Shown here: piece by piece, positions 1 to 64,000 of the stretch | Layout: the number at the start of each line of letters is the position of its first letter | Numbering within the stretch: the stretch's first letter is position 1 | Assembly: GCF_003967515.1 (NCBI RefSeq) | Contig: NZ_BIFQ01000001.1 | Location: forward strand, 248,001-312,000 | DNA: 64,000 bases | Source of the DNA: Dictyobacter aurantiacus | GTDB lineage: Bacteria; Chloroflexota; Ktedonobacteria; Ktedonobacterales; Ktedonobacteraceae | Direction: 5' to 3' | Program-made: the position numbers and the translations under genes | The notes under the pieces: generated by a model | The model's database searches: none | Told to the model about the DNA's origin: nothing | Seen by the model: the letters and a program-made list of their open reading frames with translations, nothing else

Positions 1-247
1 GCAAATCATACACCGGACCCTCTTTACGCAGGTCAGCGGGCGCGAGATTGACAGTAATACGCTTGAAAGGAAAGCTACAATTGCTGTTTTTAATCGCGGA
101 CCGCACGCGATCCTTGGCTTCGTTCACGGCCGCATCAGGCAACCCAACAATTGTGAAAGCGCTCATTCCGGTCGCCAGGTCCACCTCAACTTCAATCAGA
201 GCCCCTTCCAGCCCTACCACTGCACAGCTACGAGCCATTGACAACAT
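1..247 (-). CDS. comM: YifB/ComM family Mg-chelatase-like AAA+ protein, N-terminal part
   Basis: Only the first ~82 codons lie in the window; the gene continues past the left edge. The N-terminus reads [15 protein letters not shown] and continues through [21 protein letters not shown] and INLAP-like text ([14 protein letters not shown]). This is the N-terminal Lon-protease-like fold of the YifB/ComM family, which in naturally transformable bacteria is a helicase acting on recombination intermediates. The start at 247 is preferred because a GAGGAGG ribosome site lies about 11 bases upstream; an in-frame ATG at 238 is the alternative. The AAA+ motor domain is outside the window, so integrity cannot be judged. 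Confidence 0.88.
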
Positions 248-350
248 ATCTCGTAGGTCCTCCTCTATGTGGTTTTTCTCTCTCTATTAATGCGCATTAT
301 GTACAGGCAAAGAGGAAATTGCAAGAGATTTCAGTATCCGTGGCCCTTTA

Positions 351-1514
351 TCACAAGCGCCACCACTGCTGATAACGTGTGAGCGCACGCTGAAGCGCCT
401 GCCGGGTATCATGACTGAAGATCGTCTGGCAGGTCTTGAGCTCAGGAGCGGTATCGTATAGGTCAATAATACCAGTATCCGCACCCATCAGGGCCTCAAC
501 CGTGGCCGCTGAGCAGTAGGGGGCGTAAGGTGCACTATACCCACCTTCAGTCAGCACAACGAGATGCCCTTCACAGACTTCAGTAGCCAGTTTGACCGTC
601 ATTGTAGCCAGATCGCGATACCCATCCATGGTCATCATCATTTGTGCCAGCGGATCCAGCCAACAGGCGTCCTGGCCGGCAGAAATCAGGATCAGTTGTG
701 GCTGATACTGACGTCCAATCGGGAGAATAATGCGTTCAAAGGCGGCACGATAACCACGATCACCGGTGCCAGGTGGCAGGGGAATATTAATAGTATAACC
801 TTCCCCGGCACCACAACCTACCTGCTCTAAGGTTCCGCTATTCTCAGGAAACCAGTCCTGCTGGTGCAGCGAGACAAACAGCACGCCGGCATCTTCATAA
901 AAAGCATCCTGCGTGCCGTTACCGTGATGCACATCCCAGTCGATAATCATGATGCGCTCCAACCCATAGACACGTCGGGCATAGTGCGCGGCCACCACCA
1001 CGTTGTTAAAGATACAGAATCCCATTGCCTGGTTGCTGGTGGCGTGGTGACCTGGTGGGCGCAAGAGGGCAAACGCGTTCGATACACGTCCTTCCAATAC
1101 GGCCTGAACAGCATTCATGGCTCCTCCGGCCGCGTAAAGAGCAGCTTCCAATGAACCAGGACTCAACACGGTCTCTTCGTCGATCTCCCCCCAGGGCGCG
1201 CGCAGTGGTCCTTGCGTGTTTTCCCTGGCCCATATAGCGATGCCGTCAATGTATTCAGGAGTATGGTAATAGCTCAGTTCAGTGGCGCTGGCGGGACGAG
1301 CTGAAATGCGCTGCATCTGCGCGCTCAGGCCGGCTCCATCTAGAAATTCTCTGCTGCGTTGCGTAATAATCGCCGCGGATGGATGGGGCTGGGGCGAGAG
1401 TTCAAATGTGCCTGTACGCAACCGTACCCTGGCCTCGCTGCCGGTGTCATGCTCAAGAAACCGCTCATCATAGACCAGCCCCGTACGCAACGTCGTTCTA
1501 TCCGTGTCGTCCAT
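351..1514 (-). CDS. Histone deacetylase family (AcuC/HDAC-like) hydrolase
   Basis: A 387-residue zinc-dependent deacylase of the arginase/HDAC fold. Visible signatures are LLRPPGHHA, GFCIFNNVVVAA, IIDWDVHHGNGTQ (metal-binding Asp and His) and ISAGQDACW. The last corresponds to the usual SAGFDAH metal-binding segment, with Gln in place of Phe. Family members act on acetyl-lysine, acetylpolyamines or acetoin-linked substrates; nothing here decides which. The start at 1514 (MDDTDRTTL) has a GAGAGG site about 12 bases upstream; a longer open frame reaches 1658 but its extra 48 residues do not look like the family. It stands alone, divergent from kinase 1, with no acetoin genes nearby. Confidence 0.88.
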   Translation of the reverse strand: MDDTDRTTLRTGLVYDERFLEHDTGSEARVRLRTGTFELSPQPHPSAAIITQRSREFLDGAGLSAQMQRISARPASATELSYYHTPEYIDGIAIWARENTQGPLRAPWGEIDEETVLSPGSLEAALYAAGGAMNAVQAVLEGRVSNAFALLRPPGHHATSNQAMGFCIFNNVVVAAHYARRVYGLERIMIIDWDVHHGNGTQDAFYEDAGVLFVSLHQQDWFPENSGTLEQVGCGAGEGYTINIPLPPGTGDRGYRAAFERIILPIGRQYQPQLILISAGQDACWLDPLAQMMMTMDGYRDLATMTVKLATEVCEGHLVVLTEGGYSAPYAPYCSAATVEALMGADTGIIDLYDTAPELKTCQTIFSHDTRQALQRALTRYQQWWRL

Positions 1515-2203
1515 TCTATTCGCTATCCCTCTCAGAAATATAGAACTTGCTCTATCAGATATGATAAATGATCGATCAACCCGGGCATATATCGAAAATG
1601 ATCTGCCACACGTGTTAAGGATAGAGGGTCGGTAATCCATTGCGGGGAGGATGATCAAGGAGTCCTACGCCTGGCTCATTAGCGTGTACATGTTTCCCGA
1701 ACTAGTGTATAATGCGAATGCGGGCTTGAAAGCTGCCCGGGCAAAATAATATTTATTCATACTAAAAAAATCGTCCTGCTTAGCCATACGATGAGCAGTC
1801 TCCTCGTCGGATATTTTATAGACTTACAAACTTACAAGCTACAAATTTACGTTTACATGCACATAACATGCGTGCCTTCAATACGTTACATGGCATAACC
1901 GTGGGTGCGTAGTTCTTGTTACATGTTGTTATAACAGCGGACGCACAGCTCAAACAATCGAATACGCCGCTCGGCCGTGGCCATTTTGCTCCTTCAGATC
2001 AATCTCAGGGGTTGATTGCCGTGTCATAGATACGCACCAGGTCGCTGACATGTAATGGAGCCTTGGACCCGATAGCCCTTGGAAAGCGTTATGATAATAG
2101 TATGATGGTGGGGGAAGATAAACATCGCTATTTCCTATTTTCATCCCCCAATACATTCGGTGTTCCCCGTTTACAAGGCAGGGCAATTTCACTGGAGGAA
2201 CGA
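1515..2203. other. Divergent intergenic region, 689 bases
   Basis: The region separates the deacetylase gene (minus) from kinase 1 (plus). It holds one promoter-like site pointing right (1685-1713) and AT-rich sequence from about 1740 to 1870. I see no tRNA, terminator with a T-run, or conserved coding frame. The ~490 bases between the promoter-like site and the kinase start are unexplained. Confidence 0.5.
1685..1713 (+). promoter_or_regulatory. Sigma-70-like promoter upstream of kinase 1
   Basis: TGTACA at 1685-1690 and a perfect TATAAT at 1708-1713 are separated by 17 bases. It points toward the kinase at 2204, which would give an unusually long leader of about 490 bases unless another promoter lies closer or a small RNA is made. 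Confidence 0.4.
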
Positions 2204-3817
2204 ATGATAGAGACAGTACCATCTGGTACAATACTCCACGGACGGTACCGTATTGAACGTGTACTGGGTAGCGGTGGCTTTGGCCACGTATACCTGGCGC
2301 TCGACCAGATGACAAATCAGCAAGCTGCGGTTAAAGAATATTTAGTCACCGGAACCAGTGGCCAGGAGCAACTGAAGCATGAGGCTCGGGTGCTCAGCCA
2401 GCTGCATCATCCTAACCTGCCTGCCTTCATGGATACCTTTATTGAACATGGCCGCTATTACGTGGTCTTGAGCTATATCGAGGGCGAGGACCTGACGGAC
2501 CTGATTCGCGTGACTCGTCAGCGCAATGAGGTCATTCCGATCGCTCAGATATTAAACTGGATTCTGTCGATCTGTGATGCGGTGATGTTTATGCATAGTC
2601 AGCGTCCAACGGTCATCCATCGCGATATCAAACCGGATAATATTCGTATTACCCCCAATGGGACGGCCGTCCTGGTCGATCTGGGTAACGCCAAGGCAGC
2701 GGCCGATGGCGCACGAACCCTGTTCTTTATTCGCCACCAGGGCACTCCCGGCTATGCACCGCCCGAACAATATCCAGGTGGCACCGGCACCGATACGCGC
2801 TCCGATGTTTATGCGCTGGGTGGCACGCTCTATTTTGCCCTGCTCGCCGCTGAACCTCCCAGTGTCTCTACGCGCAACCAATCGGTTCAGCAGGGTCGCC
2901 CGGACCTTCTTTCGCTGCAAGAACACCTGGCCAATAATCCACCGGAAGAAAGTCCAGAGGCGAACGCGGCCCGGCAGTTCCGCCTTGGTGTGAGCAAACC
3001 ATCCAAGCCAGCACCACGCCATTCACGCCATATTGCTCAACTGGGCAATTTATCGCCACAGGTGCTGAACGCATTGAATCATATCATTCAAAAGTCGATG
3101 GCACTGCGTCCAAGAGATCGCTATCAATATGTCGCGGACTTCGCCAACGATCTGAAGAATGTGATCACGGCCCTGCCACAGCCACCATCTCCTCACCGGC
3201 CTAAAGATCCAAATAGCACCCAGCCTAACCTGGCTGAGATCTATGATACCCTTCAGGCCAACAAGGGGAATGCCACCAATCAACCCAATCCACCGCTAAC
3301 GCCACCCGCGTCGCCCGCGCGTGGTTCCAATAGGGCATGCCCACGTTGTAACAACCCGCTGGCTCCCAATGCCTCTTTCTGCCCGCGCTGCGGCCTGTCT
3401 TTGACCAATCCAGGCGGCCATCCAAATATACCAACCCAGCATGCCAGTACGTCTGTCGCCCAGGCTGACCAGACCTTGATTATGTCTCAGGAGCAAATGC
3501 GGCAGTCGGCCACTACGACACGTGACCATGGGCAGCAGCCTGGCCATATGCAGGCGCCACCAACTACCCCCAGGTCTGAGAACTACCCGGCATATCAACA
3601 TGGGAGGTCATCTCAGGCGCAGGCAATGGCCATGCCGGCTCCATCGCTTCAATCAAATATGTCAACTGGCCACCATTCATCCTCACATCCAGCCACAGGT
3701 CGTGCCGGTAGCAGTAATAACATAGGACAAGAGATACCGCGCTGGCTAATCATTGGCGGCATTATTATTCTGATTATCGTGCTCATAATGATCTTTGCAC
3801 TTATGCGCCACCTGTAG
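2204..3817 (+). CDS. Membrane-anchored Ser/Thr protein kinase with zinc ribbon (kinase 1)
   Basis: A 537-residue Hanks-type kinase. The N-terminal kinase domain (about residues 10-330) shows the glycine loop GSGGFGHVY, the catalytic loop VIHRDIKPDN, and GTPGYAPPEQY of the activation segment. The metal-binding motif reads DLG rather than DFG. A linker rich in Pro, Asn, Gln and Ser follows. It contains a double-CxxC zinc ribbon (ACPRCNNPL ... SFCPRCGLSL, ~residues 377-400). One C-terminal membrane helix (WLIIGGIIILIIVLIMIF) leaves only a few residues beyond it. The start at 2204 has GGAGGAACG just upstream; an open frame to 2063 exists but is unlikely. The helix at the extreme C-terminus implies a cytoplasmic kinase tethered to the membrane with no external sensor. 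Confidence 0.93.
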   Translation: MIETVPSGTILHGRYRIERVLGSGGFGHVYLALDQMTNQQAAVKEYLVTGTSGQEQLKHEARVLSQLHHPNLPAFMDTFIEHGRYYVVLSYIEGEDLTDLIRVTRQRNEVIPIAQILNWILSICDAVMFMHSQRPTVIHRDIKPDNIRITPNGTAVLVDLGNAKAAADGARTLFFIRHQGTPGYAPPEQYPGGTGTDTRSDVYALGGTLYFALLAAEPPSVSTRNQSVQQGRPDLLSLQEHLANNPPEESPEANAARQFRLGVSKPSKPAPRHSRHIAQLGNLSPQVLNALNHIIQKSMALRPRDRYQYVADFANDLKNVITALPQPPSPHRPKDPNSTQPNLAEIYDTLQANKGNATNQPNPPLTPPASPARGSNRACPRCNNPLAPNASFCPRCGLSLTNPGGHPNIPTQHASTSVAQADQTLIMSQEQMRQSATTTRDHGQQPGHMQAPPTTPRSENYPAYQHGRSSQAQAMAMPAPSLQSNMSTGHHSSSHPATGRAGSSNNIGQEIPRWLIIGGIIILIIVLIMIFALMRHL

Positions 3818-3869
3818 CTTCGGCCTCCAGGCCTTTATGGCCGGGCCGATTTGCTGAGCTATGCCGCCT

Positions 3870-4973
3870 TTATTCCCACATTTCTGCGAATGAGCGACGA
3901 ACACGTCCCAACCAGGACGGCAATGAAGTTGCCCAGGCCAGGCGCTCAAGCAGATCATCAATTACTGCGCTTTCAGCTTCTTCATCAGCATAAAAGAGAT
4001 CTTCCAGCGGCCCGTTCAGGGTCGCGATGGGTGAGATAAGTGTAAGGGCATCTACCAGCAGATTGGCCTCACCACTGACCGGGGGACAGAGGCCACGATA
4101 CCCCTGCAAGAAACTACGTACGCGCTCAGGCGCCATCCCACGCTTAACCAGTGGAGGTGTAGCGTTGCTGCCGGGTAACCAGGCCAGAGCGCCGAAATAA
4201 AAGAGGGCATACGCAACTTCAAAGATGCGCTTCTCCCAACGCGCCGCTTCCAACCCGGTCACAGCACTAACCCCAAATGGTCCAAACCGCAGGTTTAAGG
4301 CATGGTAGTCACCATGGATGTGAAATTCGGGCAGGCTGTGATTGCCTCCAATCGACATCATCGCCTGTGGCAAAACGGCTTCCCATTGGTCAGCCCATTC
4401 TTGCAATGCCGAGTTGAGGGCCTGCAGCGACCCTTCCGCTGCCCTGCTGCGGGCGAGGTTGAGGTATCCCTGCACCAGGCTGCCGATCTGAGCCTCAACC
4501 GGCCAGCGATTTTGTGCTCCCCTGTATTGTTGAGAAGCCTGGTGGATGCGGCCAAGCATCGCCCCTGCCGACTCAACCCAGTCCAGGCTCCGTTGACTGG
4601 AGGTACTGAAAAGCTCTCCTCCAATCTGCTGCTGAATCTCAAACAGGTCTTCGCCTATCTGTACCGTTGGATCACCCTGCGGTGTGCGTAAAAAAGACGG
4701 CACCGGGATGCCCGCGTCCTTCAGGTGCTGCTGAAAGGCATAACGAAACTGTATATCTTCTCCCAGTGGACCCTGCGGACGCTCACGCAGTACATAAGGC
4801 TGTCCTGCTATTTCAACCGCCAGGCTCAAATTATCACTACCTGGGACCTCTAGCGGTCCTTGATTGTTCCAGGTGGAAATGCCAAAAGCCTGCATGACCT
4901 CGTTGAGATCAAGCAGGTTTTCGTCTGTGGCACTATCTTCAGTTGGCTGTTGTTCGAATTCGTTTTCATTCAT
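3870..4973 (-). CDS. Aminoglycoside-phosphotransferase-like protein, possibly inactive kinase
   Basis: A 367-residue protein with the APH/choline-kinase fold. The catalytic-loop signature IHGDYHALN fits HGDxxxxN. The following metal-binding segment, normally I-D-F/W-E, reads VTGLEAARW, so the expected Asp is missing. The N-terminal lobe contains PYVLRERPQG, reminiscent of the ATP-binding strand. The start at 4973 (MNENEFEQQ) lies 27 bases after the stop of the upstream rhodanese gene at 5000; the longer frame to 5036 would overlap that gene. Co-orientation and spacing suggest an operon. Small-molecule kinase, pseudokinase or scaffold are all possible; the substrate is unknown. Confidence 0.75.
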   Translation of the reverse strand: MNENEFEQQPTEDSATDENLLDLNEVMQAFGISTWNNQGPLEVPGSDNLSLAVEIAGQPYVLRERPQGPLGEDIQFRYAFQQHLKDAGIPVPSFLRTPQGDPTVQIGEDLFEIQQQIGGELFSTSSQRSLDWVESAGAMLGRIHQASQQYRGAQNRWPVEAQIGSLVQGYLNLARSRAAEGSLQALNSALQEWADQWEAVLPQAMMSIGGNHSLPEFHIHGDYHALNLRFGPFGVSAVTGLEAARWEKRIFEVAYALFYFGALAWLPGSNATPPLVKRGMAPERVRSFLQGYRGLCPPVSGEANLLVDALTLISPIATLNGPLEDLFYADEEAESAVIDDLLERLAWATSLPSWLGRVRRSFAEMWE

Positions 4974-4999
4974 GAAAGGTTGATTTCGTTCTAGTGCTC

Positions 5000-5881
5000 T
5001 TAGATTTCTACCGGCAGGTCCTGGCGAATCCCCCATTCGTTCCAGGAACCGTCGTAGTTGGTTAACTGTGGATACCCCAGCATGGCCAGGCTAAATAGCA
5101 CGGTCGTGGCGGCAACCCCACCATTGCAGTACGCGACCACGTGCTGCTCAGGTTCAAGGTTGGCGGCTTTGAAGATGCGCTGCAATTCCTCGGTCGAGCG
5201 AAAGGTCCCATCTTCAGGGTTGATTAATTCTTCACGCGGCAGGCTGATAGCTCCGGGAATATGACCGGCGCGGCCCGCGCCACGTACAACGGTGCCTGCA
5301 TATTGGCCGCTGTCTCGCGCATCCACCAGGATAGTATCCCTCTGGTTGACGAGCGCCAGTACCTCTTCAGCGGTCGCACGCAGTTCTGGCCGTGGTTTTG
5401 GGGTAAAGGTGGCACGTGGATAACTGGGAATGATGCGATCCACGGGACGCCCTTCGCGCTTCCATTTGGCAAACCCACCGTTCAACACGACGACGCGCGT
5501 GTGCCCATAATAGTTCAAGGCCCACCAGAGCCGTGTGGCAAACTGCGAGGCGGGATGGGTGTCGTAGGCGACAACCAGGTGTTGATCTCCGATACCAACG
5601 CGTGCCATGGCGTCGGCAAACTGCGAGGCAGGAGCAAGTTGTGCCTCGACAGGATCATCATGGTTGACGATATCCTGCGTCCAATCGATATACACCGCTC
5701 CTGGAATGTGCTCCTGGGCATACTCATCAGGAGCGCCCGTATACACAGCTTCCTGCTTCCCCTCCTTCACTACTGTCTTCACATAACCGCGCATATCGAC
5801 TACGCGAATAGCTGGATCAAACAGGTTCTCCTCCAGCCAGTCAGTCTCCACCAGAAATTGCGAACGGCGCTCCTGTTCCAT
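5000..5881 (-). CDS. Tandem-rhodanese sulfurtransferase
   Basis: A 293-residue thiosulfate/3-mercaptopyruvate-type sulfurtransferase with two rhodanese domains. The first is inactive (~residues 10-140, with DMRGYV and HIPGAVYIDW). The second is catalytic (~165-285, with LVDARDSGQY, HIPGAISLP and the persulfide loop VVAYCNGGVAAT). The loop CNGGVA differs from both CRKGVT of thiosulfate sulfurtransferases and CGSGVT of mercaptopyruvate sulfurtransferases, so the donor cannot be assigned. The start at 5881 has AGAGGAACTG about 8 bases upstream. It lies just downstream of the DUF6391 gene and just upstream of the APH-like gene, all on the minus strand. Confidence 0.9.
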   Translation of the reverse strand: MEQERRSQFLVETDWLEENLFDPAIRVVDMRGYVKTVVKEGKQEAVYTGAPDEYAQEHIPGAVYIDWTQDIVNHDDPVEAQLAPASQFADAMARVGIGDQHLVVAYDTHPASQFATRLWWALNYYGHTRVVVLNGGFAKWKREGRPVDRIIPSYPRATFTPKPRPELRATAEEVLALVNQRDTILVDARDSGQYAGTVVRGAGRAGHIPGAISLPREELINPEDGTFRSTEELQRIFKAANLEPEQHVVAYCNGGVAATTVLFSLAMLGYPQLTNYDGSWNEWGIRQDLPVEI

Positions 5882-5897
5882 ATTACAGTTCCTCTTT

Positions 5898-6437
5898 CTA
5901 AGAGAATAAACCGGCCGCGTCAGGATTGTCTGTGCTGACGAAGTGGGCCGGAGAGCCGAAGACGGTCATTGGTTTTACATCCAGGATACGCATGGATGTG
6001 TTGGGCGTCTGCGTTGTTACATAACGCTGCACGACCAGGCCGAGCGGCCGCGCCAGCACCAGGGCCGCGGTTGATGCCAGAATGACGTTGTTGGCGGTGC
6101 TGTACGGTCGACGTAGTTTGGCAACCGCCATGGAAGAGAGACCCGTTAGCAGACCCGCGACCGCCAGGTTGGTACCACAACGCTCGTGTACCGCCAGTTC
6201 AGGCTCGGAGGTGCGCAGCAGTTGCAGAGCCTGCTGGGCCGCCGGTAAGATCGCTTCGGTCGGCACATCCCCAAACACAAAAAAGCCGGCGGCAAACGAA
6301 ATGCCGGAAAAGCGTACCTCCGGGAATTTACGGGAAAGCAGAACGATGGTGGCATGTTCCAAAGCGTGATTCTGCTTGACCGCGCCACCTAATAACATCT
6401 GCTGGGCAACTTGTACGACGGGATTGATCGAACTCAT
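5898..6437 (-). CDS. DUF6391-type protein
   Basis: A 179-residue protein without assigned function. Visible features are KQNHALEHATIVLLSRK, a glycine-rich FAAGFFVFGDVPTE segment, a conserved-looking HERCGTNLAVAGLLTG stretch, and two hydrophobic segments that could span or enter the membrane (about residues 105-120 and 125-145). The HALEHAT and GTN patterns recall the DUF6391 family known from Ktedonobacteria and cyanobacteria. The start at 6437 (MSSINP) has GGAAGGACA about 8 bases upstream; frames from 6455 or 6467 are possible. It is 16 bases upstream of the rhodanese gene, probably the same transcript. Confidence 0.7.
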   Translation of the reverse strand: MSSINPVVQVAQQMLLGGAVKQNHALEHATIVLLSRKFPEVRFSGISFAAGFFVFGDVPTEAILPAAQQALQLLRTSEPELAVHERCGTNLAVAGLLTGLSSMAVAKLRRPYSTANNVILASTAALVLARPLGLVVQRYVTTQTPNTSMRILDVKPMTVFGSPAHFVSTDNPDAAGLFS

Positions 6438-6544
6438 AGTTTCTTGTCCTTCCATAGGAGCAGGCAACCCGGCGCCCCCTGGCGCCCACTTACAAACACG
6501 ACTGCTTGCATGCTGTTAACAACTTCCTGCTCGCTGTCCATATG

Positions 6545-7993
6545 TTACGGACCATATGTAATATTAAATACGACTATTTCGTCCCCAAAGTTGATGACAT
6601 CACCGTCATTGAGCATGACCGCTTGAAAAATTCGTACATTATTTACCAGTGTGCCATTGGAACTCCCCACGTCATCCAGGTACCAATGCCCTTCTGAAAA
6701 CCAGAGTCGGGCATGTCTGCGCGACACCGAGCGACCAGGAATGATCAGATCGTTCCCATTGGTGCGACCAACAGTCGTCACATCCTGGTGGAAGCGATAA
6801 GAACGCCCCACCAGGGACTCCGGTCCGGTCTGTAAGGTCAGACGCGCCAGCACCGGGCGCCCGTTGACCAGATAGGTGTCTTTGCTGGCCCGTGGATTGG
6901 ACAATTCATCACCACAGGTCGTGCAGTAAAGCCGCGAACTGGGATTGGACGCGCCACAACGGAAACAAATCACCGGGGTGCCCGCCAGGGATCCACTGGG
7001 CATAGAGCTGATGTTCACACCTGAGCCGCTGGATTGGTTGGGCAGCGTGCCGGGATGTGAACCTCCTCCCGTGGCAGGGGGGATCGGTGGCGCGACCCTG
7101 TAGAGACGTGGCAGCGATAGATGCGACGCAGCCAGCGCGCCCGTCAGGGCTTCTATCAGGTCTTCCGCTGCCTGATAGCGATCAGCAGCTTGCTTGGCGG
7201 TCATCTTTTGCACAACCTGGATGACGGGTGCCGGCACACCTTCGGCCGCCATGCGTTCAACCGGCAACGGTTCGTTCAGATGCTTGACGGTAATCGTCAA
7301 AGGACTGTCGGCGATAAATGGGACGCGACCTGTCAGACAATGGAAGAGGACAATACCCAACGAGTAGAGGTCGCTGCGGCGATCAACCCTTTGCCCCATG
7401 CCTTGCTCAGGCGCCATGTATTGTGGCGTGCCGATACCGGTACCGACCCGGGTTAAACTGGTCGATTCCTCAAGGATCTTGGCAATGCCAAAGTCAGACA
7501 AGAGGAGATGTCCGTCACGACGCAGCAACATGTTCGCTGGCTTGACATCACGATGGACGATACCATTGCGATGCGCGCAATCGAGACCTTCGGCCGCCTG
7601 AATGATGAAATCAACCGCTTCGGGAACCGGTAACGCGTGCTTGAGACGGTCCTTGAGCGTGCCTCCATCCACGTATTCCATGACGATATATGTTATATTA
7701 TCCTGCTCACCGAAATCATGTATTTGCACTATATTAGGATGCGCAAGCTTGGCTACTGAACGTGCCTCCTGCACAAACCGTTTCACAAATACAGGATCTT
7801 TGGCATGATAAGCAGGTAACACTTTGATCGCCACATGACGATCCAGGGTTGGTTGATATGCTTTGAAGACCGTCGCCATACCACCAGAACCAATACGTTC
7901 GACGATACGAAACTGCCCCAGGGATTTCCCTATGAGTGTGCTCATGTCGCCGCTGTTCCCTGCCTGCTGAGGATAGTTATTTCCTGGTTGCAT
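6545..7993 (-). CDS. Ser/Thr protein kinase with zinc ribbon and FHA domain (kinase 2)
   Basis: A 482-residue signalling kinase. Domain order: PknB-like kinase (~residues 20-280: IGSGGMATVFKA, VAIKVL, IVHRDVKPANML, SDFGIAKIL, GTPQYMAPEQG), a Pro/Gly/Ser linker, a zinc ribbon (CFRCGASN ... LYCTTCGDEL), then a C-terminal FHA domain (TTVGRTNGNDL, SVSRRHARLW, DVGSSNGTLVN). FHA domains bind phosphothreonine, so self-recruitment or binding of phosphorylated partners is likely. No membrane helix is visible, so it is probably cytoplasmic. The start at 7993 has AGAGGGAG about 12 bases upstream; 8023 and 7945 are alternatives. It is followed by the DUF6391 gene after about 110 bases. Confidence 0.93.
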   Translation of the reverse strand: MQPGNNYPQQAGNSGDMSTLIGKSLGQFRIVERIGSGGMATVFKAYQPTLDRHVAIKVLPAYHAKDPVFVKRFVQEARSVAKLAHPNIVQIHDFGEQDNITYIVMEYVDGGTLKDRLKHALPVPEAVDFIIQAAEGLDCAHRNGIVHRDVKPANMLLRRDGHLLLSDFGIAKILEESTSLTRVGTGIGTPQYMAPEQGMGQRVDRRSDLYSLGIVLFHCLTGRVPFIADSPLTITVKHLNEPLPVERMAAEGVPAPVIQVVQKMTAKQAADRYQAAEDLIEALTGALAASHLSLPRLYRVAPPIPPATGGGSHPGTLPNQSSGSGVNISSMPSGSLAGTPVICFRCGASNPSSRLYCTTCGDELSNPRASKDTYLVNGRPVLARLTLQTGPESLVGRSYRFHQDVTTVGRTNGNDLIIPGRSVSRRHARLWFSEGHWYLDDVGSSNGTLVNNVRIFQAVMLNDGDVINFGDEIVVFNITYGP

Positions 7994-8023
7994 AACCCTG
8001 ACGACTCCCTCTATTCCTGCCAT

Positions 8024-8346
8024 GTGATGAAATGACCAGCATATCCACTTTTAGCAATATAGTATTCTGCCAACGCTCCATTGCCGGGAAAGCGGGGATG
8101 CAAGCGAACATGCCGGGGGACATGCTCAAGCGACGAGCCCCAGGCCGGGGCAAGCCCAGCACCTATGGGGACTCGGGGGCACAGCCCCCGGCAACTCCTC
8201 CCCCCTCGCCCACGTAGCGGGTGAACAACACGATCCGTGATCTGGCCCATCATTGGCTGGGCCAGACCAGACGGCCATTGTTTCTTCTCTATCTTCCTGA
8301 TTATACAGGTATTAACGCGCGATGTCGAGCGAAACAGGGTATCGGA
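8024..8346. repeat. Gene-free stretch with GC-rich hairpins
   Basis: The stretch lies between the 3' end of sucB and the 5' end of kinase 2. It contains three inverted repeats: GCCCC/GGGGC (8137-8151), CGGGGGC/GCCCCCG with a 3-base loop (8174-8190), and TCTGGCCCA/TGGGCCAGA (8241-8266). The last could act as a terminator stem for sucB but lacks a T-run. The second resembles the terminal hairpin of the repeat unit described elsewhere in the window, without its other parts. Confidence 0.5.
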
Positions 8347-9651
8347 TTATCCTTCGAGGAGGAGGGATTCCGGGTCTTCGACCAGTTCTTTGATGGTGGC
8401 AAGAAAACGCACGGCTTCACTCCCATCAACAATACGGTGATCATAGGAGAGGGCAACATACATCATCGGACGAATGACGACCTGGCCGTTGAGGGCGATC
8501 GGACGCTGCTCGATCTTGTGCATGCCAAGAATACCAACCTGCGGTGCGTTCAGGATGGGGGTAGAAAGCAGGGAGCCAAAGATGCCGCCATTGGTAATTG
8601 TAAAGGTTCCACCTTGCAGATCGTTGAGCGTGAGGGCGTTGGCGCGGGCTCGTTTGGCCAGTTCGGCGATCTCACGTTCGATTTGGGCAAATCCTTTGCG
8701 GTCGGCGTCACGCACTACGGGCACGACCAATCCTTCATCGGTAGAAACGGCGATGCTGATGTCGTAATAGTGCTTAAGCACAAGGTCGGTGCCCTGGATC
8801 TCGGCGTTCAGGCGCGGATAGGCCTTCAAGGCTCCAACGGCCGCTTTGGTAAAGAAAGACATAAAGCCGAGCGAGACGTTATGCTTTTCTTTGAAGGCGT
8901 CCTTGCGCCGGCTGCGTACATCCATTACAGCGCTCATATCGATCTCGTTAAAGGTCGTGAGCATAGCGGCGGTATGCTGCGCCTCAACCAGGCGCTGCGC
9001 AATAGTTTGACGCCGGCGTGACATACGCACGCGCTCCTCACTTCGCCCATCTGCGGCGGCAGGCTGCGCGGCCTTTGCGACCGGAGGCTGCGCAGCCTGA
9101 GCAGGAACAACGGGCGCGGGCGTGGGCGATCCTTGAGCTACGGCGGGCGCGGGCTCTCGTCCGTTTTGCTCCAGGTAACTGATGACGTCTTCTTTGGTCA
9201 CACGCCCGTGTGGACTACTCCCTCGCACCTGCGAGATATCGACGTGGTGTTCGGCAGCAATACGACGTGCCAATGGGGATGGCGGGCGCTGGGTATCTGA
9301 AAATAAAGGTGACTCATTAGCACCTGACGCGTTCTGTGCCTGCTGTTTGTCAGGTGCGGCTTCAGCATTAGCGACTGATACTGCCTGAGATGAGGAGCCA
9401 TTGGTCGCGGCCGCCGCATCACCTATCGTGCAAATAGCTTCACCGACCGCAACCACGTCCCCAACCTGCTTTAATATCTTCTGAAGAACGCCATCTTGCT
9501 CGGCATTCACCTCAACATTAATCTTGTCGGTCTCAAGTTCGGCGAGGGTGTCGCCGCGCTTGACGGCGTCACCCTCTTGTTTTAACCAGGATGCGATGGT
9601 CGCATCGACGATTGATTCTCCCAGGGCAGGGACTTTAATTTCAACGGACAT
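8347..9651 (-). CDS. sucB: Dihydrolipoyllysine succinyltransferase, E2 of 2-oxoglutarate dehydrogenase
   Basis: A 434-residue E2 that transfers succinyl from lipoate to CoA. Domain order: lipoyl domain (~1-75, lipoylation motif ETDKINVEV), an Ala/Pro/Gln linker, a peripheral subunit-binding domain (~120-155, [11 protein letters not shown] and [13 protein letters not shown]), a second Ala/Pro-rich linker, and the catalytic domain with the C-terminal active-site sequence [22 protein letters not shown] precedes the start. It overlaps the end of sucA by 11 bases, so translation is probably coupled. No E3 gene is nearby. Identity as the succinyl rather than acetyl enzyme rests on the lipoyl motif and the sucA partner. 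Confidence 0.96.
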
Positions 9652-12505
9652 AGTTTCCTCCGGGTTGTTTCAGCGGTAAAGTGGAGGCTTCCGTGATGAT
9701 TTTTTCCTGCTCCGCAATATAAAGATCCCAGAAGCCCGCCGCTGGACTTGATCGTTCGGGACGAGAGATGACATCGATGGTGACCGTGTTGTCGACGATA
9801 TCGGACAAACGGGGGGAGATATAACTCCACGCTCCCATATTTCTTGGCTCCTCTTGTACCCAGATTATCTCACGCGCATGTGGATAATTTGCCAGGACTT
9901 TTTTGATTTCTTCGCCAGGGAAGGGGTAGAGCATTTCTACCCGCACGATGGCGATATCTTCATTATGGGCATGCTTGTCGTACGCAAGCAAGTCGATGGC
10001 AATTTTGCCTGTACAGAGGATAACACGGCGAACGTCGTTTGGATGCTGTTGCGCCCTCTGATCATCCAGTACCGACTGGAAGGTGCCCCCGGCCAGATCC
10101 TCCAGTTTGGAGGCTGATTGCGCGTTGCGCAGAAGGGCCTTGGGTGTCATGATGATTAATGGTCTTGGATAGTTCTTGAGGTTATAGGCCTGTAAGCGCA
10201 GGAGATGATAATACTGGGCCGCGGTCGAGCAGTTGGCAACACGCCAGTTGTCCTGGGCTGCAAGCTGCAGATAGCGCTCCAGACGCGCGCTGGAGTGTTC
10301 TGGCCCCTGACCCTCATATCCATGGGGCAAGAGCATTACAATCGATGAGTTCTGCTTCCACTTCGCCCGACCAGAAGCGATAAATTGATCGATAATAACC
10401 TGGGCGACATTGGAGAAATCACCAAACTGAGCCTCCCACAACACCAGCGTGTCCGGCGCATGAACGCTATACCCATATTCGAATCCCAGTGCCCCCACCT
10501 CGCTTAATGGACTATTATAAATGGAAAATGAGGCCTGTGAATCAACCAGGTGTTGCAGGGGGATATAAGTTTCATTGCTATCGGTGCTATGTAAAACGGC
10601 GTTGCGATGGCTAAACGTGCCTCGTTCTACGTCCTGACCCGTCAAACGAATAGGCGTTCCTTCGGCCAGGATAGAAGCGAAAGCCAGTGCTTCGGCCTGT
10701 CCCCAGTCGATGCCGCCATCGGGTCCCAGGGCATTCGCACGGCGCTGCAAAATGCGCGCCAGTTTGGGATTGGGCGTAAAGCTCTTGGGCCAGCTCAATA
10801 GTTCGTCGTTGTACGCCTGTATCTGTTCGGCGGACACGGTTGGGGGAACCTCCAGGGTTGGGCGCACGCGCTTACTGATCTTCTGCTCCTGCGTGGTATA
10901 TACCCCCTCGTCGGCCTCGCGCTTGGCCTGCTCCAGTACGGCGAAGGCGTCATTCACCAGCGTCTCGGCCTCTCCAGGTTCGATCTGCTTGTGTTGCTCT
11001 AACATGCGAGCATAGAGTTCGCGTACGGTTGGGTGCGTACGGATAATATCATACATCTGGGGCTGGGTAAATGCGGGTTCGTCGCCTTCGTTATGACCCC
11101 AGCGACGATAGCCAACCAGGTCGATGACCACATCTTTATGAAATTGATCTCGATATGCATGCGCGATACGAACAGCGGTTAAACAGGCATAAGGATCATC
11201 AGCATTGACATGAATTATCGGAATACTAAAACCTTTAGCAAGATCACTGGCAAAAGGAGTAGAGCGGCTATCTTCGGGATCTGTTGTAAAACCTAACTGG
11301 TTATTTGCGATAATATGAATAGTTCCACCAACCCAGTACCCACGTAAGTGCCATAAATTCATTGTTTCGGCGACAACGCCTTCGCCCGGGAATGCGGCGT
11401 CACCATGGATAAGGATGGGCAACGTCTTATCGACGTCCTGCAGTGGGGCGCCGGCAACGGTGCGGATCTCTTGCGCAGCACGCGCCATGCCTCCGATGAC
11501 GGGATTGACAAATTCCAGATGACTCGGATTTGGCGATAGCAGAACTTTGAGATCGACGGACGCCCCCTCGCCAAAGAGGTGCTCAGCTCCCAGATGATAT
11601 TTGACGTCTCCAGTCCAGCCAAAGCCAAAGCTATCGGTTAGTGGCACTCCCTCTTCGTGCTTGGAATGGGCGAACTCGGCCAGGATCGCGCCATAAGGCT
11701 TGCCCAGTGTGTGGGCCAGGACATTCAGGCGCCCACGGTGCGCCATGCCGATCACAACTTCTTTGGTCTCTGAGTCTATAGCACCGGAGATGATCTCATC
11801 CAACATCGGCACCAGCATATCGATGCCTTCAATCGAAAAGCGCTTCTGACCGGTATAGTTCTGGTGGATGTAGCGCTCAAATACCTCAACCTGGGTCAGG
11901 CGCTGTAATAACCTGCGCGCCTCCGCCGTCCTGGGATCGCGATGATATAAATTGAGTCCTACGGCATCGCGCAACCAGCGTCGTTCGTCGGGACTCTTCA
12001 CTTGGTCGAACTCATAGCTAATGGTGCCCGAGTACATCTGCTTGAGAGCGGCGATCGCCTCCAGGGCGTTCTCAACCCCTTCCGCCGAATGCCCACCTAC
12101 GACGCGGGGCGACAACTGCGCCAGGTCTTCCTGCGACAGACCATACGTCTCAGGAAGCAGCGCGGGGTCTCCAATCGGTTCGCTCCCCAATGGATCCAGG
12201 TGAGCCCCCAGGTGCCCCTTTTCACGAATAGCGTGGGCATAGGTAGAGGCCGCCACGATCTTCATTACCTGGGTACGCGAGTAGGCCGGGGTATCTTCTT
12301 CGTGGGCTTCGACTGGCGCGGGAGAAGTTGGCACAACACCTGTACCTCGCGGGCTGGCGGCGACCGCGCCCGCGTCTTCAGCCGCCCAGGAATCAAATGT
12401 GGCACGCGTCACAGCATCAACGGATGCGGGATCCTGCTGATAGCGCTCATAGAGTTCCTGCACATAGCCTGCATTTGGACCATAAAATTTCTCTAGGTTT
12501 TGCAT
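9641..12505 (-). CDS. sucA: 2-Oxoglutarate dehydrogenase E1 component
   Basis: A 954-residue thiamine-diphosphate enzyme that decarboxylates 2-oxoglutarate in the TCA cycle and passes succinyl to sucB. The N-terminus ([17 protein letters not shown]) matches the E2-docking helix of E1o proteins. [36 protein letters not shown] (cofactor and Mg2+ site) and [17 protein letters not shown] follow in order. The C-terminal half has the transketolase-like pyrimidine-binding domain ([23 protein letters not shown] and [21 protein letters not shown]). The length is typical. AAGGAATATAC precedes the ATG. It is divergent from the T-box leader at 12834. Confidence 0.97.
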
Positions 12506-12833
12506 GTATATTCCTTAGGTTACATTAACACAGTTTGTATAACTTACGGAACACGAAATTGAGGAATGAGCCTCGTTGCTCGTGTCTCTGATCCAGCTAT
12601 TGTATTCTACCACGTACTATGGTATCATAGCTTTACCATACTCCAAAATATTCACGGTACTAACACCTACAGGACTTAGGACGAACAAACAAGCTCATTC
12701 GTTTCTTTATTGCGAAACACCCGAAATCCTACTGTGCAGAGACCGCACGAATAGCGGAGTACAAGCGACAACCTTACGCGTGCAATGCACGAAGAAGCAT
12801 ATATACACAACAATACAATAGATAATCAACAGC
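12506..12833. other. Divergent promoter region between sucA and the T-box leader
   Basis: About 330 AT-richer bases must contain promoters for sucA (minus) and the alaX-ileS transcript (plus). A small inverted repeat CTATG/CATAG (12617-12630) lies about 115 bases before the sucA start. I find no box pair good enough to name a promoter, and no gene. Confidence 0.4.
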
Positions 12834-13212
12834 GATGACGGAGCCAGTAGGCCGCAGCCCCTGCTATAGAGAGTCCGGGGATGGTGAAACCGGATACAGG
12901 TCGCGTGCCGAATATCACTCCAGAGCTACCAGCCGAAACCAGCACGTGTGGTCATGTGATCAACACAGGAAGTAGGCGCAGTCGGGTCCTTCCCGTTATC
13001 ATGAAGGCATGTAGTCCGCCGTTCCTTTATGCGTTCCAGCACTTCTATACTTTTACAAGATGAGTTGAACCGCCATCACGGAGAAACTCTCGCTGGGGAA
13101 CTGTCCGGAATATGTGTATTGAGTGAGCCAGGCCATGGAAGTGCCATGCCAGGCTAATCAGGGTGGTACCACGGGAGTTCCTCTCGTCCCTTTGTCGGGC
13201 GAGGGGTTTTTT
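12834..13212 (+). promoter_or_regulatory. T-box leader, Ile specifier (ATC), with terminator
   Basis: A tRNA-sensing leader. Stem I begins at GATGACGGAG; the loop-E partner AGTA is at 12846-12849 and GAA at 12910-12912. These are followed by T and then the candidate specifier ATC (12914-12916) and a purine, which fits isoleucine. The antiterminator T-box word GGGTGGTACCACGG is at 13161-13174, where TGGT predicts an A discriminator on the tRNA, as in tRNA-Ile. A terminator stem (about 13179-13205) ends in TTTTTT at 13207-13212. Uncharged tRNA-Ile would favour readthrough into alaX and ileS. The specifier is assigned by eye. Confidence 0.9.
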
Positions 13213-13234
13213 GTTGAGGAAAAGGAAATTACAG

Positions 13235-13960
13235 ATGAAAACCAAACTCCTTTACCATATAAACAGTTTCACGTACGAGTGTACAGCCACGGTTGTGGCT
13301 GTGGAGGGTGATGATATCGCGCTGGATGCTACCGTCTTCTATCCCGGCGGCGGTGGGCAGATGGCCGATCGAGGTATGATTACCTGGCCGGGGCAGGATT
13401 ATCCCGCCAGCGTGATCGCCATGCATAAACGCGACGATGTAGTCTGGCATACCCTGGACTATCCACCTCCTCCTATCGGCACGGAAGTTGTTGGTACCAT
13501 CGATTGGGATTTCCGCTATCAAATGATGCGTACCCATACGGCGCTCCATATCCTGTGCGGCGTCATCTGGAAAGAGTTCAATGTCCAGGTGACGGGAGGA
13601 CAGATGTACCCGGATCGCGCGCGCATGGATTTCGCCATGGAAAACCTGGATAAAGAGCGCATCGCCTACATTGAGGAGAAAGTAAACGAGGCAATACAGG
13701 CAGACTACCCCATCCGGGTCTATACTCTGCCACGCGAGAAGGCATTCTCTATTCCCGATCTCGTACGCACCAGGGTCAATCTCTTGCCACCCGAGATGGA
13801 GGAGATACGTATCGTTGAAATAGTCGGCCTCGATCTGCAGGCCGATGGCGGAACGCACGTGAACCATACCCGCGAGGTGGGCGGCATTCATATTACAAAA
13901 ACAGAGAATAAGGGCAGAATCAACAAACGTCTGGAGATTATGCTCGATTCTCGACAATAA
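13235..13960 (+). CDS. AlaX-like alanyl-tRNA editing protein
   Basis: A 241-residue stand-alone relative of the AlaRS editing domain, which hydrolyses mischarged Ser- or Gly-tRNA-Ala. The N-terminal part has VFYPGGGGQMADRG, the HxxxH zinc motif appears in RTHTALHILCG, and the second half of the site reads ADGGTHVNHTREVGGI. At the position where AlaRS and most AlaX proteins have the zinc-binding Cys of CGGTH, this protein has Asp. Asp could bind zinc or mark a subfamily with different substrates. The ATG at 13235 has AAGGAA 8 bases upstream; the longer frame to 13163 overlaps the T-box and is rejected. It is the first gene after an Ile T-box and is followed by ileS. Confidence 0.88.
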   Translation: MKTKLLYHINSFTYECTATVVAVEGDDIALDATVFYPGGGGQMADRGMITWPGQDYPASVIAMHKRDDVVWHTLDYPPPPIGTEVVGTIDWDFRYQMMRTHTALHILCGVIWKEFNVQVTGGQMYPDRARMDFAMENLDKERIAYIEEKVNEAIQADYPIRVYTLPREKAFSIPDLVRTRVNLLPPEMEEIRIVEIVGLDLQADGGTHVNHTREVGGIHITKTENKGRINKRLEIMLDSRQ

Positions 13961-14056
13961 ATATTCTTTTTGGATTTATCAAGGTAGTTATTCTACAGCT
14001 GCTATATTCATCTGCGAGGCTATCTCGATATAGCTGTGAACGCAGAGGAGGACACT

Positions 14057-17000
14057 GTGTCAGTAAAATCTAGTGTATTCAAACCGGTTGTGGCGGCCGA
14101 TCGCGTCGATTATCCACAACTGGAGCATGCCATCCAGCATTGGTGGGACGAGCAGAATGTTCGTCAGCAATATCTGAAACGCAATGAGAATAGCGACAAA
14201 AAGTATTCTTTCCTGGATGGTCCCATCACCGCCAATAATCCCATGGGCGTCCATCACGCCTGGGGGCGCACCTATAAAGATCTGTATCAGCGCTTTAAGA
14301 CGATGCAAGGCTACAAGCAGCGCTATCAGAATGGTTTCGACTGCCAGGGCCTGTGGGTCGAGGTAAACGTTGAGCAGGACCTGGGCCTGCAAACCAAACG
14401 CGATATCGAGAAATATGGGATCGCGGCCTTTGTTGAAAAATGTAAGGAGCGCGTTTTCACATTTTCGAAGCGTCAGACCGAGCAGTCGGTTCGCCTCGGT
14501 TATTGGATGGATTGGGGCAACGATTACTTTACGCTCTCAGATGAGAATAACTATACCATCTGGCACTTTTTGAAGCAGTGTCAGGAGCGCGACCTGATCT
14601 ATAAGGGGCGCGATGTGATGCCCTGGTGTCCGCGCTGCGCGACCGGCATCTCAAATATGGAGATGGAGGCCGAGGGCTATAAAGATCTGACCCACCTGAG
14701 CCTGTATGTCCGCTTCCCCCTGGTGGATCGCCCGGGCGAGTATCTGCTGGCCTGGACCACGACTCCCTGGACGCTGGCGGCCAATGTGGCGGCGGCCGTT
14801 AATCCCGACCTGACCTACGTGAAGGTTGAGCAGGATGGGGAGTACTACTACCTGGTTGAGCAGCTGCTTTCGGTATTGAAAGCGCTCAAGGGACATGATA
14901 AGGGCGACTATAAGGTGGTAGAGACCCTGAAGGGCTCTGATATGGTCGGCTGGAAGTATCGCGGTCCCTTCGATGAGCTGCCCGCCGAGAAGGATGTGGC
15001 GCATACCGTGGTCCCCTGGAAAGAGGCTAATGCGACCGAGGGAACCGGCATCGTGCATATCGCTCCTGGCTGCGGTCGCGAGGACTTTGGTCTCTCCAAA
15101 GAATTTGGCCTGGCGGTGGTGGCCCCGGTCGATGAGTTTGGCGTCTACAAAGAAGGCTTTGACTGGCTGACGGGCAAGCATACCGCTGAGGTGGCAGACC
15201 TGGTGGCGGAGAACCTGACCCAGAAGGGCCTGCTCTATCGCTCTCAAAAGTATAAGCACCGCTACCCTACCTGCTGGCGCTGTAAGACCGAGCTGATCTT
15301 CCGCCTGGTTGATGAGTGGTTCATCTCGATGGAGAACCTGCGCTACGAGATCATGGATGTGGTACGCCAGATCCAGTGGATCCCGTCCTTTGGCTTCGAT
15401 CGTGAGATGGATTGGTTGCGCAATATGGACGATTGGATGATCTCCAAGAAACGCTACTGGGGACTGGCCCTGCCGATCTTCGATTGTCCAAAATGCGGCA
15501 ATTTTGAGGTCATCGGTAGCCAGGAGGAACTGAAGGAGCGTGCCGTCGCTGGCTGGGAGAAGTTTGAAGGCCATACTCCACACCGTCCGTATATCGACGA
15601 GGTCAAGATCGCCTGTAAACATTGCGGCAGCGAGGTCTCGCGCATCAAAGATGTGGGCAATCCCTGGCTGGACGCGGGTATCGTTCCCTATTCGACGCTC
15701 AACTATCTCACCAATCATGAGAAGTGGCAGCAGTGGTTCCCGGCCAACTTTGTTACCGAGTCTTTCCCGGGCCAGTTCAGGAACTGGTTCTATTCGATGC
15801 TGGTCATGAGTACGGTGCTGCAGAAGAAGGCACCATTCCAGACCCTGTTTGGCTATGCCACGCTGATGTCGGAAGACGGCACGCCGATGCATAAGTCCAA
15901 GGGCAACATGGTCGTCTTCGACGATGCGGCCGAGAGCGTCGGTTCGGATACCATGCGCTGGCTCTATAGCAACCATGTGCCCGAGCAGAACCTGAACTTC
16001 CCGGCGATCCCCAGTTTGGCGGCTGTGGAGCAGGCTCGCGCGAAGGGCGTTCCGGTGCGCCTGAGCGAGAAGTGGATGCTGACGCGCCGTACACTGGATA
16101 AAATCTGGAACGTCTACTGGTTCTTTGTTACCTATGCCAATATCGATCAGTTCGATCCGGCGCAGCATCAACTGCCAGTGGCGCGACGCAGTGAGCTGGA
16201 TCGCTGGATCATCTCGGAGCTGCATCAGACCATCCGCGAGGTGACCAGCGGCCTGGAGCAGTACGACACGACGAAGCCAGCCGAGGCTATCCAGGGCTTC
16301 TTGGAGGATCTCTCGAACTGGTATCTGCGCCGGAGCCGCGAGCGCATCTGGAAGTCGCAACTGGATGATGATAAGGTCGGCGCCTACCTGACTCTCTATG
16401 AGAGCCTGACGACGATGATCACCCTGCTGGCTCCCTTTATGCCCTTCCTGACTGAGGAGCTCTATCAGAATCTGGTGCGCAGCGTCGATGAGCAGGCACC
16501 GTTGAGCGTCCACCTGCAGGACTGGCCTGAGGTCCGTCCCGAGCTGATCGATGAGAAGCTGACCAACGAGACCCACCTGGTGATGCGTATCGTTGGGCTG
16601 GGTCGCGCCGCCCGTGAGAAGGCACAGATCCGCGTGCGCCAACCCTTGAACGCGCTCTACGTCCACGTGCCCACCGGCGCGGAGGAGGAGGCCCTGCAGC
16701 GCCTGAGCGAACAGGTGCTGGAGGAATTGAATATCAAGAGTCTGGAGCTGATCAGCGCGGATAGCGATATGCTGGCCTACACGGTGCGGCCGCAGGTGAA
16801 GATCCTGGGACCCAAGTATGGACCGCTGGTTCAGAAGATCCTGGCTCACCTCAAAGGTCTATCGGCCCACGAGGCGCAGGAGGCTGCAACCCAGCTCAAT
16901 ACGACCGGCACCCTGACCTTTACGGTTGCCGATAAAGAAGTTAGCCTTACCGCTGATGAGGTTTCCATCCTGGCCACTGCACGACCGGGATTTGTGACCG

Positions 17001-17377
17001 CTGAAGAACGTGGCTATATCGCTGCCCTGGAGACTACCATCACGCCCGAGTTGCGTGAGGAAGGGATGGTGCGCGACCTGATCCACTTCATACAGGATAT
17101 GCGAAAAAAAGCCGGCTTCAATATCGAGGACCATATCGGGGTGGCGCTCTACACCGAGGTTGAACTGGCGCATATTCTGCAGCCATATCAGCAGGAGATC
17201 ATGGTCGAGACACTGGCCTCGAACCTCTTGCTCTCGATCAGCCAGCGCGACTACCCTTCCTTTGAGGAGGTCTATCGCGAGCGCATCTCGCCCGAGTCCA
17301 GTAAAAAGCTTGAGAACTATACTATCGAGGTTGTTCTTGGCAATAATGTCCGGGACAATACCCATCTTTCGTCATAG
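14057..17377 (+). CDS. ileS: Isoleucyl-tRNA synthetase, IleRS2-like with GxHH signature
   Basis: A 1106-residue class I synthetase. The first signature, at ~residues 56-66, reads PMGVHHAWGRT: HIGH is replaced by G-V-H-H. The second signature is MHKSKGN instead of KMSKS. The CP1 editing domain is present (LAWTTTPWTLAANVAA, GTGIVHIAPGCGREDF). Cysteine pairs CPRC, CWRC, CPKC and CKHC suggest zinc sites. The C-terminal anticodon-binding region and IleRS2-type tail extend to ~1100. A GTG start at 14057 has AGAGGAGG 6 bases upstream; an upstream GTG at 14036 is less likely. It is co-transcribed with alaX under the T-box and ends at a strong terminator. Confidence 0.93.
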   Translation: MSVKSSVFKPVVAADRVDYPQLEHAIQHWWDEQNVRQQYLKRNENSDKKYSFLDGPITANNPMGVHHAWGRTYKDLYQRFKTMQGYKQRYQNGFDCQGLWVEVNVEQDLGLQTKRDIEKYGIAAFVEKCKERVFTFSKRQTEQSVRLGYWMDWGNDYFTLSDENNYTIWHFLKQCQERDLIYKGRDVMPWCPRCATGISNMEMEAEGYKDLTHLSLYVRFPLVDRPGEYLLAWTTTPWTLAANVAAAVNPDLTYVKVEQDGEYYYLVEQLLSVLKALKGHDKGDYKVVETLKGSDMVGWKYRGPFDELPAEKDVAHTVVPWKEANATEGTGIVHIAPGCGREDFGLSKEFGLAVVAPVDEFGVYKEGFDWLTGKHTAEVADLVAENLTQKGLLYRSQKYKHRYPTCWRCKTELIFRLVDEWFISMENLRYEIMDVVRQIQWIPSFGFDREMDWLRNMDDWMISKKRYWGLALPIFDCPKCGNFEVIGSQEELKERAVAGWEKFEGHTPHRPYIDEVKIACKHCGSEVSRIKDVGNPWLDAGIVPYSTLNYLTNHEKWQQWFPANFVTESFPGQFRNWFYSMLVMSTVLQKKAPFQTLFGYATLMSEDGTPMHKSKGNMVVFDDAAESVGSDTMRWLYSNHVPEQNLNFPAIPSLAAVEQARAKGVPVRLSEKWMLTRRTLDKIWNVYWFFVTYANIDQFDPAQHQLPVARRSELDRWIISELHQTIREVTSGLEQYDTTKPAEAIQGFLEDLSNWYLRRSRERIWKSQLDDDKVGAYLTLYESLTTMITLLAPFMPFLTEELYQNLVRSVDEQAPLSVHLQDWPEVRPELIDEKLTNETHLVMRIVGLGRAAREKAQIRVRQPLNALYVHVPTGAEEEALQRLSEQVLEELNIKSLELISADSDMLAYTVRPQVKILGPKYGPLVQKILAHLKGLSAHEAQEAATQLNTTGTLTFTVADKEVSLTADEVSILATARPGFVTAEERGYIAALETTITPELREEGMVRDLIHFIQDMRKKAGFNIEDHIGVALYTEVELAHILQPYQQEIMVETLASNLLLSISQRDYPSFEEVYRERISPESSKKLENYTIEVVLGNNVRDNTHLSS

Positions 17378-17385
17378 CCGTCATC

Positions 17386-17427
17386 AAAAAAATGATGTTG
17401 TGCCCTCGCGGCACAACATCATTTTTT
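17386..17427 (+). terminator. Intrinsic terminator after ileS
   Basis: A 13-bp perfect stem (17392-17404 with 17410-17422) closes a CTCGC loop. It is preceded by an A-run and followed by a T-run, so it could also work in the opposite direction. Confidence 0.93.
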
Positions 17428-17495
17428 GCATCTCATTTATTTTATCCCGCGAACATGGCTTCGCACTTAACCAATGGAATATAGCAGGTACATTC

Positions 17496-18995
17496 ATGCA
17501 TTTGGAAGAAGTTACCATTAATGAGCTACAGGCTTCTATGGCCGCCGGCAAACTGACAGCCCGCCAGTTGGTTGAATACTACATAGAACGTATCCATACC
17601 CTCGATCAAAATGGCCCCACCCTGAAATCAGTGATTGAGCTGAATCCAGAGGCTCTGGAAATCGCGGATGCCCTGGACCAGGAACGCGTCAGCCAGGGCA
17701 TACGCGGTCCTCTGCATGGCATTCCGGTGCTGATTAAGGATAATATCGCCACGGCGGATAAGATGCAGACGACGGCGGGCTCGCTGGCCCTCGTTGGTGC
17801 GCGAGTACCACGAGACGCCTTTGTGGCGCAGAAGTTGCGCGCGGCCGGCGCGATCATTATGGGCAAGGCCAATCTGAGCGAGTGGGCTAATCTGCGTGGG
17901 CGGTCGTCGATCAGTGGCTGGAGTGGCCGTGGTGGGCAGACACGCAATCCTTATGTATTGGATCGTACTCCCTGCGGTTCCAGTTCAGGTTCAGCAGTGG
18001 CGGTCGCCGCCAATCTGACAACGGTCTCTCTGGGCACCGAAACGGATGGCTCGATTCTCTGCCCGGCTTCGATCTGTGATGTGGTCGGCATTAAACCTAC
18101 CGTTGGCTTAACCAGTCGGGCAGGCGTCATTCCGATCTCACATAATCAGGATACCGTCGGACCCTTTGCGCGCACGGTAGCCGATGCCGCTATCCTGCTA
18201 GGCGCAATCGTCGGCGTGGATGCGCGTGATACGATGACCTCCGAAAGCAAGGGGAAATACCATACCAACTATACGCAGTTCCTGGATGCGAATGCTTTGC
18301 AAGGGGCACGCATCGGCGTGCCACGCGAAGGTTACTTTGGCTACAGCCCAAAAGCCACCCGCTTGATCGAATCAGCTCTGCAGGCACTTCAGGAGGCGGG
18401 CGCGATCCTGATCGATCCGGCCAATATCCCCACCGCGAAACAGATGGAATCTTCATCGGCCGAGAACGTGGTGCTGGTCACGGATCTGAAGGCCGATCTC
18501 AATACTTACCTGGGTGAGCTACTGGAGTCACCCGTTCACAACCTGGCTGAAGTGATCGCCTTCAATGAAGCGCATGCTGAGCAGGAGTTGAGCCTGTTTG
18601 GGCACGAACTGTTCATCGAGGCTGAAGCAACCGCCGGTATCGACGATCCGGCATATATTCAGGCTCTGGCCGAGAGCCATCGCCTCTCTCGCCAGGAAGG
18701 CATCGACGCTATTATGGATCAGTATCAGCTGGATGCCCTCGTTATGCCGACCTGCAGCCCGGCCTGGTATATCGATAATGTGAATGGCGATCACTATACA
18801 GGCAGTAGCGCACAGCCCGCTGCCATGGCTGGCTATCCTGCGATCAGCGTCCCGGCAGGACATGTCCAGGAGTTCCCGGTGGGCATCACTTTTATGAGCC
18901 GCGCCTACAGCGAGCCCACCCTGATCAAGCTCGCCTACGCTTTCGAACAAAAAACCAGGGCTCGTCAGAAGCCAAAGTTCCTGCCCACCATTTAA
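17496..18995 (+). CDS. Amidase signature family enzyme
   Basis: A 499-residue amidase of the Ser-cisSer-Lys family. The Lys is in PVLIKDNIATADKMQTTAGS; the glycine/serine-rich core PCGSSSGSAVAVAA leads into SLGTETDGSILCPAS, which carries the cis-Ser and nucleophile Ser. It resembles the AtzE/6-aminohexanoate-cyclic-dimer/peptide amidase branch rather than GatA, because no gatB or gatC is nearby and the C-terminal part (TCSPAWYIDNVNGDHY) fits stand-alone amidases. Substrate unknown. The ATG at 17496 has an AGCAGG site and begins after the ileS terminator; the long frame from 17160 runs through ileS and is rejected. Confidence 0.9.
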   Translation: MHLEEVTINELQASMAAGKLTARQLVEYYIERIHTLDQNGPTLKSVIELNPEALEIADALDQERVSQGIRGPLHGIPVLIKDNIATADKMQTTAGSLALVGARVPRDAFVAQKLRAAGAIIMGKANLSEWANLRGRSSISGWSGRGGQTRNPYVLDRTPCGSSSGSAVAVAANLTTVSLGTETDGSILCPASICDVVGIKPTVGLTSRAGVIPISHNQDTVGPFARTVADAAILLGAIVGVDARDTMTSESKGKYHTNYTQFLDANALQGARIGVPREGYFGYSPKATRLIESALQALQEAGAILIDPANIPTAKQMESSSAENVVLVTDLKADLNTYLGELLESPVHNLAEVIAFNEAHAEQELSLFGHELFIEAEATAGIDDPAYIQALAESHRLSRQEGIDAIMDQYQLDALVMPTCSPAWYIDNVNGDHYTGSSAQPAAMAGYPAISVPAGHVQEFPVGITFMSRAYSEPTLIKLAYAFEQKTRARQKPKFLPTI

Positions 18996-19007
18996 ACGCC
19001 AAAGCAC

Positions 19008-19172
19008 ACCTGAACTTTCGCACCTATGGTGCTCACAAGTCCATGGTGTGTATTGGTGCATCGTGTGCGCATCTGCGCACACGATGCACCAATACACAAA
19101 AACAGTGCGGCCGCATAGCGGATGCGCGTGCGGGGGCGCGCATGGGGCACAAACATGATGGAAGTCAAACAC
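19008..19172 (+). repeat. Variable-palindrome repeat unit, copy A
   Basis: The unit starts 12 bases after the amidase stop. The left module contains the small hairpin GCACC-TAT-GGTGC and AGTCCATGG. A perfect 25-bp palindrome follows (19047-19071 with 19074-19098, 2-base loop), with GCGCA/TGCGC at its apex. The right module is AAAACAGTGCGGCCGC, a GC-rich stretch, GGGGGCGCG...GGGGC, and a GGAAGTCA-like tail. Modules match copies B, C, D, E and F. Confidence 0.85.
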
Positions 19173-19184
19173 GCTCTTTGAGCG

Positions 19185-19925
19185 TTATTGCATGTTGAGA
19201 GTTTCGAGCAGGGGCAACAGCTCAGCGAGATGGGTAATAATGGCCGTTGGCTGAATATGAGCAGGCTCGGGCCATGGATAAGGGGTCTTTTTCCAGATGC
19301 CGCGCATACCTGCCCCTAAAGCTCCTGAGACGTCGTCGACCAGGCGATCACCAACCATAATGCACTCAGAGGGATCAACCTCCAGCAACTTGCTTACGAT
19401 GCGAAATACTTCGGGATGCGGCTTGGAGTGGGGAAGCTCAGAGGTATACAACACAACGTCCAGCAAGCTGTCCAGACCGTGCGTGGCCAGGTCGGAGTTA
19501 TGCCAGGCCGCTGCCCACCAGGTATTGGAGAGCAGGCCAATCCGATATCCCTGCTTGCGCAGGCTGAGCAGGGTCGGGACGGCATCGGGAAAGACCATCG
19601 CCCAACCATTGACGGCCTGACCATAACCGTCAAGCGCTATCCGCAATTCAGCATCGCTAACGGTACAGCCCAGAGTCTGAAAACCTTCTTGCAGCACTTC
19701 TTCCGGCGTGGCACTGGCCTGAATCGTGTTGACGCGTTGCCAGTGAGCCAGTTCAGCCCCGCGCATCGCATCAACATAACATTCCTTCGCTGGCCAATCT
19801 CGATCAGGCGCTTTGGCGCGGAGATAGTCATATGATAATCCCCAGCGACGCAGTACATCCTCATCCCAATCGGGCCAGTCAATCAGCGTTCCACCCAGAT
19901 CAAAAATCACAGCATGAATAGCCAT
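19185..19925 (-). CDS. HAD-superfamily hydrolase
   Basis: A 246-residue HAD phosphatase. Motif I is VIFDLGGTLIDWPD, with Gly where many family members have the second Asp (DLGGT instead of DxDGT). Motif II is GLLSNTWW, the lysine region is SKPHPEVF, and motif IV is IMVGDRLVDDVSGALGAG. A helical cap lies between motifs I and II. DLGGT is common in the subfamily that includes haloacid-dehalogenase-like and putative phosphoglycolate-type enzymes; the substrate is unknown. It follows a second HAD gene by 18 bases and both follow the his genes. Histidinol-phosphate phosphatase is a tempting but unsupported guess. Confidence 0.87.
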   Translation of the reverse strand: MAIHAVIFDLGGTLIDWPDWDEDVLRRWGLSYDYLRAKAPDRDWPAKECYVDAMRGAELAHWQRVNTIQASATPEEVLQEGFQTLGCTVSDAELRIALDGYGQAVNGWAMVFPDAVPTLLSLRKQGYRIGLLSNTWWAAAWHNSDLATHGLDSLLDVVLYTSELPHSKPHPEVFRIVSKLLEVDPSECIMVGDRLVDDVSGALGAGMRGIWKKTPYPWPEPAHIQPTAIITHLAELLPLLETLNMQ

Positions 19926-19943
19926 CCTGCCAGTTCACCCCTT

Positions 19944-20657
19944 CTAAACCTCTAAAGTTTCGTCCACCAGAGCCAGAACTTCCTTTACAGTTTCGATGCG
20001 TGGCCCTTGCCAGCCATCTACCTCTTGCTGGTGTTCACCGTGTCCCTTTTCCTTTTCATGCGGCGCACAGATGAGCACCGCCTGCATACCAGCGTCTGTC
20101 GCACCGGTCAGCTCACGGCTCCCCCCGTCTCCCACATACAGGCAGCGCTCGGCGGGAATCCCCAGACGCTCAAAGGCCAGCGCGTAGATATGTGGATCCG
20201 GCTTCTTTAATTTAACCACACACGAGAAGATCGGTACATCAATCAGGGGTGCCAGAGCCGAACTTTCCCATAGCTGGGGAATCTCCATCGAACAGTCACT
20301 GATCAGTGCGCGAGCATAACCGGCCTCTTTCAAACAGCGCAGCGTCTCTACCGTGTCCACGCGCGGTACCAGGGAACGGCGCGAATAGTCGTAGCGCATG
20401 CGCGCCGCCTGTTCTAGCTGTTCTTCTCCAGGCTCTACACCCAGACGGGCACAGACATAGCGGAAGGTTTCGTGCATGGTAGCGAACTCACCACGCACGC
20501 GCCTGGGCCAGAGCTCACCATTCCAGATATGAATAAATTCTTCCGCAGGCGCTTGCAATACATCGGCAATCTGGGTCAATAGTTGCCTGAAAGCTATCGG
20601 TGGAAAGTTATCTACCAGCGTCCCGAACAGGTCAAATATTACGGCCTCATACTTCAT
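19944..20657 (-). CDS. HAD-superfamily hydrolase
   Basis: A 237-residue HAD phosphatase. Motif I is VIFDLFGTLVDNFPP, motif II is ALISDCSMEIPQ, the lysine motif is LKKPDPHIY, and motif IV is YVGDGGSRELTGATDAG. The start at 20657 (MKYEAVIF) has GCGGAGGG 4 bases upstream; a longer frame to 20804 runs into the palindromes and is rejected. It is co-oriented with the next HAD gene, downstream of hisI but separated from it by two strong inverted repeats. The two HAD proteins are related only at the motif level. Confidence 0.88.
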   Translation of the reverse strand: MKYEAVIFDLFGTLVDNFPPIAFRQLLTQIADVLQAPAEEFIHIWNGELWPRRVRGEFATMHETFRYVCARLGVEPGEEQLEQAARMRYDYSRRSLVPRVDTVETLRCLKEAGYARALISDCSMEIPQLWESSALAPLIDVPIFSCVVKLKKPDPHIYALAFERLGIPAERCLYVGDGGSRELTGATDAGMQAVLICAPHEKEKGHGEHQQEVDGWQGPRIETVKEVLALVDETLEV

Positions 20658-20729
20658 ACACCCTCCGCTCAGCTCGGTAAATTTACATACCATTATATCA
20701 CTATTGCATTTTTTCCTTCTCGAGAAATG

Positions 20730-20770
20730 TGAGGGGTCCACCTGACACTCAATCTCGGATGGACCCCTCA
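20730..20770. repeat. Inverted repeat with 11-bp arms
   Basis: TGAGGGGTCCA at 20730-20740 pairs perfectly with TGGACCCCTCA at 20760-20770 around a 19-base loop. It lies between the long hisI palindrome and the HAD gene. It has no T-run and a different sequence from the other palindromes. Confidence 0.7.
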
Positions 20771-20777
20771 CTATATG

Positions 20778-20853
20778 TAAACTCAAATTTTTATAATGAT
20801 GCATGGGATGTGCAGATGCGCATCCTATGCATCATTATAAAAATTTGAGTTTA
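20778..20853. repeat. Long palindrome (36-bp arms) abutting the hisI stop codon
   Basis: Arm 20778-20813 pairs with 20818-20853 around the loop AGAT; two positions differ, one of them a G-T wobble in RNA. The outer end is exactly the TAA stop of hisI (20851-20853), so the last bases of the coding region are part of the palindrome. The apex carries GCGC-type bases and the word TGCAT as in copies A, C and D, but the flanking modules are absent. In the his transcript it would fold into a very stable 3' stem, possibly protecting or ending the message. Confidence 0.88.
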
Positions 20854-21789
20854 CTCCACTAATCCTTTGCGGCGCATCTGTACCAGGTCGTATTCGACAG
20901 GGGCCAGGGGACTGATTCCGGCGGAGACACAGGCCCAGCCGATGAGAGCAAAGCCAGCGGTGAGGCCACGAACGTATTGCGTTGACTCCTGGGAGGAGAG
21001 AGCTTCAACCGCTTTCTGACGTAGCTCGTTTACCTGGTTCTCGCTATACTGCGCGATAAAGCCCTGCAGGATGGCGGCGTGCGGGTTAAAATCATCATAT
21101 TCCATCTGATTGATGGCCGCCAGTAAGAACAGCCAGTATCCTACCTGGCTCCCCTCCAACGTGGTATCCTCCTGCACGCCGGTATGGACGTGTTCACCTG
21201 TTTGCACACCCACCAGTTCCCCCAGTTCATCGGCCAGCCGCCCTACGAGGAAACTGTGATTCTTTTCATGCAGCAGGCGCGATGTATTAGAGGTCGTGGT
21301 ATGATCCTCATCACGCAACAACACATACACGCTATAGAGTCGGCGCAGTGCTTGCTCAAGCTCTAATGGCGTCTGCGATTGACCGTCCTCGGGGATAACA
21401 GGCTCGTCCTCGCTCTGTTCAGATACATACACGTCTTCCGGGTCAAAGATGCGTTCAGCCACGGTTTCATAACTCTCATCGGGCAGGATACGTCGGTAAT
21501 AGCAGCTGTGGTATCCTTCGTGGCAGGCGGCCTCGCCATGCTGCTGGACGCGGATCAGCAGGCTGTTCTCTTCGCAATTGATGAAGATATCTCGTACTTC
21601 CTGCATATTTCCCGATTGCTCACCTTTATGCCAGATTTTGTTGCGTGAGCGGCTAAAGAAATGGGTCTGGCCGGTCTGGCGGGTAAGCTGGTAGGCCTCC
21701 TGATTCATAAAAGCAACCAGCAGGACGTCTCCGGTGGTGTCATCTACGATTACGGCCGGAATCAGGCCCTGGCTATCAAATTTCAGCAT
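20851..21789 (-). CDS. hisI: Phosphoribosyl-AMP cyclohydrolase with C-terminal HisE-like/unknown region
   Basis: A 312-residue protein. Residues ~1-115 are HisI, which opens the ring of phosphoribosyl-AMP in histidine synthesis: [14 protein letters not shown], then [12 protein letters not shown] and [14 protein letters not shown]. The three zinc cysteines are kept, but the usual Mg2+-binding D-C-D-x-D reads N-C-E-E-N. An acidic linker leads to ~170 residues of mostly helical sequence ([34 protein letters not shown]). This weakly recalls HisE/MazG but lacks a clean ExxE...ExxD set. It overlaps hisF by 7 bases, without a clear ribosome site, so translation is probably coupled. Confidence 0.9.
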
Positions 21790-22550
21790 GGTCGTACTAT
21801 TACCCCTTTTGTTTGCAAGTAGTGCTTGACGTCGCGCACTCGAAATTCACCGAAGTGAAAAATTGAGGCCGCCAGCACCGCATCGGCACCTCCACGGGTA
21901 ACACCCTCATACATATGCTCCAGCGTGCCAACGCCACCCGAAGCGATCACTGGTACCGTCACGGCGGCGGATACTTTCGCGTTGAGCGTTAGATCATAGC
22001 CGCTCTTGGTGCCATCCCGGTCCATACTGGTCAGCAGAATCTCGCCAGCGCCCAACTCGACGCCGCGCTGCGCCCATTCCAATACATCCATTCCGGTGGG
22101 CGTGCGTCCCCCGTGCACATAGACCTCGTAGCCGCTGGGCATGTCGGAATTGGAGCGTGCATCTATGGCCAGCACGATGCACTGCGCCCCAAATTGCTCG
22201 GAGCCCGCGGTGATCAGTTGTGGATTCTGGACGGCCGCGGTGTTGAGCGAGGTTTTATCGGCACCCGCTCCCAGGGTCGCGCGGATATCTTCAACAGAGC
22301 GGATACCTCCCCCGACTGTGACCGGGATAAACACTTGTTCCGCGGTCCGTCGTACAACATCGAGCATGGTGGCCCGGTTTTCATACGATGCAGTGATGTC
22401 AAGGAAGGTGACTTCGTCCGCGCCTTCCTGATTGTATAATTTTGCCAGTTCGACTGGGTCACCCGCGTCGCGCAGATTGACAAAGCTGACCCCCTTGACG
22501 ACACGTCCATTCATGACGTCCAGGCAGGGAATAATACGCTTGGTGAGCAT
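21783..22550 (-). CDS. hisF: Imidazole glycerol phosphate synthase, cyclase subunit
   Basis: A 255-residue TIM barrel. Visible: the N-terminal [17 protein letters not shown] with catalytic Asp, VTFLDITAS, the phosphate loop [22 protein letters not shown] (second catalytic Asp), [16 protein letters not shown], and [12 protein letters not shown]. It uses ammonia from HisH to form imidazole glycerol phosphate and AICAR. AAGAGG precedes the ATG. It lies 5 bases after hisA and overlaps hisI. Confidence 0.97.
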
Positions 22551-22555
22551 AGTGT

Positions 22556-23275
22556 TTACCTCTTCTCTATTTCGCCAATCGCTGCCGCGAGGTCGACCGC
22601 CCCCGTGTAGATGGCTTTGCCTACAATAGTACCTTCTACACCGCTGTGTGATAAAGCTCGCAGGTCGGCCAGCGAACTGACACCACCGGATGCGATAAGG
22701 GCGCTTGTTACCGCCTGCCGCATCTCGTTAAGCGCTTTCAGGTTGGGACCCGTCAGGGCGCCATCGCGGGCGATATCGGTGTAGACGAAACGCTGAACAC
22801 CCAGCGCCTCCAACTCGCGAGCTAGATCGACCGCAGCGACCTGCGAGGTCTCCAGCCAACCGGAGATGGCGACCAGCCCGTCGCGCGCGTCCAACCCCAC
22901 GACGATGCGCTCACCCCAGCGCTCCACCGCCTGCCGCAGTAGGTCCCGGTTGGTGATGGCAACCGTCCCCAGAATAACGCGGTCTACACCCAATCCCAGC
23001 ACCTGCTCAATCTGCGCTGGCGTGCGCATTCCACCACCGACCTCGATATGCATGGTGGTCACCGCCCGGATACGCTTGATCAATTCGGCGTTGACGGGAT
23101 AGCCCTCTTTCGCCCCGTCCAGATCAACCAGGTGCAGCCAGGAGGCTCCCGCCTCCTGCCAGCGTAGCGCCACCTGTACCGGATCGGTATCATAGGTGGT
23201 TACTTGCGCGTAATCTCCCTGAAAAAGGCGCACGCAGCGCCCATCCTTAATATCAATCGCAGGTAAAATGATCAT
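22556..23275 (-). CDS. hisA: ProFAR isomerase
   Basis: A 239-residue TIM barrel that isomerises the aminoaldose ProFAR to the ketose [26 protein letters not shown] carries the catalytic Asp; [32 protein letters not shown] and [15 protein letters not shown] follow. The start at 23275 overlaps the hisH stop as ATGA, which indicates coupling; the frame to 23287 adds only four residues. The C-terminus [17 protein letters not shown] is typical. It could be PriA-like (dual HisA/TrpF), which cannot be decided from motifs alone. Confidence 0.96.
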
Positions 23276-23880
23276 TGCTTCACCCATTTTACAAAATTGT
23301 TGAGCAGTTGCAGCCCAACATCACCACTCTTCTCGGGATGAAATTGTGTGCCCCAGACCTGATCGGTGGCAATCACGCTACAGTATGGAGAGCCATAGTC
23401 GGTCACGGCGGCTACGCCGGTCTGGTCCTGCGGCTCAACATAATATGAGTGCGCGAAGTAGAAGTACGCGTCGGCTGGCAGCCCGGCGAAAATAGGCTGG
23501 TCTGGCTGCAGGGTCTGAATCTGGTTCCATCCCATGTGAGGTATCTTGGGACCATGTGGAATCCGGCGCACCGAGCCGCGAAACAGGCGCAGGCCCTCCA
23601 CTTCACCCTCTTCGTGGTGATCCGCCAGCAGTTGCATTCCCAGGCAGATGCCTAAAAATGGTTTGCCCTGAAACGTGGCTTCGCGAATCGCCCTGTCCAG
23701 TCCGCGCGAGCTCATACGCGCCATAGCCGCCCCCCCGGAACCCACTCCCGGCAGCACCACAGCCTGTGACTGCGCTACTACCTGGGGATCATCCGTCACC
23801 TGCACCTGCGCGCCTACATGCTCGAGCGCCTTCTCAATGCTGTGAATATTTCCCGCGCCATAATCGATGATAGCAATCAT
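23272..23880 (-). CDS. hisH: Imidazole glycerol phosphate synthase, glutaminase subunit
   Basis: A 202-residue class I glutamine amidotransferase. It has IIDYGAGNIHSIEKAL, LPGVGSGGAAM, nucleophile Cys in PFLGICLGMQLLAD, and the His/Glu of the triad in GTQFHPEKSG. It supplies ammonia to HisF. The ATG at 23880 has AGGAGGG 7 bases upstream; the ATG at 23907 is rejected. It is the first gene of the hisH-A-F-I run; hisG, hisD, hisC and hisB are not in the window. Confidence 0.97.
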   Translation of the reverse strand: MIAIIDYGAGNIHSIEKALEHVGAQVQVTDDPQVVAQSQAVVLPGVGSGGAAMARMSSRGLDRAIREATFQGKPFLGICLGMQLLADHHEEGEVEGLRLFRGSVRRIPHGPKIPHMGWNQIQTLQPDQPIFAGLPADAYFYFAHSYYVEPQDQTGVAAVTDYGSPYCSVIATDQVWGTQFHPEKSGDVGLQLLNNFVKWVKQ

Positions 23881-23965
23881 GCTAGAACCCTCCTGACATA
23901 AAATCAACCACTCTTCCCGGTTTTTTATTTAGAATATGTCTTATTCTCATGATCATCACCTGCGG

Positions 23966-24132
23966 AACGTTTGAACTTTCGCACCCATGGTGCTTACGAG
24001 TCCATGGTGTGTTGGTGGAACAGGAGCGCAAATGCGCCCCTGTTCCACCAACACATAAAACCAGCGCGGCTGCGCAGCGGACGCGCGTGTGGGGGCGCTC
24101 ACGTGCCCCCAGGTGACAGGGGTCAGACCCTT
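23966..24132 (+). repeat. Variable-palindrome repeat unit, copy B
   Basis: It lies between the 3' end of the HAD-kinase gene and hisH. The left module TTGAACTTTCGCACCCATGG and AGTCCATGG match copy A closely. The palindrome has 23-bp arms (24008-24030 with 24033-24055, loop AA) with one mismatch and GCGCA/TGCGC at the apex. The right module is AAAACCAGCGCGGC, GCGGACGCGCGTG, then a terminal hairpin GGGGGCGC...GTGCCCCC and the tail GGGGTCAGACCC. Confidence 0.87.
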
Positions 24133-24134
24133 TC

Positions 24135-26459
24135 TTAAAGGATCGGAATATTCCCCATCTGCACGACCTGTGAGAGTCCCAGCCAGCAAATGGCGGCCGA
24201 TCGCTTTGTGTCATCTAACAGGTTAACGGTCAGCAAGGGACAGCACAGCAAGGCCAGTCGCACGATCTCTTCCCAGTTCTCTGGCAGCGCGTGCCGCTCA
24301 CGCAGGAGCTCGATCAGTTGTGGCAATAGATAGGTTCTCTTGGCGTCCAGTATGGCCTGCCGCACTGGTGTCAGGACATAGTTATGCTCGACGATGATCT
24401 TTTTATCCCGCACCTCTACAGCGATAGAAAGCTCCTGCTCAATCTCCTTTGGAAAGTACATCCAGGTCGCGAACACATTATGAAAATACGGTTTGACGAT
24501 ATCCAGCAGGGGTGTATGCCGCCCGGCAAAGGCTGGATCAAAGTACTGATAATGCGTCTGCTGCTCCAGGAAAACATTGCCAAAGTGAGCATCACCATGA
24601 CCGATAACGGTTAACCCTGCCTGGGAGGGATCCAATACATCTTTTGCTCGTTCTAGCAGCTGTCCCAGCGTTCGGCCATATACGCCTATCTCTTCACCAT
24701 TGATCATCCATTCATACTGTAACAAATCAGCAAAGGATAGTCCCTTTTCTTCTGACTGCGGCTGATCGGGCAAAGGAAACCATTTGTCTTCATAGAAACT
24801 GGCCAGCCGTCCACCGGTCAGACGATGCCAGAACAACTGGTGAATGGGAGCCTGCGCGTGTTCCTCGGCTGTACTCTCTTTGAGGGTAGAGCGATAAATC
24901 TCTAGCAGGCGCTCGCATTCACGTCGCTCGGTCGCCGCCAACAATTCTACATCCGCCTGCGAGGTGTCGCCAGTCTCGACGGCTCTCATCAGGTCAAACA
25001 TTACCGGGGCGCCGATTACCGGATAAATGACCATCTGCTGACCCTTTTCGTGCACGGTCCGCAGCGGTCGTACGATGTTATAGCCAGCTTTGTGCAGGAG
25101 TTCGGCGTGATAGTACTCTTCAAGGATACCCTGCTCTTCTACATGCGTCTTAAAGAAGTACTCTTCCGCCCCCAATCGATACACGCCATTGAAGGAGTTG
25201 AGCGAGACCGCTTTAGGGGTCAAACGCACCTCGTCCACGTCCAGGTCCATATGGTGCATAAACCAGCGCTTCAATAATACTTCAGCCTTGTCGCGCTCCA
25301 GAAACTGCATGCGCTGAATCGTCGCCAGGTCATCCAGGCGCTGCAGTAGCTCTGGTACCCTGGTGACATCGGGGATCATAAAGTCGGGCTGGCTCTCTTC
25401 CAGCAGGCGACGCGCTTCCAGGGTCATGGCACCGGTCAGAACAGCGATGACCAGGGCTCCGGCCGCATGTCCTCCGCGTACATCGCTGGTGGTATCGCCG
25501 ACTACAATGAAGCTACCGCGTGCAGGCAGCGGCTGGTGCGGTTGATACGCTGGATCAGCGGCGGCTAAAAATTGATACGGATGGGGCTTGACCAGCGAGG
25601 TGTTATCTCCCCGACTCCGCAAACGCTCTTCGGCCTGCGCGACCTCGGCGTGAGTCATTACACGTGCGGGATCAAAATATTCGAACAGGCCGTAATTTTG
25701 GAGCGGAACAATGGCCTCACGTCCCGGTCGGCCGGTAGCCACACCCAGCGTATACCCCTGCTTACGCAGGGTCTGCAATGTCGCGCGCAGCACCTCAACG
25801 TCCAGAATAGGCTTCTCCAGGTAGATACATCCATAACGAGCCGGTTGCGAAGGGGCGTGATGATATTCCTGCTCAAACAACTGATCACCCAGGTACGCCT
25901 CCTGAAACAGATCCTGGCACAGTTTCCAGAAAGGACTGTAGCGGGCGAAGACCCCTTCAACTGGCTGGCCAAGAAGCTCGCTGGCATACTGATTCAGGCG
26001 CTCAAAAAGCTCAAAACCACTATAATTTTGAAAAGGAGCTTGTTTCAGTAGCTCATAGCAGGACCTGATAGACACCTCTTCACCCTCCAGTTGACCGAGG
26101 GACCGACGGAAGCGCTCAACCCAATGGGCATCCCAGGGCTGCAGCGGAAATAAAGCGGAGCGATCGGGTAGCCGGGACAGTAAATCAACCAGGCAGACGC
26201 TGACCGCGGCATAACAGGTATCCCAGTTAGAATTAATCGAGCGGGCCTTAAAGCCCAGCATGATCTCTACCGGCAATACCTCGTGGCTTAAACGGTCACA
26301 ATCTTCAGCTGTGGCTGGTGGCACATAGCTTTCAACCCTGTGCAAATTCCAGTAGCGAGGACTATATGCGATTTCGTGAAGCACCAGGCCCGCCGTAATC
26401 CAGTAGGCCTCTTCACTGGTAATGACACCATCTAAATCAAATACAACAACGTTGCTCAA
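24135..26459 (-). CDS. HAD phosphatase-APH kinase fusion
   Basis: A 774-residue two-domain protein. Residues ~1-375 are a HAD hydrolase with a large cap: VVFDLDGVITSEEAYW (both Asp present), GVATGRPGREAIVP (motif II), and FIVVGDTTSDVRGGHAAGA (motif IV). Residues ~385-774 resemble an aminoglycoside/homoserine kinase fold with LNSFNGVYRLGAEEYFFK (nucleotide lobe), GLTVIGHGDAHFGNVF (catalytic loop) and YQYFDPAFAG (metal site). Both active sites look complete, so it may cycle a phosphate on one small molecule or act on two. Substrate unknown. It stands alone between argB and the his operon, ending next to repeat copy B. Confidence 0.85.
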   Translation of the reverse strand: MSNVVVFDLDGVITSEEAYWITAGLVLHEIAYSPRYWNLHRVESYVPPATAEDCDRLSHEVLPVEIMLGFKARSINSNWDTCYAAVSVCLVDLLSRLPDRSALFPLQPWDAHWVERFRRSLGQLEGEEVSIRSCYELLKQAPFQNYSGFELFERLNQYASELLGQPVEGVFARYSPFWKLCQDLFQEAYLGDQLFEQEYHHAPSQPARYGCIYLEKPILDVEVLRATLQTLRKQGYTLGVATGRPGREAIVPLQNYGLFEYFDPARVMTHAEVAQAEERLRSRGDNTSLVKPHPYQFLAAADPAYQPHQPLPARGSFIVVGDTTSDVRGGHAAGALVIAVLTGAMTLEARRLLEESQPDFMIPDVTRVPELLQRLDDLATIQRMQFLERDKAEVLLKRWFMHHMDLDVDEVRLTPKAVSLNSFNGVYRLGAEEYFFKTHVEEQGILEEYYHAELLHKAGYNIVRPLRTVHEKGQQMVIYPVIGAPVMFDLMRAVETGDTSQADVELLAATERRECERLLEIYRSTLKESTAEEHAQAPIHQLFWHRLTGGRLASFYEDKWFPLPDQPQSEEKGLSFADLLQYEWMINGEEIGVYGRTLGQLLERAKDVLDPSQAGLTVIGHGDAHFGNVFLEQQTHYQYFDPAFAGRHTPLLDIVKPYFHNVFATWMYFPKEIEQELSIAVEVRDKKIIVEHNYVLTPVRQAILDAKRTYLLPQLIELLRERHALPENWEEIVRLALLCCPLLTVNLLDDTKRSAAICWLGLSQVVQMGNIPIL

Positions 26460-26571
26460 GACATCCCTTTCAATTGTTTAAACACACTCGGCCACTCTCG
26501 GTAATACCTATCTCAAAGATAGTGTATCATCCCGGTGCGAGCTTGGCGATAAACGTACGGGCAGACGGCAC

Positions 26572-26604
26572 AAAAAAGGACAGCCAACGATCTCCTGGCT
26601 GTCC
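26572..26604 (-). terminator. Intrinsic terminator after argB
   Basis: On the minus strand GGACAGCCA (26596-26604) pairs with TGGCTGTCC (26578-26586), followed by TTTTTTG. It ends the argC-argB transcript 30 bases after argB. Confidence 0.93.
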
Positions 26605-26634
26605 CCTTTGACGACTATGCTCGTTGTGCCGTGG

Positions 26635-27504
26635 CTAGCGAATAATCATTGTGCCCGCACCCTTATCGGTGAACAGCTCGCGCAGCAGGACGTGGGAATC
26701 CCCACCATCTACGATATGGACGCGAGGTACCGCGACCAGTGCGTCCAGGCAGGCCGTCACCTTTGGAATCATGCCGCCATGAATCACGCCCTCATCAATG
26801 AGCTTTCTGGCATCAGATTCGCGCAGTTCGGAGATCAGGTTGCCATCGGAGCCACAGATGCCGGCTACATTGCTTAAAAAGATGAGCTTCTCGGCGTTTA
26901 ACGCGCCCGCCAGGTGTGCCGCCACCAGGTCGGCGTTGATGTTCAGGCAGGTACCATCTGGCCCTTCACTCAGCGGGGCCACAACCGGAATATAGCCATC
27001 TTTTAACAGGGCTTCCACTGGCGTCGGATCCACCGAGTCGACCTCACCCACAAAACCAAGACGCTCATCTATCATATGCGCCCGCACCATACCGCCATCG
27101 GTTCCAGAGAGGCCAATGGCCTTGCCACCCATCTGCGATGCCATCAGAACAAGGCCCTGGTTCACCTGGCCCAGCAACACCATGCGCACAATTTCCAGTG
27201 TGGCCGCATCGGTGACGCGCAATCCATTGACGAAACGGGTCGGCAGATTGAGCTTTGTCAGCCATTCATTGATATAAGGACCCCCACCATGCACCAGTAC
27301 AGGGTAAGCACCCAGCGCACGCAGCCAGATGATGTCTTGCAGAACCGAACGCTGATGCTCCAGGGTGCTCCCACCCAGTTTGATCACCAGCGTTTTGCCC
27401 TTTAAAAAGTCAATATACGGCAGCGCTTCACCCAGTACCTGTGCGATAAGATGATGGTCGCTGATAACATCACCCTCTGGGGTGCGTGAAAATGAGATTG
27501 CCAT
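26635..27504 (-). CDS. argB: Acetylglutamate kinase
   Basis: A 289-residue amino-acid kinase. LVIKLGGSTLEHQ (ATP-phosphate Lys and Gly loop), VLVHGGGPYINEWL, NGLRVTDAATLEIV and LNINADLVAAHLAGAL identify NAG kinase, and the C-terminal HIVDGGDSHVLLRELFTDKGAGTMI is typical. It phosphorylates N-acetylglutamate in arginine synthesis. GAGGAG precedes the ATG. It follows argC by about 60 bases. argJ, argD, argF, argG and argH are absent from the window. Confidence 0.97.
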   Translation of the reverse strand: MAISFSRTPEGDVISDHHLIAQVLGEALPYIDFLKGKTLVIKLGGSTLEHQRSVLQDIIWLRALGAYPVLVHGGGPYINEWLTKLNLPTRFVNGLRVTDAATLEIVRMVLLGQVNQGLVLMASQMGGKAIGLSGTDGGMVRAHMIDERLGFVGEVDSVDPTPVEALLKDGYIPVVAPLSEGPDGTCLNINADLVAAHLAGALNAEKLIFLSNVAGICGSDGNLISELRESDARKLIDEGVIHGGMIPKVTACLDALVAVPRVHIVDGGDSHVLLRELFTDKGAGTMIIR

Positions 27505-27563
27505 AAACTGTACTCCTCAGAATAGATGATTGCAAAAAAATCTTATATGTGATGTAAAAAGTA

Positions 27564-28652
27564 TTATGGATGTACGCCTAGCGAGGACAAACCGGTTGTC
27601 TCTGGCAATCCATAGAGCAGGTTCGCGTTTTGGATCGCCTGCCCGGACGCTCCTTTGACCAGGTTATCCAGACAGGAAACGACGATCAACCGTTTTGCTC
27701 GCTGATCAACAATAGGATAGATAAAACAATGATTGCTTCCATAGGTCCATTTGGTGTGCGGCGGTTGATCGACCACATGCACAAATGGTTCATTGGCATA
27801 GTACTGTTCATAGAGTGCGCGGATCTCGGTGGTTGCTGGCAAGGCCCCATTTTCGCCTTCCTTGAGGTCAGCATAGCAGGTAGCGAGAATACCGCGCGTC
27901 ATCGGCATTAAATGCGGGACAAATGTAATACGTAACGCTTTCTCAAAAGGATGGCCATGGGCGGCGGCGACCGCCGTCAGTTCTTGCGCGATCTCCGGCA
28001 TGTGCCGGTGGCCGGACAGGCCATAAGCGCTTACATCTTCATCGGCCTCAGGAAAGTGATAGGCCGCACTCGGATTGCGCCCACCACCACTGATGCCGGT
28101 CTTCGAGTCAATGATGACGTCGGGTCGAATGATATCGGCGGCAAAGGCAGGGCTCAAAGCAAGGATCGACGTGGTGGTATGGCAGCCCGGATTGGCTACC
28201 AGGCTGGCGTTTCGGATCTGCTCGCGATAGGTTTCGCATAGACCGTAGACCGCGTTCTCCAGCAGGGCTGGCGCCGGATGGGTATGCTTGTACCATTCTT
28301 CATAGGTCACGACGTCACGTAGCCGGAAATCGGCCGAGAGATCCACCACCTTTGTTCCACGCTGCAACAACTTGATCACGGCTTCGCCTGCCGCCGCGTG
28401 CGGCAGGCACACAAAAGCCAGGTCGGTCTGAGCAGGCTCTTCAGTAATCACGAGCGCTGGATCTATTGCTGGCTGCTGACCCTCCAGGGTAGGGATGCCC
28501 GCGCGCAGATAGGGGAATACCTCTTCCAGGCGCTTCCCTACGGTACTACGCCCGGTTACAGAGGTCACCACAAAATCAGGGTGCTGCGCTAATAAACGCA
28601 GCAGTTCCGATCCTGTATAGCTTGTTACATTCACAATAGAAACAGTCGTCAT
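27564..28652 (-). CDS. argC: N-acetyl-gamma-glutamyl-phosphate reductase
   Basis: A 362-residue NADPH-dependent reductase. VSIVNVTSYTGSELLRLL is the dinucleotide fold, SLVANPGCHTTTSILAL contains the catalytic Cys, and GISGGGRNPSAAYHF and FVPHLMPMTRGILAT are family signatures. It reduces acetylglutamyl phosphate to the semialdehyde. GAGGTGG precedes the ATG at 28652. It is directly downstream of a T-box leader. Confidence 0.97.
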   Translation of the reverse strand: MTTVSIVNVTSYTGSELLRLLAQHPDFVVTSVTGRSTVGKRLEEVFPYLRAGIPTLEGQQPAIDPALVITEEPAQTDLAFVCLPHAAAGEAVIKLLQRGTKVVDLSADFRLRDVVTYEEWYKHTHPAPALLENAVYGLCETYREQIRNASLVANPGCHTTTSILALSPAFAADIIRPDVIIDSKTGISGGGRNPSAAYHFPEADEDVSAYGLSGHRHMPEIAQELTAVAAAHGHPFEKALRITFVPHLMPMTRGILATCYADLKEGENGALPATTEIRALYEQYYANEPFVHVVDQPPHTKWTYGSNHCFIYPIVDQRAKRLIVVSCLDNLVKGASGQAIQNANLLYGLPETTGLSSLGVHP

Positions 28653-28683
28653 TGCCGTCCACCTCGCAAAAAACTTTTACCAA

Positions 28684-29120
28684 TAAAAAAAGCCTTCATC
28701 CCTTATACTTCATTCTGCAAGGGACGAAAGCCATTGTTGCTCCCGTGGTACCACCCAGTTTGTCTTCCACATTTATCTGAGAAGTTGCTTAAACAACTAC
28801 TCTCCTCGTACCACAGTGTAGCGAAGGTGGAAAGACCACTCTTTCTAGCTGTTGTGCTGCATGGGAGCCACCCATCTGTCCTACTTGCCCTGGCACGCTG
28901 CCCTTTTTCTTTCATTTGCCCTTCACAGTCTCTCTATTTACTAAAAAGGCTGGCACGAGAAAAAAGAGACACATCGAGCGAATTTTTCAACCAGGACTTT
29001 CTTCGGATAGCCGCTCACAAAGGGGTTCTGAGTGGGTACACCGTTCCGAACTCTCACCAGGCGTCGGATCTCTGTTGGCTCCCAATCTCATACTGAGTTT
29101 GATCATCGCGGGTCAGTCTT
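28684..29120 (-). promoter_or_regulatory. T-box leader upstream of argC-argB
   Basis: Read on the minus strand, the antiterminator word GGGTGGTACCACGG is at 28743-28756. A terminator stem (about 28690-28732) ends in a T-run near 28684-28690. Stem I starts near 29120; AGTA is at 29091-29094 and GAA at 29026-29028. The bases after GAA are C-CCC-T, so the candidate specifier is CCC (29022-29024), a proline codon rather than arginine. An AGA triplet overlaps the loop-E GAA but is in the wrong place by comparison with the Ile T-box in this window. TGGT predicts a tRNA with discriminator A. Confidence 0.85.
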
Positions 29121-29595
29121 TATATATCAAGTTGTTATCAACAGCATAACAGCATAACATGTCTGTGTCAATTCATATTTTTTATGGTAGTAGTATAATC
29201 ATATAGCACTATTAACCATATCCGACTGTACGCCTATTCGATCTCGCCCCCAATTAAATTTTTTTGCGTGAATCATTCTATAAAAAGTGGTTACTCTCAT
29301 GATTATCGTCCAGAGCACACTTGAGCCTTCGTACCTGTGATGCTCAGGAGCTCACTGTGATTTAATGCATGGGGAGAGCTAAGCGCTCCCCATGCATCAA
29401 ATCACAAAACCAATGCGGCCGCGCACGCGGACGCCTGTGTGGAGGCGCGCAAGTACCCCGATAAGATGAGGGTAAACATTTTACAAAAAATTCTTGCCGT
29501 GGATCATTGCATCGAGTAAAATGGGGAACGATGTGCCTGGAAGAGCAGGCACGAGCAAGCATACGCTTTTTTGATAGAGGAGGCAGTCCGAGAGC
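29121..29595. other. Divergent intergenic region between argC T-box and cation-efflux gene
   Basis: Besides repeat copy C the region holds only AT-rich sequence (29150-29310). On the minus strand TATATA near 29120-29127 is a plausible -10 box for the T-box transcript, without a convincing -35 partner. A ribosome site AGGAGG at 29579-29584 serves the downstream gene. Confidence 0.4.
29318..29470 (+). repeat. Variable-palindrome repeat unit, copy C
   Basis: Most diverged full copy, between the argC T-box and the divergent cation-efflux gene. The left module is GAGCCTTCGTACCTGTGATGC. The palindrome arms are 29357-29379 and 29383-29405 (23 bp, two mismatches, GC-type apex). The right module is AAAACCAATGCGGCCGCGC, GCGGACGCCTGTG, then GGAGGCGCGC...ACCCC. 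Confidence 0.8.
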
Positions 29596-31074
29596 ATGTC
29601 ACTTTCAAAGAGTGCCCAGCGGGAAAAGACGCTGGCCGCCATGTCGTCGGTAATGGCAGCCATCGGCTTGACAGGCTTGAAAATTCTGGTCGCGGTTCTT
29701 ACCGGGAGTCTGGGTATTATGGCCGAGGCGGCCCACTCGGGTCTGGACCTGGTAGCGGCGCTGATGACGTTTTTCGCAGTACGCGTCGCCGATCGTCCCG
29801 CCGATGCCAATCATAACTATGGCCATGCCAAGGTTGAAAATCTCTCCGCTTTCTTAGAGGCCTTGCTGCTGCTGGGCACGGCCATCTGGGTAATCATTGA
29901 GGCCTCTCGCCGTTTACTCTATCACGAGGGCCATGTCGATGCCAGCATCTGGGCTTTTGTGGTCATGCTCATTTCGATTGCGGTTGATGTGACCCGTTCA
30001 CGCGTGTTGCTGCGCGTCGCCAGAAAGCTGGGAAGCCAGGCGCTGGAGGCAGATGCACTGCATTTCAGTACCGACGTCTGGAGCTCGGCGGTCGTGATCT
30101 TTGGCCTGCTGGTCGTTTACCTGACAAATCTCTTTCATTGGCCAGCGTGGCTAGCCCAGGCAGATGCGATTGCCGCATTTGGCGTCTCGGGCATTGTGAT
30201 CTGGGTAAGCTTGCAACTGGCACGTGAGACCATCGATGCCCTGCTCGATCATTCTCCAGGCGCGCTGGCGACCCAGATCAAACAACGACTGACCAGACTG
30301 GATGATGTGATAGAGGTGAGGCGCGTGCGTGTGCGTCGCGCGGGCAACAGATGTTTCGCGGATGTGATTATATCGGCTCCACGCACGCTGACGTTTGAGC
30401 AGATTCACCATCTGAGCGATCTGGTCGAGGGTGAAACAACGGACGAGGCACATACCTTTTCAGCCGTGGATGACATCGATGTGGTGGTACACGTCGAACC
30501 GGTTACCTCTCCTAAAGAGACGGTCACTGATCAAATTCATTACCAGGCGGAACGCCATGGGGTACATGCACATGATATCCATGTGCGGGAGGTCGCCGGT
30601 AAGCTCGAAGCTGACTTTGATGTCGAGGTCCATGCCGATATGAATCTGGAACAGGCCCATACCATCGCCACGCAATTAGAACAGGCCCTGCTCCAGAACA
30701 ATAGACAGCTGCGCCGTGTAACCACCCACCTGGAAGCGCCCGATGAAAATATCGTGCAGCGCCAGGATGTCACGATACAGTACCCAGAGATGGCCGCCAG
30801 AATGTGCCGCATCGCCGATGGGATCGCTGGCGCAGGAAGTGCCCATGATATCCACCTCTACCGGCCGCATAGATTAGTAGCAGAAGTAGGGGGTCATGGT
30901 ACAAAAGGGGCACCCGAATTAGATCTTGTTTTGCATGCAATTTTCGATGCACATGCGCCCCTCAGTCAGGTCCATATTGACGCAGAAAAAATCAAACGCG
31001 CCCTACGCCGCTCATACCCCAATCTCAACACCGTCGTCATACACACAGAACCGCCAGAGGATCCAATCTGCTGA
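29596..31074 (+). CDS. Cation diffusion facilitator with extended C-terminal region
   Basis: A 492-residue metal-ion efflux protein. Residues ~1-210 hold the six-helix CDF core: GSLGIMAEAAHSGLDLVAALMTF carries the first HxxxD metal site, and ALEADALHFSTDVWSSAVV the second. The remaining ~280 residues are about three times the usual cytoplasmic tail. They contain three segments that look like ferredoxin-like ZT-dimer domains (~210-295, 300-385, 400-490), with many His residues (HYQAERHGVHAHDIHVRE). Substrate (Zn, Fe, Mn or Co) cannot be read. The ATG has AGGAGG 11 bases upstream. Confidence 0.92.
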   Translation: MSLSKSAQREKTLAAMSSVMAAIGLTGLKILVAVLTGSLGIMAEAAHSGLDLVAALMTFFAVRVADRPADANHNYGHAKVENLSAFLEALLLLGTAIWVIIEASRRLLYHEGHVDASIWAFVVMLISIAVDVTRSRVLLRVARKLGSQALEADALHFSTDVWSSAVVIFGLLVVYLTNLFHWPAWLAQADAIAAFGVSGIVIWVSLQLARETIDALLDHSPGALATQIKQRLTRLDDVIEVRRVRVRRAGNRCFADVIISAPRTLTFEQIHHLSDLVEGETTDEAHTFSAVDDIDVVVHVEPVTSPKETVTDQIHYQAERHGVHAHDIHVREVAGKLEADFDVEVHADMNLEQAHTIATQLEQALLQNNRQLRRVTTHLEAPDENIVQRQDVTIQYPEMAARMCRIADGIAGAGSAHDIHLYRPHRLVAEVGGHGTKGAPELDLVLHAIFDAHAPLSQVHIDAEKIKRALRRSYPNLNTVVIHTEPPEDPIC

Positions 31075-31194
31075 GATTATGTCGCCTCTTTCAACCTCTA
31101 GTACCGGGCTCTATCACCCGGCGCCAAGGTTGACGTACACGAAACGTCTATTATAATGGGTTAAGAACTAACACAATCTCACCTTCTATCATCG

Positions 31195-31345
31195 CCTGCG
31201 GCCCACCTGAGGTTTAGCACCTGCGGTGCTCAAAGGTCACATGTTTATTAGTGCATCGGAGGCGCGAATGCACCTCCGATGCACTAATAAACAAAACCGG
31301 CGCGGCCGCGCGCACAGGGGCGCGTGAGCGCCTCCTGGCAAAGAA
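31195..31345 (+). repeat. Variable-palindrome repeat unit, copy D
   Basis: It lies between the cation-efflux gene and kinase 3. The left module is CCTGAGGTTTAGCACCTGCGGTGC, with the GCACC/GGTGC hairpin. The palindrome has 25-bp arms (31242-31266 with 31269-31293, loop AA, two mismatches). The right module is AAAACCGGCGCGGCCGCGC and a terminal AGGGGCGCG...CGCCTCCTGG. The inner arm shares TGCATCG with copy A. Confidence 0.85.
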
Positions 31346-31650
31346 AAAAAAACCATAACTTTTTTCGCACACAACCTTTTCTCCAGCCATACGGCCCGGG
31401 AAAAAGTATGGTACCTTATATACATAGGAAAAGCACAGCAAAAGTTGATAGTAAAAAGGTATGAATAGTAAACCAGGAAAATAGGAGCCATTAAGGAAAT
31501 CACTTGCAACGATTCTGTCCACAATGAAAAGATCGGCCAATACATTTGCCAGGGGCTGGACAGGATGTCAAAGCTACACTCCTTAATTAGAAATCTTTCT
31601 CATGCAAACTACCAACCAGTTGATCTATTTCATTGAGAGGAAACACGAGC
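31346..31650. other. Leader region of kinase 3
   Basis: About 300 bases of AT-rich sequence between repeat copy D and the kinase start. It includes an A-run at 31345-31352. I see no gene, no terminator and no convincing promoter pair. The ribosome site GAGAGGAAA lies at 31636-31644. Confidence 0.4.
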
Positions 31651-33927
31651 GTGGTAACAGATAGCAATGAGTTACTAGGGCAAGCGCTCGGAACATGTAC
31701 ACTCCAACGTCTCCTCGGACGCGGTGGTATGGGTGCAGTGTATCTGGCGCGCCAATCACGGCCACGGAGAATCGTGGCCGTTAAAGTACTTTTACCTGGC
31801 CTTCTTCTTGAGCAGCGATCACGTAACGAGTTTCTGGCCCGTTTTCGTCGCGAGGCAGATGCAGTGGCGGCACTGGATCATGTCAATATTATGCCAGTGT
31901 ATGAATATGGTGAGCAGGGGGATCTTGCCTACCTGGTTATGCCCTATGTTACCGGTGGAACGCTGCGTGAGGTACTTGAGAAGCGCGGTATCCTTTCGCT
32001 GGAAGAGGTGGTTCCGATCATTGAACAGGCGGCTGCCGCACTGGATAGTGCGCATGCACAGGGCATTGTGCATCGCGACTTAAAACCAGGCAATATTCTG
32101 TTGCACGCCGATGGCCGCATCCTGCTGGCCGACTTTGGTCTGGCCAAAATGCTCAAAGATGTAACCGATCAGGAAAATACCAATGGTCACCTCACCAGCA
32201 TCGGCACTATTGTGGGAACGCCGGAATACCTTTCACCTGAACAGGGAACCGGCAATAGCATTGATTATCGCACCGATGTCTATTCTTTAGGGGTGGTGCT
32301 CTACCAGATGCTGGCCGGTCGTGTGCCCTTTACGGGTACGTCTCCGGTGGCCGTGGCCATTAAACATACACTGGAACAGGCACCACCCATTACGCGCTTT
32401 AATCCACAGGTCCCAAAGAATGTCGAAGCGGTGGTAATGAAAGCGATGGCGAAATCTCCCGCCGATCGCTTTAACAGTGCTGGCGTCTTCGCGCAGGCAT
32501 TGCGCCAGGCCGTGGCTGAAGCACTGGGAGATCGCTTCCCCAGCGTCGCGCCTCCCTCCCTTGGAGAACATATCACTCCTGTGCTTTTACCACCATTGAA
32601 GATGGAAAACGAATCCGAGACGCCGTTTGAACCAGTGACGTCTGATGATGAAAAGCTCGCTCAAGCAGTGGGGCAGCCAGATCAAAAAGAAGAGGCGACA
32701 CCAGCGTCAATGTCAACCATGCAGGTCGAGCATGCCAGCGGTGATAGATCAGATGAGCAAGATGAAACCAGACAGGCCGAGGTGACACCTCTCCTTTCCG
32801 AACATACACAGAATCGCTTACAGGCAATGCCGACTGTTATCACCGAAATGGATGCTACCATTGCCGATCACGCTCTCCCGGAGACCCTGGCGGTACCGCT
32901 GGCACATGCGCCTGTGCACTCGGGCACGCCTACCGTCGATCCACCGGAGGCGCACTACTACCGCGAGGCAGAGACCGTGGGCAAACCAACACCATCACCA
33001 TTGCCAGCTGCCAGCTCACAGCCACCGCAGGTCCAGTCCGCTCACGAGCTGCGTCAGCCACAGATCCAGGTTTATCCCGAACGGCTTTCTCACGCCAGGC
33101 GCCGTCAGCCTGGCGTACTCATGCCGCGCTACCTGGCACTCGCCGGCGCCGTGCTGGCCGTGGTTCTCGTTATCGCGACCGCCAGTATCATTTTCAGCAA
33201 CCAGCACAGCGGTTCGCCTCATTCCCAGCCAGCTGACATTACCCAGGCCTCATCACCAGGCACGGGCACCGCGGTCAACATCGGCAAGACTGATCCCAGC
33301 AAGTCAGCTACGCCTTCACCGACGACGACCGTACACGCGAAATATCCTTTGCCTGATCCCAAAGTGAGCGGCATGGGAAGCCTTATCTATGGTACCAACT
33401 ATCCAGGCACTTGCGATCCTCAAGGGGCGAAGTGGCAGGATACAAGCATCCAGGCGGTGTGCGGACCGGACGATTTACGTCTATCGAGTCCCTCATCCAC
33501 TGCCGCCGGTACATTCCTGACCCAGTTACCCAACGGACAGACGCTGCCCGATAGCTATTATATCCAGGCACAGGTAAAGTTGAACACTCCTGGCAGCCAG
33601 TTTGGCTTCTATTACCGCTATAAACCTGATGGCGGCTACTACACCGTTATGTTTAACAGCACCAGTTGGACCACGACCTACACCGATAAAAATGGCAATC
33701 CATCTCAACTGGCCTCGATTGGATTGCATGGTACCCAGCTGGACAGCGATACCGCCACAATCGATATCCTTGTCCAGGGGAACAACTTCATCTACTACGT
33801 AAATGGTGTTCAGCAAGGAACGGCCAGCGGCAACTTCGGTGATAGCAATACCGGTGGCAGCATCGGTCTTACCGTTGCTTCAGGTTCAGATGTCTCCTTC
33901 AAAAATGTCGCCATCTACACAGCCTGA
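31651..33927 (+). CDS. Transmembrane Ser/Thr protein kinase with external C-terminal domain (kinase 3)
   Basis: A 758-residue PknB-type kinase. Kinase domain ~residues 15-290: GRGGMGAVYLA, IVAVKVL, IVHRDLKPGNIL, ADFGLAKML and GTPEYLSPEQG. A ~200-residue acidic, low-complexity linker leads to basic residues and one membrane helix (~485-515: YLALAGAVLAVVLVIATASI). The external part has a Ser/Thr/Pro-rich spacer and a ~180-residue beta-rich domain resembling LamG/3-keto-disaccharide-hydrolase-like folds (YYIQAQVKL, GFYYRYKPDGGYYTVMF, FIYYVNGVQQG). It may sense a carbohydrate or wall ligand. A GTG start at 31651 has GAGAGGAAA upstream. Confidence 0.93.
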   Translation: MVTDSNELLGQALGTCTLQRLLGRGGMGAVYLARQSRPRRIVAVKVLLPGLLLEQRSRNEFLARFRREADAVAALDHVNIMPVYEYGEQGDLAYLVMPYVTGGTLREVLEKRGILSLEEVVPIIEQAAAALDSAHAQGIVHRDLKPGNILLHADGRILLADFGLAKMLKDVTDQENTNGHLTSIGTIVGTPEYLSPEQGTGNSIDYRTDVYSLGVVLYQMLAGRVPFTGTSPVAVAIKHTLEQAPPITRFNPQVPKNVEAVVMKAMAKSPADRFNSAGVFAQALRQAVAEALGDRFPSVAPPSLGEHITPVLLPPLKMENESETPFEPVTSDDEKLAQAVGQPDQKEEATPASMSTMQVEHASGDRSDEQDETRQAEVTPLLSEHTQNRLQAMPTVITEMDATIADHALPETLAVPLAHAPVHSGTPTVDPPEAHYYREAETVGKPTPSPLPAASSQPPQVQSAHELRQPQIQVYPERLSHARRRQPGVLMPRYLALAGAVLAVVLVIATASIIFSNQHSGSPHSQPADITQASSPGTGTAVNIGKTDPSKSATPSPTTTVHAKYPLPDPKVSGMGSLIYGTNYPGTCDPQGAKWQDTSIQAVCGPDDLRLSSPSSTAAGTFLTQLPNGQTLPDSYYIQAQVKLNTPGSQFGFYYRYKPDGGYYTVMFNSTSWTTTYTDKNGNPSQLASIGLHGTQLDSDTATIDILVQGNNFIYYVNGVQQGTASGNFGDSNTGGSIGLTVASGSDVSFKNVAIYTA

Positions 33928-33942
33928 CCTATACGCACCAAC

Positions 33943-33982
33943 AAAAACGGACCCCGCCGGTGATCGGCGGGGTCCGTTTTGC
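33943..33982. terminator. Bidirectional intrinsic terminator
   Basis: A 16-bp stem (about 33944-33959 with 33965-33980) is flanked by an A-run on the left and TTTT on the right. It ends kinase 3 from the left and ribY from the right. Confidence 0.92.
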
Positions 33983-34008
33983 CATCAGATGGACAGCAAA
34001 TTAGCCTC

Positions 34009-35034
34009 TTATTTATTGGTGTAGATCTGTGAGAGATTATCCACAGGGGCGATTATTTTTTGCGATACCAGGAACTGCTCGGTCGATTGCCAGGTCGCGG
34101 GATCGTTATACCCCAGCTTTCCTGTGCCCTGGTAAATCGGGATGGTGGCCTTTAGTACCGCCAGCGCCTGATCGGTATTCATACCGGGCACGTAGCTCTT
34201 ACTGATATCCACCGCTTTCTGGGGATCGGCAATGACATCTTTCAGTCCTTTGATGGTGGCCTCGACAAAGGAATGCACCGTCTGCGACTGGTTGGTGTAG
34301 GTGTCCTGGGTGGTAATGATGCCGTTGGAGACCAGTGGCGTGTAATCCGACACCGCAAAGGTGCGCACATGAAAACCATTCCGCTCCAGTTGCAGGGGCT
34401 CATTATTGGAGTAGCCAACCACGGCATCGACTTTGTGGGTGATCAGAGCCGAAACCTGGTTGAACCCGATCGATTGCAGCTTGACATCAGATGGCGTCAG
34501 TTTGCCCGCCTGCAGCAGAGCGAGCACCCCGGTGTGGGTCGCCCCAAAGGGTCCCGGCTCACCAATAGAATGACCTTTTAGATCAGCCAGAGTGCGAATT
34601 GAGGAGTCTTTGGGGACAATGATGCTGACAGGATAACGCTGAAAGATAGTCGAAACATCTATCGCCTGCAGGCTTTTATTTTTATCATGGGCCACCAGCA
34701 ATTCATCGCCACTGGCAAACACGAAGTTGTTCTTCCCCGCGGCCATGGTGCCGATCAGATCGGTGACGATACCGTGGTTGAAGGTCACATTCAGGCCCGC
34801 ATCCTTATAATATCCCTTGCTCTGGGCAACGTAAAAAGGGGCAAACTGGATATCCGGATTGTATCCTAACCCGATCGAAATATTCTTCAGCGATTTATCA
34901 GAGCTACCGCCGGAGTTGCTGCTGGTGCTATTTGTTGTCCCCACCTCTCCACAGGCGGCCAATAACACGGTGCACAGTACAGCGAGTGCTATCAGTTTCC
35001 AGGTCACAGGTAAACGATGAGATATGAATGACAT
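34009..35034 (-). CDS. ribY: ABC transporter substrate-binding lipoprotein, RibY-type (NMT1/THI5-like)
   Basis: A 341-residue periplasmic-type binding protein. The N-terminal signal ends in the lipobox LLAAC, followed by a Thr/Ser/Asn/Gly-rich tether. The body has the NMT1/THI5 pattern: ISIGLGYNPDIQFAPFYVAQSKGYYKDAGLNV, and LADLKGHSIGEPGPFGATHTG. Similar proteins bind thiamine precursors, taurine or riboflavin. The FMN riboswitch upstream of its partner permease favours riboflavin, as described for RibXY in Chloroflexota. It is second in the transcript, about 195 bases after ribX, and ends at a shared terminator. Confidence 0.82.
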   Translation of the reverse strand: MSFISHRLPVTWKLIALAVLCTVLLAACGEVGTTNSTSSNSGGSSDKSLKNISIGLGYNPDIQFAPFYVAQSKGYYKDAGLNVTFNHGIVTDLIGTMAAGKNNFVFASGDELLVAHDKNKSLQAIDVSTIFQRYPVSIIVPKDSSIRTLADLKGHSIGEPGPFGATHTGVLALLQAGKLTPSDVKLQSIGFNQVSALITHKVDAVVGYSNNEPLQLERNGFHVRTFAVSDYTPLVSNGIITTQDTYTNQSQTVHSFVEATIKGLKDVIADPQKAVDISKSYVPGMNTDQALAVLKATIPIYQGTGKLGYNDPATWQSTEQFLVSQKIIAPVDNLSQIYTNK

Positions 35035-35229
35035 CGAAGTAGTTTCTGCCTTTCAATTCGTTTTAAGACATGAGAATAGTAAACAGGTAGGTGCTTGTTC
35101 TACCGGTTACAACAAGATGTTTGCCGGTTGAGCAACACGCACAGCATGAGCGTCTAACGCGTTCTACTGTTTCTCAGTTAAGGGAACAATATGCATAGGC
35201 ATATCATTCCCCGGTGGCGCTCCCTTTTA

Positions 35230-36108
35230 TTAATAGATCCTATCCGCCAGTTTAATCAGCAGCCAGGTCGCGCTATAGTACAGGGCCGCCAGTATGGCCA
35301 GGATGATTACAGTGGCGAACATAAAGGACATGTTGTACTGATGCAGGGCCATCTGGATCAAGGCGCCCAGACCCTTGTCGGGGCTGCAGAAAAATTCCCC
35401 TACCAGCGCTCCCGTGATTGAGAGCGTCAGACCCGTGCGCACCGATGCCAGCACGGCGGGTAACGCCAGCGGGAACTCGATGTAGGATAATAATGAGAGC
35501 CCCGCCGCACCTTCTAGCCGCGCCGCGTCCAGCAACTCACGATCAATGGTCTGCACGCCAAAGATGGTGTTGATGACCATGGGGAAGAGCACGACCAGCA
35601 TGCAGATGATCGTTACCGGCAATGGCCCGGTATTAAACCAGAGAAACAGAAATGGTGCGAGCACAATAGCTGGGATCGCCTGGCCGGCCGATAGGTACGG
35701 CTGCAGCATATTGGCCAGGAAGCGTGATTTGGCGACCCCATAGCCCAGCGGCAACGCCACCACCACACCCAATAAAAAGCCCGCCAGGCTTTCCTGCACG
35801 GTTACAAGAATATGCTCCCAGTACAGTCCTCCAACCAACCCATCAATCAAACTGGCAAACACGTCTTTAGGTGGTGGAAGGATAAACGCGTTAATGCGCC
35901 CGGTAGCAGTAGTAATATACCAGGCGAACAAAAGTAGTAGCCCTAAAACAAATGGAGGCAAAAAATTCCAGACGGTATTGAGTTTTTTCCAGGAGCGCGC
36001 CCGCCGGGCTGCTCCACCATTCTTTGCGTCCAGTTCAACAGATCTGGCGCGTCGATGTTTGCGCACATCCAGTTGCGCGCTATCAGTTCTTGAAGTTGTA
36101 GCACTCAT
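35230..36108 (-). CDS. ribX: ABC transporter permease, RibX-type
   Basis: A 292-residue inner-membrane permease of the SsuC/ThiX/RibX group with about six helices (VLGLLLLFAWYIT, SLAGFLLGVVVALPLGYGVA, VTIICMLVVLFPMVINTIFGV, FATVIILAILAALYYSATWLLI). The EAA loop that contacts the ATPase is present (RLEGAAGLSLLSYIEFPLALPAVL). The first ~60 residues are basic and cytoplasmic. The start at 36108 has GAGGGA about 11 bases upstream; 36147 is an alternative. The open frame to 36318 runs into the riboswitch and is rejected. No ATPase gene is linked. Confidence 0.82.
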   Translation of the reverse strand: MSATTSRTDSAQLDVRKHRRARSVELDAKNGGAARRARSWKKLNTVWNFLPPFVLGLLLLFAWYITTATGRINAFILPPPKDVFASLIDGLVGGLYWEHILVTVQESLAGFLLGVVVALPLGYGVAKSRFLANMLQPYLSAGQAIPAIVLAPFLFLWFNTGPLPVTIICMLVVLFPMVINTIFGVQTIDRELLDAARLEGAAGLSLLSYIEFPLALPAVLASVRTGLTLSITGALVGEFFCSPDKGLGALIQMALHQYNMSFMFATVIILAILAALYYSATWLLIKLADRIY

Positions 36109-36305
36109 AAGAATTGATATCCCTCGGTTCTTAGCCAATACCGACATCTCTTTTCTGAAAAAGGCAAAAAAGATAGATGTCAATTTAACTAACCCAGGGG
36201 GACATAAGAGGGAGATGTGATTAAACCAGGCGCCGGAGTGAATATACGAAAACACTCCATCCGCCACGGCGATGCCGTCAGACGCATGACACTGGTTCAC
36301 ATTAT

Positions 36306-36460
36306 AACCTTCTCCCATCCGGACTATACCGTCGGCTTCGGCTTCTCACCGAATCTGTTCGCCATTGATCAAGAAGCAATCAATGGCAAACTCGCGGGCT
36401 CGACACAGCGTTATACGCCCTGTCATACCGCCGGTAGGGAATTTCACCCTGCCCCGAAGG
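36306..36460 (-). promoter_or_regulatory. FMN riboswitch (RFN element)
   Basis: Read on the minus strand, it has the family words in order: GGGGCAGGGTGAAATTCCC, TACCGGCGGTA, a long variable arm ending in CCCGCGAG, AGATTCGGTGAGA, GCCGACGGTATAGTCC and GGATGGGAGAAGG. A following stem GGAGTG...CACTCC near 36236-36262 may be the expression platform. It controls ribX-ribY: FMN binding would reduce uptake. Confidence 0.95.
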
Positions 36461-36521
36461 TTTTATTTGTGGTTATTATGCCATATACGAGTCGAAATAT
36501 GCAAGTGCTTAAGTTCGCAAG

Positions 36522-37253
36522 CTAACGGTTCTCGACACGATGAAATTCTTCACCATAACTGTAGCCGTACTTCTGGCCTATCTGGGCATTCAGGTCGCGC
36601 AGAAATTTTTCGAGCTCGGCGAAGCTCTCTCCCACCTGACTGTCGTGCGCCCGCAGAGCCTCAAGCTTGAGATCGATAGTTGAAGCAATATCAATGCTAT
36701 GATTTTGCACCGGCGTACCAGAGATGTATACTTCCGAAACTTTGTGCGGCTGCAATCCTTCCTCCAGCAGTTCAGGGAAATCCCAGGGATTCTGGGAAGC
36801 GGGATAGATGGCCGATAACGTGGCCTCGCCGGCCGCCAGGTGATCGGGATGATAGCGGGGAATGATCAATTCAGGCGTCCAGGTACGTTCAGGTGACTGG
36901 CAGATAACACGCGAGGGACGATAGGTGCGCAATTGGCGTACGATCGAACGGCGTAGATCCAGGTCTGGCTGCAAACGACCATCAGGATACCCCAGAAAGA
37001 TGACGTCTTTCACCCCCAGGATGCTGGCAGCGGCACGCTGCTCTTTCATGCGAGTCTGACTTACACGCAGCCTTGCTTCCAGACCGACGTCAGTCGCGCT
37101 ATCGGAACCGCCACCACTGGCATCCGTACAGATAACATAATAGACATCCCAACCCTCACGCACCCACAGCGCCACGCTACCCGCGCAATCAAACTCTGCG
37201 TCATCGGGATGGGCAACTACAACCATGGCTACTTTATGCTGTTCTTCTTGCAT
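36522..37253 (-). CDS. PIG-L family N-deacetylase
   Basis: A 243-residue zinc deacetylase of the LmbE/PIG-L fold. AMVVVAHPDDAEFDCAGSVALW carries the AHPDD zinc motif; CTDASGGGSD, VIFLGYPDGRL and PRYHPDHLAAGEAT (third zinc His) follow. Relatives remove acetyl from GlcNAc-inositol (MshB), GlcNAc-malate (BshB), or from lipid or antibiotic sugars; the substrate is not evident. The ribosome site before 37253 is weak. Its 3' end lies 60 bases from the 5' end of the FMN riboswitch. Confidence 0.9.
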   Translation of the reverse strand: MQEEQHKVAMVVVAHPDDAEFDCAGSVALWVREGWDVYYVICTDASGGGSDSATDVGLEARLRVSQTRMKEQRAAASILGVKDVIFLGYPDGRLQPDLDLRRSIVRQLRTYRPSRVICQSPERTWTPELIIPRYHPDHLAAGEATLSAIYPASQNPWDFPELLEEGLQPHKVSEVYISGTPVQNHSIDIASTIDLKLEALRAHDSQVGESFAELEKFLRDLNAQIGQKYGYSYGEEFHRVENR

Positions 37254-37485
37254 CGCGATTTCTTTCGTTTGTATTTAAATATGTCCAATATGGAACCTGC
37301 AAAGACGCAGGAAATGCCCGCAAGAAGATGCCCACAACCAGCTTTTCATCTATCAGCGTTGCTCGTAGGCCGCACCTTGCGGGCGATAGTCTCTGCCATG
37401 CGGTCTCAAAAAACTGTTGCGGCGCACCGTGTTATCATTTGACCGCTCAGGCACCAACTGACCAATGTTTATTGTACACTATACA

Positions 37486-37848
37486 TTAATCATTTTTGTT
37501 GGCAAGCACCATCAACAGGCCGCCCAGTGTAGAAAGGTTCTTGAAAAAGTGTACCTGGTGATTGGCACGGCCCGCGGGAGTCTCTTCTTTCCAGAAGGGA
37601 TGCCCCACAAATGTTGTGGCTGTCAATGAACCAAGCAGCGCTAGCGCGGAGAGCTTTGGCAGCACACCCGCGGCCAGCGTGCTACCCGCGACAACCATCA
37701 CTGCTCCATTCAAAATGGTAGCCTGCCGTGGCTGCGGCACACCCGCGGCCTCCACTTTTTGTACTCGTCCACCTGGTTCAGCAAACGCTCCTGCTCCACC
37801 CACAATAAAGATCGAACCTAGCAGTAATTGCCCCAGAGTCTTAAACAT
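37486..37848 (-). CDS. DoxX family membrane protein
   Basis: A 120-residue, four-helix membrane protein. FKTLGQLLLGSIFIVGGAGAF starts the first helix. ATILNGAVMVVAGSTLAAGVLPKLSALALLGSLTATTFVGHPFW forms the second and third, and FFKNLSTLGGLLMVLA the fourth. The GHPFW and FFKNLSTLGG signatures are typical of DoxX-type proteins, some of which are linked to quinones or oxidative stress. Monocistronic by position; promoter not identified. Confidence 0.85.
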   Translation of the reverse strand: MFKTLGQLLLGSIFIVGGAGAFAEPGGRVQKVEAAGVPQPRQATILNGAVMVVAGSTLAAGVLPKLSALALLGSLTATTFVGHPFWKEETPAGRANHQVHFFKNLSTLGGLLMVLANKND

Positions 37849-38168
37849 ATCAGCTACTCACAATCCTTCGTAACAAAAGTGACTAATTAACACACTCTAG
37901 TCAGTCTATATAAAACAAGCAATTTCGCTTGCTCTCTATATAGCGCAATTTCAGGAGCAACGGTTTCACCTACCATACATCCTTCCCACGCCTGAATATT
38001 ACTTCTATCCATGCGCTACCAGACACCGATCAACTACTTAATCATTATTGCACCTCTGGCTTTACATACCTCCGAATGATGGAACATCATTTATACTAAA
38101 TGCGTCTTCACTGTAATCATTAAACGCACTGTAAATGCATGTCTATCCACTGGAGGGTAAATAAAGTT
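37849..38168. other. Divergent intergenic region, 320 bases
   Basis: AT-rich sequence between the DoxX gene (minus) and the lipoprotein gene (plus). It has a TATACT at about 38091-38096 and CTATATA-type words near 37906-37940 that might be -10 boxes for either side, but no matching -35 boxes at good spacing. No gene or RNA seen. Confidence 0.35.
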
Positions 38169-39032
38169 ATGTGTAATTATGACGTCAGGCAGCATTTGAT
38201 CACGCCACAACGCGGCTTTCATGCATTACGCAGACTCGCCGTGAGCGCAGTGATCTTTTGTGGTTTGCTGCTGCTATTAACCAACTGCAGGCAGCAGGGA
38301 CAGCAACCTGTTCGATCACACTCGGTAGCTACGCATCCAGCAGTAAATGACACCAGGCGGCTCACCCAACCAGATGGAGGCGCTATCTCATTTCGTGCCA
38401 CCACCTCGTATGCCACAGCTTTACGTATCGTAACCAATCTGGGACTGCAGCTCGCTATAGGATGCGCGGGACCGACTCTGCCCTGGCAGCCAATCGGTTC
38501 GAAAGATTACTTCAAGGTCACGCATGCCGTGGGCACTTCTGGAAAAATAGGAGCCACGCCCACAGTAACCTACTATACATACTTGCCCACAATCATGGCG
38601 AGGTCAACACCTTTAACCCCGGCCAATTGGCAGGCTCGTCTACTCAGCAATCCTGAAGTTGCCAACATTAAACGCCCTTTAGTTCTTCATTGCCCTATGA
38701 TACCCACCAGACTGCCAGCCGAAGCAATGGGATCACTGACCCAAAAGCAAGCGGGAACCTATGTCAATGTCCATTTTGCCGCTAATGTAACCTATGATGA
38801 TGCGCTGTATGCAGCACAAAACAATGGTTTTCGCCTGGCTAACTATTGTTATGAGCACGAACCAGGACAGCCGGCTGACTGGTTACCTATGAGTCAGGAT
38901 CAGATCTTCGCCCATTCACATACACTGATCGTAGCTACCACTATCCTATCGTCAACAGATTGGGCGAAACGCATGGTTAGGGTGCAAGGCGTTATCTCCT
39001 TACAATATCCTTTTTCGAGCGCATGCTCATAA
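38169..39032 (+). CDS. Putative secreted lipoprotein with duplicated domain, function unknown
   Basis: A 287-residue protein I do not recognise. The N-terminus has basic residues, then a hydrophobic segment (LAVSAVIFCGLLLLLTNC) that could be a lipoprotein signal, though Asn before the Cys is atypical. The rest appears to be two copies of a ~95-residue domain (about 75-170 and 190-287). The shared pattern is Y-x2-A-L at the start, N-x-G-x2-L-A-x2-C, a W-x-P motif, F-x3-H, and W-x-x-R-x near the end followed by V-x2-I. One Cys follows LA in each half. Start at 38169 after TGGAGGG; 38139 is an alternative. Confidence 0.65.
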   Translation: MCNYDVRQHLITPQRGFHALRRLAVSAVIFCGLLLLLTNCRQQGQQPVRSHSVATHPAVNDTRRLTQPDGGAISFRATTSYATALRIVTNLGLQLAIGCAGPTLPWQPIGSKDYFKVTHAVGTSGKIGATPTVTYYTYLPTIMARSTPLTPANWQARLLSNPEVANIKRPLVLHCPMIPTRLPAEAMGSLTQKQAGTYVNVHFAANVTYDDALYAAQNNGFRLANYCYEHEPGQPADWLPMSQDQIFAHSHTLIVATTILSSTDWAKRMVRVQGVISLQYPFSSACS

Positions 39033-39131
39033 TACTTTTGCCCGTGCATCAGCATTCACTGTGAGCGACCGGGTAGCTGTTGCTTGGCAGGACCTCTTCA
39101 GAGGGGATATAATGTTTTCACGAGGAGGCCT

Positions 39132-39899
39132 ATGAGCACAGAATTACGTATTATACCAGTTACTGGTATTGGTGAGATCGACCCGGGCATTGACCTGGGA
39201 GTTCTCATTTATAAAGCATTACAAGAGCAACAGCTAACATTGGAAGCTGGCGATATACTGGTGGTGACGCAAAAAATTGTTTCCAAAGCAGAGGGGCGCC
39301 TGGTCAATCTAGAGACGATTGAGCCATCAGAGTTTGCGAAGGCTTTCGCAGAACGCAATCAAAAGGATGCACGCCATGTAGAGGTAGTATTGCGTGAGAG
39401 TAAGCGTATCGCGCGCATGGATCGTGGCGTAATGATCTCTGAGACGTATCATGGCTTTATCTGTGCCAACGCGGGCGTTGATGAGTCAAATGTCGAGGGT
39501 GGCGAGTTCCTGACATTGTTGCCAGTAGATTCTGATGAGTCGGCCCGCCAGATCCGGGGCCGTTTACAGGCGTTGTCCGATACACAACCACCGCTGGATA
39601 TCGCGGTGATCATTTCCGATACCTGGGGACGCGCCTGGCGCAATGGGCAGGTGAATATGGCCATCGGCGTTGCGGGCATGGAGGCGATGGCTGATTATCG
39701 CGGACAGCGTGATGCCTACGGCTATGAGATGCGCGCCAGCATGATCGCGGTAGCCGATGAACTGTCCGCCGCCGCTGAACTGGTCATGGGGAAAGTCGAT
39801 CGAGTTCCGGTTGCGCTGATTCGTGGCTACCACTATACACCAGCCGAGGGAACCGTTCACACGTTGACACGCGATAGTGCCACCGATATGTTCCGCTAG
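39132..39899 (+). CDS. cofE: Coenzyme F420-0:L-glutamate ligase
   Basis: A 255-residue ligase that adds the glutamate tail to F420-0 with GTP. Signatures: IIPVTGIGEIDPG, GDILVVTQKIVSKAEGR, HGFICANAGVDESNV, DIAVIISDTWGRAWRNGQ and MGKVDRVPVALIRGY. The ATG at 39132 has AGGAGG 4 bases upstream. It is the first of four plus-strand genes: cofE, a nitroreductase, cofD and cofC. In mycobacteria the first two activities are fused as FbiB. FO synthase genes are not in the window. Confidence 0.95.
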   Translation: MSTELRIIPVTGIGEIDPGIDLGVLIYKALQEQQLTLEAGDILVVTQKIVSKAEGRLVNLETIEPSEFAKAFAERNQKDARHVEVVLRESKRIARMDRGVMISETYHGFICANAGVDESNVEGGEFLTLLPVDSDESARQIRGRLQALSDTQPPLDIAVIISDTWGRAWRNGQVNMAIGVAGMEAMADYRGQRDAYGYEMRASMIAVADELSAAAELVMGKVDRVPVALIRGYHYTPAEGTVHTLTRDSATDMFR

Positions 39900-39924
39900 T
39901 CAAAATGGATTCCGTAGTATTTTC

Positions 39925-40593
39925 ATGAAAGAAACCAATACAACTAATGATAGCGTGGCTGACCGTCCAGTTACCACACCCAAACGTGTCGCTGATCTTG
40001 CCACGTTGATGCGCAGTCGCCGTAGTGTTCGCCAGTACCAGGATAAGGCGGTACCGCGCGAGATGCTTCTGCAAATGCTGGAAGCGGCGCGCTGGGCTCC
40101 ATCCCCACACGGGCGTCAACCCTGGCGCTTCGTCGTGCTCACCAGACCCGATCTCAAACAGCGCCTGGCCGATGCGATGGGCGCAACGTGGCGGGAAAAT
40201 CTTGAAATGGATGGACAGTCTCCAGAGATCGTTACCATTCGTCTGGAAAAATCGTATCAGCGTATTCTACGTGCGCCAGCTTTGATTATGCCCTGCCTCT
40301 ATCTGGAGGACCTGGATCAGTATCCCGATGCACGGCGCCAGGAAGATGAGAAGACGATGGCGGTCCAGAGCATCGGGGCCGCGATTCAGAACCTGCTCTT
40401 GACCGCCTATGATCTGGGGCTGGATACCGGTTGGATGTGCGCGCCTCTGTTCTGCCCAGAAGTTGCCTGCGCGGCCCTGGATCTGGATACCCGCTTGATC
40501 CCACAGGCGCTGATTCCCGTAGGCTATGCTGCGGCGGATCCCAAAAGGCGCCCGCGCCTGCCTTTAGATAGTTTAATAGTTCGCTTTGATTGA
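39925..40593 (+). CDS. Nitroreductase-family flavoprotein, likely dehydro-F420-0 reductase
   Basis: A 222-residue FMN-dependent oxidoreductase of the nitroreductase fold: MRSRRSVRQYQDKAVP, EAARWAPSPHGRQPWRFVVL, SIGAAIQNLLLTAYDLGLDTGW and LIPVGYAAADPKRRPR (FMN-binding and C-terminal signatures). It starts 25 bases after cofE and ends 8 bases before cofD. That position equals the C-terminal half of FbiB, which reduces dehydro-F420-0, so the same role is inferred here. The ribosome site is weak, which suggests coupling to cofE translation. Confidence 0.88.
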   Translation: MKETNTTNDSVADRPVTTPKRVADLATLMRSRRSVRQYQDKAVPREMLLQMLEAARWAPSPHGRQPWRFVVLTRPDLKQRLADAMGATWRENLEMDGQSPEIVTIRLEKSYQRILRAPALIMPCLYLEDLDQYPDARRQEDEKTMAVQSIGAAIQNLLLTAYDLGLDTGWMCAPLFCPEVACAALDLDTRLIPQALIPVGYAAADPKRRPRLPLDSLIVRFD

Positions 40594-40601
40594 GGTAACA
40601 G

Positions 40602-41537
40602 ATGATTGTCGTTCTAGCCGGTGGAGTCGGCGCCGCACGCTTCTTACAGGGCCTCGTCCAGGTCGTGCCACAGGAGGAAATTACGGTCATTACCAATACT
40701 GGTGATGATCGCGTCTTTTATGGACTCAATGTCTCACCCGATACCGATATCGTGATGTATACCCTGGCCGGTATTGTCGATGAGAAAAATGGTTGGGGGA
40801 TTCGCGGTGATACCTTCCATACCATGGAACAATTGACCAGCTATGGCCATGAAGACTGGTTCGCGCTGGGAGATCGGGACCTGGCAACGCATATTCATCG
40901 GACCGCACGCCTGCGCGAGGGCAAGTCATTAAGCGAGGTGGCCGATGAACTGCGTGCGCACTTCGGCTTAAAGCTACGCATCCTGCCTATGAGTGATCAA
41001 CCTGTTGCTACCCATATTCAAACGCCGGCCGGACTTTTTCATTTTGAGGAATACATGGTTCAACGCCGGTGTTCTGATGAAGTACAGGATGTTGTTTTTG
41101 TGGGGGCCAAAGAGGCGAAGCCCGCGCCCGGCGTGCTGGAAGCGCTTAAAACAGCCGATGCCATCCTGCTGGCGCCCAGCAATCCTATCGTGAGCATTGG
41201 CAGCATTCTGGCCGTCCCAGGCATCCACGATGCGTTGCATGAGACCAGTGGCATGATTGTCGCGGTCAGCCCGATCGTGGGGGGTGCGCCCATCAAAGGA
41301 CCCGCGGATAAGTTGATGCGGGGCCTGCATATGGATGTATCGGCGGTTGGCGTTGCCCGCCACTATCGCGATTTCCTTGATGTCATGGTCATCGATACTC
41401 GCGATGCACACCTGGCCGAGGCTATTGAGGACCTTGGCATCCCTACGTCTGTCACCAATACTATTATGAGTGACAGTCAGGCGAAGGCCGAGCTCGCCCG
41501 CCATGTCCTGCGTGCAGCGGGCCTGGATAATTGGTGA
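40602..41537 (+). CDS. cofD: 2-Phospho-L-lactate (or phosphoenolpyruvyl) transferase
   Basis: A 311-residue transferase that joins Fo to the phospholactate or phosphoenolpyruvyl unit delivered as a guanosine conjugate. IVVLAGGVGAARFLQGL, ITVITNTGDDRVFYGLNVSPDTD, GDRDLATHIHR, VLLAPSNPIVSIGSIL-type (ILLAPSNPIVSIGSIL) and SPIVGGAPIKGPA are family signatures. The neighbouring reductase favours phosphoenolpyruvate as the original donor, as in actinobacteria. GAGGTAAC precedes the ATG. It is followed 18 bases later by cofC. Confidence 0.96.
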   Translation: MIVVLAGGVGAARFLQGLVQVVPQEEITVITNTGDDRVFYGLNVSPDTDIVMYTLAGIVDEKNGWGIRGDTFHTMEQLTSYGHEDWFALGDRDLATHIHRTARLREGKSLSEVADELRAHFGLKLRILPMSDQPVATHIQTPAGLFHFEEYMVQRRCSDEVQDVVFVGAKEAKPAPGVLEALKTADAILLAPSNPIVSIGSILAVPGIHDALHETSGMIVAVSPIVGGAPIKGPADKLMRGLHMDVSAVGVARHYRDFLDVMVIDTRDAHLAEAIEDLGIPTSVTNTIMSDSQAKAELARHVLRAAGLDNW

Positions 41538-41555
41538 AGGTAATAGGAAAAGCTT

Positions 41556-42182
41556 GTGAAATATACAGCCCTTGTCCCTGTGAAATCGCTTGAAGCGGCG
41601 AAAAGCCGACTCGCTTCCCACCTGACAGCCGAACAACGCGCCAGTCTTATGCTGGATATGCTCCACCATGTTTTGCAGACCTTGCAGGTAAGCCAGGTCT
41701 TCGAGCATGTCTCGGTTGTTAGCGCTGATACTCGCGTGCTACAGCAAGCTCAACATTGGGGGGCGCAGGCTCTGGTAGAAACACAAGCTGGTCACAATCC
41801 CGCTTTGACCGCCGCCGCTACCCATGAGCTTTTGCAGGGGGCCGATGCCCTGTTAACCATATCAGCCGACCTGCCTTTGCTGCAGGTGGCTGATATTGGC
41901 CAACTTGTTGAAGAATCGAGATGTCACGATGTTGTCATTGCCACATCACAGGATGGCACCGGGACCAATGCCCTGCTTACCCATCCTCCACTGATCCTGC
42001 CCTATAAATTTGGCGTGAATAGCCGCTACCATCACCAGAATGAAGCCCAAAAACGCCATCTTAGCTACACGGTCCATCATAGCCTTGGACTTTCCCTGGA
42101 TATCGACACGATTGAGGATATCTCGGCCCTTGAGCGCTATGATATGACTACATTTGCCTCTTGCGGTCGCCTGGTTCTCTGA
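41556..42182 (+). CDS. cofC: Phospholactate/PEP guanylyltransferase
   Basis: A 208-residue nucleotidyltransferase that activates 2-phospholactate or phosphoenolpyruvate with GTP. ALVPVKSLEAAKSRLA is the nucleotide-binding N-terminus; AQALVETQAGHNPALTAAA, ADALLTISADLPLLQ (metal Asp) and IATSQDGTGTNALL follow. FGVNSRYHHQNEAQ and DIDTIEDI complete the family pattern. A GTG start at 41556 has TAGGAAAAG upstream. It is last in the F420 block and converges with the dioxygenase gene after 19 bases. Confidence 0.95.
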   Translation: MKYTALVPVKSLEAAKSRLASHLTAEQRASLMLDMLHHVLQTLQVSQVFEHVSVVSADTRVLQQAQHWGAQALVETQAGHNPALTAAATHELLQGADALLTISADLPLLQVADIGQLVEESRCHDVVIATSQDGTGTNALLTHPPLILPYKFGVNSRYHHQNEAQKRHLSYTVHHSLGLSLDIDTIEDISALERYDMTTFASCGRLVL

Positions 42183-42201
42183 TACAGGCGTCAACAACAC
42201 T

Positions 42202-43017
42202 TTAGTGTGGACCTGCCATGCCAAATTCGGTGCCACAGGGTCCACCATCAGTATTCTCAGCAATGGAGACCTCTTCACCGTTCAGGGTTAGGATCGGTCG
42301 GTACCAGAGCGACATGCGCTCGGAGGAGCGGCCAATATAGTGACAGATGAATGAGCGCCGATAGCGGTCCCGGCTGGTGTTGGGCTGCGAACCATGAACC
42401 AGGCTGCCATTGAAGAATAAGACATCACCCGGCTCCATATCCACCGGCACCGCCTGCAATCCCTCGGGGATAGGAACATAGTCTTTGGTAAAGGAGACGC
42501 TCTCATCAGCCTCTTCTGGACAGCAGATACCCATGTTCTGCGTTCCCGGCACCACCTCCAGACCACCATTCTCTCGATCCACCTTGTCCAGCGCAATCCA
42601 GGCCGCGATGCACGTTCCCGGTTCAACACGCAGGAAAAAGTTGTCCTGGTGCAGCGCCTGCCCTTTCCCACCCGCCGGCTTAAAGTAGAGCATGCTCTGC
42701 GCGGCCAGCGGTTCCTCTCCGAATAGATCTTCCAGAATATTCCCTAGTCGTGGATCCAGCAGATAGCGCAGAGCCATATCGTTAAAGCGATGTGGATGCA
42801 TGATACGCGGATATTGCTTGAGTATATCTCCATTGGCCTGCTCGGCGGGAACCGGCTCAAAGTAGCCGGGAACGCGTCCTCGGGCATGCACCTGCATGAA
42901 ATTTTGGATCAGTGCTTCGACTTCGGAGGGTGCCAACAGGTTCTGTATCACCAGGTAACCATCTTGCTGAAATGCTCGCAGTTGCTCAGCTGTTAGTCGC
43001 TTCATCGTCGTTGACAT
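42202..43017 (-). CDS. Phytanoyl-CoA dioxygenase family protein
   Basis: A 271-residue Fe(II)/2-oxoglutarate oxygenase. Iron ligands are visible in GQALHQDNFFLRV (HxD) and GSLVHGSQPN (second His); RDRYRRSFICHY holds the 2-oxoglutarate Arg. The N-terminus FQQDGYLVIQNLL is typical. The family hydroxylates small molecules or lipids; the substrate is unknown. The ATG at 43017 has AGAGGA about 7 bases upstream. The divergent AraC regulator at 43187 is a natural candidate to control it, since such pairs often share a promoter region. Confidence 0.9.
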   Translation of the reverse strand: MSTTMKRLTAEQLRAFQQDGYLVIQNLLAPSEVEALIQNFMQVHARGRVPGYFEPVPAEQANGDILKQYPRIMHPHRFNDMALRYLLDPRLGNILEDLFGEEPLAAQSMLYFKPAGGKGQALHQDNFFLRVEPGTCIAAWIALDKVDRENGGLEVVPGTQNMGICCPEEADESVSFTKDYVPIPEGLQAVPVDMEPGDVLFFNGSLVHGSQPNTSRDRYRRSFICHYIGRSSERMSLWYRPILTLNGEEVSIAENTDGGPCGTEFGMAGPH

Positions 43018-43060
43018 GCTTATCCTCTTCTTTCTCAATAATTAAGCTGGCAGCGTTTCT

Positions 43061-43097
43061 GACTCCCGTCCCCCTGGGGGCACGTGCGCGCCCCCAT
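43061..43097 (-). repeat. Detached terminal hairpin of the variable-palindrome repeat unit
   Basis: On the minus strand this reads TGGGGGCGCGCACGTGCCCC followed by an ACGGGAGTCAG tail. That matches the right end of copy B (GGGGGCGC...GTGCCCCC...GGGGTCAG) and copies E and F. The palindrome and left module are absent. It lies between the dioxygenase and AraC genes. Confidence 0.7.
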
Positions 43098-43186
43098 GAC
43101 CGGATAACTGCCCTGCCTTTACTGTAGCTGACCCTGGCAGAAAAAAGAATAGACAGGCCGGTCGAGAACATGTACAATCCTGCTAT

Positions 43187-44092
43187 ATGACAATTGAAGA
43201 AATGACCTCACCACCACCAGCGATTCTCGTTACAGGCTCCTTTCAAGAGCATGAGGATTACGCAGTTTATCGCGCACATGGATCAGGCAACTGGCTCATC
43301 ACCTATACACTCGCGGGTCAGGGGCTCTATCGCCAACCTGGCGTGCAGTTGCTGGCCACGCCAGGAACGCTTGTCTTGCTGCAACCGGATGCCGTTCACG
43401 ATTACTCGGTTCCCCGTGATGGCTATTGGGAGTTTCTCTGGACCCATTTTCAGCCACGTTTGAGCTGGCTGTCGTGGTGGCAACTACCTGAAAAAGGACG
43501 CGGATTGTATGCCATCTCTTTATCATCTTCAGCGATACGTGAACGGATACACAATACATTCCTACAACTGCATGCCGATGCCAGCGCTCCCTCAAGCCAT
43601 CTTTCCACTTCTCGGCCGGAGAACAACTCACCAGGCGTCCAGAGAAGCATGGATATGCTGCAACGTGAACTGGCACTCAATGGGCTCGAAGAGATCTTAT
43701 TGCTGGCTACCCGTGCATCAGCGCAACAGGTCAGGCAGGCGCTAGACCCACGCATCCAGTCGCTGCTGCAGATGATGGCGGAAAACCTTAAAACACAGTA
43801 TGATCTGAAGACGTTGGCCGCGCTGGTCGCGCTTTCTCCCTCACGCCTCTCTCACCTTTTTAAACAGGAAACAGGTAATTCGCTGATCAACGTGCTGATC
43901 GCCCTGCGGCTGGACAAAGCTACCAGGCTACTGGAGTTCAGCAACCTCACCATCGCCACCATCGCGGAAGAAGTAGGTTTTAGCAGCCCTTTTTATTTTA
44001 GCAGACAATTTCATCAACGCTTTGGACAGAGTCCTAGCGAGTACAGGCAGGCATTGGAGCAGCATACTGCACACCAACCACTGACACCATGA
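43187..44092 (+). CDS. AraC-family transcriptional regulator
   Basis: A 301-residue regulator. The N-terminal half is a cupin-like sensor (~20-110: GNWLITYTLAGQGLYRQPG, TLVLLQPDAVHDYSVPRDGYWEFLWTHF), of the kind that binds sugars or small effectors. The C-terminal ~100 residues hold two helix-turn-helix motifs: LKTLAALVALSPSRLSHLFKQETG and TIATIAEEVGFSSPFYFSRQF, ending in the AraC signature QRFGQSPSEYRQ. It is divergent from the dioxygenase gene. Confidence 0.94.
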   Translation: MTIEEMTSPPPAILVTGSFQEHEDYAVYRAHGSGNWLITYTLAGQGLYRQPGVQLLATPGTLVLLQPDAVHDYSVPRDGYWEFLWTHFQPRLSWLSWWQLPEKGRGLYAISLSSSAIRERIHNTFLQLHADASAPSSHLSTSRPENNSPGVQRSMDMLQRELALNGLEEILLLATRASAQQVRQALDPRIQSLLQMMAENLKTQYDLKTLAALVALSPSRLSHLFKQETGNSLINVLIALRLDKATRLLEFSNLTIATIAEEVGFSSPFYFSRQFHQRFGQSPSEYRQALEQHTAHQPLTP

Positions 44093-44612
44093 AAAGACTC
44101 CCTACCAAAACATACATGCCTTTCCATATCCTCATGTACGAATTGCACAAAGCAGGTAACTACAGAAATCCACAAAACACAAAATCAGGTCATCCCTTAA
44201 GCAACGATATGAGCGCGAAAGGACATAATACCAGGTTATATTCTTGTATCAACCATTTTTCAGCATGCCACCCATGTAGAGAAACCTATTTTGTGTTTAG
44301 TATGCACATCGATTCTGGAGACGACAAATCCCCCTGGCACGGTCGTGGTTGTCTAAATAGACAGAAAGCCGAACATTTTTCAGCACGGATTGTGCATTGT
44401 GCACAATTTATGGTCGGTAAGTTTCGGATAAACTGTCTGTAGTATACTCCTCTATAACCGTCATATTATAAAGGCAGGCAAGTACAATCTCGTGGGCACG
44501 AGGTTAATGAGCTTAATACTATGTATTAATCGCTTACGGCACTATTGGGCAATGCATGCCATCATTTCCTGCAATGATGCGAGGATACCATGTTAAGAGG
44601 AGAACAAGACAG
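44093..44612. other. Leader region of glnA, 520 bases
   Basis: Mostly AT-rich and without a convincing gene. A perfect 12-base palindrome ATTGTGCACAAT lies at 44396-44407 and a TATACT -10-like word about 40 bases further at 44443-44448. The -35 partner is poor. The palindrome is a candidate operator for nitrogen control, unproven. AGAGGAGAA at 44596-44604 is the glnA ribosome site. Confidence 0.45.
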
Positions 44613-46046
44613 ATGACCCCAGAGGAAGTCTTAAAGCTAGCGAAAGAAAACGGAGTCAAGATTGTCGACTTCAAATTTTCTGATCTACCAGGTACCTGGC
44701 AGCATTTCAGTGTGCCCGTGCATGTATTATCAGAAGACTTATTTTCCGAGGGCTTGCCATTCGATGGTTCCAGCGTTCGCGGCTTCCAGACCATCAATGA
44801 GAGTGATATGCTGGTGATCCCCGATGCCGATACGGCGTTCCTGGATCCATTCACCAACATTCCAACTCTGAGCCTCACATGTGATATCGCTCATCCTGGT
44901 CGAGCCGGTAGCCAGAAGCCCTATAGCCGTGACCCACGTTATATCGCGCGCAAGGCGGAAGATTACCTGCGCAGCACAGGCATCGCCGATACCGCCTTCT
45001 TTGGTCCGGAAGCGGAGTTCTACATTTTTGATAACGTTCGCTACGCTTCTGGCGATAATATCCAATATGCAGAGGTCGATTCGGAAGAGGCTCACTGGAA
45101 CAGTAAGGGCCGTGAAGATGCTCGTAACCTTGGACACCTGATGAACGTCAAGGGCGGCTATTTCCCGGTTGCCCCGAGCGATACTTACCAGGATCTACGT
45201 TCAGAGATGGTGATGAACCTGGAGAACCTGGGCATTACAGTTGAAGCCCACCACCACGAAGTTGGCGCCGCCGGCCAGTGTGAAATTGACTATAAGTTTG
45301 GCACCTTGCTCAACACAGCGGATAAGCTCCTGCTCTTCAAATATGTGATCAAAAATACCGCCCGCAAATATGGGAAGTCGGTCACATTTATGCCCAAACC
45401 AGTCTACGGCGATAACGGATCAGGCATGCATACCCATCAGAGCCTGTGGAAAAATGGCCAGCCGCTCTTCTATGAAGAGGGTAGCTACGCCAACCTATCG
45501 CAGATGGCTCGCTACTACATCGGCGGCGTGCTGACCCACGCTCCTTCGATCCTGGCGATCGCGGCCTCCTCCACCAATAGCTATAAACGCCTGGTTCCAG
45601 GCTTTGAAGCGCCAGTAAATCTGGTCTTCTCACAGGGCAACCGTAGCGCGGCCATTCGTATCCCACGGACCGAGAGTCCCAAAGCGACCCGCGTGGAGTT
45701 CCGCCCACCCGATCCAACGGCGAACCCATACCTGCTCTTCTCCGCCTTACTCATGGCCGGTCTGGATGGTATCCGCAACGAGATCGATCCCAGCCAGTAT
45801 GGCTATGGTCCCGTCGATAAAGACCTGTACAGCATGAGTAAAGAAGAATTAAGAGAGATCAGCTCGGTACCAGGATCACTGGATGAGTCCCTTAAGGCTC
45901 TTGAGAACGATCATGCCTTCTTGCTTGAAGGTGGCGTCTTTACCTCGGACGTACTGGAAAAATATGTGGATCTCAAGCGTGAGCAAGCCGACCAGGTTCG
46001 CCTGCGCCCAAATCCCATCGAATTCTCTATGTACTACGACGCCTAG
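44613..46046 (+). CDS. glnA: Glutamine synthetase type I
   Basis: A 477-residue enzyme that makes glutamine from glutamate, ammonia and ATP. Signatures: LPFDGSSVRGFQTINESDM, FFGPEAEFYIFD, VEAHHHEVGAAGQCEID, GSGMHTHQSLWKNG (ATP site) and NRSAAIRIP. KDLYSMSKEEL contains a Tyr at the position that GS adenylyltransferase modifies in GSI-beta enzymes. The start at 44613 has AGGAGAA upstream; the frame to 44556 is rejected. Monocistronic, followed by a terminator and a long palindrome. Confidence 0.97.
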   Translation: MTPEEVLKLAKENGVKIVDFKFSDLPGTWQHFSVPVHVLSEDLFSEGLPFDGSSVRGFQTINESDMLVIPDADTAFLDPFTNIPTLSLTCDIAHPGRAGSQKPYSRDPRYIARKAEDYLRSTGIADTAFFGPEAEFYIFDNVRYASGDNIQYAEVDSEEAHWNSKGREDARNLGHLMNVKGGYFPVAPSDTYQDLRSEMVMNLENLGITVEAHHHEVGAAGQCEIDYKFGTLLNTADKLLLFKYVIKNTARKYGKSVTFMPKPVYGDNGSGMHTHQSLWKNGQPLFYEEGSYANLSQMARYYIGGVLTHAPSILAIAASSTNSYKRLVPGFEAPVNLVFSQGNRSAAIRIPRTESPKATRVEFRPPDPTANPYLLFSALLMAGLDGIRNEIDPSQYGYGPVDKDLYSMSKEELREISSVPGSLDESLKALENDHAFLLEGGVFTSDVLEKYVDLKREQADQVRLRPNPIEFSMYYDA

Positions 46047-46061
46047 TCGATACCATAGCGC

Positions 46062-46103
46062 AAAAAAAGATCCCGACTATTTTAAGTAGCCGGGATCTTT
46101 TTC
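46062..46103 (+). terminator. Intrinsic terminator after glnA
   Basis: GATCCCGACTA pairs with TAGCCGGGATC (one internal mismatch). An A-run precedes the stem and CTTTTTC follows it. Confidence 0.92.
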
Positions 46104-46122
46104 TTGAAGAACAGCTATCAGT

Positions 46123-46195
46123 CGCCTCCTGGTATATTGTGTCTGTGCTGTTGGCGCACTGCGCCAACAGCACAGACACAATATACCAGGAGGCG
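46123..46195. repeat. Perfect long palindrome (36-bp arms)
   Basis: Arm 46123-46158 pairs with 46160-46195 without mismatch around a single central base. The apex TTGGCGCA/TGCGCCAA matches the GCGCA/TGCGC apex of the repeat units, and the inner word TGCTG is shared with copy F, but neither flanking module is present. It lies 20 bases after the glnA terminator. Confidence 0.92.
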
Positions 46196-46442
46196 CTCAA
46201 ACTCCTTTTACAAACGAAAATAAGACATCTTCAAAACAAATTTAATAAGAAGTGCAAAAAATCTTACCTGCTTTGATGCCTCCCATTCATCATTGTAGAG
46301 ATTGGTAATGCAGCCGGCGAATTCCTTAATAGTCTGTATCCCATACACGTCATAACAGTAGGTATCCCACATGCGTCTACAAACGTGCTATAGTATGACA
46401 TAAAAGCACGTTCGTTAGACTTACATATAGAGGGGCACAGAT

Positions 46443-47438
46443 ATGAAATTACTTGTAGATAGCTATGGACGACGTATTAAAAGTATGCGTATCTCGATTA
46501 CCGATAAGTGCAATTTTCGTTGCACCTATTGTATGCCTGCGGAAGGACTCCCCTGGCTTAAGAAAGATGAGATTCTTTCTTATGAAGAGATTATACGTAT
46601 CGCGCGCGTTTCGGTACAGATGGGCATTGAACAGATCCGTCTGACCGGCGGCGAACCACTGGTGAGACGTGATGTTCCGGAACTGGTTCGCCAGTTGGGA
46701 CAACTTGAGGGGCTACGTAGCCTGAGCTTAACGACGAATGGCATCTTGCTGAAACAACAGGCGAAGGCGCTGGCCGAGGCAGGGTTGACACGCATCAATG
46801 TCAGCCTGGATTCTCTCCTGCGCGAGAAGTTCGCACGCCTGACGCGACGCGATCAATTAGATAAGGTTCTCGAGGGGCTGGCCGAGCTAGAACACTATCC
46901 TTCTATTCGCCCGATTAAGATCAACGCGGTGGCGATGCGTGGCTACACTGAGGAAGAGGTCCTCGCGTTTGCCCGCCTGGCTCGTGATAAAGCATACGTT
47001 GTACGTTGGATAGAATTTATGCCACTAGATGCGGATCAAATCTGGCGCAAAGAAGATATTCTAACTGGAGCCGAAATCAAACAGATTATTGAATCCGAAT
47101 ATGGCCCCTTGCAAAGAATTACCTCTGGAGACCCATCCGAAACCGCTCGTCGCTACACATTTAGTGATGGCATTGGCGAAGTCGGCTTCATTAATCCTGT
47201 GAGTGAGCCTTTCTGTTCTACCTGTGATCGTATTCGCCTTACGGCGGATGGGCAATTGCGCACCTGCCTCTTCGGTACCGAAGAAACCGATCTCCGCACG
47301 ATTGTACGCACACATACGGACGATGAGCCACTCGTGGAAGCGATCCGCCAGGCGGTGCTCAACAAAGAATTAAAACATTATATTGGTGATAAACGGTTTC
47401 GTAGAACTAACCGGACGATGTCAAGGATCGGCGGATAG
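46443..47438 (+). CDS. moaA: GTP 3',8-cyclase (molybdenum cofactor synthesis)
   Basis: A 331-residue radical SAM enzyme for the first step of molybdopterin synthesis. SITDKCNFRCTYCMP holds the SAM cluster CxxxCxxC; RLTGGEPLVRRDV is the SAM-binding segment; FCSTCDRIRLTADGQLRTCLF supplies the second 4Fe-4S cluster. The C-terminus ends in Gly-Gly, required for cyclisation in MoaA. GAGGGG lies 8 bases before the ATG. No other moa or moe gene is close. Confidence 0.97.
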   Translation: MKLLVDSYGRRIKSMRISITDKCNFRCTYCMPAEGLPWLKKDEILSYEEIIRIARVSVQMGIEQIRLTGGEPLVRRDVPELVRQLGQLEGLRSLSLTTNGILLKQQAKALAEAGLTRINVSLDSLLREKFARLTRRDQLDKVLEGLAELEHYPSIRPIKINAVAMRGYTEEEVLAFARLARDKAYVVRWIEFMPLDADQIWRKEDILTGAEIKQIIESEYGPLQRITSGDPSETARRYTFSDGIGEVGFINPVSEPFCSTCDRIRLTADGQLRTCLFGTEETDLRTIVRTHTDDEPLVEAIRQAVLNKELKHYIGDKRFRRTNRTMSRIGG

Positions 47439-47682
47439 TTCAATCAAACGATTGATAGTACACCTACTTTACATATAAAAGTGATACTTTTTTGTAGCTA
47501 TCCACCTCGTTACTACAGTGTAAAGATTTGCAAAAAGAATGTTACAAAAAAACGGCAGGATCGTCATTATAGTTAATAGACAAAATATATATTGTCTGAC
47601 ATATTATTTTGTCTTAATGCATTAACATCGTAGTAAATATTCATCCGGTCTGACTAGAATCGCAGGCCAGAAAGAGGAAATT

Positions 47683-47913
47683 GTGGCAAACGAGGAAGCG
47701 GATCTGTTAACAGTTGGCGAGGTGGCAAAGCAACTACGTGTTGACGATACAACCGTTCGCCGATGGATTAAAAGTGGTGTGCTTGAGGCGATCTCACTTC
47801 CCCATAGTGGTATACGCCAGGCATATCGAATTCGCCGTTCAACACTGGAAGCCTTACTTGCAGCCCCATCCTCTCTTCTTGAAGAGGACAATGTCGGAGT
47901 AGAAACAGATTAG
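47683..47913 (+). CDS. Small helix-turn-helix protein, excisionase/BldC-like
   Basis: A 76-residue DNA-binding protein: LLTVGEVAKQLRVDDTTVRRWIKSGVLEAI is a MerR-type winged HTH start, and AYRIRRSTLEALLAA completes the fold. Such proteins include phage excisionases and the developmental regulator BldC; no integrase is nearby, so a chromosomal regulator is more likely. A GTG start at 47683 has AGAGGAAA upstream. The 244 bases before it are AT-rich and otherwise empty. Confidence 0.85.
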   Translation: MANEEADLLTVGEVAKQLRVDDTTVRRWIKSGVLEAISLPHSGIRQAYRIRRSTLEALLAAPSSLLEEDNVGVETD

Positions 47914-48014
47914 TATCTCAGCTTCCGAACTGCTAGTATTTTCCCCCCCACTAGCAGACGGAGGCTTTTGTGCGCATTTATGTATCCCGCTCTTTGCAGC
48001 TCTGCCATTTATTA

Positions 48015-48551
48015 CTATATTTCCATGCGATAGAGTTGCAAGCCATCAATATTAAATTGATGCACGACTGCTAAATCACATTTTACAGCCAGCTGAGACG
48101 ACGCCTGATCAGCACCTGGGAGTAAGGCCTCAAAGTAGATCGGCACTCCCTCAGCTTCAGCTTCAAATTCGAAATCTGAGGCCAGCAGCCGCGCCCGATT
48201 TAAAGCCCCGACCAGTAATGCGCGACCCGCACCTCTACGCCGATGCTCGGGATGAACCGCACCTCGGCAGCGTAAATGATAGCCTTCAGCATCCCTCAGG
48301 CATTCTACAATGGTGTAACCGACAATCTCCCCTTCTATCCCTTCCAGCGTTCCTGCCTGCCCCCAGGTTAACAATTCATCGTCGTCATCGGTCATTACGA
48401 AGGCATTCGCCTGGGCTTCACGTTCGGGGGCTAGAAACCAGGCAGTGAATGCCTCTTCGCTCGTCGTCGGAATGCGATCGGCAATGGCGGCCGCCTGTCG
48501 AATGTTGATAATGGTAGAAATATCTCCCGGACGAAAATAGCGAATACGCAT
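48015..48551 (-). CDS. GNAT family N-acetyltransferase
   Basis: A 178-residue acetyltransferase. The core motif A reads AVHPEHRRRGAGRALL, with the acetyl-CoA pyrophosphate loop R-R-x-G-x-G/A. IRYFRPGDISTIINI is a typical GNAT N-terminus and GEIVGYTIVECL is motif D-like. The C-terminal ~60 residues (VPIYFEALLPGADQASSQ) look atypical and may bind the acceptor. The acceptor is unknown. The start could also be 48563. Confidence 0.82.
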   Translation of the reverse strand: MRIRYFRPGDISTIINIRQAAAIADRIPTTSEEAFTAWFLAPEREAQANAFVMTDDDDELLTWGQAGTLEGIEGEIVGYTIVECLRDAEGYHLRCRGAVHPEHRRRGAGRALLVGALNRARLLASDFEFEAEAEGVPIYFEALLPGADQASSQLAVKCDLAVVHQFNIDGLQLYRMEI

Positions 48552-48831
48552 AGACTTGTCCATCTTTCTCTAAGTAAACATTTTCAGCTATGTATACTAT
48601 ACTATGTCGTTCCGGACTCGCATAGCGCCAGTCAGCATCATTCGTATATACCCAGGGAATTGTTCCTTTCATCCATACAAAAGGACGAAATATCCCAGCC
48701 CCCCCAACAGCGGAGCAACATATATATGAGTTATACTATAAGCACATACTGTTACTATACAGCCTGCGACCACATATCACTGTTCGCCAAATGTATCACG
48801 GTCGCACCTATACTAGAGGAGATCATCTATT

Positions 48832-49992
48832 TTGGCTGCGCTTACCCATCTTCAAGAAATCCGCCAGGCCCTCCCGGCCACGATCAGACAGATCTATTTA
48901 AATACCGGTACCTTTGGTCCTTTGCCCGATTGTGTACCTCAGGCGATAACGGCCCGTATTCAGGAAGAATGGCAGGAAGGTCGCCTGGGACCTCATGGTT
49001 TTGGAGGGATCACGACGATCTCTCAGCAGGCACGTGAGCATGTCGCTCGTTTGCTCCACTGCCAGGAAGAAGAGATTACGCTCACGGATAATACCGGTGA
49101 AGGTATGAATATCGTGAGTTATGGTATTAACTGGCAGGCCGGCGATGAGGTGATTACAACCAACCATGAGCATATCAGTGCATTGGCCCCTCTCTATCAG
49201 ATACGCGATCGCACAGGCATCGTCATCCGCATCGCCGATCTGGGTCCCCAGGCCAATCAATCCGCCCGGACCGCTATCGAGCAGTTGATCACGCCACGCA
49301 CACGTCTCATCTCCCTTTCCCACGTCACCTGGACCACCGGGGCCATCGTGGATGTGCAGGAAGTAGCTGACCTGGGCCGCGCGCACAACATTCCCGTCCT
49401 CATTGACGGAGCTCAATCCGCCGGTAACATCCCCCTCGATGTTGCCGCGCTGGGAGTGGATTTCTATGCCATCCCAATGCAAAAGTGGCTGTGCGGACCT
49501 GACGGGACAGGAGCACTCTATGTGCGCAAGGATTCGATGCACTACATTCAGTCAACGTATGTAGGCTACCATTCTATGAAGTTTGGCCCTGCTGGAGACT
49601 GGGAGTTGCACGATCACGCACAACGCTTCGAGGTTGGTGGCCGTCAGACTGCGGCCATTAATGGTCAGAGCGCCGTTCTGCACTGGCTGGAAACGGTGGT
49701 CGGCTATGACTGGCTCTTCGCACGTATCAAAGAGCTGAATAGCTACGCCTACCAGGCACTTAAACAGATCCCTGATCTGACTATCCTCACTCCCGAACCT
49801 GGCCACAATGGCATCCTCTCATTTACTATCGCCAATACAGATGAAGCACAGCTCGTTACTTATCTGCGCGAAAAACACAATATCGCCACCCGCAGTATTC
49901 CAGACAACAAAGCCCTGCGCATCTCAACCGGTTTCTTCAATACTGAAGAGGAGATCGATACCCTGGTTCGCGCACTTCTAACCCGCGAATAA
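48832..49992 (+). CDS. Class V aminotransferase-fold PLP enzyme, possibly EgtE-like
   Basis: A 386-residue PLP enzyme of the cysteine desulfurase/isopenicillin-epimerase group. IYLNTGTFGPLP, ITLTDNTGEGMNIV, SHVTWTTGAIVDV, PVLIDGAQSAGNIPLDV and FYAIPMQKWLCGPDGTGALYV (PLP Lys in QKW) are in order. The C-terminal FEVGGRQTAAINGQ and LRISTGFFNTEEEID complete the fold. The start is TTG at 48832 with AGAGGAG about 10 bases upstream. It sits directly upstream of egtB-egtD, so it may be the C-S lyase for ergothioneine; a separate terminator and promoter mean it is not the same transcript. Confidence 0.88.
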   Translation: MAALTHLQEIRQALPATIRQIYLNTGTFGPLPDCVPQAITARIQEEWQEGRLGPHGFGGITTISQQAREHVARLLHCQEEEITLTDNTGEGMNIVSYGINWQAGDEVITTNHEHISALAPLYQIRDRTGIVIRIADLGPQANQSARTAIEQLITPRTRLISLSHVTWTTGAIVDVQEVADLGRAHNIPVLIDGAQSAGNIPLDVAALGVDFYAIPMQKWLCGPDGTGALYVRKDSMHYIQSTYVGYHSMKFGPAGDWELHDHAQRFEVGGRQTAAINGQSAVLHWLETVVGYDWLFARIKELNSYAYQALKQIPDLTILTPEPGHNGILSFTIANTDEAQLVTYLREKHNIATRSIPDNKALRISTGFFNTEEEIDTLVRALLTRE

Positions 49993-50007
49993 CCTTCATC
50001 CACCGCG

Positions 50008-50040
50008 AAGAGGCACCCTTGAACGGTGCCTCTTTTCCTT
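50008..50040 (+). terminator. Intrinsic terminator after the class V aminotransferase
   Basis: AAGAGGCACC (50008-50017) pairs with GGTGCCTCTT (50025-50034) around a 7-base loop, followed by TTCCTTTT. Confidence 0.9.
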
Positions 50041-50090
50041 TTGCCCCTACATCCTTTACGCTTTTCATGCCAGCTGTAGCTTTTCTCAAC

Positions 50091-50119
50091 TTGAGCAAAA
50101 GCGTTTTTAAGTTTACAAT
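50091..50119 (+). promoter_or_regulatory. Promoter for egtB-egtD
   Basis: TTGAGC at 50091-50096 and TACAAT at 50114-50119 are 17 bases apart, a good sigma-70-type match. The leader to the egtB start is about 200 bases. Confidence 0.6.
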
Positions 50120-50330
50120 AATAAAGTCTATGCTAGATCATAAATCTCTAGTAAAGACCTGATATATTGATCACTTTAAAGCGAAAAACAGGTACAACAT
50201 TGAACCTTCTGGAGGAGAAAAGACGACATAAAAGCTACAGGCATGCATCCTCTGCCGGAAAAAGGCTGCTGTCTGCCTTGCTTCAGCTCACTCGGTTCGA
50301 CAGCCTGAGCTTAATTGAAGGAGTTATAGC

Positions 50331-51629
50331 GTGGCAAAAAACATTCAAGATCATCCAGTCCTGGCACAGTCGTCACCTCGACAAGCCCTGCTGGAAGATT
50401 ACCTGCGTGTGCGTCGCTTCTCAGAGCAGCTCTGTGTCCCTCTGGTAACAGAAGATTATGTGATTCAGTCGATGCCCGATGTTAGCCCTACACGCTGGCA
50501 TCTGGCCCACACTTCCTGGTTCTTTGAAACGTTTGTGCTATCATCGTATATGCCAGACTACACGTCTCCTCATCCACAATACGCCTATCTGTTCAATTCT
50601 TACTACAATTCGGTCGGTGAGCGCCATTGCCGGCCCAAACGAGGCTTGATTTCACGGCCTACCGTTCAGGAAACATATGCTTATCGCCGGTATGTGGATG
50701 AGTGTGTCAGCAACTTTTTATCGACATGTACCGACGAGGCCCTGACCAAAGCTGCGCCAGTGGTAACATTGGGCATCCATCATGAACAGCAACATCAAGA
50801 ATTGATGGTGACGGACATCAAACATGTCCTCTCCTGCAATCCTTTGCACCCGGTTTATCAGGAGCAAGCGCTTTCTTCCACCACGCCTCCCTCGGCGCTA
50901 AGCTGGATCAGCTATCCAGAACAACTGGCCTGGATCGGATATGAGGGTGATGGCTTTTTTTACGACAATGAAGGACCATACCATCGCGAGTTTGTAGATG
51001 CTTACCAGTTGGGCTCACGCTTGATCACCAACGGCGAGTATCTCCAATTTATTGAGGATGGAGGCTATCAAAATCCTTTGCTCTGGCTCTCCAGCGGCTG
51101 GAATACGGTTCAGAGTGAGCAGTGGCAGGCGCCGCTGTACTGGGAGAAACATGAGGGACAGTGGATGATGATGACGTTGAGTGGTCTGCGACCAGTTGAA
51201 CCGACCGAACCGGTCTGCCATGTCAGCTATTATGAGGCCGATGCGTATGCACGCTGGGCCGATGCACGCCTGACAACCGAAGCTGAGTGGGAACTGGCGG
51301 CCAGGCAGGTACCGACCGAGGGTAACTTTGTTGAAAACCAGCAGTTCCATCCGGTTCCGCTGAAAAAAACGGTCGATCCTATCAAACCGGAACAGATGTA
51401 TGGGGACGTCTGGGAGTGGACGCAAAGCGCGTATCTACCGTATCGTGGTTATCATCCCGCACCCGGTGCGCTGGGCGAATATAACGGCAAGTTCATGTGC
51501 AATCAGTTTGTTCTGCGTGGCGGATCTTGCGCCACCTCCGTTACCCATATTCGTCCCACTTACCGCAACTTCTTCCCACCAGATGCACGCTGGCAATTTA
51601 TGGGCATTCGTTTAGCACGAGAGGTGTAA
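50331..51629 (+). CDS. egtB: Ergothioneine biosynthesis sulfoxide synthase EgtB
   Basis: A 432-residue non-haem iron enzyme that forms the C-S bond on hercynine. The N-terminal DinB-like helical domain carries the iron ligands in RWHLAHTSWFFETF and LGIHHEQQHQELM (HxxxHxE-type). The C-terminal formylglycine-enzyme-like domain has GDVWEWTQSAYLPYRGY, FVLRGGSCATS and IRPTYRNFFPPDARWQFMGIRLA. A GTG start at 50331 has AAGGAG 7 bases upstream. No egtA or egtC is nearby, so the sulfur donor may be cysteine rather than gamma-glutamylcysteine. Confidence 0.96.
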   Translation: MAKNIQDHPVLAQSSPRQALLEDYLRVRRFSEQLCVPLVTEDYVIQSMPDVSPTRWHLAHTSWFFETFVLSSYMPDYTSPHPQYAYLFNSYYNSVGERHCRPKRGLISRPTVQETYAYRRYVDECVSNFLSTCTDEALTKAAPVVTLGIHHEQQHQELMVTDIKHVLSCNPLHPVYQEQALSSTTPPSALSWISYPEQLAWIGYEGDGFFYDNEGPYHREFVDAYQLGSRLITNGEYLQFIEDGGYQNPLLWLSSGWNTVQSEQWQAPLYWEKHEGQWMMMTLSGLRPVEPTEPVCHVSYYEADAYARWADARLTTEAEWELAARQVPTEGNFVENQQFHPVPLKKTVDPIKPEQMYGDVWEWTQSAYLPYRGYHPAPGALGEYNGKFMCNQFVLRGGSCATSVTHIRPTYRNFFPPDARWQFMGIRLAREV

Positions 51630-51696
51630 CATCGTACAGAGCATTCAGGAACAACTTGAGCGGTATGATTTCGCCCCTAAACAGAAAACGGTTCGG

Positions 51697-52605
51697 ATGG
51701 AAATTTTGCGAGGCTTGCAGAAGCCGATTAAAGAACTTCCGAGCAAGTACTTTTATGATGAGGTTGGCTCACAATTATTCGATCGTATTACAGAACTCGA
51801 TGAGTACTATCTTACACGTACCGAGTTGCAGATTATGCAGCAGCAGATCCAGGATATCGCGGCCACCCTGGGACCATGCTGCATGCTCATTGAGTATGGC
51901 AGTGGGAGCAGCATGAAGACGCGGCAGTTGTTAGATCACCTGGCGCAACCAGTGGCCTATGTACCTATCGACATTTCTAAAGAACATCTGCTGCAGGCCT
52001 CTCTCAGACTGTCACAGTCCTATCCAAAGCTCGAAATCCTACCCATTTGCGCGGACTATACGAGCAATTTCGCCCTGCCCGATCCGACACAGCCAGGAGC
52101 TCGTAAAGTAGCTTACTATCCAGGCTCTACAATCGGGAACTTTGATCGAGGGCCAGCCAGAAAATTTCTGGCTCAGATCGCTCATACCTGTGGCCGGGGC
52201 GGCGGCCTTTTGATCGGAGTTGATCTGAAAAAAGATTTCGCCATCTTACATAGCGCCTACAACGATCGGGCGGGAGTTACCGCTGCTTTTAATCTGCATC
52301 TGCTGGAGCGGCTCAACCATGAGCTCAACACTGATTTTCAGCTAGATCATTTCGGCCATTATGCGTTCTACAATCCAGCTGAGAGCCGCATTGAAATGCA
52401 TCTGGTAAGCCAGCGAAAACAGCAGATCCAGGTGGGAAAAGAAAAGATCGTATTTGATGAGTACGAGAGCATCTGGACTGAGAGCTCTTATAAGTACACG
52501 CTTGATGAGTTTGGTCAGCTCGCTGCCAGCGCTGGCTTTAAAGTTGAACGCATCTGGCTTGATACGCAGAAGTTCTTCAGCATCCAATACCTTTCCGTCA
52601 TCTAG
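51697..52605 (+). CDS. egtD: L-histidine N-alpha-methyltransferase EgtD
   Basis: A SAM-dependent enzyme that trimethylates histidine to hercynine. PSKYFYDEVGSQLFDRITEL and EYYLTRTELQIM match the family N-terminus; IEYGSGSSMKTRQLLDHL is the SAM site; AYYPGSTIGNFDRG and LLIGVDLKKD follow. The annotated ATG at 51697 gives 302 residues but has no ribosome site. The frame stays open upstream to the egtB stop, and GAGAGG sits before an ATC at 51631, which would add 22 residues resembling the usual N-terminal helix. So the true start may be a rare non-ATG codon. Confidence 0.95.
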   Translation: MEILRGLQKPIKELPSKYFYDEVGSQLFDRITELDEYYLTRTELQIMQQQIQDIAATLGPCCMLIEYGSGSSMKTRQLLDHLAQPVAYVPIDISKEHLLQASLRLSQSYPKLEILPICADYTSNFALPDPTQPGARKVAYYPGSTIGNFDRGPARKFLAQIAHTCGRGGGLLIGVDLKKDFAILHSAYNDRAGVTAAFNLHLLERLNHELNTDFQLDHFGHYAFYNPAESRIEMHLVSQRKQQIQVGKEKIVFDEYESIWTESSYKYTLDEFGQLAASAGFKVERIWLDTQKFFSIQYLSVI

Positions 52606-52639
52606 CCTTTTACCGGTTACCGGCAGGCGCTATCTCTAT

Positions 52640-52775
52640 TAGGGAGTGTTTGACTTCGGTCACTCTGGGGGCACACGAGTGCCCCCGTACGCGCGTCCAC
52701 TGCGCAGCCGCGCTGGTTTTATATGGTAGTACAGCAGGAGCGCGGATGCGCTCCTGTTGTACTACCATATAAAGA
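52640..52775 (-). repeat. Variable-palindrome repeat unit, copy E (minus orientation)
   Basis: Reading right to left: a palindrome with 26-bp arms (52718-52743 with 52748-52773, loop GGAT, one G-T wobble), AAAACCAGCGCGGCTGCGCA, GTGGACGCGCGTACGGGGGC, and a terminal hairpin GGGGGCAC/GTGCCCCC. The left module is missing where it abuts copy F. The inner arm CAGGAGCGC is shared with copy B. Confidence 0.85.
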
Positions 52776-52777
52776 GC

Positions 52778-52893
52778 TATTGAGCTTCGCAGATGCCCAC
52801 GAGTCCATTGGGTAGTGCTGGCGCACGCCAGCACCACCCAAAACCAGTGCGGAGGCGCCCATGGGTCCCCACGATGACGGGAGTCAGGCTCAC
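52778..52893 (+). repeat. Variable-palindrome repeat unit, copy F
   Basis: Starts where copy E ends, so the two are head to head. The left module is GAGCTTCGCAGATGCCCACG and AGTCCAT. The palindrome is short: 14-bp arms 52809-52822 and 52827-52840 with one mismatch. The right module is AAAACCAGTGCGGAGGCGCC and ends with GACGGGAGTCAGGCT. Located between the convergent egtD and ridA genes. Confidence 0.83.
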
Positions 52894-52912
52894 CACTGGT
52901 ATTTATAGTGCT

Positions 52913-53293
52913 TTATTTGCCTACGTAGGCAATGACGTCGATCTCTACCATGAAGCCTGCTAACTGGCTACCGACCGTGGTGCGAGTGGGTTTGGGATCG
53001 GAGAAATAGCTGGAATAGACCTTATTATAGTCGGCGAACAGGCTGAGATCGCTGAGGTGAACGGTTGATTTGACCACGTCGTCCAGCGTGGCTCCGCCCG
53101 CAGCCAGGATCGCTTTGATATTTTCCAGCACACGTGCCGTCTGTTCCTCAATTGTCTGACCCACAATTTCACCAGTGGCTGGATCAATGGGTCCCTGGCC
53201 GGAAACAAAGATAAAGTCTCCGGCGCGCAGTCCTTGCGAATATGCGCCTCGCGGCGTCGCACCTTGCCGGGTAGAAATCTGCTGCTTTGGCAT
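52913..53293 (-). CDS. ridA: RidA family enamine/imine deaminase
   Basis: A 126-residue Rid protein, which releases ammonia from reactive enamines made by PLP enzymes. Signatures: GAYSQGLRAGDFIFVSGQGP, IEEQTARVLENIKAIL, KSTVHLSDLSLF, and PTRTTVGSQLAGFMVEIDVIA. The substrate-binding Arg (TRTT) is present. The ATG at 53293 has AAGGAG about 8 bases upstream. It follows the D-threonine-aldolase-like gene, also a PLP enzyme, on the same strand. Confidence 0.93.
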   Translation of the reverse strand: MPKQQISTRQGATPRGAYSQGLRAGDFIFVSGQGPIDPATGEIVGQTIEEQTARVLENIKAILAAGGATLDDVVKSTVHLSDLSLFADYNKVYSSYFSDPKPTRTTVGSQLAGFMVEIDVIAYVGK

Positions 53294-53361
53294 ACACAAT
53301 CACTCCTTCTCTGCTGACTACTTCCAATCAATAGCCATACATTCAAAGACTCTGATAGCTC

Positions 53362-54411
53362 TTATTGTATCAGACCGCGGCAGGCTACGGGCCACGTGAC
53401 CTCTACCTGCTCATTGCGGATCCCCACGATCTGGTTGAAGAGGTTGGTGACGGTACAGCAGTGATTGGGAATCACGGTCAGGCGCTCGCCAATTGAGGGC
53501 TTGTGAGCGCAGGCGGAGAAATCTACGTGACCGTGTTCTTCGGACTGTGAGTAGATGACGGCCTCGGGATATTCCAGAATGAGGCCATAGCCGGGCGCGC
53601 TTCCCAGATCAGACGAAAATGTTTTGCTTCCGCCATCAATGATACGTCGGTTATCCGTTGGCTGGCTGACGACCGTGACAGTAACCTTGAAGGCCAGTTC
53701 GTCCAGGGTCAGCGCGCCCGATTGCAGAGCATGACGATCTCCATAAACATATTCGCCCGCCCGGTGCTCGTTGATCTCGGAAAAATCCTGCGCCTGCCAC
53801 GAACAGTGGGTGCTCCCACCGCTGGTACGCTCCAGTGGAAGCTGGTCGGCGGCAAGCAAAGCCCTGGTTTCGCGTACAAAAGTGTTGGCACGTTCACTGC
53901 TAGGATAGGTCATCAGGCCAGCGAAGTGGAGACCGGGAGCATCAGCAATCAGACGGGCCAGCGTGGCGGCGGCCTCAGGAGTCTGTACGCCGCAGCGCTC
54001 CAGTCCGGTGTCGCATTCAACCAGCACAGGCAGCGTCAGGCCAGTTTGCGCCATCGCCGCCGAAAGGCCACGTACTACGATCTCATCATCAGCGGTAACG
54101 CTCATACGGCATCGACGCGCCAGTTCAACCAGGCGGTCCAGCTTTCGCTCGCCGATGATGTTATAGGGGACAAAAATATCCTGAATACCCGCGTCAGCCA
54201 TGACTTCAGCTTCGCCAAGCTTCTGACAGGTAATACCTACCGCGCCATGTTCAATCTGCATGCGAGCAATCTGAGGGATCTTATGGGTTTTAATGTGCGG
54301 TCGATTAGCGATCCCATATCGATCCAGATGCGTCTGCAGACGTGCAATATTGCGTTCTAGCTTATCCAGATCTACCGTGGCAACTGGAGTTTCTAGCTGA
54401 TCTCTATGCAT
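53362..54411 (-). CDS. D-threonine aldolase/D-serine dehydratase-like PLP enzyme
   Basis: A 349-residue fold-type III PLP enzyme. The N-terminal alanine-racemase barrel has ETPVATVDLDKLERNI and PHIKTHKIPQIA (PLP Lys), then VECDTGLERCGVQTPE. The C-terminal metal-dependent domain has GHVDFSACAHKP and IPNHCCTVTNLF, where His and Cys bind the divalent metal. The family cleaves D-threonine or dehydrates D-serine or related amino acids. It lies just downstream of the first 5S rRNA gene and upstream of ridA. Confidence 0.9.
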   Translation of the reverse strand: MHRDQLETPVATVDLDKLERNIARLQTHLDRYGIANRPHIKTHKIPQIARMQIEHGAVGITCQKLGEAEVMADAGIQDIFVPYNIIGERKLDRLVELARRCRMSVTADDEIVVRGLSAAMAQTGLTLPVLVECDTGLERCGVQTPEAAATLARLIADAPGLHFAGLMTYPSSERANTFVRETRALLAADQLPLERTSGGSTHCSWQAQDFSEINEHRAGEYVYGDRHALQSGALTLDELAFKVTVTVVSQPTDNRRIIDGGSKTFSSDLGSAPGYGLILEYPEAVIYSQSEEHGHVDFSACAHKPSIGERLTVIPNHCCTVTNLFNQIVGIRNEQVEVTWPVACRGLIQ

Positions 54412-54511
54412 GATGTGGCGACAACCTCCCTGCTCTCATTACCATACGTTCGGACCTCGCGTCCGATTAAACCTTGTACCACTACGCAACAAAAAAGCCA
54501 CTCGTGTGGGC

Positions 54512-54639
<128 letters not shown>

Positions 54640-54671
54640 GCACATACAAGCGGCTTTTCTTGACAGAGAGA

Positions 54672-54700
54672 ATACTATCACAGCTATCCTCCCCTGTCAA
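54672..54700 (-). promoter_or_regulatory. Promoter of 5S copy 1
   Basis: On the minus strand, TTGACA (54695-54700) and TAGTAT (54672-54677) are separated by 17 bases. Transcription would start about 25 bases before the mature 5S 5' end. Confidence 0.85.
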
Positions 54701-54728
54701 TACCTTCGAAATCACTCTTATAAAAAGG

Positions 54729-55625
54729 TTATCCTGCTTGACCAGGCAGCGGTGGCGGCACCGCAACCGGTTGCAGCCCATAAGCGATTTTGAGCTCTCT
54801 CACCTTGTGTGGCCGCAAAATAATAACAGCATTAATAAGCAAAATAGCGCAATATATTCCAGAGCTTAACAACGCCAGGTTTAAGGATGTCGACAAAACC
54901 TGTCTGGGATTTACCGTCAATAAGATCAAACCTGGAATGTCTTTTGCCGCATGAAATAAGATGCCCGGCCAGATTGAGCCCGTACGCAGGCGCAGCCCGG
55001 ATAACAGCACCCCAAAGCCAAACGCGAACAGCGCCTGCCCGAAGACATAGTTCCAGGTAAAACCAGCCAGAATATTACTCAGGTGAACCACACCGAAGAA
55101 TACCGAGGAGATAAGGACGGCGGGCCAGATCCCCATGGGAAGCGCACTCTGCAAAAGCAGTCCGCGAAAGAGACTTTCTTCGGTAAAGCCTACCAGCAGC
55201 GCCGCAATCAAGGCCAATACAATAATTGTTGTGCTGCTCTGCCTGTTGACAAGCGGAAACGCGACGATCGAGGGAAGGACAATAACGATAAACGGTATAA
55301 TATACAGGGCGATGTCCCTGCCCCGCACACCGCGCGTAAAACCTATCTGCCTCCACCAGCCCAGGAGCGATAGAGGGATGACTGCCAGCACCACATAAAA
55401 GCATTCGCCGATAATATTTTTGATGATAAAAGATGGATGCCAACCTTTCATTACCAGCAGGAGAAGATAGCTAAAAAGGCGAGAGGCAATGATGAAATAG
55501 AGGAGGAACAATACAGTACTGAGGAAAGGATGCTGCCGACAAAATCGGTTTAAAGGACTATTCTTTTCCTCAACCATAAATCTGCCGGGCTGAGGCCGGT
55601 ACGATTCAGCCATAGGGTCTTGCAT
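54729..55625 (-). CDS. CPBP family intramembrane metalloprotease
   Basis: A 298-residue multi-helix membrane protein of the CAAX protease/bacteriocin-processing family. The three motifs are FTEESLFRGLLLQSAL (EExxxR), SSVFFGVVHLSNIL (FxxxH) and ILFHAAKDIPGLIL (HxxxD-like). About eight hydrophobic segments are visible. Family members cleave prenylated or membrane proteins or act in bacteriocin immunity; the substrate is unknown. AAAGGAAAG precedes the ATG. It lies between the two 5S genes. Confidence 0.9.
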   Translation of the reverse strand: MQDPMAESYRPQPGRFMVEEKNSPLNRFCRQHPFLSTVLFLLYFIIASRLFSYLLLLVMKGWHPSFIIKNIIGECFYVVLAVIPLSLLGWWRQIGFTRGVRGRDIALYIIPFIVIVLPSIVAFPLVNRQSSTTIIVLALIAALLVGFTEESLFRGLLLQSALPMGIWPAVLISSVFFGVVHLSNILAGFTWNYVFGQALFAFGFGVLLSGLRLRTGSIWPGILFHAAKDIPGLILLTVNPRQVLSTSLNLALLSSGIYCAILLINAVIILRPHKVRELKIAYGLQPVAVPPPLPGQAG

Positions 55626-55678
55626 TTCACTTACTTTCCTTTTGATTTTTAGTCATTACCACAGTTGATATGATACGG

Positions 55679-56761
55679 CTATTCGCCCCAGACATGGCGC
55701 AGCAAGCGCAGCCAGTTGCCATGTAAGATAGCTGCACAATCCGCTTCGGCATATCCGCGCTGCGTTAAAAGCGATCTCAACAGTTGCAGGTCTGCGATGG
55801 TATCCAGGTCCTGTGGTGATTGCTCACGGCCGAATCCACCATCCAGATCACTGCCAATGCCCACATGCTTGCTATTCCCCGCCAGCTGGCAGATATGATC
55901 TATATGGTCCACAACCTGATGCAGGCTGACAGGTGGATTGTGCCGGCCCCCACGAATCCAGCCAAACTGGAGCATAATCAGGTCGAGCGGCATCCCGATC
56001 ACCCCGTCACGCTCAATGATAAGCTTGAGCTGCTCATCATCAAATTGGCGTTGATGCGGCACCAGTGAACGACAACTGTTATGGCTGGCAATCATAGGAC
56101 CATCATACAGCCGCGCCGCCTCCCAGAATGCCTGGTCTGACAGATGGGTAGCATCCAGGATTACATTATACCGCTTCATCTCGCTCAACAGCTTGCGCCC
56201 CAGAGGCGTCAATGGCAATTCGGTACCGGTACCACCCGCGTACCGTCCTGGACCATAGTGCGCAGGACCAATCAGCCGTACGCCCGCCGCCTGCCACTCG
56301 CCCAACTCGTCTGCCTCAAGAATAGGATCGGCACTTTCCATGCTGATAATCAGCCCCAACGGTGGTTGTTTGGCCCCATCGGACTGCTGATCAGCATCCC
56401 AGGCCTGCCATTCCTGCATATGCGCATCTAACGCTGCTCGCTCATAAATGATGCGCACATGACCTGTTTTTTCCAATGCCTGGTAATAGGCTAGCTGTCC
56501 TCGAGCAACGCCATAGGCCTGGGCGGCAGATCCATAATCGATATATGCTTCTGGTCGACCGGTTGAACGGGCCAGCAAAGTCGCAAAACACAACGCCACC
56601 CTTCCTCTGCGCAGCTCGGGCAATGCGGTTGTCCCCATAGCTCTCCCTGGTCCCACTATACCAACTTCCAGCATACGCAGCGTGGATGTGGACAGCTCTA
56701 GATTACGATTCCACTGCAAAGCATTCCAGCCTAAATCCAGATGGGCATCTATAATAAGCAT
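55679..56761 (-). CDS. Membrane dipeptidase family M19
   Basis: A 360-residue zinc peptidase. IIDAHLDLGWNAL carries the HxD metal site, LIISMESADPIL the bridging acidic residue, VILDATHLSDQAFWEA and MIASHNSCRSLV the later His ligands, and GIGSDLDGGFG the catalytic Asp region. The family cleaves dipeptides including those with a D-residue. Despite the name there is no signal peptide or membrane helix, so it is probably cytoplasmic. It is 53 bases upstream of the CPBP gene. Confidence 0.92.
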   Translation of the reverse strand: MLIIDAHLDLGWNALQWNRNLELSTSTLRMLEVGIVGPGRAMGTTALPELRRGRVALCFATLLARSTGRPEAYIDYGSAAQAYGVARGQLAYYQALEKTGHVRIIYERAALDAHMQEWQAWDADQQSDGAKQPPLGLIISMESADPILEADELGEWQAAGVRLIGPAHYGPGRYAGGTGTELPLTPLGRKLLSEMKRYNVILDATHLSDQAFWEAARLYDGPMIASHNSCRSLVPHQRQFDDEQLKLIIERDGVIGMPLDLIMLQFGWIRGGRHNPPVSLHQVVDHIDHICQLAGNSKHVGIGSDLDGGFGREQSPQDLDTIADLQLLRSLLTQRGYAEADCAAILHGNWLRLLRHVWGE

Positions 56762-56971
56762 ATTTATACCCTTTCATCCTATATCAGCATAGTTCAACAT
56801 CTAAAAATTTAGCTCGCTCGTATTATAGGAGAAAACGTGTTCTCTCAGAAAGGAATATGCTGTTTGTCTTAGCCTTCAAATAAAAGTCCTACACATTAAA
56901 GGTGTGCGGGCTATTTATTATGGAGATTATTCAATAATATTCATTAAACACAGCATGGTTTACGCATACCT

Positions 56972-57490
56972 ATGAATAATATTCAAAATGTTATCAGCTT
57001 AATTCTAGCTCCTGTGGTGATGATTTCAAGTTGTACACTCTTTATGAATGGATTGCTCCAACGCTATGATTCGCTCAGCGCGCGTCTACGTGCGCTGCAT
57101 ATCGAGCATATGGAATTGTTACGCTCGCTCCAACAAGAACATGCGGCAAATCAATGCGACCCGCGCGAAACTGGTAGTCTCTGCAACTTGAGTAAGGAAC
57201 GTCTTGTAGAGCTTGAATCCGAGATGCCTCATCTCTTAAAACGGCACCGACTGCAGTGGAACGCTATTCTCGCTGCTGAAATCTCTATCGGGTTGCTGGT
57301 TTTCAGTATGTTTGAGATCGGCTTTCATGTTATTAGCCATATGCCATGGGTAGAACCGGCGGCGCTGTTTACCCTGCTGATGGGGGCGCTGGTCTTCTTA
57401 ACCTGTATTATGATTACCGCGGTCGAATTTGCGACCTCGCCCAAAGCCGTTACCTTTGAAGTCAAACACGGGCTGGAGCTCGGGCGTTGA
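56972..57490 (+). CDS. DUF2721 family membrane protein
   Basis: A 172-residue protein with three hydrophobic segments: LILAPVVMISSCTLFMNGL near the N-terminus, then ILAAEISIGLLVFSMFEIGF and EPAALFTLLMGALVFLTCIM. Between the first two lies a charged helix (RYDSLSARLRALHIEHMELL). The SLSARLRAL segment after a first helix fits DUF2721. Function unknown. It is the only plus-strand gene between the two 5S copies. Confidence 0.82.
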   Translation: MNNIQNVISLILAPVVMISSCTLFMNGLLQRYDSLSARLRALHIEHMELLRSLQQEHAANQCDPRETGSLCNLSKERLVELESEMPHLLKRHRLQWNAILAAEISIGLLVFSMFEIGFHVISHMPWVEPAALFTLLMGALVFLTCIMITAVEFATSPKAVTFEVKHGLELGR

Positions 57491-57503
57491 TAGACATGTG
57501 ATC

Positions 57504-57531
57504 GGAGGCGTTATCACATCATAGCGCCTCC
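57504..57531 (+). terminator. Hairpin after the DUF2721 gene
   Basis: GGAGGCG (57504-57510) pairs with CGCCTCC (57525-57531). There is no T-run, so termination is only a possibility. Confidence 0.4.
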
Positions 57532-57620
57532 AGGTATAGATATCGTCAGGCTCTCATCACCCATAAGTTCGGACCTCGCGTCCGATTAAAACCACACAAC
57601 AAAAAACCGCCCGTGTGGGC

Positions 57621-57748
<128 letters not shown>

Positions 57749-57780
57749 GCACATACAAGCGGCTTTTCTTGACAGAGAGA

Positions 57781-57809
57781 ATACTATCACAGCTATTCTC
57801 CCCTGTCAA
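57781..57809 (-). promoter_or_regulatory. Promoter of 5S copy 2
   Basis: TTGACA (57804-57809) and TAGTAT (57781-57786) on the minus strand, 17 bases apart, as in copy 1. The -35 box lies only 21 bases beyond the smc stop codon. Confidence 0.85.
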
Positions 57810-57830
57810 TACTTCCTCAGCAATTTCTCG

Positions 57831-60800
57831 CTAGCGGCTGGCAGAGGCTGGCACCTGCTCAAGACGCAATGAGAGTAGTCGAGAGGCGCTTTCGCGCATG
57901 GTGACGCCATAAATGGCCTGCGCCGCCGTCATGGTTACGCGGTTATGGGTGATCACGATAAACTGGGTACGCTGAGCCAGGCGTTTCAGGATATCGCAGA
58001 AGCGGGTGACGTTGGACTCGTCAAGGGCGGCATCCACTTCATCCAGCAGGCAAAATGGTGGTGGATTGATCTCTAGCAGCGAGAAAAGCAAAGCGGCCGA
58101 GACCAGAGCCCGTTCACCCCCTGAGAGCAGCGAGAGGTCCTGCACCTTTTTGCCGGGCGGCTGAACAATAACTTCGACACCGGCTGGCATACTGGAGGGG
58201 ACTGCTCCCTCTTCGTCGTTGGTCTTTGCCGCCATCAATTCCAGACGCGCGGTACCACCATTGAAGAGGGTTGTGAAATGCTCTTTGAAGCGCGTATTTA
58301 CGGCCTGGAAGGTCTCCTCAAACTGCCTGGCCATGGTAACATCGAGCTGGCTGATAATAGTATAGAGTTGCTGGGCCGCCTGCTCCAGATCCGTGATCTG
58401 CGCGGTGAGAAAATCATAGCGCGTCTGGGTCTCTATATAGATCTGCGGAGCATTGGCGTCGCAACCACCCATCGCCTTGATGCGCCCCCTCAAGCTCTCT
58501 ATGCGTCGGCGGTATTTACGCAGCTGCGTCTCTTCCTCTTCCGTCAGCTGATCTACAACGCCTGCCTGCGTGTGCGCGCCGTTATGCATCGTTACAACAA
58601 GCGCATGCTGGCCATTGTTTCCATGTACCTGTTCACCCGCATCGGAAATCTTATCCAGCATAACACCTGTGTGTTCAGTATGACGATTCAGCTCTTCTGG
58701 ATCGGTGATATTCATTTCCTCCTGCAATTGGGTCAGCAGGGATTCAACGGCGTCGCGCGCCTTCTGGCTGTCCAGCAGCGAGCGGCGATAGGCAGACTCC
58801 AGTTCACGGGTGTGTTGCTGTACTTTGATGCGCTGCTGCTCCTGAGAAAGGATCTGCTCTTCAATTTCAGTCAGGGATTCCTCTATGACGTGCAGATCCT
58901 GCGTCAGCGTATCCGCACGCTGGCGCGCCTGCTCCAGGTCCTTGCGCTGCAGAGTAATGGATTCCTGTACGTCTTGCTGCTGCTGTTCCGCCTCTTTGAT
59001 GCGCTTGACCTGCTGCTGGATCTGATTTTTGAGATCCTGAGCCTGATTTTGTAGATTTGAGAGTTGCTGGCGCAGGGAGCGCGCCTCCTGACGCTTCACA
59101 GCCACCGCTGTGCGCTCACGGCCCAGTTCGTCCTGCTTGCGCCGGTATGTGATGGCCCGCTCCTCTATTTCGATCTGCAGCCCCTCGACCAGGCCGCTCA
59201 TTTCGCGCTGCGACTTCTCATGGGTGCGCACGCGTTCTTGAGCGGCTGTGACCTCTTGCTCCAGACCCGCTACCTCGGAAGACAACTGCTGCTCGATCGA
59301 GGCGGCCATGCGGATCTCTGTCTGTACGCGCTCCAGTTCTCTCTGGGAAGCGCTGATTGTTTTATTCATCTCATGGATGCGGCCGCTAACCTTCTGGAGC
59401 TCTTTTTCGGTGGCGTTCTGCTCGGCGCGGCGACCCTCTTGTCTGCGTTGCGCCTCGCTCATCATATCGTGCAACTGATTAATCATGAGATTAATCTCTT
59501 CCAGGTGCTGCGGAAGCTCGCGCAGTTCGCGTTCATAGGCCAGCAGTCCCTGTTGCGAGCCAGCTTTGCCATTGCCGCCGGTCAACCAGCCATCTATATG
59601 CAAGACCTCGCCCGCCGCCGTGACCAGCGAGGTAAAGGGTAGATCGCTGTCTGATGAGATGCTAAGCTCCATCCCCCAGGCCAATAGTTCCTGGGCGGCG
59701 GCCAGGTCCTGGGCCAGGACAACCCCATGCAAGAGGCGCATAAAAATAGGAATGAAGCGGGGCTCACATTGTAACTGCTTCCAGGCAAATCCCAGGATAC
59801 GTGGCTTCAATTCGGGAACCGTCTCCAGGTAGCGGTCAAGCACCCGTTCTTCGACCTGGCCCTGAATCGTGCGTACCTCATGCATATCCTCATCCTCATC
59901 CTCTTCCACGCGTTCCATCCAGATAATCATGGCGCGACCAGCCTGGATTTTCTGTAGATACGCCAGACCCCGCTGGGCATCAGCCAGCGTTCGCACGACG
60001 ACGGCCTGCATGTACGGTCCCAGGGCGGCCTCCAGTGCCACCTCCATCCCACTGGCAACGACGCCTAACTGTGGCACAGGACCCACCAGGCCGCTGAAGT
60101 CAGAGGCGGGGGCCCGCAGCAGCGCGCGTACACCATCGCTATAGCCGCTGAGGCTCTGCCGCCAGTTTTTGAGCATATTCAGGCGATCCACCGTGGTGCG
60201 CTTGCGCCGCTCAGCTTCCGTCAAGGCGGACTTCATGCGCTCCAGTTCTTGCTGGGCGTCAGCGATGGTTTTGGCAATAGTTTGTTTGCGCTGGAGGATC
60301 TGCTGCTCCTCGGTACGCATCTCATCAAGACGGCCCCGTTCTTCAACCAGGCGCCCTTCAAGGGTGCGCTGGGATTGCTGGGCCTGGGAGATCGTGTCGC
60401 GACGACTGGCCAGGGTACGGTTGCGCTCTCCTAGCTGCTTCTGCAAACGTCCTAGTTCGGTCTGGGTTGAACCCAGACGCGCCTGCACCTGTACCAGGTC
60501 GCTCTGAGCCGAGCGCAGTCGGCGCTCGTCCATCTCATATTCTTTCTGCGCCTGCGCTACCGTCCCTTCTAAACTGGCAAGTTGCGCGGACCCATTATCG
60601 ACTGCCTCGTCCGCCAGGTCACACTGCTCCTCCAGATCGATCACTTGCTTCTGCAGGGCAATCGAGCGCTCACGTAGCCGGCGCTCTTCGGTCTGCATCT
60701 CGCCACGCTGGCGCTCCAGGCCACCGATACGCTCTTCATTGACGGCCAGGTCGCGCTCCAGCCGCCGCGCCAGTTCATTGGCCTTGTCACAGGATGCACG

Positions 60801-61658
60801 CGCCTCACCAATCTGGACCTGTATCTGCTGACGCTGGTTGCGCAATGATTGGGACTGCTCTGTGAGTTGCTGCAATTCGGCCTCGACCTGGCGCACCTTC
60901 TGACCCTGCTCACGTTCGGCCTGTTCAGCGTATTCGCGTGTCGCGCGTAGCCTCCGCCATTGCAGGGCATACCAGGATAATAGCACCTCATTGAGCTCAT
61001 CATTTAGTTGCGCGAACTCCAGCGCTCGTTTGGCTTGCTCGGCCAGGGGAGCCAGACGTGGCTCGATCTCGCTCACGATATCACGCAGACGCTCCACATT
61101 CTGCTCGGTCTGCTTCAAACGCGTCTCGGCATCGGTGCGCTGCACCTGAAAGGGACGTATGCCGGCGGCATCCTCAAACAACGCACGCCGCTCTTCCGCG
61201 CGCAAGCTCAAGGCCGCATCGATCAGACCCTGACCCACTACGGTATAGGAATCATGCCCGATGCGTGCCTGGGCCAGCAGCAATAAGACGTCTTTGAGGC
61301 GCACCTTCTGCTTGTTGATCAGGTATTCGTTCTCACCCGAGCGATAGCTGCGGCGCGTGACGGTAATCTCACTGTACTCGGAAGGGACCCAGCCGGTGCT
61401 GTTGTCGAGCGTCAGCGACACCTCCGCCATACCAAGAGGGGCTTTTCCCTGTCCACCCGCGAAGATAATATCGTCGCTCTTCTTGCCACGCAACTGTCGC
61501 ATGCTTTGCTCTCCAAGTACCCAGCGCATGGAGTCCGCCACATTGGATTTTCCCGCCCCATTGGGCCCCACCACCGCTGTGATGCCGGGGCTAAATTCAA
61601 GCATGGTGCGTGCAGCAAAGCTTTTGAAACCGAGCATTTCTAATCGTTTAAGATACAC
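57831..61658 (-). CDS. smc: Chromosome segregation ATPase SMC
   Basis: A 1275-residue SMC protein. The N-terminal head has LKRLEMLGFKSFA, Walker A GPNGAGKSNVADSMRWVLGE and an R-loop. Two long coiled coils (~165-510 and ~680-1040, rich in Glu, Gln, Arg and Leu) flank a hinge (~515-680, GYSDGVRALLRAP, GKAGSQQGLLAYERE). The C-terminal head has the signature LSLLSGGERALVSAALLFSL and Walker B FCLLDEVDAALDESN. It forms a dimer that organises the chromosome with ScpA and ScpB, which are not in the window. GTG start at 61658; AGAGGA lies about 13 bases upstream. Confidence 0.97.
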   Translation of the reverse strand: MYLKRLEMLGFKSFAARTMLEFSPGITAVVGPNGAGKSNVADSMRWVLGEQSMRQLRGKKSDDIIFAGGQGKAPLGMAEVSLTLDNSTGWVPSEYSEITVTRRSYRSGENEYLINKQKVRLKDVLLLLAQARIGHDSYTVVGQGLIDAALSLRAEERRALFEDAAGIRPFQVQRTDAETRLKQTEQNVERLRDIVSEIEPRLAPLAEQAKRALEFAQLNDELNEVLLSWYALQWRRLRATREYAEQAEREQGQKVRQVEAELQQLTEQSQSLRNQRQQIQVQIGEARASCDKANELARRLERDLAVNEERIGGLERQRGEMQTEERRLRERSIALQKQVIDLEEQCDLADEAVDNGSAQLASLEGTVAQAQKEYEMDERRLRSAQSDLVQVQARLGSTQTELGRLQKQLGERNRTLASRRDTISQAQQSQRTLEGRLVEERGRLDEMRTEEQQILQRKQTIAKTIADAQQELERMKSALTEAERRKRTTVDRLNMLKNWRQSLSGYSDGVRALLRAPASDFSGLVGPVPQLGVVASGMEVALEAALGPYMQAVVVRTLADAQRGLAYLQKIQAGRAMIIWMERVEEDEDEDMHEVRTIQGQVEERVLDRYLETVPELKPRILGFAWKQLQCEPRFIPIFMRLLHGVVLAQDLAAAQELLAWGMELSISSDSDLPFTSLVTAAGEVLHIDGWLTGGNGKAGSQQGLLAYERELRELPQHLEEINLMINQLHDMMSEAQRRQEGRRAEQNATEKELQKVSGRIHEMNKTISASQRELERVQTEIRMAASIEQQLSSEVAGLEQEVTAAQERVRTHEKSQREMSGLVEGLQIEIEERAITYRRKQDELGRERTAVAVKRQEARSLRQQLSNLQNQAQDLKNQIQQQVKRIKEAEQQQQDVQESITLQRKDLEQARQRADTLTQDLHVIEESLTEIEEQILSQEQQRIKVQQHTRELESAYRRSLLDSQKARDAVESLLTQLQEEMNITDPEELNRHTEHTGVMLDKISDAGEQVHGNNGQHALVVTMHNGAHTQAGVVDQLTEEEETQLRKYRRRIESLRGRIKAMGGCDANAPQIYIETQTRYDFLTAQITDLEQAAQQLYTIISQLDVTMARQFEETFQAVNTRFKEHFTTLFNGGTARLELMAAKTNDEEGAVPSSMPAGVEVIVQPPGKKVQDLSLLSGGERALVSAALLFSLLEINPPPFCLLDEVDAALDESNVTRFCDILKRLAQRTQFIVITHNRVTMTAAQAIYGVTMRESASRLLSLRLEQVPASASR

Positions 61659-61710
61659 CGCCTGGCTTTATCCTCTTCCTGAAAAATATCAAAAAACGTC
61701 GCCATGTCGT

Positions 61711-62664
61711 TCAAATATAGTATACTCTTACACAGCCGTCATGGCAGATAATTGTCGCTTCTCCATGACCATCTTGCTGTACCGTATCTCCTATATCCAC
61801 TGCGCCCTTTAAGCTATAAGAAACAGCATCTACTGCCAGTAGATATCCGTTTCCGTGGAGAACTTCAACAGGCCGTTCGACACTGGCGACGCCGCGGATA
61901 AAATTGTAGAGTCGTCGCGCCCCCCACTCACGGGCATTCACAACATAGTCATTGTCCCCCGGATATGGATGATAGCTACTCAAGGCTTCATCCTGGGCAC
62001 GTGCATGGCATTGCCCGGACGCTAATGCCCCGACTGTCTGCGCCAGGAGCCGCGCACCTACCCCGGCGCAGAGCACCTCCAGTTCCCCGTAACGAACCCC
62101 CTCGGGTACCGCGATCGTTTCCTGCGCCAGGATCGGCCCGCTATCCAATGCCGTGGTTAATCGATGGATCGTGACGCCGGTCTGCTCCTCGCCCGCCCGC
62201 AAGGTCCAGAAAAGCGGCAAGGGACCTCGATTGGCCGGGAGCAACGAAGGATGAACATTGATCCCACCCAGGCGCGGTAGCTCTAAGAGAGCACGCGGAA
62301 TGATCCTGGAGAAACAGGCGACGCAAAGAATATCGGGTTGGTAAGCGGCCAACGTTGCTAGCGTCTCGGGATCTTTCAGCTCGCGTACCTGCCAGACCGG
62401 GATAGCATGCGCCCACGCCATCTGCGTCAGCGAGGCGGTAGCGGTCGTAAACATGGGCAGACTGCCACGCCGGCTCCGGGGAGCAACCTTCGGCACTATC
62501 GCGGGCGCGACATGTATACCCGGCAAGGTATCTCCATCGGCAGGGATAACGACGGCGCACACCTCAAAGCCGTTCTGGAGTAGCGCGGTGAAGGATGGTA
62601 GTGAAAAATCGCACTCCATTCCAAAGAAAAGGATGCGCATCCCTGGTGAAAAAGCCCCTGACAT
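61711..62664 (-). CDS. Methionyl-tRNA formyltransferase-like protein
   Basis: A 317-residue formyltransferase. MRILFFGMECDFSLPSFTALL begins the Rossmann domain. GGINVHPSLLPANRGPLPLFW contains the catalytic Asn and His, and TTALDSGPILAQE the catalytic Asp. The C-terminal OB-like domain (DNDYVVNAREWGARRLYNFIRG) fits Fmt, which formylates initiator Met-tRNA. The folate loop usually found between (SLLPRYRG) reads SLLPANRG, so a related small-molecule formyltransferase is possible. The start is uncertain: 62664 has AAGG about 8 bases upstream; 62682 and 62640 are alternatives. Confidence 0.82.
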   Translation of the reverse strand: MSGAFSPGMRILFFGMECDFSLPSFTALLQNGFEVCAVVIPADGDTLPGIHVAPAIVPKVAPRSRRGSLPMFTTATASLTQMAWAHAIPVWQVRELKDPETLATLAAYQPDILCVACFSRIIPRALLELPRLGGINVHPSLLPANRGPLPLFWTLRAGEEQTGVTIHRLTTALDSGPILAQETIAVPEGVRYGELEVLCAGVGARLLAQTVGALASGQCHARAQDEALSSYHPYPGDNDYVVNAREWGARRLYNFIRGVASVERPVEVLHGNGYLLAVDAVSYSLKGAVDIGDTVQQDGHGEATIICHDGCVRVYYI

Positions 62665-63085
62665 CTTTCTTACCTTTTTCATCGTACTGCCTGCCAGTCC
62701 GCTGCTCTGTTTGGACAAACAAACGTTCAAAAATAGTAGCAAATCTCTCACCCACTGTCAAACAGCAACCACGATCAACAGGAGCATGCAGGGCTTTTTA
62801 ATATTCGTCTGGAGATAGTCGGGAGATCACGAGCAAGCGATACGATGTGTGGAGTGTGTGGTGGGCGGCCGCAGCCACACTCCACACGCCCAACCCGGCG
62901 CCGCAGGCGCCAAAGAGGAAAATTAAAAAAACCTTAGATGCATGCGAGAAGGCGTGCAATAATAGCTGCCGACATAGTACAATAATGAGTAAGATGCTAC
63001 AGGGCATCGGCTGACGTTTTCCATTAACGGCAAGTGCGAGCTGCTCAATGGTTTTTATTATTACCCTTTATGAGGGGGAGTTCAT
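62665..63085. other. Divergent intergenic region with hairpins
   Basis: Between the formyltransferase (minus) and the YggX-like gene (plus). GTGTGGAGTGTG (62847-62858) pairs perfectly with CACACTCCACAC (62876-62887), followed by GGCGCC-GCA-GGCGCC (62896-62910). Apex and flanks differ from the repeat units, so they may be unrelated. I see no gene; AGGGGGAG precedes the YggX start. Confidence 0.5.
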
Positions 63086-63418
63086 ATGCCAAGAATGGTT
63101 TATTGCGTCAAGTTGCAGCGTGAACTTCCTGGTCTGGAGAAACCTCCGTTTCCAGGAAAGCTGGGGCAGCGCATTTACGAACAGATTTCACAGCAAGCCT
63201 ACGATATGTGGCCGGCACAACAGGTGTTAATTATCAACCACTACGGTTTGAATATGGCCGATCCCGAGGCTCGTAAGATCTTACGCGAACAGATGGAGGA
63301 ATTTTTCTTTGGGCAGGATGCCGCGATGCCGGAAGGATGGGCTCCTGAGACAGCCGGAGCGGGTAGTAAGGGCGCGCCACAGCGCAAAGGGGGGGGAGGC
63401 GCGCCACGAAGGAAATAA
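63086..63418 (+). CDS. YggX-like Fe(II) trafficking/oxidative protection protein
   Basis: A 110-residue protein. The first ~80 residues follow the YggX pattern: VYCVKLQRELPGLEKPPFPG, LGQRIYEQISQQAYDMW, INHYGLNMADPEARKIL and EQMEEFFFGQD. In proteobacteria YggX protects Fe-S clusters and limits oxidative damage. Here a Gly/Lys/Arg-rich tail of ~25 residues (SKGAPQRKGGGGAPRRK) is added. The start has AGGGGGAG about 8 bases upstream. It probably forms a transcript with the radical SAM gene that begins 20 bases later. Confidence 0.85.
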   Translation: MPRMVYCVKLQRELPGLEKPPFPGKLGQRIYEQISQQAYDMWPAQQVLIINHYGLNMADPEARKILREQMEEFFFGQDAAMPEGWAPETAGAGSKGAPQRKGGGGAPRRK

Positions 63419-63438
63419 GAAAGCATGGAGATGTTCTG

Positions 63439-64000
63439 TTGATCTCGTGCTATGAATTGGGCCATCAGCCTTTCCACCTGGCATCATTGTCGGCCATGCT
63501 TGAGCAGTCCGGCTACGCGCCGGTGTGTGTCGATACGTCCATTGATTCACTTTCAGATGAGGCGATTCACCAGGCACGCTTCGTGGCCATCTCGGTCCCT
63601 ATGCATACAGCGATGCGCCTGGGCGAGCAGGTTGCGCAACGCATTCGTACGCTCAATCCCACGGCGTATATCTGCCTGTATGGCCTGTATGCGCTGCTCA
63701 ACGCCGATCACCTGCTTGAACAGCACACCATTGATGCAGCCATCGGGGGCGAATATGAGGTCCCGCTGTGTCAACTGATCGCCGCGGTCGAACAAGGTAA
63801 AGATGATGGTATCCCGGGCGTCTATAGCCGTGGGCATATCAGCGGACCCTGGATTCAACGTACGCCATTTATAGTACCCGAGCGCGATCATCTACCCGCC
63901 CTGGATCGCTATGCGCGTATGGAACGGGGAACAGAGACACGGGTGGTCGGTTACACCGAGTCTACACGCGGCTGCAAGCATACGTGCGTCCACTGTCCAG
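63439..64000 (+). CDS. Radical SAM protein with cobalamin-binding-like N-terminus, truncated by window edge
   Basis: The first ~187 codons are present. The N-terminal ~130 residues (LISCYELGHQPFHLASLSAML, VAISVPMHTAMRLGEQVAQRI, AAIGGEYEVPLCQLI) have the layout of a B12-binding Rossmann domain. The radical SAM cluster motif STRGCKHTCVHCP lies at the window edge (CxxxCxxC). The expected cobalamin DxHxxG motif is not present, so cofactor binding is uncertain. A TTG start at 63439 has GGAG 8 bases upstream. The product is unknown; the remaining domain is outside the window. Confidence 0.85.
   Translation, partial: MISCYELGHQPFHLASLSAMLEQSGYAPVCVDTSIDSLSDEAIHQARFVAISVPMHTAMRLGEQVAQRIRTLNPTAYICLYGLYALLNADHLLEQHTIDAAIGGEYEVPLCQLIAAVEQGKDDGIPGVYSRGHISGPWIQRTPFIVPERDHLPALDRYARMERGTETRVVGYTESTRGCKHTCVHCP

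Follow-up and report, generated by a model that had tools for sequence, protein, structure and literature searches.

The ileS locus

We analysed a window of 64,000 nucleotides from Dictyobacter aurantiacus, in which a gene for an isoleucyl-tRNA synthetase (IleRS) lies behind a T-box leader and a gene for an alanyl-tRNA editing protein:

12826..13194, + strand: T-box leader (RF00230, 94.8 bits), specifier AUC (Ile), T-box sequence GGGTGGTACCAC
13235..13960, + strand: alaX, AlaX-M-like alanyl-tRNA editing protein, 241 aa, between the T-box and ileS
14057..17377, + strand: ileS, class I isoleucyl-tRNA synthetase, 1106 aa (TIGR00392, Pfam, AlphaFold2 fold match)

The ileS reading frame ends at 17377 on the + strand and opens either at GTG 14057 (1106 aa) or at an alternative upstream GTG at 14036 (1113 aa). 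GTG 14057 is the likely start, because AGAGGAGG at 14044-14051 lies just 5' of it, and the coordinates 14057-17377 given by the original prediction are therefore sound. The same prediction had called the product an IleRS, which is confirmed by a score of 719.6 bits against the curated ileS family TIGR00392 (cut-off 621.4 bits); the product also matches the Pfam families tRNA-synt_1, Anticodon_1 and DUF5915. An AlphaFold2 model built from 27 homologues (mean pLDDT 85.5, pTM 0.75) was used for fold comparison only and has no bearing on ligand binding. In a fold search with this model the P. megaterium IleRS2 was the best match (E 9e-82, 33% identity), followed by the yeast and T. thermophilus IleRS; these matches support the modelled IleRS fold. 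The enzyme is predicted to charge tRNA-Ile with isoleucine.

The T-box specifier loop, read from the alignment, is GAA-U-AUC, where AUC is an isoleucine codon. A T-box above the gathering score was found at the same place in 10 of 16 relatives scanned, with an AUC specifier in all 10. The order T-box (Ile, AUC)-alaX-ileS recurs in relatives, with an alaX homologue located 5' of ileS at 20 Ktedonobacteria-type loci besides the window and at 4 other Chloroflexota loci. This Ile-specific T-box control fits, and thus supports, a housekeeping role for ileS. The window AlaX keeps HTALH and carries DGGTH where relatives read CGGTH in the metal-ligand motif, and the final His of the motif is also lost in the AlaX of the relatives L013, L016 and L029; judging from these substitutions, AlaX may be degenerating or of changed chemistry. 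Elsewhere, the window contains an FMN riboswitch (36303-36465, - strand, 115 bits) and a pair of 5S rRNA genes separated by about 3 kb (54517-54633 and 57626-57742, - strand).

Copy number was assessed by a six-frame family search of the genome (8.88 Mb in 2 contigs, rated 97.3% complete). The window ileS is the one match above the TIGR00392 cut-off; the loci that follow encode one bacterial and one archaeal-like ValRS and two LeuRSs. The window IleRS is therefore the only one detected, which answers the proposal to search for a second ileS and agrees with the proviso, attached to the predicted mupirocin insensitivity, that the cell have no other IleRS. The second, archaeal-like ValRS and the second LeuRS stand beside the usual ones in this genome (G000:C1:5109434-5111743 and G000:C2:1048516-1050744).

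The HIGH motif is swapped to GVHH

Class I synthetases are diagnosed by two signatures, HxGH (the HIGH motif) and KMSKS, and the window enzyme departs from both. The segments discussed below are:

14219..14245, + strand: GPITANNPM segment, a clade signature replacing GPPTANG of other IleRS2 (alignment)
14246..14257, + strand: altered HIGH motif GVHH, residues 64-67 counted from GTG 14057 (alignment to PDB sequences)
15845..15883 (approximate), + strand: strand and loop before KMSKS (FGYATLMSEDGT), with Thr at the adenine-stacking position (alignment)
15884..15898, + strand: altered KMSKS motif PMHKS, residues 610-614 (alignment with KMSKS)

The window GVHH is in register, residue for residue, with that of 8c8w, the engineered mutant of PmIleRS2, and it is aligned on the HVGH of wild-type PmIleRS2 and of T. 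thermophilus 1ile. The first and third residues of HxGH are thus exchanged, and the GVHH reported at this position is real. The original prediction had named as evidence against the swap an ordinary HxGH at another place in the N-terminal domain; this was looked for and not found.

All 80 relatives found in genome contigs encode the window's IleRS family, and those with readable motifs have G/AxHH as the HIGH motif and xMHKS or a close variant as the second motif, indicating that the GVHH/PMHKS combination is not due to chance. H66, H67, M611, H612 and K613 are invariant in the 27-sequence alignment. The closest relatives belong to Dictyobacter and other Ktedonobacteria (Chloroflexota), with 71-92% identity within Ktedonobacteria. 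No relative was found in viral contigs, and phage and plasmid records gave distant IleRSs only, with at most about 37% identity among the matches listed.

Previous work has shown that HxGH is replaced by G/AxHH in 86 of 163 IleRS2, which fall into two clades, one of them an early branch with Chloroflexi and Planctomycetota termed the 'minor IleRS2 clade' (Brkic et al. 2023, PMC10485003). In that study DrIleRS2 (ALHH) has a mupirocin Ki of 6.6 mM, and GVHH introduced into TtIleRS2 and PmIleRS2 raises the Ki about 200-430-fold with retention of activity, while IleRS1 does not tolerate the swap. The GVHH mutant of PmIleRS2 was crystallised and is active and hyper-resistant; the third His stands in for the absent first one in the transition state, and its bulk at the Gly position excludes mupirocin (PMC10485003). 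The original prediction gave a correct account of this literature (activity of GxHH enzymes, mupirocin hyper-resistance), and PMC10485003 ties the swap to a Ki in the mM range. Because it is published there, the HIGH swap alone is already known, and the window enzyme adds a member.

The window clade is IleRS2-like

Trees were computed from the catalytic core of 121 representatives, with the motif columns left out. The window IleRS falls in a separate clade of 29 of these representatives, which has 100% SH-aLRT support and whose stem measures about 0.96 changes per column. A constrained tree that unites all GxHH enzymes in a single clade was rejected (p-AU 0.016), and a single origin with it. 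GxHH arose more than once, in agreement with the at least two origins described in PMC10485003.

We compared the clade with the hallmarks of the IleRS groups. HYPFE, the distinguishing motif of the IleRS2 group (PMC4861432), is found in 0 of 114 window-clade rows as opposed to 22 of the 24 rows of the other GxHH clade. The window enzyme reads STLNYLTN at this position. Among the enzymes assayed in PMC10485003, which also include those of S. griseus and D. radiodurans, the comparison covers the IleRS2 of P. megaterium and of T. thermophilus, and both carry HYPFE. The eukaryote-like IleRS2 are also marked by the lack of the IleRS1 signatures Tyr59, NKIL and SSL (PMC4861432), and these are absent from the window IleRS, which has Thr, GRTY and, read by eye, STL at the respective positions. 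Its C-terminal domain is of the IleRS2 type (DUF5915, residues 893-1068; the model is closest to PmIleRS2), and a Pfam search matched no zinc-finger family that would point to the IleRS1 zinc finger. The clade has GPITANN in place of GPPTANG. The adenine-stacking residue, which is Phe586 in PmIleRS1 and His582 in PmIleRS2 (PMC10485003), is Thr in the window and mostly Thr or Leu in the clade. The editing-site motifs WTTTPWTL and EDF are kept.

The clade matches the published 'minor IleRS2' clade. Since it lacks HYPFE and has a changed adenine-stacking residue, we use the label 'IleRS2-like': by its sequence the window enzyme appears to be related to IleRS2 rather than a full member. The phylogeny that the original prediction had proposed as a check points to an IleRS2-like, GxHH-bearing enzyme, but places it in a separate deep clade without the IleRS2 hallmark HYPFE (0/114).

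GVHH/MHKS-type IleRSs also occur in some Thorarchaeota and Bathyarchaeota-related genomes (L066, L073, L081, L086 and L226-L230). In genome G301 no other IleRS above the cut-off was found beside the GVHH/MHKS-type enzyme. In one Chloroflexota genome (L054, G305:C96:596-6580) two IleRS genes lie in tandem, both with GVHH; one encodes KMSKS and HYPFE, the other EMHKS without HYPFE.

The KMSKS motif and the Lys1/His3 pattern

In PMHKS, compared with KMSKS, Lys1 is replaced by Pro and Ser3 by His, while Lys4 is kept, so that the window IleRS departs from the canonical motif (Lys1 and Ser3). The altered motif had been predicted as 'MHKSK': the oddity is real, but the register was one residue off and PMHKS is correct. 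This change is the less documented part of the enzyme, as opposed to the published HIGH swap.

We surveyed the 294 rows in which the motifs could be read (5 are ValRS), from a sample without Actinobacteria and Deinococcota. His occupies position 3 of KMSKS in 152 of the 294 rows; every one of these lacks Lys1 (152/152) and has an altered HIGH motif (152/152), namely GxHH in 114, GxHS in 2 and the archaeal HxGT in 36. None of the 90 canonical HxGH rows (4 of them ValRS) has His3. The other GxHH clade keeps KMSKS in 24/24 rows, and L123 and L124, close relatives from the same order as the window, keep GVHH together with LMSKS or QMSKS, thus retaining Ser3. His3 is therefore not required by GxHH, and the idea that it is needed was rejected. 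Archaeal-type IleRSs with HxGT (Thermoproteota, Asgard) show xMHKS as well and branch elsewhere in the tree. In an independent-pair tree test of the link between Lys1 and His3, 6 pairs were supported, with a mean of 3.7 changing in the same direction and 0 opposed; the sign test (p 0.125-0.25), based on few independent changes, falls short of significance. L260 and L261, two Chloroflexota loci within the clade, read GVHS and EFHKS/EFHKT, having lost the last His of HIGH too.

A full-text search for 'MHKS' together with tRNA synthetase returned no paper; it covers text only, with alignment and logo figures and source data outside it. The doubly altered GxHH + xMHKS clade is thus a modest new variant, for which we found no discussion in the literature text.

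In other class I enzymes the phosphates of ATP are contacted by both KMSKS lysines, and contact with the 3' end of the tRNA is possible for Lys1 (PMC5059758). We tentatively suggest, as a possibility that we rate well short of even, that IleRSs with an altered HIGH motif (GxHH, GxHS or archaeal HxGT) can have a rebuilt KMSKS loop, in which the first cationic residue has shifted from position 1 to become a His at position 3. If true, this relocation would add to the HIGH rearrangement a further natural one, linked with it, in a universal class I signature, and the resulting active site, altered in both motifs, would have an ATP and inhibitor chemistry of its own.

Mupirocin resistance and alternative explanations

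Taking the observed motif, single detected copy, clade and operon of the window IleRS together, we consider it highly probable that this is the housekeeping IleRS of a Ktedonobacteria-like member of the Chloroflexota, from the deep GxHH clade that corresponds to the minor IleRS2, and that it should charge tRNA-Ile normally with a mupirocin Ki near mM. The third His of GVHH would replace the missing first His in its transition-state role, and its bulk at the usual Gly position would shut out mupirocin; normal charging and a Ki near mM are what the published GxHH mechanism leads one to expect. The mupirocin contacts Asn70 and Phe586 of PmIleRS1 correspond to Gly and Thr in the window IleRS. Very high mupirocin resistance is a reasonable extrapolation, since we are aware of no assay on a member of this clade. 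The active-site shift by which IleRS2 tolerates the third His is assumed for the clade, because HYPFE is missing in 114/114 rows. The KMSKS loop may have changed in parallel, with the Lys of position 1 giving way to a His at position 3 as the basic residue. Both signatures would then have a key side chain two residues further on, and in the window enzyme the basic residue of each motif is indeed found two positions later.

Ordinary divergence is a competitor of some weight, to which we give somewhat less than an even chance: GxHH and xMHKS would be old states frozen in the lineage, the motif changes mutually unrelated and mupirocin insensitivity an unselected by-product. The fixation of the motifs across the clade, in Chloroflexota and some archaea, its one long stem and the lack of a one-to-one tie between the KMSKS variant and GxHH agree with this, whereas the repeated origin of GxHH (p-AU 0.016, and likewise PMC10485003) argues against it, as does the fact that His3 never occurs with Lys1 or with HxGH in our sample. 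That the window gene is a duplicate specialised for resistance, while housekeeping falls to another, sensitive IleRS, is very unlikely. Some genomes do hold two IleRSs, such as the tandem KMSKS-type and MHKS-type GxHH genes of L054/G305, yet the D. aurantiacus genome, at 97.3% completeness, has a single match above the TIGR00392 cut-off followed by two ValRS and two LeuRS loci, and Ile T-box control fits a housekeeping gene. We give even less credence to an inactive or repurposed synthetase paralogue. Both class I signatures do deviate, but no further IleRS was detected in the genome, and the protein is strongly conserved (71-92% identity within Ktedonobacteria) and carries a GxHH motif that is experimentally active in other IleRS2.

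Mutant cycles in LeuRS have provided a measure of the coupling between HIGH and KMSKS (PMC10450160), and a natural clade altered in both signatures offers test material for the dispensability of these motifs and their mutual compensation. The clade is widespread among Chloroflexota, with members in some archaea, and bears on the reach of intrinsic mupirocin insensitivity beyond clinical bacteria.

Comparison with known systems

The staphylococcal plasmid enzymes MupA and MupB are of IleRS2 type and linked to mupirocin resistance, a link predicted for the IleRS2-like window enzyme as well. MupA differs in having HAGH and KMSKS and is 34% identical to the window IleRS, which scores 650 and 640 bits and is thus far below the curated exception cut-off of 1900 bits for MupA/MupB. 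The archaeal HxGT IleRSs (Thermoproteota, Asgard) share xMHKS, the loss of Lys1 and His3, but have Thr for the fourth His of HIGH, keep the adenine-side Phe and occupy a separate part of the tree. The PmIleRS2 GVHH mutant 8c8w is the best full-length PDB sequence match, carries the same GVHH in register and belongs to the top fold-search group; it is 33% identical to the window IleRS and, unlike it, retains KMSKS and HYPFE. The published G/AxHH IleRS2 (PMC10485003) share with the window enzyme GVHH for HxGH, an IleRS2-like C-terminus and a deep-branching Chloroflexota clade, whereas the KMSKS change, the missing HYPFE and the altered adenine-stacking residue, undiscussed in the main text of that study, set the window clade apart.
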